Both the position numbers and the translations under genes were made by a program. The notes beneath the pieces are model-generated. The model ran no database searches and was not told where the DNA came from. It was given only the letters and a program-made list of their open reading frames with translations. DNA of 45,582 nt from Methanobrevibacter sp. (lineage in GTDB: Archaea > Methanobacteriota > Methanobacteria > Methanobacteriales > Methanobacteriaceae), in NCBI GenBank assembly GCA_022775905.1, contig JALFJX010000013.1, positions 1-45,582 on the forward strand, in the 5' to 3' direction. Below are positions 1 through 45,582 of this stretch, piece after piece. The stretch's first letter is position 1, and each line of letters opens with the position of its first letter.

Positions 1-1
1 T

Positions 2-2626
2 TATTCAGATGGTAAATCATTAAGTGTATCCAATTCTAATTTCAAGGATAATAATGGTATTGGAACTATTTATAACAATGCTGAATTAACATTAGCAGAA
101 AACAAAATACAATCAACCAATATTGGAATAATTAATGATAAAGGTACTGTCACTACAACAATTAATGCTATCTTCTTAGAAAATAAAACACTTTCTGCAG
201 AATTAGGTGATGTTGTAGAACTTAGAGCTACTTTAACTGATGATAATGGAAATGCAATAAAAGATTACAATTTCAAATTCTCAGTAAACGGAAAAACAAT
301 TGAGGACATCACATTTGATGATGGAGTATACACAACTGAATATATTATTGAAAATGTTGGTGAAATTGTTATTTCCACTGATTATGTGGCGGATAATTTA
401 GTAAAACGCATTGGTATTTATGAAGTTCCTAAAGCGCATATCACTGAATTTAAAGTATATGTTAATAAAAATGAATTTAAAGTAGGGGAAACTGTAACTG
501 TAAATGTAATTTTACGTGGTGTAAATGACCTTGGATTGAATGGTGATGTTGTTGTAATTTTAAATAATGTCCAATATACAGTAAAAGTAAATAATGGTAT
601 AGGTTCATTTGACGTATCTGGTTTGGCTTCTAACACTTATGCTGCTTTTGCTTTCTTCAATGGTGATGATAATTATAATGTTCCTGTATTTGATAATGTA
701 ATATTTAAAGTGATGGAACCGGATTATGTCATATCTATCTCTGTTGATGATAATGTTAAAGTTGGTGAGGATGCTACTGTCAAAGTAAGCATTCCGGGTG
801 CTTCTGGTGTAGTTAAAATCATTGTTGATGGTGCTGGCACTATTATAACATTAGATGAAACCGGAAAAGCAGAATACCTTATTCCAAATATTGCTGCTGG
901 TGAACATTCAATTATAGCAATATATGATGGTGATGAAACCCATAATGCAGTTTATAACAGTGCTGTTTTAAAAGTTGCCAAATTTGCTAGTGAGGTTAGT
1001 GTTGCTGGTGGTAATGTTGTTGTTGGTCAGGATACTGTGATTAAGGTTAGTGTTACTGACGGTGCTACTGGTGTTGTTATGATTGAGGTTGCTGGTGCTT
1101 ATTATAGTCTAGATCTTTCTGAGTCTGATGAGATTAGTATTAGTTTGCCTGTTGGAGAGTACAGTGTTGTTGCTAAATATATGGGTGATGACAAGTTTGA
1201 TTCTTCTGTGTCCAGTCCGATTACTGTTGTTGTAGCTGATAAGCAGGTTGCTCATATTACAATTGAGGCTGCTGATGTTAAAGTTGGTGAGGATGCTACT
1301 GTTAGTGTAAGTATTCCTGGTGCTTCTGGTGTAGTTAAAATCATTGTTGATGGTGTGGAATCTGTTGTTGATTTAGATGATGGTGGTAAGGTAAGTCATG
1401 CTGTTTCTGGTCTTGCTGCTGGTGAGCATTCTATTGTAGTTGTTTATGATGGAGATGCGAATTATAAAGCTGCACATGACAGTGCTGTTTTAAAAGTTGC
1501 CAAACTTGCTAGTGAGGTTGCTATTTCTCCAAATGTCGCAGGTCAGAATATTGTTATTGATGTTGATGTTACTGAGGGAGCCACTGGTTTGGTCTTAATT
1601 AAGGTTGGAGATATTTATTATGCTTTAGACCTTTCTAAATCTAATAAATTAAGTCTTAATTTACCTGTTGGCGAGTATGCGATTGTTGCTAATTATGGTG
1701 GTGATGGTAAATTCAATCCTTCTGAATCCAGTCCAATTACTATTGTTGTAAAAGATAAACAAGTAACACCAATTACTTTAAATGTTGCCGACATCAAAGT
1801 AGGTGAAACAGGTATTGCAAGTATCACATTAGCAAAAGATGCTACCGGATCTGTAGTTATTTTTGTTGATGGCAAAAAAGTTGACACTGTTGATGTTGTT
1901 GATGGCAATGCCAGTGTTTCATTGTCTAACTTAAGTGCAGGAAACCATGTTGTTGAAGCGAAATATTCCGGTGATGAGAATTATGCTTCAGTTTCCGATT
2001 TAAAAACAATGTCAGTATCTAGAATAGATACTGTGATTGTTGTTGATGCCACATTTACTCGTGTTGCGAATGATTGGAGTGCTGGTGAAAGAGGAGCATT
2101 GTTCTATGCAGTATTGAAAGATGCTAATGGAAACCCATTAGTAAATAAAACAGTACAAATTGCAGTAAATGGTCCGATTTATAAGGTAACTACTGATGAA
2201 TATGGTAGAGCAGGATTGCAAATTAACCTTGTTGCTGCTAATACATACACTTATGCATTAAGCTTCCAAGGTGATGATATGTATAATGCTGCACCGATTG
2301 CTTCATCCAAGTTGATTATCACCAAGAAGGCAACAACAATTAAAGCAACTGATAAAACATTTAAATCAACTGCAAAAACAAAAACTGTAAGTGTAAAACT
2401 AACAACCAGTAAAAACCCGTACGACGGTAAAACATACCTCAGTGCTGGTAAAAAAATTACCTTAAAAGTTAATGGTAAAACATACACAGCAAAAACAGAT
2501 AAAAATGGAATTGCTAAATTTAATATTGGTTTAACTAAAAAAGGTAAGTACACAGCATCAATTAAATTTGCAGGTGACAACACATACAAAGGTTCATCAA
2601 AATCTATAAAAATAACAATTAAATAG
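2..2626 (+). CDS. Adhesin-like surface protein, C-terminal part (5' end outside window)
   Basis: The frame is open from base 2, so this is the C-terminal ~874 residues of a larger secreted protein; the GTG at 386 is not a real start. The first ~60 residues (about bases 2-180) have the short Asn/Gly-rich strands of a parallel beta-helix. Ig-like (Big_1/Big_3-type) modules follow, ending in motifs such as 'AGEHSI', 'YDGD' and 'FAGDNTY'. A two-module unit recurs with a 522-bp period (about 755 and 1277) and includes near-identical 'VKVGEDATV' and 'ASGVVKIIVDG' stretches. The last ~95 residues are Lys/Thr-rich ('NGKTYTAKTDKNG', 'LTKKGKYTASIKFAGD') and match the end of the protein at 8932. Such proteins are known as exported adhesin-like proteins of Methanobrevibacter; the ligand cannot be inferred. 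The stop codon lies in a terminator hairpin. Confidence 0.85.
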   Translation, partial: YSDGKSLSVSNSNFKDNNGIGTIYNNAELTLAENKIQSTNIGIINDKGTVTTTINAIFLENKTLSAELGDVVELRATLTDDNGNAIKDYNFKFSVNGKTIEDITFDDGVYTTEYIIENVGEIVISTDYVADNLVKRIGIYEVPKAHITEFKVYVNKNEFKVGETVTVNVILRGVNDLGLNGDVVVILNNVQYTVKVNNGIGSFDVSGLASNTYAAFAFFNGDDNYNVPVFDNVIFKVMEPDYVISISVDDNVKVGEDATVKVSIPGASGVVKIIVDGAGTIITLDETGKAEYLIPNIAAGEHSIIAIYDGDETHNAVYNSAVLKVAKFASEVSVAGGNVVVGQDTVIKVSVTDGATGVVMIEVAGAYYSLDLSESDEISISLPVGEYSVVAKYMGDDKFDSSVSSPITVVVADKQVAHITIEAADVKVGEDATVSVSIPGASGVVKIIVDGVESVVDLDDGGKVSHAVSGLAAGEHSIVVVYDGDANYKAAHDSAVLKVAKLASEVAISPNVAGQNIVIDVDVTEGATGLVLIKVGDIYYALDLSKSNKLSLNLPVGEYAIVANYGGDGKFNPSESSPITIVVKDKQVTPITLNVADIKVGETGIASITLAKDATGSVVIFVDGKKVDTVDVVDGNASVSLSNLSAGNHVVEAKYSGDENYASVSDLKTMSVSRIDTVIVVDATFTRVANDWSAGERGALFYAVLKDANGNPLVNKTVQIAVNGPIYKVTTDEYGRAGLQINLVAANTYTYALSFQGDDMYNAAPIASSKLIITKKATTIKATDKTFKSTAKTKTVSVKLTTSKNPYDGKTYLSAGKKITLKVNGKTYTAKTDKNGIAKFNIGLTKKGKYTASIKFAGDNTYKGSSKSIKITIK
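755..1750 (+). repeat. Tandem 522-bp repeat of Ig-like modules
   Basis: Two consecutive ~522-bp (174-residue) units inside the adhesin gene. The first begins at about 755 and the second at about 1277. The opening ~85 bases are nearly identical, and the second half of each unit also matches ('SAVLKVAK', 'LASEV' and 'LPVGEY' blocks). Most differences are synonymous or clustered. Each unit is two Ig-like domains, consistent with expansion by unequal recombination. Confidence 0.75.
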
Positions 2627-2660
2627 AAGAGAACAACTCTTCTATCTTTTTCTTTTTTTC
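2623..2660 (+). terminator. Hairpin terminator of adhesin gene
   Basis: A perfect 9-bp stem (2623-2631 with 2637-2645) and a 5-base loop are followed by a T-rich run. The TAG stop (2624-2626) is inside the left arm. The IS element starts just downstream. Confidence 0.7.
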
Positions 2661-2665
2661 AAAAC

Positions 2666-4373
2666 GAGAGTGGGACACGAACTCACTAATTTTTTTACTT
2701 ATTTTTCATTTAATTTTATATACTATGAAGTACAATCTATTATTATAGATATAAATCTTTATGGTTGTTTTATTTATGGTTTTAAGAGATGATACTATTA
2801 ATCAGACCATGTTGGTGCCTATGGACTTGAGGAAATTGATTCCAAAAGACCATCCGTGTTATTTTATTAAAAATGTGGCTGATCATATTGATTGTTCCAA
2901 AGCAAACCGTGAGTTTGCTGATACGCTGGAGATTTGCTTATCCTCGTGAATTATTGCTTAGGCTAGTTTTGATGAGTGTTTTTGATGGAGGATTATCATC
3001 ACGTGAGATTGAGCGAAGAACTCAAACGGATGTTGGTTATATGTATTTAGCAGGCATGCAGCATCCTAGTTATCGTACAATTTTGAGATTTAAGCGTAAT
3101 TATTCTGATCTGATTGATGAAGCTTTTAAAATGACTATAAAAATTGTAACCGAAGAAGAATTAGTTAAAATTCATCATGTAAGTGTTGATGGGACTAAAA
3201 TAAAAGCAAAAACATCAATTAACAAATTGACAAACGAACAGCAATTAAAAATAATGAAACAACATCTTGAAAAAAGCATTAAACTAGACGAAGAAGAAGA
3301 TGAAGAATTAGGTGAAGAATCCGGGAATTCTGTTCCAGAAACATTAACTGATGAAGAAAAATTCAAAGAAGTCTTTAAAAAAGTTAATAAATCTTCTAAA
3401 TATGATAGAAACAAAGATAAATTAAGAGCTTCCAGTAAAAAGCTCTTAAAACAAGCAGAAGAAAATCCAGAAAAAATTCTCAAAAAGGTCGAAACACTTG
3501 AAGAAAAACTCAATGAATCTGAAAAAGACGTTATTAGCATAAATGACCCTGATGCAAGGTTTATGAAGAATAAAAAAGGGCGATGGGAATTTTATTACAA
3601 TGCACAAATCGCAGTAGACGAACACAAAGGAATAATAATCGCATCACACATTACCAATAATCCAAGCGATCATCATGAACTTATTCCAGAAATAGAATAA
3701 GTAAAATCAAATTTAAGCGAAATATACAACGAAATACCGTCTAATTTCCAAGTAAGTGCTGATAATGGATATTCCACAGACATCAACACTGAATATCTCG
3801 AACAAGAAGGTTTAGATGGTTACATATCTTCACGAAAATTCTCAAGAAAAGAAAAGAAATACAATTTAACCGAAAAACCATTTTCCAAAGATAATTTTAA
3901 TTACGATAACGAAATCAAGACGTATATTTGTCCATTAGGACAACCATTGTACTGTGTGAAAGAATATGAATACAAAAACAAGCCAAGAATTACTTATTGG
4001 ACAAAAGAATGTAAATCATGTTCAGTACAAGAGTATTGCGTAAAAAGTCAACGATATAAAACGATTAGCGATTATGGAAATCCCTCCAAAATAAGAATGC
4101 AACGGAAAATGGAAACTTCTGAAGCGCAAGAAATCTACAAATTAAGATCAAAAACAGCCGAATTGCCATTTACAAACATGAAACAAAACATGCACTTAAC
4201 AGAATTCACAACAACAGGATTAAAACAAGTAAATACTGAATTCAAACTATATGCAATCGGACATAACCTAAAAAGAATCTATAATGAAATAAACATGAAA
4301 AATAACTAAAAAAATAAGAAACAAACAAAATTTTTCTAAAAATAGAAATTAGTTAATTTTGCGTCCCATCTTC
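2666..4373 (+). mobile_element. Degenerate IS1182-like insertion sequence
   Basis: About 1.7 kb bounded by imperfect inverted repeats. The left end reads GAGAGTGGGAC and, ~10 bases further in, ACTAATTT. The right end, reverse-complemented, reads GAAGATGGGAC and then ACTAATTT. The outer 11 bases match at 8 positions. Directly outside both ends is AAAAC (2661-2665 and 4374-4378), a candidate 5-bp target-site duplication. The interior holds a single broken transposase. Family assignment rests on the transposase (short N-terminal DUF772-like region plus DDE domain with a long charged insertion). The element sits between the adhesin terminator and the thrS promoter, apparently without damaging either. 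Confidence 0.75.
2761..4309 (+). pseudogene. IS1182-family transposase, frameshifted and interrupted
   Basis: The N-terminus is read in one frame from 2761 (or the better-matching ATG at 2776): 'MVLRDDTINQTMLVPMDL', then '..KLIPKDHPCYFI..'. It runs into a stop at 2947-2949. The rest ('FAYPRELLLRLVLMSVF', 'SSREIERRT') continues in the +1-shifted frame, so there is an indel at about 2920-2945. That frame runs to an in-frame TAA at 3698-3700 (context EIE-stop-VKSNL) and is then open again to 4309. DDE-type residues are still visible: D in 'HVSVDGTKIKAK', D in 'VSADNGYST' and E in 'SKTAELPF'. A Cys-containing segment ('CKSCSVQEYC') lies before the last block. An acidic/lysine-rich coiled insertion spans about 3240-3540. 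At least two lesions mean it is inactive unless recoded. Confidence 0.85.
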
Positions 4374-4410
4374 AAAACCTGATTTTTTGCAATGATTTAA
4401 GATTAGCTAT

Positions 4411-4456
4411 TTTTATATAATATTAAAACTAAAACTTAAATTATAATATATGGTGG
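4411..4456 (+). promoter_or_regulatory. thrS promoter (TATA box) and RBS
   Basis: TTTTATATAA at 4411-4420 is a good archaeal TATA box ~40-50 bases before the start, predicting initiation near 4440-4445. GGTGG at 4452-4456 is a Shine-Dalgarno placed 4 bases before ATG 4461. Confidence 0.5.
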
Positions 4457-4460
4457 TAAA

Positions 4461-6287
4461 ATGAGAATTTTATTAATTCATTCTGATTATTTAAATTATA
4501 ATGTAAAAAATAAAACACCTGTAGCTGAAGATATTGAAGAAGCTAAAAAAGAAGGTTCCTTCGATGACTCTTTAGTAGTATTTACAGCTGTTGAAAAAGA
4601 TGATGAAAATAATCCAGAAGGTATTGTTAAAAATTTAGTCAGTGAAGTTAAAAAAACTAATGATCAAGTTAAAGCTGAAAATATCGTATTATATCCTTAT
4701 GCTCACTTATCTTCTTCATTAAGCTCTCCAAAAGTTGCTGTACAAATCTTAAAAGATGCAGAGGAAGCTTTACTTGCTGAAGACTTTAATGTAAAAAGAG
4801 TACCTTTCGGATGGTATAAAGCATTTGAAATTTCCTGTAAAGGTCACCCATTAAGTGAACTTTCAAGAACTATCACTGCAGATAATGCAGATGAAGCAAA
4901 AGTAGAAAGAAAACCTTCCAAATGGCAAATCCTTGAAGGTAACAAAATCACTCAAATTGAAGACTTTGAATTCAACAATAAGGCTTTCAAACAACTCGTT
5001 GATTATGAATTAGGTCAAGGCGCATCCGATGAAGGAGAACCTCCTCACGTTAAATTAATGAGAGAAAAAGAAATTTGTGATTATGAACCTGCTTCTGATG
5101 TTGGAAACCTCAGATGGTATCCAAAAGGTAGATTAATAAGAGATTTACTTGCAGATTATGTTTACAACCTCACAGTAGATAATGGAGCAATGCCAATTGA
5201 AACTCCAATTTTCTACGATTTAGATAATGAAGCAATATATCAACATGCATACAAATTTGGTGAAAGACAATACAGAACTGACACCAAAAAGAACTTAATG
5301 CTCAGATTTGCATGCTGTTTCGGTGCATTCAGAACAATGGCTGATTCATACTTAACTTGGAAAAACTTACCAGCTAAAGTTTATGAATTATCCACTTACA
5401 GTTTCCGTTTCGAGAAAAAAGGAGAAGTTGTAGGTCTTAAAAGATTAAGAGCATTCACCATGCCTGATTTCCACTCTTTCTGTGCTGATGTTCCAGCATC
5501 TCTCGAAGAATTTGCAAATCAAACTGACATGTGTATGCAAACCGGTAAAGACTTAGAATTAGACTTTGAAGTAATTTTCAGAGCAACCCAAGACTTCTTT
5601 GATGACCATGAAGAATGGATGTATGAAATTGCTGAAAAATTCGGTAAACCTATTTTACTTGAAGTTTTACCTGAAAGACACCACTATTGGGTATGTAAAA
5701 TCGACTTAGCTAACATTGATGCGTTAGGTCGTCCAATTGAAAACCCAACTGTTCAAATTGATGTTGAAAGTGGTAAAAGATTCGGTATTTCTTACTTAGG
5801 TGAAGACGGCGAGCAACATAATCCAACTATCTTACATTGTTCTCCAACCGGAAGTATTGAAAGAGTTTTATGTGCAATGCTTGAAAAAACTGCAATTGAA
5901 TTAAATGAGAAATCTCCAATGTTACCTACTTGGTTAAGTCCAATCCAAGCTAGAATTTTAACTGTCGGTGAATCTCACAAAGAATTTGCAGAAGAATTAT
6001 ATGAAAAAATCAAAGCTTCAAACATTCGTGTAGATATTGATGATAGGGATGAAAGTGTAGGTAAAAAAATCAGAAATGCATCCAAAGAATGGATCCCATA
6101 CATTTTCGTCGTTGGAGATAAAGAAGTTGAATCCGGTAAATTCCAAGTAACCGTACGTGAAACTGGTGAAAAAGTCGACATGACTGTTGATGAATTAATT
6201 GCTGAAGTTAACGAAAAATGTGAAGGAAAACCTTTCAGAAGATTACCTTTACCTAAAGATATCTCAAGAAGGATTAACTTCCAATAA
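4461..6287 (+). CDS. thrS: Threonyl-tRNA synthetase, archaeal type
   Basis: A class II aminoacyl-tRNA synthetase that charges tRNA-Thr in the cytoplasm; 608 residues, the normal length for archaeal ThrRS. The first ~140 residues ('[20 protein letters not shown]') form the archaeal D-aminoacyl-deacylase-like editing domain, which replaces the bacterial TGS/SAD editing module. The catalytic core shows motif 2 ('[20 protein letters not shown]'), Zn-ligand regions around 'FACCFGAF', 'MPDFHSF' and '[10 protein letters not shown]', and motif 3 ('GSIERVL'). The C-terminal ~110 residues form the class IIa anticodon-binding domain ('[18 protein letters not shown]', '[15 protein letters not shown]'). 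Its own promoter and a GGTGG RBS support the start. It precedes fae-hps by ~50 bases but shares no function with it. Confidence 0.97.
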
Positions 6288-6339
6288 ATAATTAATTATA
6301 TTTATAAATAAACTAATACTATTATATGGAGGAAATTTA

Positions 6340-7590
6340 ATGGACCCAATGTATAAAATAGGAGAAGCTCTCATTGGAGATGGCCCTGAATTAGCACACA
6401 TTGATTTATTAATTGGTGACAAATTTGGCCCTGTTGGTCAAGCTTTCGCTAATGGTTTATCAAACTTATCTGTAGGACATACTCCTTTAACAAGCGTAAT
6501 TAGACCTAATTTAATGACCAAACCAGCTACTTTAATTATTCCTAAAGTAACTGTTGGTGATTTAGATGATGCTAGTAAAATTTTTGGACCTGCACAAACT
6601 GCTGTTGCAAGAGCAGTAGCTGATGCAGTAGAAGATGGATACATTCCAAAAGAAATTGTAGAAGATATCGTAATTAACGTAAGTGTATTCATTGATCCAT
6701 CTGCTAAAGATTACAGAAAAATTTACCAATACAACTACGGAGCAACCAAATTAGCAATCAGAAGAGCTATGGCAGATTACCCATCTATCGAAAAAGTTTT
6801 AGCAGAAAAAGATCGTGGAACTCACCCAATTATGGGATTCAAAGTCAAAAAACTTTGGTCACCACCATACTTACAAGTTGCACTTGACTTAGATAATGAA
6901 GCTGCTATGGAAAGAATCATTAAAGATTTACCTGACAACGACAGAATCTTACTCGAAGCTGGTACTCCACTCGTTAAAAAATTCGGTGTTGGAATTATTG
7001 GTAAAATCAGAGCTTTACGTCCTGATGCATTCATTATTGCTGACTTAAAAACTTTAGACGTTGGTCGTGTAGAAGTTAAAATGGCAGCAGACGAAACTGC
7101 TGATGCAGTTGCTATTTCCGGTCTCGGTACTATTGAATCTATTGCTAAAGCTATTCACGAAACCCAAAAACAAGGTATTTACTCTATCTTAGATATGATG
7201 AATGTTGCTGGTTTCGAAGAAAAATTAGCTCAACTTCCTGATGACTTAAAACCAGATATTGTTTTATTACACAGAAATGTTGATATGGAATCCTACATTA
7301 CAGAACACGGTGGAGACACTGGTGACATGACTGAATGGGGTAACATTAAAGATATCAAAGCAGTCTTAGGTGAAAAAGGACTCATTGCTGTTGCTGGTGG
7401 TATTAGACCTAACAATGCTGAAGAAGCAATTGAAAAAGGTGCTAACATCATTATTGCTGGTAGATACATCATTGGTTCTAGAGATGTAAGAAGAGCTGCA
7501 CAAGACTTCTTAGAACATTTCGAACCAGATCCAGACAACATGAGACTTGCTATGGATGAAGACGAAAATATTGATGTGAACAAAGAGTAA
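6340..7590 (+). CDS. fae-hps: Bifunctional formaldehyde-activating enzyme / 3-hexulose-6-phosphate synthase
   Basis: Residues ~1-160 are Fae, which condenses formaldehyde with tetrahydromethanopterin. The signature is '[17 protein letters not shown]', with the likely catalytic base His20, then 'VGHTPLTSV' and '[20 protein letters not shown]'. Residues ~165-390 are Hps, a TIM barrel of the OMP-decarboxylase suprafamily with the 'DLKTLD' motif at 235-240 and phosphate-binding '[13 protein letters not shown]' and 'IIIAGRYI'. In methanogens the fusion is thought to run the ribulose monophosphate route backwards, making ribulose-5-phosphate for nucleotide synthesis and capturing the released formaldehyde on H4MPT. 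416 residues is typical for the fusion. RBS GGAGG at about 6329 fits ATG 6340. The stop codon opens a terminator hairpin. Confidence 0.96.
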
Positions 7591-7626
7591 ATTAGATTTT
7601 TCTAATTTACAACTATTTTTTTTTTA
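7588..7626 (+). terminator. Hairpin terminator of fae-hps
   Basis: A 9-bp perfect stem (TAAATTAGA 7588-7596 with TCTAATTTA 7601-7609) and TTTT loop, followed by a long T-tract at 7615-7626. The TAA stop is the first three bases of the stem. The next gene's leader overlaps the T-tract. Confidence 0.7.
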
Positions 7627-7640
7627 ATGGAGTTTTTATT

Positions 7641-7922
7641 ATGGGATTTTGCAATTCATGCGGTAGACCAATTGTAAAAGAAGATTATGGAACTAATAAG
7701 GATGGTAGTTTAAATCCTGATTTTTGCAAAGATTGTTATCAAGATGGTGAATATACAGAACCAGATATAACTCTAGCAGAAATGATTACAAGAAAAACAT
7801 TAGAAATGATGGAAAAAAATCCAAGGTTGCCTGAAACACAAGCAACTGGTATTACAGCATTGGTTATTCCAAGCCTTAAGAGATGGAATCCAGAGTTTCA
7901 AGATGATTATAAAACTCTTTAA
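7641..7922 (+). CDS. Small zinc-ribbon protein
   Basis: 93 residues. The N-terminus 'MGFCNSCGRPIVKEDYGT' and 'DFCKDCYQDGEYTEPD' provide two CxxC knuckles (Cys4/Cys7 and the FCKDC pair), the pattern of the putative zinc-ribbon family Pfam PF12674. The remainder is a helical tail ('AEMITRKTLEMMEKNP') ending in Trp/Phe-rich residues. The function of this family is not established. The gene follows the fae-hps terminator and is convergent with the coiled-coil gene, the two stop codons overlapping by four bases (7919-7922). The short leader TGGAGTTTTTATTATG gives a recognisable RBS. Confidence 0.8.
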   Translation: MGFCNSCGRPIVKEDYGTNKDGSLNPDFCKDCYQDGEYTEPDITLAEMITRKTLEMMEKNPRLPETQATGITALVIPSLKRWNPEFQDDYKTL

Positions 7923-8758
7923 TTTCCACTTTTTAAAATAAATTCTTTAACTTTATTGGCGATGTACTCATCGTGGTTTTTCATAGTTCTAATTTTATAT
8001 AATTCTTCTTCTAAGTTGTTTACTTTATCAACTAAGTCATTATATTCTAAAATAAGATTGTCATATTCTTTTTCTAAGCCTTCATTGATTTCATAAATTT
8101 CAGCATAGCTTGTTTTTGTGTTGAGGTTTTCTTGTTTTAATTGATCGTATTTGTCTGAAACTTGATTGTAACTATTTTTAATATTTGAATGTTCATCTTT
8201 TAAGTTGGAGTATTTCATTTTAAGGTTCTTGTTTTCTTCTTTCATGCTTGAATATTTGGTTTTCAAGTTTTCATTTTCAGTTTTAATATTGACGAATTTG
8301 GTTTTTAAGTTTTCATTCTCAATAATTAATTTGGAATGTTTATCTTTCATTCTTTCATTTTCTTCCTTGAGTTGGTCAATATTGTCTTTTTTCATGGAAT
8401 TGTATTCATCTTCCATATCTTCTAAAGAAGTAACCTTAGTTTTCAACTCTTCGATTTCTTTTTCATATTCTGAAGTAGAGTTTAAGTTTTCATCCACTTT
8501 ATCATTCAATCGTTTCACTTCCTCAACATAAAGATAATTGGCCACTTTTAAGAATTCATTTTCTTCTTCTATACTCTTAAAAGTTTCAATTTCGTTGTTT
8601 GGGATAATTAAAACTTCTTCTTCGTTACTATAAATGTCTTCGTTTTTCGGAATAGTGATTTGAATTTGTTCAGTGGTGTATTTTTTCTTTTCACCATTTT
8701 TAAGTGTTCTATTATATTCTCTTGAATATTTTTTTACAGTACCTTTTCCGAATTTCAT
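7919..8758 (-). CDS. Coiled-coil protein with 14-residue repeats
   Basis: 279 residues of unknown function. Residues 1-60 form a small N-terminal segment, basic at first ('MKFGKGTVKKYSREYNRTLK') and then strand-like ('TTEQIQITIPKNEDIY', 'EEEVLIIP'). Residues ~62-258 are an almost unbroken coiled coil rich in E, K and N. Within it, residues 133-202 are five 14-residue repeats of the form ENENLKxKYSxMKE (a sixth is degenerate), i.e. two exact heptads per repeat. There is no signal peptide or membrane segment, so it is probably cytoplasmic and elongated or dimeric. It could be structural or an SMC-like accessory; no catalytic motif is visible. It is transcribed alone, with an AT-rich leader upstream of 8758. 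Confidence 0.75.
   Translation of the reverse strand: MKFGKGTVKKYSREYNRTLKNGEKKKYTTEQIQITIPKNEDIYSNEEEVLIIPNNEIETFKSIEEENEFLKVANYLYVEEVKRLNDKVDENLNSTSEYEKEIEELKTKVTSLEDMEDEYNSMKKDNIDQLKEENERMKDKHSKLIIENENLKTKFVNIKTENENLKTKYSSMKEENKNLKMKYSNLKDEHSNIKNSYNQVSDKYDQLKQENLNTKTSYAEIYEINEGLEKEYDNLILEYNDLVDKVNNLEEELYKIRTMKNHDEYIANKVKEFILKSGN
8153..8362 (-). repeat. 42-bp tandem repeats coding for a 14-residue coiled-coil unit
   Basis: Five consecutive 42-bp units encode residues 133-202 of the coiled-coil protein. The central three (residues 147-188) are the most alike, with strings such as 'ENENLKTK' repeated at exactly 14-residue spacing. Confidence 0.7.
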
Positions 8759-8825
8759 AAATTATCCCCAATGATTAATGTTTTGTTTTTTAATTTAATA
8801 AATATTTTGTAACTCATTTTTCATT

Positions 8826-8923
8826 GAGTAATACTTTTTGTTATTTTTTCATACTTTTAGTAATACTATTATATAAAAATTTATTATAAACATTGTTTAA
8901 ATATAATAATGTAATATGGGGAG
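8826..8923 (+). promoter_or_regulatory. Promoter, RBS and paired AGTAATACT motifs upstream of secreted protein gene
   Basis: TATA-like TTATATAAAA at 8869-8878 and GGGGAG RBS at 8918-8923 precede ATG 8932. Just upstream of the TATA box AGTAATACT occurs twice (8827-8835 and 8859-8867), 32 bases apart. This near-palindrome could be an operator. Confidence 0.45.
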
Positions 8924-8931
8924 TTTGAATA

Positions 8932-10155
8932 ATGTTTAGTAATAAGAAATTATTTTTGATAGTCATGGTATTATCTATTCTTTTTTTATCTACTCAAGTT
9001 GCTTTTGCTCAAGATATTGATAATGTAACTCTGGGAGATAATGGAGATAATCATGTTTTATCCAATGATAATCTGTACAGAATGGACGTACTGCTAAACA
9101 TCAATGCCCAAGATAATCATGTTTTATCCAATGATAATCCTAAAAATAAAACAGTATTTATCATTTCAGATAGTCCTGGAACTAATATTCTGGATTCTGC
9201 AAGTGGTGATATTTACAATAATGACAATTTATCCGGTTTTGATTTAGTTGTAAGAAGTGGAGATCAAGTAAAGGATATGGATGAAGAAGAGTTGCATTCT
9301 TTATTTGAATCATCTGATGCTTTTATTGGTGAGTGGATTAGTACTGATGTTGATTCAGTTTTAACAAGTCTTTTGACTAAATACCCTGAAGTATCTAATA
9401 AGGAATTATTTTTAATTTTAGAACTCCCTTCTGGTAATTTAAATTCTGGTTCAACATCTCTTAATTTAGTTAGAAATAATACTTTAAATTATAATAAGAT
9501 TTTTTCTTCCTATACTGATGCTGAATTAATTGAATATTTCGAAAATACAAAAAGAGGAAGTTCATATACAGATTTCAGTAATTATATTGAAGAATCTAGT
9601 TTCAATGATGTTTTCAATCAATTGGTTCTTTATAAAAATCTCAATGATAAGGATAATTTAAAAGATGCAAATGGAAATGCAATTGCAAATGCAAAAGTAA
9701 CTGTTACATTAAATGGTGCTAAAAAAGTTTTAACTACTAATGATAAAGGTCAGGTTAGTTATGCTATCTCATCTACATTAGCTCCTAAAACTTACACTGC
9801 ACAAATTTCATTTGATGGTGATTCAAATCACATTAAATCAACTGCAAAAACAACTGTTGTAGTTAAAAAAGCAACTCCTAAAATGACAGCTAAATCAGTT
9901 ACATTTAAAGTAAAAACAAAAACTAAAAAATACTCTATTACTTTAAAAGATAATGCTGGTAAAGTCATGAAAAAAGTTAAAGTTACAATAAAAGTAAACG
10001 GCAAAACCTACAGTGCAGTAACTGATAATTATGGTAAAACTACTTTTAAAATAACTAAATTAACTAAAAAAGGAAAATTCACTGCAACTATTAAATATGC
10101 AGGTAGCAAATACTTTAATGCATTAACAAAATCTGTAAAAATAACAACTAAATAG
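8932..10155 (+). CDS. Secreted CobN-like N-terminal domain joined to adhesin-type Ig repeats
   Basis: 407 residues. Residues 1-26 are a clear signal peptide ('LIVMVLSILFLSTQVAFAQD'), so it is exported. Residues ~68-248 ('TVFIISDSPGTNILDSAS', 'DAFIGEWISTDVDSVL', 'NELFLILE'-like strand, 'SLNLVRNNTLNYNKIF', 'LIEYFENTKRGSSY', 'VLYKNLNDKDNL') resemble, from memory, the leading domain of secreted CobN-like (cobaltochelatase large subunit-like) proteins of Methanobrevibacter. The large chelatase core that should follow is absent. At about residue 245 the sequence switches to an Ig-like module ('KDANGNAIANAKVTVTLNG') and then to the Lys-rich C-terminal module ('NGKTYSAVTDNYG', 'LTKKGKFTATIKYAG') also found at 2461-2626. 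It therefore looks like a deletion fusion with an intact frame. It may act as a wall-associated binding protein; chelatase activity is not expected. Confidence 0.7.
   Translation: MFSNKKLFLIVMVLSILFLSTQVAFAQDIDNVTLGDNGDNHVLSNDNLYRMDVLLNINAQDNHVLSNDNPKNKTVFIISDSPGTNILDSASGDIYNNDNLSGFDLVVRSGDQVKDMDEEELHSLFESSDAFIGEWISTDVDSVLTSLLTKYPEVSNKELFLILELPSGNLNSGSTSLNLVRNNTLNYNKIFSSYTDAELIEYFENTKRGSSYTDFSNYIEESSFNDVFNQLVLYKNLNDKDNLKDANGNAIANAKVTVTLNGAKKVLTTNDKGQVSYAISSTLAPKTYTAQISFDGDSNHIKSTAKTTVVVKKATPKMTAKSVTFKVKTKTKKYSITLKDNAGKVMKKVKVTIKVNGKTYSAVTDNYGKTTFKITKLTKKGKFTATIKYAGSKYFNALTKSVKITTK
9046..9139 (+). repeat. 28-bp direct repeat in the leader of the secreted protein
   Basis: A perfect 28-base repeat at 9046-9073 and 9112-9139 (period 66) encodes 'DNHVLSNDN' twice, just after the signal peptide. 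Together with the intervening 38 bases it is a 22-residue in-frame duplication. Confidence 0.8.
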
Positions 10156-10185
10156 AGATTAATTTTCTCTATTTTTCTTTTTTTT
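10150..10185 (+). terminator. Hairpin terminator of secreted protein gene
   Basis: A perfect 9-bp stem (AAATAGAGA 10150-10158 with TCTCTATTT 10166-10174) and 7-base loop, followed by TTCTTTTTTTT. The TAG stop (10153-10155) is in the left arm. Confidence 0.75.
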
Positions 10186-10223
10186 CACGAAATTATTTTA
10201 ATCAATGTTTATAAACTATTTTT

Positions 10224-10808
10224 ATGAAAGTCTTTGGAATTTGTGCTAGCCCTAGAAATAATACAACTGAATATGTTCTATCAAGAGCATTGGATAAGTT
10301 AAATGAAGATGGTTTTGATACTGAAATGTTTACCTGTCAAGCAAAAGACATCAGGCCTTGTATGCATTGCGACTACTGTCTGGAGCATAAAAAATGTATT
10401 ATTGAAGATGACATGGATGAAGTTTATGAGGGTCTCTTAAATGCTGATGGAATAATATTGGCTACTCCAATTCAAAGTGGGGGTATCAGCAGTAATCTTT
10501 CAACTATAATGGATAGAACCAGAGCTTTGGAAGCAGTTGACTATAACATTTTAAGAGGAAAGATTGGAATGAGTATTGCAGTTGGAGGAGACAGGACAGG
10601 CGGCCAGGACTTTGCACATCTAAAAAACATTACATATTTCATGATACACGGTATTATTCCGGTTAGTGGAGGTCCTTTTGGATCAAATTTGGGTGCTTCA
10701 TTCTGGTCAAATGACTCTTTAGATGATATCAAAAAAGATAATTATGGAGTGGAGTCATTAGACAGGACTTTAATTGAATTTGAAAATTTTCTAAATAAGT
10801 ATATTTAA
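10224..10808 (+). CDS. Iron-sulfur flavoprotein (Isf-like NADPH-dependent FMN reductase family)
   Basis: 194 residues, flavodoxin-like fold. The N-terminus 'MKVFGICASPRNNTTEYVL' is the FMN phosphate-binding loop. It is followed by a compact cysteine motif 'CMHCDYCLEHKKC' (CX2CX2CX5C), the arrangement that binds one [4Fe-4S] cluster in Methanosarcina Isf. 'ADGIILATPIQSGGISSNL' and 'GGDRTGGQ' are typical of the family. Isf proteins are homodimeric electron carriers linked to ferredoxin and to O2/H2O2 detoxification in methanogens; the partner here is unknown. No convincing RBS precedes ATG 10224, so a short or leaderless transcript is likely. The flippase starts 50 bases downstream. Confidence 0.87.
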   Translation: MKVFGICASPRNNTTEYVLSRALDKLNEDGFDTEMFTCQAKDIRPCMHCDYCLEHKKCIIEDDMDEVYEGLLNADGIILATPIQSGGISSNLSTIMDRTRALEAVDYNILRGKIGMSIAVGGDRTGGQDFAHLKNITYFMIHGIIPVSGGPFGSNLGASFWSNDSLDDIKKDNYGVESLDRTLIEFENFLNKYI

Positions 10809-10857
10809 ATACTAAAATTAAGTTATATTAATAATAGCTAATTTTTAAGGTAATATT

Positions 10858-12414
10858 ATGGCAAATAAGTTAGTACGAGGTAGTTTAATAATTTTGATTG
10901 GTAACATAATTTTCCGTATTGGAGGTTATATTTACCGTTTTTTAATGGCTATTTTACTTGGGCCTACTGCATACGGAATTTTAGGAATTACTTTACCATT
11001 CCAAGGTATTTTCCAGACTTTATCTGCTGGTGGACTTCCTCCTGCTATTGCTAAATACGTTGCTGAATATGAGGCTGTTGATGAAAAGGATATGGCTCGC
11101 CAAACCATCTATACAGCCTTAAAGATAATGGTATTTTTAGGTTTATTCTTTGGAGTATTGATGATATTTGTTGTTGCTCCTTATTTGGCTTATGGTTATC
11201 TTGGAAAACCTGAAGCATTAATTCCACTTCAAATTGTGGGACTTATTACTCCATTCAGTGTAATTGTTGGTGCTTTTAGAGGAGCATTCCAGGGAGTCTA
11301 TAAAATGGAGTATATTGTTTATACTCGTGCTGTAGAGCAACTTGGTATGATTTTATTTGCAACAGCATTTGTTTTGATAGGTTTATCTACTGTTGGAGCA
11401 TTATGGGGTACTGTTTTAGGATATTCTCTTTCTGTTGTGGCTGCAGTTTATATTTTTAAATATCATATGGGCAAATTAATTCCAAAAGCTAGTGATGATT
11501 TTGTTTTCACAAGGCGTGATGAGTTAAAATTGGCTGGTACATTAGTTAAGTTTTCTATCCCTGTAATTATCACAGCTATTGCTGAAATGCTCATTTACAA
11601 TATTTGTACAATTGTAATGGGTAAGTTTTTAACATTTGATGATATTGGATTCTTTGCAGCAGCAGATCCTATTGCAAGATTGCCTTTAATCATCTCCGTA
11701 TCTATTGCAACTACTATTTTGCCTGCTTCATCAGAGGCATTCAAGTTAAAAGATATTGATATGCTTCAAAAATATGTTTCCGAAGCTTATAAGTTCTCAT
11801 TATTGTTTGTAGTTCCTATGTGTGTTGGACTTGCATTATTTGCAGCACCTACTTTAAGGGTTCTATACTTTAAAAATCCTGCTTATGTTGCAGGAGCATC
11901 TGCATTGGCAATTTTATCTTTAGGAATGACATTTTATTCAATATTTGCTATTTCAACTAGTATTGTTCAGGGAATTGGAAATCCAAGAATTCCTATGTAT
12001 ATTTTAGTTGGTGGTGCAATTGTTACTGGTATATTAAATTGGGTTATGGTTCCAACTCTTGGAATTGCTGGTGGTGCACTCGCTACAAGTGTGGCTTGTT
12101 TCTTAATGATGGTTCCATGTGTATACTTTGTATTTAGATTAACAAAAACTAAAGCTCCTGTTGGATCAATAGCTAAGATATTAATTGCTTCAGCGATTAT
12201 GGGTGCAGTTGCATACATTATTCCAAAAACAACTTTGTTCTTGTTCCCTGGAATATTTTTATGTATTGTTGTATACTTCTTCGCTTTAATATTAGTTAAA
12301 TTCTTCCAAAAAGATGATATTGCAAGTTTAAGAGCATTTTCATCTAAGTTTGGACCTTTGTCTAAAATTATCAACAAAATGTTAAACTTTGTAGAAAGAA
12401 TTGAATTTAGATAA
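10858..12414 (+). CDS. Polysaccharide flippase, MOP superfamily (SpoVB/RfbX-like)
   Basis: 518 residues, almost entirely hydrophobic, with about 12-14 predicted membrane helices. The opening 'GSLIILIGNIIFRIGGYIYR', then 'LGPTAYGILGITLPFQGIF' and 'GLPPAIAKYVAEY', are characteristic of the polysaccharide biosynthesis/MviN-like branch of the MATE/MOP superfamily. These proteins flip lipid-linked oligosaccharides or peptidoglycan precursors across the membrane. In a pseudomurein-containing archaeon it could export pseudomurein or N-glycan precursors, but the substrate cannot be told from sequence. Cytoplasmic loops such as 'KASDDFVFTRRDELKLAG' are of normal length. RBS AAGGT precedes ATG 10858. 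It is the last gene before a 245-base gap. Confidence 0.88.
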   Translation: MANKLVRGSLIILIGNIIFRIGGYIYRFLMAILLGPTAYGILGITLPFQGIFQTLSAGGLPPAIAKYVAEYEAVDEKDMARQTIYTALKIMVFLGLFFGVLMIFVVAPYLAYGYLGKPEALIPLQIVGLITPFSVIVGAFRGAFQGVYKMEYIVYTRAVEQLGMILFATAFVLIGLSTVGALWGTVLGYSLSVVAAVYIFKYHMGKLIPKASDDFVFTRRDELKLAGTLVKFSIPVIITAIAEMLIYNICTIVMGKFLTFDDIGFFAAADPIARLPLIISVSIATTILPASSEAFKLKDIDMLQKYVSEAYKFSLLFVVPMCVGLALFAAPTLRVLYFKNPAYVAGASALAILSLGMTFYSIFAISTSIVQGIGNPRIPMYILVGGAIVTGILNWVMVPTLGIAGGALATSVACFLMMVPCVYFVFRLTKTKAPVGSIAKILIASAIMGAVAYIIPKTTLFLFPGIFLCIVVYFFALILVKFFQKDDIASLRAFSSKFGPLSKIINKMLNFVERIEFR

Positions 12415-12659
12415 TATGTGCTAAAAGTGAGTTTGTATCGATTTTCATGTATATAATTGTACTTAATTTCTAAAATTATAATTTATTTTTATTCATTGTT
12501 AATTATTTTGAAAGAATGATGTCTGTTTTCAAAATTATAGGATATTATTAAAAATTATTATATATTTATTGGATAATTTGGGTTTTAATAATAAATAATC
12601 GAAAATTATTTAATATTTGGATACATATAATATTATATTATAATTTTTGGGGGATTATA
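12415..12659. other. AT-rich intergenic region upstream of the ModE-type gene
   Basis: 245 bases without an ORF. A TATA-like stretch lies at about 12622-12640 and GGGGG RBS at 12649-12653, six bases before ATG 12660. The word AAAATTATA occurs twice (near 12472 and 12533). No clear hairpin terminator follows the flippase. Confidence 0.4.
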
Positions 12660-13352
12660 ATGGCTGATGTAAAAGCAGGTGTAGAGTATAAAATTAATGT
12701 AGATGGTAATTTATTTTCATTGGATAATAAGAAATACCAATTGTTACAGTCCATTTTAGATACTGGCTCTTTAACAAATGCGGCTAAGGAAATTAAAGTT
12801 TCTTACAGGACTGCTTTAAATTACATTGAAAAAATGGAATCTGCACTTGATGTAAAAATTGTTAGTACTACTAAAGGTGGTAAAGGTGGAGGTGGAGGAA
12901 CATCTCTTACAGATGATGGTTACTCTATCTTAAAGGAATGTAAAAAAATTAATGCAATTATGGAACTTCACAAAGATGTCAATGAGATTGAAGCGGATAT
13001 TGTTGATATCAATGCTGAAAAAGGTGTAATGACTATCAAAATGAATCAGTTTGAAATAAATGCACCATTAAATAGGAATTATGTTGTTGGGGATAAGATT
13101 TTAGCTTTAATAAGTTATGATAATATATTTTTAATGTTGGAACCTCAATCTTCAAGTATTCGTAATGTCTTAAAAGGTCAAATCATTGAAATGAGGCTTA
13201 ACAATGAAATAATTCGTGTCAAAGTTGATGTTGATGGAACTGTTTTATGTTCAGATATTACTGTTTCTGCTGAGAAGGAATTAAACCTTAACATTGGTAC
13301 TGAAGTTTATGTAGGATTTAAAGCAATGTCTGTTGCAACATTGAAATTATAA
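12660..13352 (+). CDS. modE: ModE-family transcriptional regulator with TOBE domain
   Basis: 230 residues. Residues ~18-105 form a LysR-type winged helix-turn-helix ('LLQSILDTGSLTNAAKEIKV', 'SYRTALNYIEKMES', a Gly-rich wing 'KGGKGGGGGTSLTDDGY'), the N-terminal fold of ModE. Residues ~112-228 look like a molybdate/tungstate-binding MopII/TOBE region ('SSIRNVLKGQIIEMRLNNEI', 'VSAEKELNLNIGTEVYVGFK'). ModE proteins sense molybdate and control Mo/W transport and enzymes such as formylmethanofuran dehydrogenase. No transporter is adjacent; instead a ferredoxin follows by 20 bases. RBS GGGGG is strong. Whether it responds to Mo or W is unknown. Confidence 0.85.
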   Translation: MADVKAGVEYKINVDGNLFSLDNKKYQLLQSILDTGSLTNAAKEIKVSYRTALNYIEKMESALDVKIVSTTKGGKGGGGGTSLTDDGYSILKECKKINAIMELHKDVNEIEADIVDINAEKGVMTIKMNQFEINAPLNRNYVVGDKILALISYDNIFLMLEPQSSSIRNVLKGQIIEMRLNNEIIRVKVDVDGTVLCSDITVSAEKELNLNIGTEVYVGFKAMSVATLKL

Positions 13353-13372
13353 TAATTGCTGAGGAGATTAAT

Positions 13373-13564
13373 ATGTTACAAATTTTAGTTGATGAAGAAA
13401 AATGTATTGCTTGTGGAAAATGTGCTGAAATTTGTCCTAAATCTGCTAAAATTTGGGAAGTTAAGGACGTTGCACATATATTAGATTTAAGATATTGTCA
13501 TGTTTGTACATTATGTGCTATGGAATGCCCTACTCAATGCATTAAAATTGTACGTAATGGTTAA
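13373..13564 (+). CDS. 2[4Fe-4S] ferredoxin
   Basis: 63 residues with two complete cluster motifs, 'CIACGKCAEICP' and 'CHVCTLCAMECP' (each CX2CX2CX3CP). It is a small cytoplasmic electron carrier of the clostridial/archaeal ferredoxin type. It follows the ModE-type gene by 20 bases with an AGGAG RBS, so the two are probably co-transcribed. This suggests it may serve a molybdenum or tungsten enzyme, which is inference from position only. It resembles ferredoxin-like subunits of multi-subunit oxidoreductases, but no partner subunits are present. Confidence 0.9.
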   Translation: MLQILVDEEKCIACGKCAEICPKSAKIWEVKDVAHILDLRYCHVCTLCAMECPTQCIKIVRNG

Positions 13565-13612
13565 ACTATGGATATGCTTTAAGCTAAATTCAATTATTTT
13601 ATAGGTTAGATT

Positions 13613-14191
13613 ATGACTAGAAATACAAATGTTTCAAGAAAAACATCTGAAACTGATATTGTTATTAAAATGGATCTTGATGGTACTGGTAAATATGATA
13701 TTTCAACTGGTGTAAACTTTTTCAATCATATGTTGGAATCTTTTTCAAAGCATAGTATGATTGATTTGGATGTTCAGGCTAGTGGGGATATTGAAATTGA
13801 TGACCATCATACAATCGAAGATGTTGGAATATTACTTGGAGAAGCATTTAGTAATGCTATTGGTGATAAGAAAGGAATTAAAAGAATGGCTCATGCTATT
13901 GTTCCTATGGATGAATCAGTAGCAACAGTTGCAATAGATATTAGTGGACGTAGCTACTGTAATATGGATTTGAAATTTAAAAATGAAAAAATTGGGGACA
14001 TGACCTCAGATATTGTCATTCATTTCTTTGAATCATTTGCAAGTTCTGCTAAATTAAATATTTATGGTACAGTTGAAGGTGTAAATGATCACCATAAAGC
14101 TGAAGCTATCTTTAAGGCATTTGCAAAATCTATTAAAGAAGCAATTAAAATCGAACACGATCAAATTCCGTCTACAAAAGGCGTATTATAG
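13613..14191 (+). CDS. hisB: Imidazoleglycerol-phosphate dehydratase
   Basis: 192 residues, the normal size of monofunctional HisB. It removes water from imidazole glycerol phosphate to give imidazole acetol phosphate in histidine synthesis. The two diagnostic metal-binding repeats are present, '[10 protein letters not shown]' and '[13 protein letters not shown]', along with '[15 protein letters not shown]'. Two Mn ions are bound by the His/Glu clusters in the 24-mer of this family. It is separated from the ferredoxin by 48 bases. Other his genes in the window (hisI, hisS) are ~18 kb away, so the pathway is dispersed. The stop codon is in a terminator stem. Confidence 0.96.
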
Positions 14192-14216
14192 CTAATTAAC
14201 TTAGCTATCTTTTTTT
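14188..14216 (+). terminator. Hairpin terminator of hisB
   Basis: Stem ATAGCTAA (14188-14195) with TTAGCTAT (14201-14208), 5-base loop, then a T-tract. The TAG stop (14189-14191) is inside the stem. Confidence 0.7.
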
Positions 14217-14308
14217 CTTATTTTACAAAAATTAGTTTAATAAATAGACTATACTGTAATTACTCTTTAAAATCAGCTATAGTTTAAAATTAGTTGGATA
14301 ATAGTTTA

Positions 14309-14342
14309 AAAAAAAATAAAAGAAAAGTAGTAGAAACTACTT
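14309..14342 (-). terminator. Hairpin terminator of mtd
   Basis: On the minus strand a 6-bp stem (14337-14342 with 14325-14330, loop 14331-14336) leads into a U-rich tract with nine consecutive Ts. Two bases of the mtd stop codon are in the stem. Confidence 0.6.
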
Positions 14343-15171
14343 ATTCTGGTTTTGAGATTAAGTCAGTTTTAGAACCGAGGTTTCCTTCTTTCATGTGAGG
14401 GGTTCTTAAAACAGTATCATTTGCTTTTTCGATTTCTCTTGCTTCTTGAGCTAATTTAGCAGCACATGCAGCAATTTCGTGAGCAGCAGCTACTAATGGG
14501 ATGAAGTTTTCGAAACCTTTGGTCATGAAACAACCTTTCATGTCTAAGTTTGCAACGGATCCAGCCATTTCGTAAGCAGCAATAGCTTTTGCTTTTGCGT
14601 ATGGGTTTGCGAATCCAGCAGCTTCAGCAGCTTTTTCAGCAGTAATTATGAGTTTAGGTAATTCAATTTCTTCTCCAGCGTCAGCTTGAGCGATAACAGC
14701 GTCAATAGTTTTTTGAACTAATCTTAATGCTCCGGTTTCAGCTAATACTTTTAAGATGTCGGAGTTGAAGATAGCCATTTCAGTTGGGTCTAACCATTCT
14801 CTTTTTGCACCAATCATTGGGTCAGACATAACGATGATGTAACCTAATCCTTGTTCATCCATTTCGTCTTTTTTACCTTTACCAGGTGCGTCACCAACAA
14901 TAATTGCAGGAATATCTTTTTCAGATAATAATTCTCTTGCTTTAGCAGGTCCAGGTGCTCCTGGGTTTGGGCTGATGAAAATTGCGAAATCTGGTTCGAA
15001 TGCGTCTATTTTAGGTACGACGTCTTCTACTTGTTCAGGTCCCATTTTTGCTCCAGATCCAAAAGTTCTTACATCGATGTTTGGTCTGTCTGCTCTTTCA
15101 TCTAACAATAGGTCAATTACTGGTGAAGTACCAATATTACCACTTTTAATAATAGCAATTTTAACTACCAT
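14341..15171 (-). CDS. mtd: F420-dependent methylenetetrahydromethanopterin dehydrogenase
   Basis: 276 residues, full length. It catalyses the reversible reduction of methenyl-H4MPT to methylene-H4MPT with F420H2, a core cytoplasmic step of hydrogenotrophic methanogenesis. The family is recognised by 'VVKIAIIKSGNIGTSPVIDL', 'SPNPGAPGPAKARELL', 'GDAPGKGKKDEM' and the C-terminal 'RTPHMKEGNLGSKTDLISKP'. It is transcribed alone. The minus-strand leader has AAAGGAG at about 15180-15187 and a TATA-like AATTTAAATAG near 15218-15228, consistent with a strong promoter. Codon use is biased toward a small set, as expected for a highly expressed gene. Other methanogenesis genes are not in the window. Confidence 0.97.
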   Translation of the reverse strand: MVVKIAIIKSGNIGTSPVIDLLLDERADRPNIDVRTFGSGAKMGPEQVEDVVPKIDAFEPDFAIFISPNPGAPGPAKARELLSEKDIPAIIVGDAPGKGKKDEMDEQGLGYIIVMSDPMIGAKREWLDPTEMAIFNSDILKVLAETGALRLVQKTIDAVIAQADAGEEIELPKLIITAEKAAEAAGFANPYAKAKAIAAYEMAGSVANLDMKGCFMTKGFENFIPLVAAAHEIAACAAKLAQEAREIEKANDTVLRTPHMKEGNLGSKTDLISKPE

Positions 15172-15439
15172 AATTTAGTCTCCTTTTTCGATACTACTAC
15201 TTTTGGTTAGAAAACTATTTAAATTTTATTATTTGTTGTTAATAATCATTATAATGGTAATTTTATAAAATATTGTTCAATTTTTAATTTACAGGATAAA
15301 AAAATATGCAATTGACTATTATTTTGAAATTTTTTTAAGAAAAAGAATTTTAAGACATTGGATTTTTGAGTTAAAATTTACTTTAAAAAATAAACGAAAG
15401 TATCAACTAAAAGTAAAAAAATTTTAAAAATTAGAGTAG
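15172..15439. other. AT-rich intergenic region between mtd and tRNA-Val
   Basis: 268 bases with no ORF. It carries the mtd promoter and RBS at its left end (15180-15230). The right half is A/T-rich, follows the tRNA 3' end, and has minus-strand T-tracts that could end the tRNA transcript. Nothing else is recognised. Confidence 0.4.
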
Positions 15440-15511
15440 TGGTTCCGACGAGATTCGAACTCGTGATCCCCTCCTTGTAAGGGAGGTATCATACCACTAG
15501 ACCACGGAACC
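15440..15511 (-). tRNA. tRNA-Val (anticodon UAC)
   Basis: The minus strand folds as a complete 72-base tRNA. The acceptor pairs GGTTCCG with CGGAACC plus an A discriminator. The D arm contains AGTGGT. The anticodon stem CCTCC/GGAGG closes a CTTACAA loop (anticodon TAC), and the T arm is ACGAG-TTCGAAT-CTCGT. CCA is not encoded and no intron is present. Confidence 0.95.
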
Positions 15512-15536
15512 ATTCAACATACAATATTATTGATTT

Positions 15537-15554
15537 ACTACTATATATACTTTT
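15537..15554 (-). promoter_or_regulatory. TATA box of tRNA-Val
   Basis: GTATATATAG on the minus strand (15541-15550), preceded by an A-rich BRE-like stretch, sits ~30-40 bases before the mature tRNA 5' end. This predicts a short 5' leader removed by RNase P. Confidence 0.55.
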
Positions 15555-15651
15555 TGTTTTTTGCAAAATTAAATAGAAAATTGAACAATGTAAATTTTAA
15601 TATATGATAAAAACATAATTGTATATATAAAAATATTATAGAAGTGATAAA

Positions 15652-16575
15652 ATGGCATGGGATGATACGGCTAGTAAAATTTGGGTAGACGGTGAAATGG
15701 TTGACTGGAAAGACGCAAAAATTCATGTACTTTCTCACGTAGTCCACTATGGTACAAGTGTTTTTGAAGGAATTCGTGCATACAAAAACGAAAATGGTGT
15801 TGCTGTATTCCGTTTAAAAGAGCATGTACAACGTTTATTCGATTCCGCAAAAATCTATAAAATGGAAATTCCATACACACAAGAAGAAATTGAAGAAGCA
15901 ATTTTAGAAACAGTTCGTGTAAATGATTTAAATGGATGTTACATCCGTCCTATTGCATTTAAAGGATACGGACAATTAGGTGTAGACCCTTCAAACTGTC
16001 CTGTTAATGTGGTTATTGCTGCTTGGGAATGGGGATCTTACCTTGGTGAAGAAGGTATGGCAAACGGTGTAGATATTGGAGTATCCTCTTGGAGAAAACC
16101 AGCACCTGATACTTTCCCTGCACTTGCAAAATGTGGTGCAAACTACATGAACTCTCAATTAGCAAAACTTGAAGCTATTGACAATGGATATGATGAAGCT
16201 ATCATGCTTGATTATGAAGGGCATGTTTCTGAAGGTAGTGGAGAAAACATTTTCCTCGTTGAAGGTGAAACATTACACACTCCATCAATGGCATCATCTA
16301 ACCTTAAAGGTATTACCAGAGATTCTATCATGACTGTTGCACGTGATTTAGGTTATGAAGTTGTTGAAGAAGTTATTTCAAGAGAAAGATTATATGTTGC
16401 AGATGAAGTATTCTTTACTGGAACTGCTGCTGAAGTAACTCCAATTCGTTCAATCGATCACAGAACCATTGGTATCGGTAAAAGAGGACCAATTTCCGAA
16501 AAAATCCAATCAGCTTTCTTCGATATTGTAGAAGCTAAAGTAGAAGATAAATACGGCTGGTTATCTTACATCTAA
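15652..16575 (+). CDS. ilvE: Branched-chain amino acid aminotransferase
   Basis: 307 residues. A class IV (fold type IV) PLP aminotransferase that makes Val, Leu and Ile from their 2-oxo acids with glutamate. It carries '[18 protein letters not shown]', Lys160 in '[15 protein letters not shown]' as the likely Schiff-base lysine, the signature '[15 protein letters not shown]', and '[13 protein letters not shown]'. Start ATG 15652 has an AGAAGTGAT leader. The upstream A/T-rich region holds two TATA-like words (near 15595 and 15621). uppP follows after 12 bases, so the two are co-transcribed despite unrelated roles. Confidence 0.95.
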
Positions 16576-16587
16576 GCGGTGTAGTTT

Positions 16588-17421
16588 ATGGATATTTTAC
16601 AGGCTATAATCATTGGTATTGTTCAGGGATTAACTGAATTTTTACCAGTTAGTAGCTCAGCACATTTAGTGTTCGCTCAAAAGTTAGTTGGGACTGAAAG
16701 CTCTCTTACTTTTGATATTTTACTTCATTTAGGTACATTAATTGCTGTTCTTTGGTTCTTCCGTTGGGATATAATCAAAATGCTTAGATCATGGTGGTTA
16801 AGTATTGGTGATTTATTGCAAGGAAGATTCAAACAAGGTTTATACGATGACCCTTATAAAAGACTTGCATGGTATGTTATTTTAGCTACTATTCCTGTTG
16901 GAATCGTTGGAGTATTATTCGATGATGCTGTAGAGTCATTATTTGCAGGTGCACTTTACGTTCCGGCATTTTTCTTATTTGTAACCGGTACTATTCTCTA
17001 CTTGTCTCAAAGGATGAATAGTGGTAAAATTAATATGGATAATATTTCTAAGGTTGAAGCTTTAGTAATGGGATTAGGTCAAGCATGTGCAATAATGCCT
17101 GGGCTTTCACGTTCTGGAACTACCATTGCTGCAGGTTTGGTAATGGGTCTTGATAAAGAATTTGCTGCTAAATTCAGTTTTATCTTATCTGTCCCAGCAA
17201 TATTTGGAGCATTTGTTTTTAAATTAAAAGACATTGGTTCTGCAATGGATGTTAATTTTTTACCTATTTTCATAGGTTTCATTGTATCCATAATTGCAGG
17301 ATATCTTGCTATTAAATGGATGTTAGATTTAATTAAAAATAGAAGCTTAGATATTTTTGCTTATTATTGTTGGTTGATGGGTATTATAGTGTTTATGGGC
17401 TCAATTGCTCATATATTTTAA
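16588..17421 (+). CDS. uppP: Undecaprenyl-diphosphatase (UppP/BacA type)
   Basis: 277 residues, an integral membrane protein with about eight helices. Both catalytic motifs are intact: 'GLTEFLPVSSSAHLVFA' near the N-terminus and 'PGLSRSGTTIAAGL' in the middle. It dephosphorylates polyprenyl diphosphate to regenerate the lipid carrier used for wall and glycan precursors; in Methanobacteriales this would support pseudomurein synthesis. The insertion 'SWWLSIGDLLQGRFKQGLYD' is a cytoplasmic loop. It lies 12 bases after ilvE and ends just before a bidirectional terminator. Confidence 0.94.
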   Translation: MDILQAIIIGIVQGLTEFLPVSSSAHLVFAQKLVGTESSLTFDILLHLGTLIAVLWFFRWDIIKMLRSWWLSIGDLLQGRFKQGLYDDPYKRLAWYVILATIPVGIVGVLFDDAVESLFAGALYVPAFFLFVTGTILYLSQRMNSGKINMDNISKVEALVMGLGQACAIMPGLSRSGTTIAAGLVMGLDKEFAAKFSFILSVPAIFGAFVFKLKDIGSAMDVNFLPIFIGFIVSIIAGYLAIKWMLDLIKNRSLDIFAYYCWLMGIIVFMGSIAHIF

Positions 17422-17432
17422 AATTAAAAAAA

Positions 17433-17452
17433 TAGAGATTATTTAATCTCTA
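17433..17452. terminator. Bidirectional hairpin between uppP and the cobT-like gene
   Basis: A perfect 9-bp stem TAGAGATTA/TAATCTCTA with a 2-base minimal loop. T-rich tracts follow on both strands. The minus-strand TAA stop of the cobT-like gene (17443-17445) is in the loop and arm. Confidence 0.7.
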
Positions 17453-18507
17453 CATACTTTTTCTATTTTTTCTCTTAATTCTTCAACAGAACTTCCTAAA
17501 ACAAGTGCTGTAAACATCATTCCTCCAGCTCCTGCTCCTTCTTTAACAAATCCTGTTAAATAATTTTTTAATCCTTCATGATTTGAATCTTCAAATCTAG
17601 GATCCACTACATTGACAGTAATGTTGTCATCGATTTGTTCTAAAATTCCAAATAAATCTGCAGTTTCATCCCCTGCAACGAATACTGTAGTAGCTAAGTT
17701 AATTCTTGAGAAATCAAAGTTTGGCTGGATTGATTTTATCACAGCGCAAGTTGCTGCCATCTGTGTTCCACCAGCTAAAATGATTGGGATATTTGAACCT
17801 AATACGATTCCTGCAATTCCTGCAATTGTTGGATCTCCTACCGCTGCAATAGCCTGCACTGCATCAGCTTCACCAGGAGTTATTCCAGCATTTTTCAATC
17901 CTTCATCAACAGTTTTTGATTTTAAGTCATGAGGGTTAAAAGGCATACTTCCACTAACTTTTTCATTAGCTTCATAACCTAAAGCCTTTAAGACTCCAAG
18001 TGCTGTTGTTGTTCCTGCAGCAATACTTTCACCAATAATGAGCATATCATGTCTGTTGGATAATTCTGCACCTAACTCTTTACCATTTTCAATAATTTCT
18101 AAAGGATTTAAAATACCTTTTCCAGTTCTTATGTCTCTTCCATAATCTTGCCCAAGGCTATGGTATTTTACATCAGGTTTGACTTTGGAACCCGCATCAA
18201 TAATAGTAAATGGGATATTTGAAAGTTGAAGTGCTGCTTTTGTAAGTCTTGCGGGAGTTGGAGCTGCTGCACCATCAACAACTGTTTCTGCTGCTGTTTC
18301 TGTACAACGAACTTCTCCTAAAATTAAAAATTCCGCATCTGCAGCAGGAGTGAATATTGTTAATTCGGGTGTTGCTCCTGCTCCTGAAATGTTTGGAATC
18401 AAGGAGGTATCAGTTGTTCCGATTGTAAGTAAAAATACTGATTCATCAGCTTCCTGTAATTTTTCTATTAATTCAGTTGATCCATAAGTTGTTATTCCAT
18501 CAATCAT
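17443..18507 (-). CDS. cobT: CobT-like nicotinate-nucleotide phosphoribosyltransferase, archaeal family
   Basis: 354 residues from ATG 18507, which is preceded by GGTG (18513-18516). The in-frame GTG at 18514-18516 overlaps that RBS and is less likely to be the start. It belongs to the archaeal CobT-like family: 'GAGATPELTIFTPAADAE', 'DAGSKVKPDVKYHSLGQDYG' and 'GESIAAGTTTALGVLKALGY' resemble the phosphoribosyltransferase fold, with 'VGDPTIAGIAGIVLGSNIPI' and 'ILAGGTQMAATCAVIK'. CobT activates the lower-ligand base of cobamides; methanogens use 5-hydroxybenzimidazole. The first codons overlap the end of the upstream unknown gene, implying translational coupling. Biochemical identity in archaea is less certain than the fold. 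Confidence 0.85.
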   Translation of the reverse strand: MIDGITTYGSTELIEKLQEADESVFLLTIGTTDTSLIPNISGAGATPELTIFTPAADAEFLILGEVRCTETAAETVVDGAAAPTPARLTKAALQLSNIPFTIIDAGSKVKPDVKYHSLGQDYGRDIRTGKGILNPLEIIENGKELGAELSNRHDMLIIGESIAAGTTTALGVLKALGYEANEKVSGSMPFNPHDLKSKTVDEGLKNAGITPGEADAVQAIAAVGDPTIAGIAGIVLGSNIPIILAGGTQMAATCAVIKSIQPNFDFSRINLATTVFVAGDETADLFGILEQIDDNITVNVVDPRFEDSNHEGLKNYLTGFVKEGAGAGGMMFTALVLGSSVEELREKIEKVCRD

Positions 18508-19003
18508 CTTTTTCACCTAATTTTTTCAACTGTTCTAAAATTAATTTATTTTGATTAATGATTTTCTTGTTTTGGAGCATGATTTTCTTTAACATTTCCA
18601 TTTCTGGCAATTCATCATCATTTAAGAATTGTTTTCCATCTCTTGCTCTTGGTGGAATTTTAATTTGATCTCTTGGAGGGAGTGAAGTCTTTTCTGATGC
18701 TTTTGGGGGTATAACTCCTCTGGATGCACTATCCTCATTTGATATGTAATCAACATATCTGTGGGTTACCTTGTTTTTTCCTCTCTCGTCAAGTAATTCC
18801 ATTAATCTGTCATCTACTTCTTTAACACCATGAAGTTGTTCTTGTTCTACCTCGTGCAATAATCTTTTTTGAATGTTATAAGCATTATAAAGTGGAATTC
18901 CACGGGTTTCACACTCGTTTTTAAACATATCACTGATGTTAATATCTCCGGTTAATTTTTTAACTCTTTTCTGTTCTGGAGTATTAGCGCTATAAAATCC
19001 CAT
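18500..19003 (-). CDS. Conserved-looking hypothetical protein with C-terminal leucine-zipper-like helix
   Basis: 167 residues, not recognised. The N-terminal ~95 residues are charged and probably helical ('NTPEQKRVKKLTGDINISDM', 'YNIQKRLLHEVEQEQLHG', 'DDRLMELLDERG'). A linker ~95-130 is Pro/Arg/Lys-rich ('PPRDQIKIPPRARDGK'). Residues ~133-163 are a short coiled coil ('EMEMLKKIMLQNKKIINQNK'). There are no cysteines except one, no signal peptide and no membrane segment. It overlaps the start of the cobT-like gene by eight bases and is the promoter-proximal gene of that pair. It is divergent from kae1-bud32, with ~90 bases of shared promoter region. Confidence 0.7.
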   Translation of the reverse strand: MGFYSANTPEQKRVKKLTGDINISDMFKNECETRGIPLYNAYNIQKRLLHEVEQEQLHGVKEVDDRLMELLDERGKNKVTHRYVDYISNEDSASRGVIPPKASEKTSLPPRDQIKIPPRARDGKQFLNDDELPEMEMLKKIMLQNKKIINQNKLILEQLKKLGEKDD

Positions 19004-20683
<1,680 letters not shown>

Positions 20684-20728
20684 TTTTTAGGATTAACTAT
20701 ATAAAAAAATTAAATCATATTTAAAACT

Positions 20729-21280
20729 ATGATAACATTTATAACTGGGAATGAACATAAAGTTAAAGAAGCAGAGAATATTTTCAAAGATTATGACATT
20801 AACTTAGAGCATATTGATTTAGGTTATGAAGAACCTCAAGGAACTCTTGAGGAAGTAGCTATATCAGGCGCAAAATATGCTTGTCGTAAACTTGATAAAC
20901 CTGTGATTGTTGAAGATGCTGGTTTATTCATTAAAGCTTTAAAAGGATTCCCTGGAACATATTCACATTATGTTCAAGATACTTTGGGAAATCAAGGAAT
21001 TTTAAAGTTATTAGCAGATACTGATGACCGTTATGCCGAATTCAGGTCAGTTATTGGGTACTGTGCCCCCAATTCTGAGCCCAAGATCTTTTTAGGCAAG
21101 GTGTCAGGAGAAATCGCAGTTGAAGAAAAAGGAGATTTAGGATTCGCTTTTGATCCAATTTTTTATGTTCCAAGTCTTGGTAAGACATTTGGTGAACTCA
21201 CAACTGATGAAAAAAACCAATTTTCACATAGAAAAAATTCTTTAGAACAATTTATTAAATGGTATTCTAGTCAAGAATAG
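20729..21280 (+). CDS. rdgB: XTP/dITP diphosphatase (RdgB/HAM1 family)
   Basis: 183 residues. It hydrolyses non-canonical purine triphosphates (XTP, dITP, ITP) to monophosphates, cleaning the nucleotide pool. The family motif at the N-terminus is '[18 protein letters not shown]'. Others are '[20 protein letters not shown]' with the metal-binding Glu/Asp, '[14 protein letters not shown]' and '[11 protein letters not shown]' with the conserved SHR. Length is as usual. It lies between kae1-bud32 and rpsO on the same strand; the 68-base gap before rpsO leaves room for a separate rpsO promoter. Confidence 0.95.
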
Positions 21281-21348
21281 CTTTGATTTTCTAAAAATTT
21301 TAAACTTATACTTATTGGGCTTATTTAAAAATATTAAGAGGTAATATT

Positions 21349-21747
21349 ATGGCAAGACCAGAATGGGTAACTTATAGTGATGAAGAAATTGAAGAAATGA
21401 TTTTAAAATTTAACAAAGAAGGTAAAAGTACTTCTGAAATCGGTATTGTATTAAGAGACCAATACGGAATTCCATCTGTAAAAGATGTTACTGGTGAAAG
21501 AATCACCCAAATCTTAAAAAGAAACGATCAATCTGGAAAATACCCAGAAGACTTATTAAATTTAATCAGAAGGGCTGTTAACATCAGAGACCACTTAGCT
21601 GAAAATCCTAAAGATTTACACTCTAAAAGAGGTTTAACTATCATCGAATCTAGAATTAGAAGATTAGCATCTTACTACGTAAGTGAAGGTGCATTACCTG
21701 AAGGATGGAGATATAATCCAAAAGAAGCAGCACTCCTTGTTAAATAG
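21349..21747 (+). CDS. rpsO: Small ribosomal subunit protein uS15
   Basis: 132 residues; the archaeal/eukaryotic form with an N-terminal extension ('[20 protein letters not shown]') preceding the core helix bundle ('[20 protein letters not shown]', '[16 protein letters not shown]'). It binds 16S rRNA in the central domain. RBS GAGGT is placed at 21339-21343. Codon use is biased as for highly expressed genes. The 3' end overlaps the probable start of the recJ-like gene by about 11 bases. Confidence 0.97.
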
Positions 21748-23071
21748 GGCTAGTGAAGCAACTGATGTGCTTAAGGAGCACATCGAAAAGGACAGCGTTA
21801 TAAGAATTATTTCTCATAACGATGCTGATGGAATATCCTCTGCAGCAGTATTAGCGAATGCTCTTGCTGAAGAGGATGTTCAATTCCACACTACAATTAT
21901 TCCTCGTCTTAAAGAGGATATTGTAAATCAGTTAAGGCATGAAAAATATGATTTATTCATATTTTCAGACATGGGAAGTCCATTTATTAAAGAATTCAAT
22001 ACATACAAACATGATGTTATTGTTGCAGACCACCACCAAGTAAATGACATTGAATCAGAAAGTAATGTTGTTCACTTAAATCCTCATTTATTCGGAATAG
22101 ATGGAAGTAAGGATTTATGTGGTGCAGGTTCAAGTTATTTAACCATTCGTGAACTTGACAAAAAACATTTGGCTTATTTTGCTTTAGTTGGTGCATTTGG
22201 TGATATGCAAGGACAAGATGGATTTACTGGTGTAAATAAACTTATTGTTAATGATGCTCTTGAAAGTGGAACTTTGGAAATTCATGAAGGATTGAAAATT
22301 GTTTCCAAAGCATCTGAACCGATTTTTAAATCTTTAGCTTATACTTTTTCACCGCCTCTTCCTAAAATAAGTGGGGATGTTGATGGTGCTCGTGAATTTT
22401 TAGAACGTATGAATTTATCTTATGGAATCAAATTCACTGATTTGGAAGATGAAGAGAAAGATTTGTTAAAAGACGCTCTTATGTCTATTAATCCAGATAT
22501 TTTTGGAGATTGTTATACAGTTCCAAAAGAAGTGCCGTTATTGCGTGACTTGGAAGAATATTCATATATTCTTGATGCATGCGGTAAAAACAAAAAACAG
22601 GGTCTCGGTTTAAGTATTGCACTTGGTGAACGTGATCAAGCGCTTGATGCTGCTTTGAAATTACAACGCCAATACCGTGACCAAATAGTTAAAGGCCTTG
22701 AATGGATTAAAAAACAGGGTGCTGAACAACTTAACAGTATTCAATATTTATATTCTGAAGATAAAGTATTGAAATCTGTAATGGGTACTATTGCAAGTAT
22801 TGGTTTATCAGTTGAATTATTAGATGATTCAAAACCGGTAATTGGTCTTTCTAGACTTCATAAGGACATTAAAATCTCTGGTAGAACCACTCGTGATATG
22901 GTTGCAAAAGGAGTTAACTTAGGTAAAGCATTACAAGACTCTTCAAACAACTTTGGTGGTACGGGAGGAGGTCATGACATCGCAGCAGGTGCTATGATAC
23001 CTTATGAATTTAAAGACAATTTCCTACACTTAGTTGATGAAATGGTTGAATATCAATTAACTAATGATTAA
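21737..23071 (+). CDS. recJ: RecJ-like / GAN-type DHH-family single-stranded DNA exonuclease
   Basis: About 444 residues from TTG 21737. In-frame GTG 21683 would place a longer N-terminus inside rpsO and is less likely. Phosphoesterase motifs are in order: I '[18 protein letters not shown]', II 'LFIFSDMGS', III 'VIVADHHQ', with the DHHA1 motif '[16 protein letters not shown]' near the C-terminus. Archaeal RecJ homologues include GAN, which partners GINS at the replisome, and nucleases acting on DNA or RNA; which one this is cannot be told here. Overlap with rpsO and with the next gene (23073) suggests an operon of unrelated housekeeping genes. Confidence 0.9.
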
Positions 23072-23072
23072 T

Positions 23073-24260
23073 ATGTTTTTAACAAAAAAAGAAGAACAAA
23101 TGTGTGATGGGGAGTTCGGAGAAACTATTAGAAAAAGTATGGATATCTTAGTTGCTTTAGGAGATATCTATGGTGCTTCTAAATTGGTTGACATTACTTC
23201 TGCACAAGTATCTGGTGTTTCATATAAAACTATTGGGGATGCTGGTTTAGAATATCTTGAAGATTTAGCTCGTGATGGATCAGGTAAAGCTACTATTAAT
23301 GCTTCTTTAAACCCACCTGGAACTGATTTGGATAATTGGAAAGAGTTAGGTTTTCCTGAAGAATTTGCAATTAAGCAAAATCAAATTGTAGATGCTTATG
23401 CAAATCTTGGGATTTACAAAACATGTACTTGTACACCATATCTGGTTGGTAATGTTCCAAGGTTTGGAGACCATGTGTCTTGGTCTGAATCATCTGCTGT
23501 AGCATTTGTTAACTCTGTTATTGGTGCTAGAACCAATCGTGAAGGTGGACCAGCAGCATTAGCAGCAGCTATTGTTGGTAAAACTCCGTTATACGGATTC
23601 CACTTGGAACAAAATAGGAAAGCTAATTTAATTGTTAATGTTGATTGTGAAATCAGTGGTGCTGATGTTGGTGCATTAGGTTACATAGTCGGTAAATTTG
23701 TCGGTGGAGGTGTTCCTTACTTTAATTTAAAAAACACTCCAGACAATAATGACTTGAAAACTTTGGGAGCAGCACTTGCTTCTTCAGGTTCCGTTGCACT
23801 TTATCATGTGGAAGGCGTAACTCCAGAACATAAAAATGCTGGAAAAGATGATGTTGAAGACATCATGTTCGTTTCTAGAGATCAAATAAATGAAACTCGC
23901 CAAAAGTTATCAACTACTGATAAGGAACCAGATTTAATTTGTCTTGGATGTCCTCATGCATCACTTGATGAAATTAAACAAGTAGCAGATATTGTCCAAG
24001 GAAAAACTATTAAAAACAAATTATGGATTTGTACATCCGTAAGTGTAAAGGCAACCGCTGATAGAATGGGTTATACCAAAATTATAGAACAAGCAGGTGG
24101 AAACGTTGTATGTGATACCTGTATGGTTGTAGCTCCTATTGAAGATATGGGCTTTGAAGTAATAGGTGTAAACTCAGCAAAAGCAGCAAACTATGTTCCA
24201 TCTATGGGTGGACTTGACGTTGTCTATAATGATGTGGAAAATTTAATTCAGTTTGAATAA
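23073..24260 (+). CDS. Aconitase-X large subunit, probable phosphomevalonate dehydratase large subunit
   Basis: 395 residues from ATG 23073 ('[16 protein letters not shown]', the usual family start); ATG 23064 overlaps the recJ stop. It is an AcnX-type protein. Conserved features are '[20 protein letters not shown]', '[12 protein letters not shown]', '[17 protein letters not shown]', '[20 protein letters not shown]', 'CLGCPHAS' and '[12 protein letters not shown]'; the Cys in the last segments are the likely [4Fe-4S] ligands. In archaea this subunit with a small partner makes trans-anhydromevalonate 5-phosphate in the modified mevalonate pathway for isoprenoid lipids. The small subunit is not adjacent. 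A cis-3-hydroxyproline dehydratase role, known for bacterial AcnX, is less likely in this host. Confidence 0.88.
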
Positions 24261-24348
24261 ATTTTCTAATTTTTACTTTTTTTAAAAAATCTTAATATTA
24301 ATAAGATTCAAATATTATACTAATAGAAATTATAAGGAAGACTTTTTT

Positions 24349-25734
24349 ATGAATTATTTAGTTGTTGGTGCTGGAAATGCTAGTAGGCCTGTTGCAAGAT
24401 TATTAAACCATTTAGGTCATAGTGTTGTTGTAACAGATTTAAAAGACATTTCTGAATTTAAAATAGAGTTTCAAAGAAGCTTAATCGAAATGGGAAAAGA
24501 AGGAGTAACTTTAGACATGGCGAATAAAGACCCTTCAGTTGATGGGTTTGATGCTGTTTATATGCCACCTACTTTACCGAAAACCGCTCCAATTGCTCAA
24601 AAAATTGCGGAGTCTGACTTAAAAATTTTAACTAATGAAGAATTCTCTAAAATGGTAAATGATTTAATTCCTGTTGATATTATTGGAATTACTGGAACCA
24701 TGGGAAAGACCACTACTACTTTTATTACAACTAGCTTGTTCAAACAGGCAGGATATAAGGTTTGGTCATGTTCTTCTCTTGTAAATAACTTGGTTTCAGA
24801 AGCAATCATTGATGGAATCGTTAAAGGAAAAGTCAATGAGTGTGATATAGCTATTTTTGAGCTTCCTCATGGTACTATTGGACTTTTAAATAAACTGGAT
24901 ATTAAGATAGGTCTCTTAACTAATATTGCAGAAGACCATTTATCTGAATTTGGAGGATCCCTTGAGAAATATCAACAACGTAAACTTGTATTGCAGGCTA
25001 TGAGTGAAACTTTTGTATCAAACAATTCATGCCGTGATATAATTGAATCAGTTCGTGATGATGCGTTATTCTATGCATTGGATGAAGATGTTGACTTTAA
25101 AGGTACTGTGGGAGACAAATCATTAACCATTTCATATGAAGATAATGAATTTACAACACCATTCAATATGATGAGTTATTTCTTTGAAAACTCTGTTGCG
25201 GCATCTGCTGTTGCATTAACTTATGGTGTTAGTGAAAAAGATATTATTGATGCTTTAACTGTATTTAAAGGATTGCCTGCACATATGGAAGATGTAGGTG
25301 ATTATAATGGAAGAAAAGTTATCCTTGATTCTGCATTCTTATATGATGGAATGAAAATAACATTGGATTACTTTAAAGATGAAAGTGTCGTATTGTTCTT
25401 GGATCATTTTGATACGTTATCCGTAAGGGATAAGGCGGAAGTTGGTGAACTTGTAAGTGGCTATGATCTTAAAGTGGTTATAGCTAGTGGATTCAATGAA
25501 GTTACACAATGTGTTGAAATGGAAGCTGCACATGAAATCTTGGATGCTATAACAAATCCTAAAATTGAAAAAGTGGCTGTTGAAACAATAGAAAAAGCGG
25601 CTGAATTGACTTTCAAATACTCCGAACCTGGAGATATTATTTTACATATGGGGCCGCTTATAGCATATGATAGATTAACTACTGTTGAAAAAATTACTAA
25701 AGGACTTGAGATAGGAAGTAAAAAATATGAATAA
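24349..25734 (+). CDS. Mur ligase family protein, probable pseudomurein peptide ligase (pMurC-like)
   Basis: 461 residues. It has the three-domain Mur ligase layout: an N-terminal Rossmann-like UDP-substrate domain ('MNYLVVGAGNASRPVARLL'), a central ATPase with P-loop 'GITGTMGKTTTT' (GTMGKTTTT at residues 116-124) and 'LLTNIAEDHLSEFGG', and a C-terminal ligase domain ('GLPAHMEDVGDYNGRKVILD', where the usual Mur 'DYAHxP' is replaced by 'DSAFLY'). In Methanobacteriales such ligases build the peptide stem of pseudomurein. It overlaps the next Mur ligase by eight bases, so the two are translationally coupled. The exact amino acid added cannot be assigned. RBS AAGGAAG lies upstream of ATG 24349. 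Confidence 0.85.
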   Translation: MNYLVVGAGNASRPVARLLNHLGHSVVVTDLKDISEFKIEFQRSLIEMGKEGVTLDMANKDPSVDGFDAVYMPPTLPKTAPIAQKIAESDLKILTNEEFSKMVNDLIPVDIIGITGTMGKTTTTFITTSLFKQAGYKVWSCSSLVNNLVSEAIIDGIVKGKVNECDIAIFELPHGTIGLLNKLDIKIGLLTNIAEDHLSEFGGSLEKYQQRKLVLQAMSETFVSNNSCRDIIESVRDDALFYALDEDVDFKGTVGDKSLTISYEDNEFTTPFNMMSYFFENSVAASAVALTYGVSEKDIIDALTVFKGLPAHMEDVGDYNGRKVILDSAFLYDGMKITLDYFKDESVVLFLDHFDTLSVRDKAEVGELVSGYDLKVVIASGFNEVTQCVEMEAAHEILDAITNPKIEKVAVETIEKAAELTFKYSEPGDIILHMGPLIAYDRLTTVEKITKGLEIGSKKYE

Positions 25735-27238
25735 AGATAAAACCTTCGGAGTTATTGGTGTTTGTGGAGCAAACGGAAATTTAATAGCAAGAATCCTAAA
25801 ACAAAGAGGATTTAATGTTATTGGAACAGATTTATCTTCAAAGGAAGATTGTCGGTTTGCTAAAGCATTAGAAGGTTATGATATTGAAGTATTTTATGGA
25901 GAGACTCCAGAAGAGTTTTTTGAAAAAGCAGATTATATAGTTCCTCCAGCAAGTCTATCTAAAGATTCTAATTTGTTTAAACAAATAGGTGATAAGCCTA
26001 TTTTCGAATTATATGATGTAATTGAAAAAATTCAACCTGAAAAGCCAGTATTCGGAATAACAGGTACAAATGGTAAAACAACTACCACTACTTTACTTAA
26101 AAAAATCGCTTATGACAATGGAATCAAACCATGTGAGCATGATTTGGAAGGTATGCAAGGTAATGCGGAATTCATTCCAATCCTTCAATCAAGATTGGAT
26201 GGGGAGGTAGGTATTCTTGAAGTTGGAACCTTCGGTATTGAAGGTACTATTGGCAGAATTGTTAGAAATACTGGAATGTCTGGTGGGTTGATTACAAATA
26301 TTACTCCTGATCATTTAAATGACCTTGGAAGTTTCATGGATTATGCAAGAGTCAAAGCAGAATTCATATCTGAAATAGGAAATGGTCAATTAATTGTTAA
26401 TGGACAAGACCCAACAATTATGGGATTATTAAGAGACATGGATTTCAAAGGAGATGTAATTACATTTGGTGTTGATGAACTTCCTGAATCTGTTGGAATG
26501 AAGGAATGTGTCTGTGGTAATGAAATTGCAGTTAAGGAAATAATCTCTGGTTGTGGATACTACTTCTGTAAATGCGGTCTTACAACTCCTCAAGTTGATT
26601 ATATTGCAACAAATATTGATTTAAAAAATAGAACATTTGATTTGCATACTCCTGATGAAAAATTAACAGTTAAAATGGGTATTGATGGACTTCACAATGT
26701 ATACAATTTAACTGGAGTTATTATTGCAGCTCATAAATTCTTGGATTTACCGTATGATAAAATCTTACCTACTATTGCTAGTTTTTCTGGTGTAAGTGGA
26801 AGAATGGAAGAGATTGCAAATGTTGAAGGTAAAGATATTTATGTTGACTATGCTCACAATCCTGCAGGTGTTGAAACCGTATTAAAAGAATTCAAAAAGT
26901 TATTTGGTGATTTCACAACTGTAATTACAGTTTCATCCGAATCAGGATATGTTGGAGATAGTGCAATATTCGATAGTGTTTTAAAATTCTCAAAATTCAT
27001 TGTTCCTGCATCTGTTGCATCACAAAAAATAGCTATGGAAAAATTGAAGGAAACTCCTGAATTGAATAGCAGAGTATTTTTAAACCATGTTGATGACTTT
27101 AAAAAAGTTGGAACTCTTGGAGCTTCTGAAGAAGAGGTTAAAGAGGGTTTAAGAAAAGCTTTAAACTTGGATTGTGAAATGGTAATAGCTATTGGTGAAG
27201 CTGCTACCAAATTCAAAAACGTTGTTTTTGAATTATAA
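25727..27238 (+). CDS. Mur ligase family protein, probable pseudomurein peptide ligase (pMurE-like)
   Basis: 503 residues with the complete Mur ligase signature. The P-loop is GTNGKTTT at 113-120, followed by 'ITNITPDHLNDLGSF', 'HNVYNLTGVIIAA', 'FSGVSGRMEEI' and 'IYVDYAHNPAGVETVL' (the canonical DYAHNP). Unlike standard MurE it has a cysteine cluster at residues 261-283 (CVC, C276, CKC), suggesting a zinc knuckle within the central domain, somewhat like that of bacterial MurT. Known pseudomurein ligases of methanogens are homologous to MurE/F. It starts inside the end of the preceding ligase (25727 vs 25734), so the products are likely made in equal amounts and may act consecutively. Confidence 0.87.
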   Translation: MNKDKTFGVIGVCGANGNLIARILKQRGFNVIGTDLSSKEDCRFAKALEGYDIEVFYGETPEEFFEKADYIVPPASLSKDSNLFKQIGDKPIFELYDVIEKIQPEKPVFGITGTNGKTTTTTLLKKIAYDNGIKPCEHDLEGMQGNAEFIPILQSRLDGEVGILEVGTFGIEGTIGRIVRNTGMSGGLITNITPDHLNDLGSFMDYARVKAEFISEIGNGQLIVNGQDPTIMGLLRDMDFKGDVITFGVDELPESVGMKECVCGNEIAVKEIISGCGYYFCKCGLTTPQVDYIATNIDLKNRTFDLHTPDEKLTVKMGIDGLHNVYNLTGVIIAAHKFLDLPYDKILPTIASFSGVSGRMEEIANVEGKDIYVDYAHNPAGVETVLKEFKKLFGDFTTVITVSSESGYVGDSAIFDSVLKFSKFIVPASVASQKIAMEKLKETPELNSRVFLNHVDDFKKVGTLGASEEEVKEGLRKALNLDCEMVIAIGEAATKFKNVVFEL

Positions 27239-27252
27239 TTTTCTCTTTTTTT

Positions 27253-27308
27253 GAGTATTACTTTTCAAATGCTCTCACTAAACATTTTATAAATATCAAA
27301 AAGTAATA
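27253..27308 (+). promoter_or_regulatory. Possible operator: 10-bp inverted repeat around TATA-like element upstream of hef
   Basis: TATTACTTTT (27256-27265) and its exact complement AAAAGTAATA (27299-27308) flank TTTATAAATA (27286-27295), with arm centres 43 bases apart. The left arm also contains AGTATTACT (27254-27262), the reverse complement of the motif repeated upstream of 8932. Confidence 0.35.
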
Positions 27309-27368
27309 TGATAATAATTAAGGGTTAGGTATAAATTCTTTTACAATTATTAGATTATGGGTTTAATT

Positions 27369-29690
27369 ATGGCTAGTTATATTTCTCATCCTCTTTTGAA
27401 GAAAAATGCGATTGAATCAAGATTGTATCAGCAAGTTCTTGCTGGGGATGTTTTAAAAAAAGGAAACACTATGGTTGTTGCACCTACTGCATTAGGTAAA
27501 ACAATTGTAGCTATTTTAGTTGCAGCTGACAGGTTACAAAAGGTTAAAAATTCCAAAGTATTGGTTTTAGCTCCGTCTAAACCTTTGGCTATACAACATG
27601 AAGCTAGTTTTAAAGAGTTTATTACTCTTCCATGTACTTCAATAACTGGTGCAATTAAACCTGAAGAAAGGGTTAAAAGATGGGAAGAATCTAGAATAGT
27701 CTGTGCAACACCTCAGACTGTTGAATCTGATTTATTAAACGGTCGTTATGATTTAAGTGGGGTTTCTTTAATTGTTTTTGATGAATGTCACCATGGGGTT
27801 GGATCTTATTCATATGTGTATTTGGCATCTCGTTATGTTCAGGAATCCAACTTTAATTTAGTTTTAGCTCTAACTGCTTCTCCGGGTTCTGATAAATTTA
27901 AAATCAAAGAGGTTTGTGAGAACTTATATATTCAGAATATTGTTGTTAAAACAGAAGATGATGCTGATGTGAAACCTTATTTTAATCCGGTGGATATTGA
28001 GTGGGTTAGAGTAAAAATGAGTAGCGAGCTTGAAAAAATTAAGGATTATGTTGATAAATCTCTAAAAATGAGGCTCAAGGCTTTAAAAAATATGGGTATC
28101 ATCAGAACAGTCTCTGTTGGTAAAGTTGATATATTAAAGGCAAGAGGTAGAATTCAGGGTGAAATTGCAAGAAATACCAATCCTGATAAAGAACTGTTCC
28201 AGGCTATTTCAATTTTAAGTGCAGTTATTAATATTCAGCATGCTCAGGAGCTAATTGAAACTCAGGGTGTCCAAACATTCAATAAATATGTTGCAAGGCT
28301 TCGTAAAAAGAAAACAAATGCAGCTAAATCATTAATGTGGGATGATAATTTTAGTCGTGCTATGAAATTAGCAAGAGATGCTGAGAAAAATGGTTGGGAA
28401 CATCCAAAATTGAGGGAAATCACTAAAATTATCAAAAAAGAGTTGGGTGAACGTGATGGTCAACTTAAACTCACCACCAATCGTTTTGAAGATAAAAGTG
28501 ATGAAAATGCTTCCAAAATTATGGTATTTACTCAATATAGGGATACTCTTGAAATGATTCATCAAAAGCTTGAAAAAGAGGGTATTAAATCAGTTAAATT
28601 CTTTGGTCAGGCTTCAAAGGATGGTGAAAAAGGATTAACTCAAAAACAGCAAAAAGCCATCATAAAATCATTTAAAATGGGTGAATATGATGTATTAATA
28701 TCAACAAGTGTGGCTGAGGAAGGTATTGATATTCCTGCTGTAGATTTGGTTGTATTATATGAACCGGTTCCATCTGAAGTACGTATGATTCAAAGACGTG
28801 GAAGAACTGGTCGTAAAAGAACTGGTCGTGTAAAAGTACTTATGACTAATGGAACAAGGGATGAAGCTTACTATTGGACCAGTGTTAATAAAGAAAGCCG
28901 TATGAAAAATCAGTTAATTGATCCTGTTGTTCTTGAAGAATTAAATGCATCTGCTGTTGAGCGCATGGAAAATCAGAAAAATGTTAAAGTCATTGAAAGA
29001 CCTAAAAAAGAAAATGATTTCCCAATTGTCTATGCTGATTCTCGTGAGGGTAATTCAAAAGTGATTAGGCATTTGACTGAAATGGAAATTGATGTTAAGG
29101 TGCATTCAATGGCTGTTGCTGATTATCAGGTAAGTGATGAGGTAGCTATTGAAAGAAAAACTGCAAAGGATTTTGTTGATTCAATAATCGATAAAAGATT
29201 ATTTAAACAGGCTCGTGAGTTATCAGAAGAATTTAAACGTCCCTTATTAATTCTTGAAGGTGATGACCTGTATGCGGGTATGGTAAACCCTAATGCAATT
29301 AGGGGGTCACTTGCGTCTATTGCAATTGATTTTGGTATTAGTATTATTCCAACAAGAAATGCTCAGGATACTGCAGCTATGATTAAAAGAATTGCTGTTC
29401 GTGAACAAAATGGTGAAAGAACTCCAATTCAGATTAGGACAGATAAAAAACCGGTAAGTATGTTGGAACAGCAGTTGTTCATTGTCGAGTCTTTGCCGAA
29501 TATTGGTCCTGTTAATGCTAAAAATTTGCTTGCTCACTTTGGCAGTGTTGGAAAAATAATGAATGCCACAGAAAGTCAGCTTCAGGAAGTTGAGGGTATT
29601 GGTAAAAAAACAGCTGAAAATATTAGAAAGGTAATTGATTCAAAATACCTTTATTTTGAAAAAGAAATTAAGGAAAAAAGACTTCTTTAG
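27369..29690 (+). CDS. hef: Hef: fused SF2 helicase and XPF-family structure-specific nuclease
   Basis: About 773 residues from ATG 27369; ATG 27357 would add four. The N-terminal half is an SF2 helicase (FANCM-like): 'VVAPTALGKTIVAI' (Walker A), 'VFDECHHGVG' (motif II), 'LALTASPGSDK' (III), 'KIMVFTQYRDTLEMIHQ' (IV), 'ISTSVAEEGIDIPAVDLVV' (V) and 'IQRRGRTGRKRTG' (VI). The C-terminal ~200 residues are an ERCC4/XPF nuclease with 'VYADSREG' and 'VAIERKTAKDFVDSI' (ERKxxxD), then a tandem helix-hairpin-helix ('LPNIGPVNAKNLLAHFG', 'VEGIGKKTAENI'). It processes stalled replication forks and branched DNA. It ends in a shared hairpin with the convergent sugar-isomerase gene. Confidence 0.96.
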   Translation: MASYISHPLLKKNAIESRLYQQVLAGDVLKKGNTMVVAPTALGKTIVAILVAADRLQKVKNSKVLVLAPSKPLAIQHEASFKEFITLPCTSITGAIKPEERVKRWEESRIVCATPQTVESDLLNGRYDLSGVSLIVFDECHHGVGSYSYVYLASRYVQESNFNLVLALTASPGSDKFKIKEVCENLYIQNIVVKTEDDADVKPYFNPVDIEWVRVKMSSELEKIKDYVDKSLKMRLKALKNMGIIRTVSVGKVDILKARGRIQGEIARNTNPDKELFQAISILSAVINIQHAQELIETQGVQTFNKYVARLRKKKTNAAKSLMWDDNFSRAMKLARDAEKNGWEHPKLREITKIIKKELGERDGQLKLTTNRFEDKSDENASKIMVFTQYRDTLEMIHQKLEKEGIKSVKFFGQASKDGEKGLTQKQQKAIIKSFKMGEYDVLISTSVAEEGIDIPAVDLVVLYEPVPSEVRMIQRRGRTGRKRTGRVKVLMTNGTRDEAYYWTSVNKESRMKNQLIDPVVLEELNASAVERMENQKNVKVIERPKKENDFPIVYADSREGNSKVIRHLTEMEIDVKVHSMAVADYQVSDEVAIERKTAKDFVDSIIDKRLFKQARELSEEFKRPLLILEGDDLYAGMVNPNAIRGSLASIAIDFGISIIPTRNAQDTAAMIKRIAVREQNGERTPIQIRTDKKPVSMLEQQLFIVESLPNIGPVNAKNLLAHFGSVGKIMNATESQLQEVEGIGKKTAENIRKVIDSKYLYFEKEIKEKRLL

Positions 29691-29701
29691 AAGTTCTTTT
29701 T
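29674..29701. terminator. Convergent hairpin shared by hef and sugar-isomerase gene
   Basis: A short perfect stem ACTTC (29681-29685) / GAAGT (29690-29694) with loop TTTA is flanked by A-rich and T-rich sequence, so a U-tract follows on either strand. Both stop codons overlap the loop (TAG 29688-29690 on +, TAA 29687-29689 on -). Confidence 0.5.
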
Positions 29702-30436
29702 CATATATTCATAACTTTTTTTGATAGAATCGTAGTTATTTACTTCAATGATGTAGATGCCATCATAATTATTTTTCTCTAAAGTGTTGACTATACTATT
29801 TAAATCAATAGAGCCTTCACCTAAAGCAAGGTGTGAGTCATCATCACCAAAATTATCATGGATATGCACGTGTTTAATGGAATCAAAATACATTGCATCT
29901 GCAGAATATCCTGCATGTTTCGCATGTCCAATATCCAATGTCATGGATAATCCATTATTAACAAGAAGTTCATGTAATTTTTCCATATTGCTATAAATAA
30001 TATTGTCAAAAATTGGCATATTTTCAAATGTGGTTAGCACTCCTAAATCTTCACCATATTTTCCAATTTCAATCATTGCAGCATCTGCTACATCAATAAC
30101 TTTGTTTCTAAAATATTTATTTGCTAAAAAAGGAATTGTCCCTGGATGGACAACAACAGCTTCAGCATCAATTTTATTTGCAAGATCAATTGATGATTTG
30201 ATTTGTTCAATTGAATTTAATCTGCTTTTTTCCTGTAAACTTGCAATATTTACATCCATAAATGGAGAATGAACTGAATATTTTAGATTAAAACTTTCTA
30301 ATGATTCTCTAGCTATGTTTTCAAAAGGGAACTGATGTACTAACTCAGCATAATCTATGCCTAAGTTTTCAATAAATTCCAAAGTGTGTTCCAATTCATA
30401 TTCAATTCCTGCAAGTGTTGATGCTCCAATTTTCAT
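29687..30436 (-). CDS. Xylose-isomerase-like TIM-barrel protein (sugar phosphate isomerase/epimerase or endonuclease IV-like)
   Basis: 249 residues from ATG 30436 ('MKIGASTLAGIEYELEHTLE'); upstream in-frame ATG 30481 would start inside the preceding gene and is unlikely. The TIM-barrel pattern of the AP-endonuclease-2/xylose-isomerase-like superfamily is clear: 'YAELVHQFPFEN', 'YSVHSPFMDVNIAS', 'AEAVVVHPGTIPFLANKY', 'TTFENMPIF', 'SMTLDIGHAKHAGY', 'KHVHIHDNFGDDDSHLALGE' and 'GIYIIEVNN'. Conserved His, Glu and Asp positions suggest a metal-dependent isomerase/epimerase; endonuclease IV itself is less likely. It is the last gene of the hisS-hisI-pinA operon, four bases after pinA. The substrate is unknown. 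Confidence 0.82.
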   Translation of the reverse strand: MKIGASTLAGIEYELEHTLEFIENLGIDYAELVHQFPFENIARESLESFNLKYSVHSPFMDVNIASLQEKSRLNSIEQIKSSIDLANKIDAEAVVVHPGTIPFLANKYFRNKVIDVADAAMIEIGKYGEDLGVLTTFENMPIFDNIIYSNMEKLHELLVNNGLSMTLDIGHAKHAGYSADAMYFDSIKHVHIHDNFGDDDSHLALGEGSIDLNSIVNTLEKNNYDGIYIIEVNNYDSIKKSYEYMKKNF

Positions 30437-30440
30437 ATTA

Positions 30441-32285
30441 TCACATTTTTTGGATAGCTGTAATTTCCAATCCCATTTCAATAGCTTCGATAATGAAGTC
30501 GGATAATTCTATTCCTCTTTTAATTTTAATTTCTCCTTTTTTGGAAGTTGTAGCTGTAAGCAAGTATTCTCCACCAATGTATACATCAAAGTTCTTTCTT
30601 CCTTTTTCACGACCTAAATCGAGAATTAATTGTTTGTTTGTGTGGATAATATCAACTTCAATTGGAGTTTTACTAACTGGTTTGGAGTCAATTACTTCAA
30701 CTCCGAGACTTATTCCAATGCTTTCTTCAATCTCAGCAATTCTTTTACCGTTTTTACCGATAATCTTTGGAATAAATTCTTCCGGAATATACATATTTGC
30801 CCTTTCAGGGGATACAACTTCCACATCAACTTTAGCTTTTTTAGGAAGAAGTTTCTTAACTTTTCTTAAAATCTCCTTTTCTGCAATTTTTTCAACTGCG
30901 GTCTTGTGTTTTTCGTCATCTCCAGGACCATTGACTAAATCCATGTCCATAACGATGGTTTGTTCACCGTATGTGTAAATCTCATTTTTAAGTTCGCCAG
31001 TTTCAAAGTCTCTAACTTCAATCACAGGTCTTGCAAGGTCTGCTTCCTTCATTCCTGTTGGAACTTTAACAGTCATTTTTGTTTCGTATACGTGGGTGAC
31101 TTTTCCATCTTCAATGTAAATGCTTGTATCTACAATTGAAGGTATTACACCAAGTTCCACTCTTGAAGCAATTCTTTGAATAGAATCTATCGGACGGGTT
31201 GCATGCACAACACCAATCATTCCAACACCTGCTAATCTCATATCTGCAAAGATATTAAAGTCACTATTTTTTCTTAATTCATCATAAATGGTGTAGTCTG
31301 GTCTTACAAGTAATAATACATCAGCTGTATTTTCCATGCTGCCTTCTAATGGAGCGTATTGTGTAATTTCATCTGGAAGCTGTAAATCTCTTGGAGATTC
31401 CATTGTTTTTACAACTTTGTTTAATTCTGATGAGTAATAATTTGCAATAGCTTGCACAAATGTGGATTTACCTGCTCCAGGAGAACCAGAAATTAATATT
31501 CCTTCAGCACTTGTCCTAATTCTGTTTAATAATTTTTCAGATAAGTGGTATTCATCTAATCTAATGTTTGCAACTGGTCTTACAGCTGTAATTTCCAATG
31601 CTTCAGAAAATGGTGGATATGCAATTGAAATCCTGTATTCACGGGATTGGACAACAAATGAACCTTCCTTTTCACTTTCTAAATATGTTTTAGGATCACT
31701 TTTTGCTTTATCCAGGATTTCATCAACAATTTTTTTGAGTTCTTTGTATGTGTAACGTTTTTCGCTTAACACTTCAAAATCAATATGTCCTGGTGTTCCT
31801 TTTTTAGCCATTGGAACAACATTTTCCTTTAAGTGAATTGACATTGTAGTTTCATCAAAGAATTCTTCTATTGAAAGAGTTTTTTCTTTATATTCCTGTT
31901 TGAAATAGTAAACAGGAATTCCTTGAGCTTTAGCGGTTTCAGCCTGTACTTTATCATTTGTGAGGAGAGTTCCCATTTCGCTTCTTGCTAAATCTCTTAT
32001 GATACTGTCAATTTCACCACTCTTAGCATATCTAATGTCATAATTGGTAGGTCTTTTTCCTTTAAAACTTATGGATAGTTCGCCTTCATATTGAAGTTCC
32101 TGCAATTTTTGCAATTCTTTAAGGCCTCTTCTACCTTCTGACCTATTGGCATTAGCTTGGTGTTCAAGTTCACAAACAACTGCTTCAGGTACAATAATCT
32201 CCGGATAATCGATATCTTCAGTTTCAATCAATTCGCTTATTGCACCTATAATGACAGCACTTGTATCTGGTATTATGCATTTCAT
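30441..32285 (-). CDS. PINA-type ATPase (PIN domain, PilT/VirB11-like ATPase, KH domain)
   Basis: 614 residues. Residues 1-~140 are a PIN domain with acidic residues at Asp7, Glu39, Asp93 and Asp111. Residues ~235-420 form a RecA-like secretion-ATPase fold: Walker A 'GSPGAGKST' (267-275), then 'YAPLEGSMENTADVLLLVRP' and 'FADMRLAGVGMIGVVHATRP'. A KH-like RNA/DNA-binding motif ('EFIPKIIGKNGKRIAEIEES') lies near residues 505-530, followed by a small beta domain. This architecture is conserved across archaea; in Sulfolobus, PINA promotes Holliday-junction branch migration with Hjc and Hjm. It sits between hisI (one base before it) and the isomerase in an operon, convergent with hef. Confidence 0.9.
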   Translation of the reverse strand: MKCIIPDTSAVIIGAISELIETEDIDYPEIIVPEAVVCELEHQANANRSEGRRGLKELQKLQELQYEGELSISFKGKRPTNYDIRYAKSGEIDSIIRDLARSEMGTLLTNDKVQAETAKAQGIPVYYFKQEYKEKTLSIEEFFDETTMSIHLKENVVPMAKKGTPGHIDFEVLSEKRYTYKELKKIVDEILDKAKSDPKTYLESEKEGSFVVQSREYRISIAYPPFSEALEITAVRPVANIRLDEYHLSEKLLNRIRTSAEGILISGSPGAGKSTFVQAIANYYSSELNKVVKTMESPRDLQLPDEITQYAPLEGSMENTADVLLLVRPDYTIYDELRKNSDFNIFADMRLAGVGMIGVVHATRPIDSIQRIASRVELGVIPSIVDTSIYIEDGKVTHVYETKMTVKVPTGMKEADLARPVIEVRDFETGELKNEIYTYGEQTIVMDMDLVNGPGDDEKHKTAVEKIAEKEILRKVKKLLPKKAKVDVEVVSPERANMYIPEEFIPKIIGKNGKRIAEIEESIGISLGVEVIDSKPVSKTPIEVDIIHTNKQLILDLGREKGRKNFDVYIGGEYLLTATTSKKGEIKIKRGIELSDFIIEAIEMGLEITAIQKM

Positions 32286-32286
32286 T

Positions 32287-32694
32287 TTAATACACGTCTT
32301 CTGGATTTACAAGTCTTTCTAAAACGACTTCTAAATCTTCTTCTTTCAAATCTTCTATATCTATGTCATTATCTGTGTTTAATTTTCTAAAGAAACATGA
32401 GAAGTATCCTTCATGGCAAGCTGCACCGGTTTGGTTGATTTTTAAGATGATTGCATCCATATCGCAATCAACAAGAATTTCTTCTACTTCTTGGAAGTGT
32501 CCTGAACTTTCTCCTTTAAGCCATAATTGGTTTCTGGAAGTACTCCAATAGCAAGCTTTACCTGTTTCAAGTGTTTTAATTAATGCTTCCTTGTTCATAT
32601 TTGCAAGCATTAATATTTGGTTTGTTTTTGCATCTTGGGCAATTGCTGTAATTACTTTAACGCCATTGATTTCATGTCTGAAGTTGATTTCCAT
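32287..32694 (-). CDS. hisI: Phosphoribosyl-AMP cyclohydrolase
   Basis: 135 residues. It opens the purine ring of PR-AMP in the third step of histidine synthesis. Typical motifs are 'VITAIAQDAKTNQILMLANM', 'GKACYWSTSRNQLWLKGESS', 'DCDMDAIILKINQTG' and 'ACHEGYFSCFF'; the Asp triad and the Cys pair bind Mg and Zn. It is monofunctional, without the HisE pyrophosphohydrolase domain. It lies two bases after the hisS stop and one base before pinA, so it is translationally coupled to both. Confidence 0.96.
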   Translation of the reverse strand: MEINFRHEINGVKVITAIAQDAKTNQILMLANMNKEALIKTLETGKACYWSTSRNQLWLKGESSGHFQEVEEILVDCDMDAIILKINQTGAACHEGYFSCFFRKLNTDNDIDIEDLKEEDLEVVLERLVNPEDVY

Positions 32695-32696
32695 TT

Positions 32697-33992
32697 TTAT
32701 TCCTCTTTGAGATAATCTACAATATTGTCAATGTCAACTAATTCCTGTTCACCGCTAATCATGTTTTTAACAGTGATTTTGCCTTCTTCAAGGTCGTTAG
32801 CACCAATAATGACCATTTTTTCAACTTTGATTTTATCAGCGTAATTCATTAATTTCTTGAATTTTTTACCGTTCAAGTCAACATCTGTTTTAAATCCGTT
32901 TTTCCTTAAAATTTGGGTTATTTCAAATGCTTTTGGCCTAACATCTTTTGAAATAGGTGCTACATAAACGTCTAAGTGTGAAGGTAATTCTTCTTTATCA
33001 GTAAGTTCTTCAATTGCATTCATTAATCTGTCAAAACCTAATGCAAAACCGGTAGATTCAACTTCTTGTCCTCCGAAGAGTTTTACAAGGCTGTATGATC
33101 CTCCACCACAAATTTGTTTTTGAGCACCAAGTTCAGGGACATAGATTTCAAATACGATTCCGGTGTAATAGTCAAGTCCTCTTGCAACACCTAAGTTTAT
33201 TGTATAATTTTCAACTTGGAAAGCATCTAAGAGTGAAATTAATTCTTTAAGTTCTTCCAATGCAGCTTTTGGTTCTTTGTATGGTGCAATTAATTCTTCA
33301 ACATCAGGGATGATTGATTTGTCTCCAACAAGGTCGATTAATTTTAATAAAATTTGGTTTAGTTCATTATTATCGATTACAGGATTGTCTCCGCTTAAAG
33401 ATTCAATAAGCAAATCTTTATCTCCTTTATCAATAACTACCATAATTTCCCTTTGGGTTTCAACAGATATGTCGAAGTGTGCAAATAGTCCTCTGATAAT
33501 TCCCAAGTGGTTAAGGTTAACGTCTGCTGTGACAATTCCAAGGGATTTGATTGCATCAGTACAAAGCGCAATGACTTCAGCTTCACCTTGAGGTGTTTTT
33601 GCACCGATTAATTCACATCCGAATTGCCAAAATTGTCTGAACCTTCCTTTTTGAGGTCTTTCATATCTGAAACAGCTTCCGTAGTAATAGAGTTTAATTG
33701 GTTTTGTTGCTGTTTTTTCAAGTTCATTTAAGTATAATCTTGCAACTGGTGCTGTTATTTCTGGTCTTAATGTTAATTCTCTGTCAGATTTATCTTTGAA
33801 GTTGTATAATTGATTTACAATTTCTTCTCCAGATTTAGTTGTAAATAACTTTAATTCTTCAAATAATGGGGTTTGAATCTCTTGATAACCGTAACTTTCA
33901 AATACTTTTCTTAAGGTACTTTCAGCTTGTTTTCTTTCTCTCATTTCTTCAAATAAGAAATCTCTTGTACCTCTTGGTCTTGTAAATTCCAT
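32697..33992 (-). CDS. hisS: Histidyl-tRNA synthetase
   Basis: 431 residues, class II. It charges tRNA-His. Present are 'FTRPRGTRDFLFEEMRERK' (class II N-terminus), motif 2 'YYGSCFRYERPQKGRFRQFW', the HisRS-specific 'GVARGLDYYTGIVFEIYVP' (HisA motif), motif 3 'STGFALGFDRLMNAIEE', and a C-terminal HGTP anticodon domain ('LDVYVAPISKDVRPKAFEI', ending 'VDIDNIVDYLKEE'). It is the first gene of the hisS-hisI-pinA-isomerase operon. An AAGGAG-like RBS lies just upstream (about 34000 on the minus strand). Confidence 0.97.
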   Translation of the reverse strand: MEFTRPRGTRDFLFEEMRERKQAESTLRKVFESYGYQEIQTPLFEELKLFTTKSGEEIVNQLYNFKDKSDRELTLRPEITAPVARLYLNELEKTATKPIKLYYYGSCFRYERPQKGRFRQFWQFGCELIGAKTPQGEAEVIALCTDAIKSLGIVTADVNLNHLGIIRGLFAHFDISVETQREIMVVIDKGDKDLLIESLSGDNPVIDNNELNQILLKLIDLVGDKSIIPDVEELIAPYKEPKAALEELKELISLLDAFQVENYTINLGVARGLDYYTGIVFEIYVPELGAQKQICGGGSYSLVKLFGGQEVESTGFALGFDRLMNAIEELTDKEELPSHLDVYVAPISKDVRPKAFEITQILRKNGFKTDVDLNGKKFKKLMNYADKIKVEKMVIIGANDLEEGKITVKNMISGEQELVDIDNIVDYLKEE

Positions 33993-34077
33993 TTTTACTC
34001 TCCTTATAAATGATATATTATAATTTAAGTATGTATATACAAATTTATATAATCTTTGTTAATCAATAGAATATTAT
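33993..34077. promoter_or_regulatory. Divergent promoter region hisS / aroE
   Basis: 85 A/T-rich bases hold the start signals for both directions. A minus-strand AAGGAG RBS precedes hisS. No clear SD precedes aroE, suggesting a short leader on the + strand. TATA-like words are abundant; individual boxes cannot be fixed. Confidence 0.4.
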
Positions 34078-34929
34078 ATGAAAATTAAAGGTAGTACAAA
34101 TATTGTAGGATTAATTGGTCATCCGGTTGAACATAGTTTCTCACCGCCAATGCATAATGCTGCATTTGAAAAATTGGGGATGGATTATGCATATGTTGCT
34201 TTTGATGTTGATCCGAATAATTTAGGTTCAGCAATTGAAGGTGCTAAATCATTGAATATTAAAGGATTCAATGTTACCATTCCTCATAAGATTGAAGTAA
34301 TGCAATTTTTAGATGAAATTGATGAAGTTGCTGGTTTGATTGGTGCGGTCAATACAATAGATTTCAAAAATATGAAAGGATATAATACTGATGGAATTGG
34401 TGCTGTAAGGGCAATTGAAGAGGTAATCAGCATCAAAGATAAGAATGTTGTGATTGCAGGCGCTGGTGGTGCATCAAGAGCTATTTCATTTTATCTTGCA
34501 AAATATGGTGCAGATTCTATAACAATATTAAATAGGAATGTAGATAGGGCTATCAGCTTGGCAGGGGATGTTTTGGATTCAGGATTAATCGCTGATGTTC
34601 AGGCAGATTCCATATCAGAAATTAATAACTATTTGAGTGATGCAGATATTCTCGTTGATACAACACCAATGGGAATGCATCCTCATGTGGATGATGAACC
34701 GATTGCTCGTGCTGAAGATATGCATGAAGATTTGGTTGTATTTGATGCAGTATACAATCCTAATGAAACAGTTTTAATAAAAGAAGCTATTAAAGCAGGT
34801 GCAAAACCGGTTTATGGAATTAAAATGCTGCTTTATCAAGGTGCAGAAAGTTTTAAAATCTGGACTGGAGTGGATGCTCCTGTTGATGAGATGGAAAAGG
34901 CTTTAAGACAAACACTTAATTTAGAGTGA
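34078..34929 (+). CDS. aroE: Shikimate dehydrogenase (NADP+)
   Basis: 283 residues. It reduces 3-dehydroshikimate to shikimate in aromatic amino acid synthesis. Substrate-domain motifs are 'IGHPVEHSFSPPMHNAAFE' and 'GFNVTIPHKIEVMQFLDEID' (catalytic Lys), 'GAVNTIDF' and 'GYNTDGIGAVRAIEE' (catalytic Asp). The nucleotide domain has 'VVIAGAGGASRAISFYLA' and 'TTPMGMHPH', and the C-terminus has 'KMLLYQGAESFKIWTG'. Start ATG 34078 begins directly with the conserved N-terminus. A gene of unknown function follows after four bases. Confidence 0.97.
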   Translation: MKIKGSTNIVGLIGHPVEHSFSPPMHNAAFEKLGMDYAYVAFDVDPNNLGSAIEGAKSLNIKGFNVTIPHKIEVMQFLDEIDEVAGLIGAVNTIDFKNMKGYNTDGIGAVRAIEEVISIKDKNVVIAGAGGASRAISFYLAKYGADSITILNRNVDRAISLAGDVLDSGLIADVQADSISEINNYLSDADILVDTTPMGMHPHVDDEPIARAEDMHEDLVVFDAVYNPNETVLIKEAIKAGAKPVYGIKMLLYQGAESFKIWTGVDAPVDEMEKALRQTLNLE

Positions 34930-34933
34930 TATC

Positions 34934-35623
34934 ATGGATTTAATGTTTGATGTTTCAGGATTAAACGAAGAAAAAGAAGAATTTTCAAATTCTAAAAAAG
35001 ATGTATTGAAATTTCTAAAAATAATTGGAGTTGACAGTCGTTTTGTCTCATACACTCCAGAGAAAATCTATATTAATAATTTAAGATTTTCAAAATTTTC
35101 AAGAAAAAGACAAGCTACCTTTAATAAGCAATATCCTGAAATTGAAGTCGTAAGAAGCTCTTTATTCCAAAAGATATGTTCAAAATCATCAAAACATTTG
35201 GCTTTGGAAATACAACCTAATTCAGTTGTTTTAATGCCTAAGGATAATTTCATCGTTGAACTGATTATGGAACCTTATACACGTAAATACGGTGCAAAAC
35301 TGGTTTATGATGGAGATTATGATTTATTGGTCAATCCGTTGATTTTAAATGATCAGGTAAATGATATTTTTGAAGGAATATTCAACGGTGAAGGTTTAAA
35401 CTTTAAGATGGATTCTAATGAAATATATCCTCTGATTAATGTTCCTTTGGAATGGATTAATTCATTTTTGGAAATGGATGGTCAAAAATTAATTGAAAAT
35501 AAAAATAAAAATGAGTTAGCTACTTCCTTCAGTGAATTTTTGGAAGATGTAACTCCTCAATATAAAGAAAATGTTGTCAAAGCAGCAGAGTTCATTGAAA
35601 AAAAATTAGAAACTGAACAATGA
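34934..35623 (+). CDS. Hypothetical protein downstream of aroE
   Basis: 229 residues, not recognised as a named family. There is no signal peptide or membrane segment. The N-terminal third is basic and possibly nucleic-acid binding ('[20 protein letters not shown]'). The middle has hydrophobic strands ('[20 protein letters not shown]', '[18 protein letters not shown]') and the C-terminal third is helical ('[20 protein letters not shown]'). It is four bases after aroE and so co-transcribed. Its last 18 bases overlap the end of the convergent rfcL gene. From memory, Methanothermobacter has an uncharacterised gene in the same aroE-rfc-hisS neighbourhood, which would make this a lineage-conserved protein. 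An alternative ATG at 34943 would shorten it by three residues. Confidence 0.75.
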
Positions 35624-37162
35624 AACCTGTTTGTCAGTTTTCTTTTTCTCTTTTTTCTCTTTTGGTTTCTTTTCTACTTTTTTAGGTTCTTCTTTTTCTG
35701 GTTCTGGAATAGATTCTTCAATTGCAGGTTCTTCAAGAACTATTTCTTCTTTTTCTGGTTCTTCAGGTTTGATTTCTTCTTTAATCTTAGTAGAATCAAT
35801 GCCAGGAATTTCAAACGGAAGGTCACTTTCAGATTTTTCTTCTGCCTCAGCAGCAACATTCATCATTTGGCTTTTAAGCTCTTCAGCACGTCTGTCACGT
35901 TCTTCAACTCTCATTTGAGCTTGTTGTTTTTCCATTTTTGTAATAACTTTTTTAGGAATCTTTTTTGATCTGAATCTTTTGATTTCATTATCTTCAAATT
36001 CAAAGTAATCAGAGATTTCCCAAGCAAGTTCATCATTTTTAAACATTATCTCGAGGTATGGGAACATTGCAACGGCTTCTGCATGTGAAATATGAATTCT
36101 TTCAGATATCTTCTCGGCAATTGCATCTCTGAGGTTTCTTTTACCTCTGTTACGTCCCATTAATGAGAAAATGGTTGGAGTTTGGATTTTTGTGAATTTT
36201 TTATATGTTTCGTGCTTGGAGTTACTTACTCCAATTCCCATGAAGTCACTTGCATATTTCCAGTAACCGTAATTTCTACTGCTCAATGTCCTTCCAAAGA
36301 ATATGTCTGCTTTTGAGATGTAATCATAAGCTTTTTTAATCTCGTCTTTTTTCTTGTATTCTCTTGGAATGTTTTCTGCAATATATTCCATAACTAGTGT
36401 AGGGTCTTCTTCAATCCACATTGCCTCTTTAACGTGAGCAGGAGTTTTACTTTTTAAAACACCAGTTATTGCATTGAAAATATCAGAACGTGTATCCTTG
36501 GTTTTCATGTTTTCTACATCTTTCACTTCAAGTGTAGAATCTTTACTGGATAATGCTTGCAATGTATTAATCGCTGATCTGACATCTCCTTGAGACTTAA
36601 CTGCTATTTCTTTTAATGCAGCAGGGTTTGCCTCAACACCTTCTGCCTCTGCAATTTCTCTTAAAAGTTTTGAGATGGAATTCCATCTGGACTTTTTCAT
36701 TTTAATTACTTGGCATTTAGGTTTGATTGATTGCAATCTTTTTGAGTAAAAATCATTGGCTATTAAAATCATTGGATGATTGGAGTTTTTGATTATTTCT
36801 CCAATGGCTCTAACTCCTCCACGGTCGTTAGTTCCGTGAATACCGTCTACTTCGTCAAGAATAATTAATTTATATTCATCTCCAAAAAGTGATCTGGAAG
36901 ATGAAGATTCACCAATTGTACTTTTAATAACGTCTTGGGAACGTTTATCACTCGCGTTAAGCTCAATATGTTCTGAAAATTGTTTTGCAATAATTTGAGC
37001 TAATGTTGTTTTTCCAATACCGGGTGGACCAACTAAAAGTAGAGGTATTTGTGGGTCATTTGATTTCCAAGCGCTAACCCAATCTTTGATTATTTTAATC
37101 TCTTTAGTATTACCTACCACTTGGCTTAGTTCCTGTGGTCGGTATTTATCAGTCCATAACAT
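35606..37162 (-). CDS. rfcL: Replication factor C large subunit
   Basis: 518 residues. AAA+ clamp-loader subunit that with RfcS loads PCNA at primer-template junctions. It begins '[18 protein letters not shown]'; Walker A is '[12 protein letters not shown]', Walker B '[12 protein letters not shown]', and sensor 1 is around '[13 protein letters not shown]'. The C-terminal ~130 residues are a charged tail of Glu/Pro and Lys runs ('[14 protein letters not shown]'), ending in 'QVSLFSF', a PIP-box-like PCNA-binding peptide, as in other archaeal RfcL. It starts nine bases after the rfcS stop and is co-transcribed with it. The DNA for its Lys-rich tail is T-rich on the opposite strand and may terminate the convergent gene. 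Confidence 0.96.
35610..35665 (+). terminator. Possible + strand terminator inside the 3' end of rfcL
   Basis: On the + strand AAACTGA and TCAGTTT can pair across a ~17-base loop around the stop of the 34934 gene, followed by a long T/C-rich tract (35639-35665) that is the antisense of the rfcL Lys/Glu tail. Weaker than the other hairpins here. Confidence 0.35.
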
Positions 37163-37171
37163 TTCTATACC

Positions 37172-38119
37172 TTATAAGAATTGGGTTAATAAAGCTTCAA
37201 GTTGTATTCTTGGATTTGCTCCTTCTCTTATTCTGAAATCACATTCAGCGATAGCTTCAATTAAATCCATGTAAATACTTGCATCCATTTTTCCTTCAAG
37301 AACTCTTTTGGAAACATCTTGATAAATTTGAGTCACCATGTCTTCTCCACTGGTTCCCTGAAGCACCATGGTTTCTCTAAGGAGTGTACGAGCACCCATA
37401 AAGTCTCCCATTAATGCTTTGTTTATCATATTTCCAATGTCTTGCGGTTTTGCTTTTGAAACAACTTCATAAACCGCATCTTCTGTGATGGCTTCTCCTT
37501 CTGAAGTTGCTGCCTGTAAAACGTTCACTGCTTTTCTCATATCTCCTTCAGCAAAGTAAACGATTGATTCAAGGCCTTGGTCATCTGCTTCAAATCCTTC
37601 TGTTTCGCAGATATATTGTAAACGTTCTTTAATTTCTTCTCCTTTAAGCGGTGCAAATCTGAATATTGCACATCTGGATTGGATTGGGTCAATAATTTTT
37701 GATGAATAATTACATGAAAGTATAAATGAAGCGGTTTTAGTATACATTTCCATTTCACGACGAAGAGCATGCTGTGCATCTTTTGTCATATTGTCTACTT
37801 CGTCTAAAAAGATTATTCTGAATGGTGCACCAACTGGTTTCAATCTACAGAAACTTTTGATACGGTCTCTTACAGTATCAATTCCTCTTGCATCTGATGC
37901 ATTTAATTCTAAAAAGTTTTGTCTCCAGTATTCTCCTAAAATGGATTTTACTAGTGCTAAGGCTGTGGTTGTTTTACCGACACCTGCAGGACCTGTAAAC
38001 ATTAAGTTAGGCATACTTTCTTCGCCTACGTATTTCTGTAATCTTGTAACAATTTGTTTCTGTCCTACAATGTCATCTAATTTTTGTGGTCTATATTTTT
38101 CTACCCATGGTCCGCTCAT
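37172..38119 (-). CDS. rfcS: Replication factor C small subunit
   Basis: 315 residues. The repeating small subunit of the archaeal clamp loader. It begins '[20 protein letters not shown]', with Walker A '[18 protein letters not shown]', Walker B '[20 protein letters not shown]', sensor 1 '[20 protein letters not shown]' with the SRC arginine finger, and C-terminal collar helices ('[16 protein letters not shown]'). No intein, although archaeal rfcS genes often carry one. First gene of the rfcS-rfcL operon, divergent from htpX across ~150 A/T-rich bases. Confidence 0.97.
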
Positions 38120-38271
38120 TTAATCACCATTTTTTTATAGTAACATTATGTATTTTGTAATTAAATTATTTTTTGCTTAACTTTTTTAAGTATATGGAAT
38201 CTAATAGATATATATTTAAAGTAAGCATTTAAAAACTAATGTTTATAATAAATTTTAAGGTGTTAATTAAT
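38120..38271. promoter_or_regulatory. Divergent promoter region rfcS / htpX
   Basis: About 150 A/T-rich bases. Plus-strand TATA-like ATATATATTTAAA at about 38206-38219 and AAGGTG RBS (38257-38262) serve htpX; the rfcS signals lie at the left end. A small upstream in-frame ATG at 38239 is probably not used. Confidence 0.4.
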
Positions 38272-39228
38272 ATGAGAAATACATGGAAACTTAAGTTAAG
38301 AATGATTCTTACATCTATTATAATGTTTTCAATCGTATATTTCCTTATAATGCTTGTAGGATATTTCTTAGGCATTAGTAGCTGGAAATTATACTTTGGT
38401 ATAAGTATAGTAATTATATTTTTACAATATTGGTTTGGACCAAGTATAGTAAAACGTTCAATGAATGTAAGGCCATTATCAGAATCTGAAGCACCTCATA
38501 TCCATAAAATGGTTCAAGAATTAGCTGATGCAGCTGGAATTCCAAAACCAGAAATAGGTTTGTCTGAAATTAATATTCCAAATGCATTTGCATATGGTAG
38601 GTCAAGTAGAAGTGGACACATTGCAATTACTCGTCCAATTTTAGGATTGCTTGACCGTGATGAGCTAAAAGCTGTTATTGGTCACGAAATGGGTCATATC
38701 AAACATAATGATATGATTGTTACTGCAGCGGTTAGTGTTATTCCAATGATTTGTTACTACATTGCATTGTCATTCATGTTCTCAGGAGACAATGACAATG
38801 GTGGTGGAATTATAATTGGAATTCTTGGATATGTATTCTATTTAATTGGACAGTTATTAGTGCTCTTTATTTCAAGAACTCGTGAATACTATGCTGATGA
38901 AGCAAGTGTTGAATTTGGAAACCGTCCTGCAGCATTGGTATCTGCACTTTACAAATTATCTTATGGTGCAGCAAGATGTGATAAGCAGACAATTTCTGAA
39001 GTAAACATAAACAGAGCATTCTTTGTTAATGATGTGAACAATGCAAGAAATGATGTTACTGATTTCCAGCAAATCGACTTTGATGGGGATGGAAAAATTT
39101 CTGATGAAGAGTTAAGAAGACTTGCAAATTCTGATGTTAAAATTTCAAAAAGAAGCGGTCTTATGGAATTATTATCCACTCACCCAGATTCCTTAAAAAG
39201 AGTAAAAAGATTAGCGGAGTTAGAATAA
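38272..39228 (+). CDS. htpX: Membrane metalloprotease HtpX (M48) with an EF-hand-like loop
   Basis: 318 residues from ATG 38272, chosen because AAGGTG lies nine bases before it; ATG 38239 would add 11 residues upstream of that RBS. Two N-terminal membrane helices are followed by the zinc motif 'VIGHEMGHIKHNDM' (HExxH), two more helices ('VIPMICYYIALSFMF', 'GILGYVFYLIGQLLVLFIS') and 'EYYADEAS' supplying the third ligand. HtpX degrades damaged membrane proteins. Unusually, residues 269-280 read DFDGDGKISDEE, a perfect canonical EF-hand calcium-binding loop, followed by helix 'LRRLANSD', just before the family's closing 'STHPDSLKRVKRLAEL'. trmI starts on the last base of this gene (TAATG). Confidence 0.92.
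   Translation: MRNTWKLKLRMILTSIIMFSIVYFLIMLVGYFLGISSWKLYFGISIVIIFLQYWFGPSIVKRSMNVRPLSESEAPHIHKMVQELADAAGIPKPEIGLSEINIPNAFAYGRSSRSGHIAITRPILGLLDRDELKAVIGHEMGHIKHNDMIVTAAVSVIPMICYYIALSFMFSGDNDNGGGIIIGILGYVFYLIGQLLVLFISRTREYYADEASVEFGNRPAALVSALYKLSYGAARCDKQTISEVNINRAFFVNDVNNARNDVTDFQQIDFDGDGKISDEELRRLANSDVKISKRSGLMELLSTHPDSLKRVKRLAELE
39076..39111 (+). other. htpX: EF-hand calcium-binding loop within htpX
   Basis: Twelve codons for residues 269-280 with Asp at loop positions 1, 3 and 5, Gly at 6, Ile at 8 and Glu at 12. All canonical liganding positions are filled. Only one such loop is seen. Confidence 0.7.
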
Positions 39229-39959
39229 TGAAGATGATTTTAGATGAACGTGGTAAGAAGTATGTTTTAAAACCTGGTGAAGATTTCCAAAGCGATTTAG
39301 GAATTGTCCATGCTGAAGATTGGGAAGCTGCGGATATTGGTGATGAGGTTAAAAGCCACTTGGACCACACATTTAAAATTATGAAACCTAATATTAATGA
39401 TTTCATTGATATTATGGATAGAAGATGTTCAATTCTCCTTAAAAAAGATATTGGGCTAGTACTGGCACACACTGGTTTAGGATCAGGGTCCCGTGTAGTT
39501 GATGCGGGAACCGGTGCAGGGGCTATTGCACTAAACTTCGGAAATGTTGTAGGTCCTGAAGGTGATGTATTTACCTATGAAATCAGAGAAGACTTTGCTG
39601 AAGTTGCTCAAAAGAACATTGAAAGGTTTGGAATTACTAATATTCATGTTAAAAACAAAAATATTAAAGATGGAATTGATGAGGATAAGATTGATTTGGT
39701 CTTTTTAGACTTGCCAAAACCATTTGAAGTGTTTGAAGAGGTAATGGACTGTCTTAATGTTGGTGGATGGTTAACAGTTTATGCACCATACATTGATCAG
39801 GCAGAAATTTCTTACAGTATTGCTAAAAAATTAGGATTTTATGATATTGAAATCTTTGAAATCTTGGAACGTGGCCTTGAAGTCAGACAGCAAGGTGTAA
39901 GGCCAAAAACACGCATGGTTGGCCATAGTGGATATATGGTATTTGCAAGAAAATTATAG
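39228..39959 (+). CDS. trmI: tRNA (adenine-N1)-methyltransferase, TrmI type
   Basis: 243 residues. SAM-dependent Rossmann methyltransferase that methylates A57/A58 in the T loop of archaeal tRNAs. An N-terminal small beta domain ('ILDERGKKYVLKPGEDFQSD') is followed by motif I 'VVDAGTGAGAIALNFGNVVG', acidic motif II 'VFTYEIREDFAEVAQKNI', the catalytic-region motif 'DLVFLDLPKPFEVFEEV', and C-terminal 'RQQGVRPKTRMVGHSGYMVF' typical of the TrmI family. The ATG overlaps the htpX stop by one base, so translation is coupled. The stop codon is inside a strong inverted repeat. Confidence 0.94.
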   Translation: MKMILDERGKKYVLKPGEDFQSDLGIVHAEDWEAADIGDEVKSHLDHTFKIMKPNINDFIDIMDRRCSILLKKDIGLVLAHTGLGSGSRVVDAGTGAGAIALNFGNVVGPEGDVFTYEIREDFAEVAQKNIERFGITNIHVKNKNIKDGIDEDKIDLVFLDLPKPFEVFEEVMDCLNVGGWLTVYAPYIDQAEISYSIAKKLGFYDIEIFEILERGLEVRQQGVRPKTRMVGHSGYMVFARKL

Positions 39960-39995
39960 CTATACTTTTAATCAATTTTAGCTATAATTATTTTA
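39952..39995 (+). terminator. Hairpin terminator of trmI
   Basis: An 11-bp perfect inverted repeat (39952-39962 with 39979-39989) across a 16-base loop, followed by a short T-tract. The TAG stop (39957-39959) lies in the left arm. A minus-strand role for the convergent pseudogene is also possible. Confidence 0.65.
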
Positions 39996-40081
39996 CTATT
40001 TTTAAAATTAGTTTTTATTTTTTTACTAGATTATTAAATTAAATTTATTGTTTGTTTTATTTCTTGATAAAATCAGTTAAG

Positions 40082-43000
40082 TTATGTATGATAAGGATTA
40101 AAAAATCCCCATCTTTTAACTTTTACAGCTTTTTTAATTGTATCTTTGCTATATGTTATTGTTGCTGTGTAGGTTTTACCTGCTTTGAGTTTTTTAATAA
40201 CATATTTGCTAACTGTAACTTTAGCTATTCCTTTTGAATTGGTTTTTACTTTGTATGTTTTACCATAGAACTTGAAGGATATTATTTTTCCTTTAAGTGG
40301 TTTTTTACCATTGGATAGTTTTGCAGTTAATACTAATTTTTTTAACTGTCTTTTTAACAGTAACTGTTTTTGTAGTTGTTAAAACCTGTTTTACAGTTAA
40401 TGTATTTTTAATTGTTTGTCCTTTGTATGTTGCACTAATTGTGTGTTTTCCTGGAGTTATTGTATTTGGTATTTTGAGTTTTGCCCAACCATTTGCATCA
40501 GTGTAAACTTTGTAAGTTTTTTTGTCAATTTTTATGGTCACTGCTTGTTTTGCACCTACTGCTTTTCCGTTGTCTCCATAAACTTTGACTTTGTAGTATG
40601 TTCAATCGTAGTAGTACATATTGATATTTTTATTTCCGCTGAATCTGGATACTATTTTAACTGTTGTTTGGGATTCTTCACCAGTAACAGGATTTGTATA
40701 GATTATTGTGTGGGATCCGATATTTCCAGTTAACGGGACAGAAATTTCTCCTTTTTCATTGGTTTTGAAATTCATGTTTTTATCATCATATTTTACTGTG
40801 ATGGTTCTGTAAATTAGGGGATTTCCATTAGCATCATAGAATGTAGCTTTGACATTTGATGAAGCTTTGTATCCAATTGTAGTTTCATCTACTGATTTGA
40901 TTGTACTTAATACTTCTATAGTATTAACAAGGATAGTGTTGTTGTATTCTGTTGTAATGATGTAAGTTCCAGGTTGCAATTTAGGTAATTTGACTTTGAC
41001 AATTCCATTTTCATCTGATTTGTATGTTTTATTTTCATTTTCAATTGAAACAACAACTGAGGCATTACTTTCATTAATAATTATTGTAAACTCATTATCT
41101 CCGGAATAATATTCTTTAATATTTTCAGTTTGAATTTCATTTGGCAATGTGTATACTTTAATACATGCAGTAGAATTATCGCTACTCAAATCTTTTTCTC
41201 CAATGAATGATGTTCCTTCTTGATAGTGTGCTCTTGGTGATTTTGATACAGGTACTGCATTGGATGTAATTGTAATACTAAATGAATCATCTTTTTTAAT
41301 AGAGACATATTTGTCTAGTTTTATAGTATGGTAACCATAGTATTCTGATGTGCCTTTTTGTGTGTAGACAATTTTTCCGTTAACTTTAATTTGCACTGTG
41401 TAATTGACTCCTTCCTGATTGAAATAGGTTCCAACAGCAGCAATCATATCATCATCAATAGATATGAAATTATTTGTATAATCCAATTGTTTACCTTCAT
41501 TTATAAATTTGGATATTCCGGAAATGTCATATTGGTAATTTTTGTTGTATTGTATTGTATTGTTGAGCATAATTCCAATCATGCATTGGTCTGGGTCAGT
41601 TGATAATGATCCATCATAATAGGAAACATACATATATCCATTGTCTCCCCATTCTGAACCCCAACTGTTTTTAACAATCCATGCACCGTCTCCTGGTGGT
41701 GTAATTAAAAAGTTGTCTTTTGAATAATTGTCATCCCATCCAACAATTGATATTACATGGTTACCAATTTCTGTGCTGTTGACATATTTTGCATTTGTTT
41801 TTTCATTATAGTAACCAGTTGGTGTACCTTCCTCACTTGTAGCTTTGCTTAACAAATATGATGATACTGAACCATATTTTACTATTGCTTCTTTTATTTT
41901 TAAATTTGCTTCGCTACTTAAATCATTATGAATGATGATTATATCTTGAATGTGGATGTCATTTTATGTTGTTAATGCAGGGGAAACTTTTCCAAGTTCG
42001 TCGTAAGTGTCATAAGCTCCAGGAAATGCTCCAAACCAACTTAAAAGATAACCTATTGCAGAGTTATAATCTCCACCTTCAATATTCATGTTTCCATATT
42101 TGGAGTATATGGGCATAATGTCTTGCATGTTGTTTTCTGAAAAATCAATTTTTTCATGTGCATCTCCAGTAAGGTTAAGTGCTTTAATCAATGCGATTCA
42201 AGTGCCCGGTTACTCCAAATGTCCAGCATGCACCCATTGTTCCCTGATTTCTGACGTCTGAAACCCAACTAAGTTCTCATAGATCATATTTAGTTAAATT
42301 TGTAAGGTTTACAGTTTCATTGATAGGATTGATTATGGTTAATTTTATTCCTTCTCCTGTCATCACATAAACATAATCAGTATTGAGTTGTGATAATGTA
42401 TAATCACCAGTTAATTTTCCTATTTCTGAAGTATTATTCTCATAAACACTATAAATTGAATAATTTTGGTCATTATTGAAATTTAAGTTGTTTAATATGT
42501 ATTTTGAATCATAAATATATAATGCGCTACCTAAGTATGCATCATTGTTTGTGAAGTTTGAATTTGCAATATTTAATTCTCCATCACCTTTGTCATAGAA
42601 TATTGCTCCTCCATAAGTTGGGTAATTTTTGATGATGGATACTTTATTGTAATTAAAATTGCTGCTGTTAATTAAAGAATGAACATAGGAAAAATATGTT
42701 GCTCCTCCATTGTATATTGCAGTATTGTTTGTGAAATTTGAGTTTGTAATTTCTGATATTCCACCTAATTGAAGAATAGCACCACCAAATTCGGATGTAC
42801 AATTTTCAAATAGTGTATTATTAACTATGACTTCTCCGTCTGCAAAGGTGTTTCCAACAATATCTGCATAAATTGCACCACCATTCTTAGTTGATGAACT
42901 GTTTATGAATTCACAATTGTCAATTATCAAATTTCCTATTTTAATTCCAACGGCACCTGCTGTAATATTTGCATGTAAATTATGGAATTTGGTATTATTT

Positions 43001-43782
43001 ATATAGACATTTCCCTTATTGATGTATATTGCAGTTGCATATTTTGATGTAGTATTTGCAAATGTTGAATTGTAGATGTAAAGTTTTGTATCACTGACGG
43101 CATATATTAAGCCTAAAGGTGCTGTTTTATTACTTTTAAATAATCCATTACTGATTCTTATTTCAGATCATTCTGAATAAATTGCAGCACCTGTTGGAGC
43201 ATAATTGTTTAGGAACTTGTCATCGTTACTTGTATATTTTGAATCCATTGAAAGTACTGCTCCTCCAATATGCATTCCATTTAAATTTCCACAAGAACAA
43301 TTGATAAAAGTTACATTGTTTGTTATGATGTTCATTCCATTAAGTTGTATTAATGCTGAGTTATTACCATTTTTTAAAACAAGATTGTTGATAGTAATAT
43401 TATTTCCATTTTTTATTAAAAAGATTCCTGCTTGGTTTTTTGCATCTATAATGTGGTTATTTCCATTAATTACTATGTTACTTTTGTTAATTAGTATTCC
43501 TTTAGTATGATTAGTATCAATTTGTCCATCAAATGAATAATCTTCAGTAATTTCGATTTCATTATCTGAATTTTGCACTTTTTTGTTCAAATCATCGAAT
43601 GTTGATGTCGAATCATCACTTAGAATATTTTCATTATCATTAACAGATAATTGTGATGAATCCTCTGTTGTATTTAAAGAATTAGTGTCGCTTGCATAGA
43701 CACAGCCGGCAGATATCAGTACTGTGGCTATTACAAATAATGCGAGTATTATTTTTCTATTCATGATAAATCTCTTTCCCAT
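40082..43782 (-). pseudogene. Secreted C1 cysteine peptidase with beta-helix and Ig-like domains, multiply disrupted
   Basis: One ancestral gene of ~1230 codons read from 43782 (or ATG 43764, 'MNRKIILALFVIATVLISAG', a signal peptide). Order: beta-helix repeats to ~42300; papain-like C1 domain with Cys in 'NQGTMGACWTFG', His in 'GNHVISIVGWDD' and Asn in 'VKNSWGSEWGDNGYMYVSYY'; then Ig-like modules and a Lys-rich end ('GKTYKVKTNSKGIAKV'). Lesions: TGA at 43168-43170; TGA at 42277-42279 (context YDL-stop-ELSWV); two apparent single-base deletions in G runs near 42194 and 42206; TAA at 41964-41966 (PALTT-stop-NDIHI); TGA at 40602-40604 (YYYD-stop-TYYKV); and one extra base in an A run near 40337-40343. 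The frame then closes at 40082. C1-peptidase adhesin-like proteins are known in Methanobrevibacter; this copy should be inactive. Confidence 0.88.
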
Positions 43783-43891
43783 ATAATTTATTCATTAATA
43801 ATTTTATTATTATAGTATAATTGTTTTGTTACCTTAATGAATATTATTCAAAATAAGTGGATTTTATAGAGTTAAATAAAAAAAGAAAAAA
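43783..43891. other. Intergenic region, promoter side of the C1-peptidase pseudogene
   Basis: About 110 bases, A/T-rich. Its right end holds the U-tract of the leuS terminator and the remainder is the presumed minus-strand promoter of the pseudogene (TATA-like TATACTATAAT at about 43808-43820 in minus sense). No ORF. Confidence 0.35.
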
Positions 43892-43916
43892 AGTTTGGAA
43901 TAATTAAATTATTCCA
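43883..43916 (-). terminator. Hairpin terminator of leuS
   Basis: On the minus strand an 8-bp stem (43909-43916 with 43896-43903) and 5-base loop, followed by a long U-tract. The TAA stop (43909-43911) is within the stem. Confidence 0.7.
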
Positions 43917-45582
43917 TAAATATTGCAGGTTTGTAAGGCATTGCGTTTTTAGCCTTGTTTTGTGGGTCGTAAGAGTCATCAGTATGAATAATAACTTCGT
44001 TTCCACATTCTTCTTTAATGTAGTCAAGAGCATCAGATAAAATTTCAGATTCGTTGATTTTTCCGATGTATCTTGTTTTGGTTATCTCTTTACCGATTTT
44101 TTTAGCTACCATTGCGATTTCTTTTTTGTCATCGTGGATTTTAGCTCCGATAGCTCTTCCCATGATTTGTCCGATGTCTGGTTTTCCGACTTCATCGGCT
44201 ATTTTGTATAATTCCCATTTCCAGTCAGGTGCAAGGTAAATGTGGACTTTTTCGACATCTTCTCCAACCATCTGTTTGATGTGCGCAATATCTTTAATGA
44301 TGTTTTCTACTAAGTCTTCTGATTTTTCAATTTCAACACTTACGAGCTCTTCATTGTATTCAGGCCATTTAGCTTCACTTACAAATCCAACTCCTCCATA
44401 GGTTGCCCATAATTCTTCTGAGGTATGTGGTGTAAATGGTGCAAGGAGTCTAATCCAAGCTTCAAGAACTGTTGATAAAACATAGATTACTGCAGGGTCT
44501 TGTGCATCAATGATGTGTTTTACTCTGTATAAATAGTGGTCTACATCCTTTTTAAGTAAGAATAAAGAATCTTGTAATGCTTGTCTTGTCTGGAAGACTT
44601 CTAATGCTTCAGTTGCATTTTTGATATGTTGGTTGAGTTGACTAATCATCCATAAATCAATGGTTCTTGTAAGTTCAACTTCTTCGATGTTGCTTAAGTC
44701 TAATGGGGAACCTTTGATTTCTTCAACTCTTGCTGCAAATTCTCTAAACCATTCGAGTCTTCTTTTAGTTCCGAGAACTTCTTTTTCTCTCCAGTCGAAG
44801 TCTTGCCATGGTTCAGCAGATGCCATTAAGAAGAGTCTTACAACATCAGCAGTGTAGTCTTTAATTGCATCTTTAAGTAAGATTACGTTTCCTTTTGAGG
44901 AGGACATTTTGTTTCCTTCTAAAAGACCCATACCGAATACTACGGTTCCTCTTGGCCATTTATCTTTAGGATAAATTGCGCTGTGGTGGAACATTAAGAA
45001 GCTTAAGTGGTTACCAACGAGGTCTTTTGCGGATAATCTCCAGTCAAGTGGGTACCAGTAGTTGAATTCATCTTGAATTTCTTTAACTTTTTCAGCAGGT
45101 ACTGTGATTTCTCCGGAATCTTTGTTTAATAAAACTTTATCAAAGAAAGCAAGGTTTAAATCATCAGGATTCATGTCTCTTAAGTATTTTGCAATAGTAT
45201 AATATGACATGTAAATTGTGGAGTCAGTTAAAGGTTCAATTAACCATTGATTATCCCAAGGAAGCCTAGTTCCAAGTCCTACTTTCCTAGAGCAAGCCCA
45301 GTCATCTAGCCAATTTAAGTAGTATTCGAAATTGTTTTTAATTTCTTTTGGAATAACAGTTTCGCCATCAAGAACTTCTAATGTTTTTTCAGTCCATTCT
45401 TCGTTACCGTATTTCATGAACCATTGGTCATCCATAATTTTAACTACACAGTTGTTACCGCATCTGCAGACTACTGGTCTTTCAGCAAAGTCGTACATGA
45501 TTGTAGCCATGTTGTCTGCAATTAATTTCTCTTTTAACTCTTCACGAGCAAAACGAACTTTCATACCACCGAAATCAGGTAT
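43909..45582 (-). CDS. leuS: Leucyl-tRNA synthetase, archaeal type, C-terminal part (5' end outside window)
   Basis: The frame is open to the window edge: before Met at 45564 the codons read I-P-D-F-G-G, so that ATG is internal. About 557 residues are seen of a protein normally ~950 long. Class I features are 'LPWDNQWLIEPLTDSTIYMS' in the catalytic region, the KMSKS equivalent 'GNKMSSSKGNVILLKDAIKD', the alpha-helical anticodon domain ('WMISQLNQHIKNATEALEVF', 'LLAPFTPHTSEELWATYGG') and an archaeal C-terminal domain ending 'AMPYKPAIFME'. A 'CRCGNNCVV' segment early in the visible part may bind zinc in the insertion domain. It charges tRNA-Leu. The gene enters from beyond the right edge. Confidence 0.95.
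   Translation of the reverse strand: MPDFGGMKVRFAREELKEKLIADNMATIMYDFAERPVVCRCGNNCVVKIMDDQWFMKYGNEEWTEKTLEVLDGETVIPKEIKNNFEYYLNWLDDWACSRKVGLGTRLPWDNQWLIEPLTDSTIYMSYYTIAKYLRDMNPDDLNLAFFDKVLLNKDSGEITVPAEKVKEIQDEFNYWYPLDWRLSAKDLVGNHLSFLMFHHSAIYPKDKWPRGTVVFGMGLLEGNKMSSSKGNVILLKDAIKDYTADVVRLFLMASAEPWQDFDWREKEVLGTKRRLEWFREFAARVEEIKGSPLDLSNIEEVELTRTIDLWMISQLNQHIKNATEALEVFQTRQALQDSLFLLKKDVDHYLYRVKHIIDAQDPAVIYVLSTVLEAWIRLLAPFTPHTSEELWATYGGVGFVSEAKWPEYNEELVSVEIEKSEDLVENIIKDIAHIKQMVGEDVEKVHIYLAPDWKWELYKIADEVGKPDIGQIMGRAIGAKIHDDKKEIAMVAKKIGKEITKTRYIGKINESEILSDALDYIKEECGNEVIIHTDDSYDPQNKAKNAMPYKPAIFME

Follow-up and report, generated by a model that had tools for sequence, protein, structure and literature searches.

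How did the start of a CobN-like protein come to be joined in frame to an adhesin-like tail, and is the product a new gene or a remnant? This question is raised by a locus of Methanobrevibacter sp. in the window, by which we mean the whole 45,582-nucleotide stretch of DNA that was analyzed; positions without a prefix refer to it. Reading its open frames, we found an ATG-initiated frame of 407 amino acids at 8932 to 10155 on the forward strand. An earlier note, made from the sequence alone, had described an intact frame in which a CobN-like leading domain, lacking the chelatase body, switches at about residue 245 to Ig-like adhesin modules. All 407 codons are indeed open. The parts of the gene and its flanks are as follows.

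4461 to 7590, forward strand: thrS and fae-hps, left flank (Pfam matches and synteny)
7919 to 8758, reverse strand: conserved coiled-coil gene, left flank, also 5' of the intact cassette in relatives (synteny)
8827 to 8867 (sites at 8827-8835 and 8859-8867), forward strand: paired AGTAATACT palindromes, a putative operator for metal-dependent control that derives from the CobN cassette
8932 to 9021, forward strand: signal peptide region, residues about 1 to 27, judged by eye from the sequence (helix at 5 to 16 in a low-confidence model)
9142 to 9663, forward strand: head, residues about 71 to 244, equivalent to the N-terminal domain of a secreted CobN-like protein (51 of the 67 genus genomes carry it; predicted ChlH-like fold)
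9658 to 9663, forward strand: fusion junction TTA AAA, L243-K244 (Leu-Lys common to both parents; three to six identical bases in register)
9658 to 10155, forward strand: tail, the last approximately 165 residues of what reads as the cassette's DUF3344/Ig adhesin, with two Ig-like modules (Pfam and cross-genome matches)
10150 to 10186, forward strand: terminator-like hairpin and T-rich stretch past the stop codon, also in the relatives' adhesin gene
10224 to 12414, forward strand: FMN reductase and a gene that we take, from its sequence type, to encode a flippase, right flank; both follow the adhesin in relatives (Pfam search of the flank and synteny)

A CobN-like head with a predicted ChlH fold

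The head (residues 59 to 242) occurs in 51 of the 67 genomes of the genus, the window's own included, and is 45 to 80% identical in the 50 others, where it belongs to CobN-like proteins as the earlier note had proposed. The frames that carry it in the relatives are 813 to 1767 amino acids long, mostly about 1,650 to 1,760. The 15 named records among these relatives are all Methanobrevibacter, several of them labelled goat, reindeer, or water buffalo. Because neither Pfam nor NCBIfam has a model that matches the head itself, the CobN label is based on its full-length relatives and on the predicted fold. In the relatives, the Pfam chelatase domain (PF02514) starts where the head ends; in genome G036, for example, the domain starts at 27088 while the head match runs to 27102.

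To the residue 71 to 243 segment we fitted an AF2 model using 34 relatives (pLDDT 81.7, pTM 0.78). Five magnesium chelatase H entries headed the structures matched by this model (Z 9.9 to 10.8, rmsd 3.4 to 3.7, 141 to 149 residues aligned), the span matched in ChlH running from residue 21 to 198-200, and the next unrelated row had a Z of 5.7. Foldseek also ranked ChlH first (E 0.0046), and residues 2 to 138 of Mycobacterium tuberculosis CobN matched weakly (Z 4.9). For the whole 407-residue protein, no relative was found among PDB sequences (best E 0.15); the model of the full-length fusion was poor (pLDDT 55.5), and its Foldseek list held mostly Ig-type chains, with ChlH at rank 33. As judged from the head model, the head is a real CobN/ChlH part with a predicted N-terminal Rossmann-like domain. 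The window protein therefore compares with the large chelatase subunits CobN, ChlH, and BchH (PF02514) in the modeled fold of the ChlH N-terminal domain, but it has none of the Pfam chelatase domain: a Pfam search of the 407 residues gave no PF02514 match at E ≤ 1, in agreement with the missing chelatase body of the earlier note.

The short architecture appears in one of the 51 head-bearing genomes, and we rejected it as the ancestral form; it is derived, as had been supposed. Several other short frames were rejected as similar forms. Those of 813, 1031, and 1217 amino acids lie on contigs of 3.7, 8.2, and 9.3 kb, the one among them from G009 having an in-frame TAA as well, and the 1360-residue frame of G039 ends at an in-frame TGA inside the chelatase body. 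This TGA (locus L066, on contig C42) is either a sequence error or decay of that CobN-like gene.

A source for the head within the same genome was likewise rejected, as residues 59 to 242 match only themselves there. The earlier note had called for a full-length CobN-like paralogue in the same genome. One is present, a protein of 1,609 amino acids on contig C9 (C9:246310-249522), but it is without this head, and there is therefore no same-genome paralogue with which to compare the junction.

Comparison of the locus with relatives points to one deletion

The tail (residues about 243 to 407) scores above the Pfam cut-offs for Big_3_5, CarboxypepD_reg, and Big_1. Many adhesin-like frames end in related sequence, with matches at E ≤ 1e-20 in 49 of the 67 genomes. 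With a signal peptide, as judged by eye, and Ig-like modules, the product classes as an adhesin-like protein. Like other Methanobrevibacter adhesin-like proteins, it would be secreted and carries Ig-like, Lys-rich C-terminal modules; unlike them, it has a chelatase N-terminal domain replacing the adhesin's own N-terminal part.

We read the locus in nine relatives. Seven of them carry the head and the adhesin tail on one stretch, the tails being 54 to 64% identical to that of the window and lying 8401, 9556, 9516, 9539, 9861, 8365, and 9505 bp from the head. The FMN reductase and flippase genes stand 3' of the tail in six of these seven, as well as in G056 and G054 (with the latter's tail at G054:C50), and were not seen in the stretches of G040, G014, and G050. 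Upstream of the cassette, thrS and fae-hps are found in L065, G036, G062, and G049, and fae-hps is found in G046. Between head and tail, L065 has the CobN body, DUF2162, MotA_ExbB, DUF2149, and the DUF3344 part of the adhesin, all above their Pfam cut-offs. In the window, the order is thrS, fae-hps, the coiled-coil gene, the fusion, FMN reductase, and flippase, with nothing between head and tail. Because the window has both of the relatives' flanks and a zero gap between them, a single deletion would have created the fusion. By this comparison, three genes were lost in full, along with most of the two outermost genes of the five-gene cassette, whose remaining ends are now fused.

The same comparison identifies the tail as the end of the adhesin gene closing this cassette. 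The Ig-like modules named in the earlier note are thus borne out by Pfam, but their description as generic adhesin modules is not. Because the tail is read as the end of the local cassette's adhesin, the chimera is read as a deletion scar. The ends of the gene agree with its two parents: the fusion's upstream region aligns with that of the relatives' CobN genes, as expected from the promoter remark of the earlier note, and the hairpin past the stop codon aligns with that of the relatives' adhesin genes. This hairpin has a 9-bp stem followed by T runs (z -1.61), so that a terminator, also suggested earlier, is plausible, albeit one inherited from the adhesin.

No remnant of the cassette was found elsewhere in the genome. 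Its sole PF02514 match is in the different CobN-like gene, and its only DUF2149 match belongs to a separate trio of DUF2162/ExbB/DUF2149 type on contig C22 (L121:9189-10894), which has no CobN-like neighbor in the stretch read; DUF2149 was assigned there by model, and the other two genes were recognized by sequence and order.

The switch lies at L243-K244, close to the residue 245 proposed. Both parent genes encode Leu-Lys at this point, and they do so in one frame. The junction codon was readable in 26 of the 29 relatives tried (the other three were off pattern). TTA AAA occurs in the CobN gene of 3 of these 26, which would give six bases shared with the adhesin, and the commonest Leu codons of the relatives, CTT and CTC, match the adhesin at three bases in register. 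With only three to six common bases, the break fits end joining or microhomology, not homologous recombination.

The heads of G014 (80%) and G050 (77%), both among the closest, belong to cassettes at other sites, with tails only 28 to 36% alike; the cassette is therefore mobile, and its history is in part more complicated. In these genomes (L067 and L070), the whole CobN-to-adhesin cassette stands at other chromosomal places and seems to move as a unit. A nikR gene (G014:C67:38743-38970) lies about 9 kb downstream of the relocated cassette's DUF2149 gene (C67:29781).

A paired palindrome upstream suggests nickel control

Alignment of the upstream regions revealed two AGTAATACT palindromes spaced 32 bp start to start, the window copies beginning at 8827 and 8859. 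Of the heads, 51 had 250 bp or more of upstream sequence and could be scored (L107 fell short of this and was excluded); 37 of them have the pair with at most one mismatch per site, and in 30 it is exact, against 0.2 expected from shuffles. It was found for 27 of 29 heads with more than 400 bp upstream versus 10 of 22 with 330 bp or less, and it is absent in G062 and G020 within the 700 bp read. Across the genus, exact AGTAWTACT pairs number 324, in 66 of 67 genomes, with their sites usually 31 to 33 bp apart start to start; the reversed control pattern occurs once, in the window's own genome.

Other pairs in this genome are at C9:73295-73335, C12:97516-97556, and C12:97689-97730, and one of its pairs precedes an adhesin gene. 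On contig C9 (L134:3096-5211), an adhesin gene behind an operator pair seems to be broken into two overlapping frames of 120 and 592 amino acids, possibly through a frameshift. At 12 chosen loci, which serve as examples rather than a census, the genes beside the pair encode CbiM/CbiN, Hmd, NikA-like binding proteins with Nik/Opp permeases, and a heavy-metal P-type ATPase. The CbiM, Hmd, and ATPase assignments pass NCBIfam cut-offs; the NikA and CbiN matches are below theirs. Because the pair precedes CbiM, Hmd, NikA-like, and metal ATPase genes, nickel control is suggested. From this placement we infer that the pair is a nickel-responsive operator common to nickel genes, as far as the 324 pairs and the 12 chosen loci go, and that it outlines a candidate nickel regulon of the genus. 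NikR (PF08753) is present in 63 of the 67 genomes, including that of the window, and would probably be the regulator acting at this candidate operator.

According to the parts of the cited papers available to us, CobN1 and NikR1 of Methanothermobacter marburgensis are abundant only under nickel limitation (PMC12350162) and hmd transcription goes up under nickel limitation (PMC3087415). CobN1, annotated as CobN and high only at nickel limitation together with NikR1, fits the control site. The likeness is one of annotation and regulation, and the portion of text available gives no sign that CobN1 is a fusion. A search of an open library by title or abstract gave no paper on this fusion or this operator.

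No sign of relaxed selection on the head

The window head keeps all 25 columns that are invariant in the other heads and departs at 1 of 13 columns that are at least 95% conserved. Counted over 52 rows, private changes at invariant columns are zero in the window head and one or two in five rows. In a codon test of 18 of the 52 heads (167 codons, other branch lengths fixed at the one-omega fit), omega was 0.112 on the window branch and 0.094 elsewhere (2dlnL 0.2). The upper bound for the window branch is about 0.25, and about 15% of the branch may have been neutral at the 95% level. Thus, relaxed selection on the head is not evident, but a fusion of recent date would give this result too. Because the window branch includes time before the fusion, its omega cannot serve as evidence that the fused gene itself is under selection. 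The head data argue against a long neutral phase since the fusion but are compatible with a recent event.

Alternative origins and the question of function

Comparison with relatives shows both parent genes, both flanks, the genes that were lost, and the junction with its frame kept. We propose that one deletion of about 8.4 to 9.9 kb joined codon 243 or so of a secreted CobN-like gene to the adhesin's last approximately 165 codons, the break presumably being sealed at very short homology. Fusion of the CobN head and the cassette adhesin's tail by one deletion, together with the steps we infer around it, is the best explanation as a whole, with a probability of roughly 0.88. An assembler that skipped the cassette and joined its two ends would give the same picture, and the genome is one draft assembly of 37 contigs in which adhesin tails are repetitive (11 matches at E ≤ 1e-20). 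However, the three to six junction bases that the parents share in register, as read in the relatives, are well under the usual assembly word, which makes a collapse by the assembler unlikely. Moreover, the tail's nearest copies in the genome are just 61 to 66% identical in protein, the cassette's CobN body is nowhere else in a genome rated 99.98% complete, and the fusion frame is intact; we consider such an artefact very improbable. The tail could also have come from another adhesin copy of the same genome, by gene conversion or shuffling, rather than from the local cassette. Related tails are many there, and the one at the end of contig C24 is 63 to 66% identical to the window's, compared with 64% for the best cassette adhesins of other species. 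This origin is scarcely credible given that FMN reductase and flippase follow directly 3' of the tail as they follow the cassette adhesin in relatives, that the hairpin after the stop codon is the cassette adhesin's, and that five of the first nine matches in other genomes (G036, G056, G062, G046, and G040) lie on the head's contig, in the cassette.

Given a one-deletion fusion, we lean slightly toward a recent, functionless scar that happens to be in frame and is heading for decay, whether expressed or not. Loss of the head-bearing CobN is frequent in the genus, with no head in 16 of the 67 genomes (9 of these among the 37 good-quality ones); what is unusual here is that a fusion was left behind. 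One-third of junctions would be in frame by chance, and the neutral fraction of the window branch given above leaves room for such a history. The intact frame, the retention of all invariant head residues, and the retained promoter, control site, and terminator-like hairpin stand against it. The other reading is a selected new gene, in which the head, freed from the chelatase body, would bind a ligand or partner at the cell surface. The junction falls at a domain boundary on both sides, with Pfam CobN starting at the head's end and an Ig module at the tail, and the low branch omega with its upper bound agrees with selection. But the fusion is in one genome only, and a recent fusion would look alike, which leaves a selected gene rather unlikely in our estimation. 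Taken together, the gene is most likely what remains of a nickel-regulated surface system that was lost, and it is probably still expressible, as read from its sequence. It may still be transcribed from the cassette promoter under a nickel-responsive repressor, and its product would be secreted, with an Ig stalk bearing the N-terminal domain of CobN/ChlH and with no chelatase activity.

The lost cassette and what it may have done

In the available text of PMC10434189, the hmu operon of Porphyromonas gingivalis and Prevotella intermedia is annotated with CobN, a hypothetical protein, MotA/TolQ/ExbB, and DUF2149 after HmuY and HmuR, and PMC12583661, as far as its available part goes, describes HmuS as a heme de-chelatase. 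The relatives' cassette has the same order as HmuSTUV of Bacteroidota: CobN-like, membrane protein (DUF2162), MotA/TolQ/ExbB, and DUF2149. This order is present in L065 (9869-16591), and in the window all of it is gone but the CobN head. The likeness is known from gene order, DUF2162 and HmuT being placed together by position. The archaeal cluster differs in having no visible HmuY or TonB receptor, in closing with a DUF3344/Ig adhesin, and in carrying the AGTAWTACT pair. The lost cassette would have been a cell-surface metal acquisition system, most likely for nickel, built like HmuSTUV.

As an example of a new secreted gene apparently arising from one deletion, of about 9,000 bases in one gut-type methanogen, the locus is unusually clear, with the parents, flanks, and junction all visible in sister species. 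To the earlier description we add its probable origin as the scar of a whole cassette, the identity of its right half, and its inherited control site. In the part available, PMC12583661 gives the function of archaeal CobN-like proteins as unclear, notes that these species lack complete hmu operons, and leaves the role of archaeal CobN-like proteins away from cobalamin genes as an open question. Together, the candidate operator and the HmuSTUV-like gene order point to nickel acquisition and provide a testable lead on those roles. It is a doubtful idea that the lost genes formed the archaeal equivalent of HmuSTUV, taking nickel from tetrapyrroles (e.g., F430 debris) at the surface under nickel starvation; here the cluster would have been traded for a nickel-starvation-induced surface protein made of its first and last genes, with the CobN head serving by itself for binding. 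The scar is a curiosity of a single genome, while the nickel-linked, HmuSTUV-like cassette is worth following.
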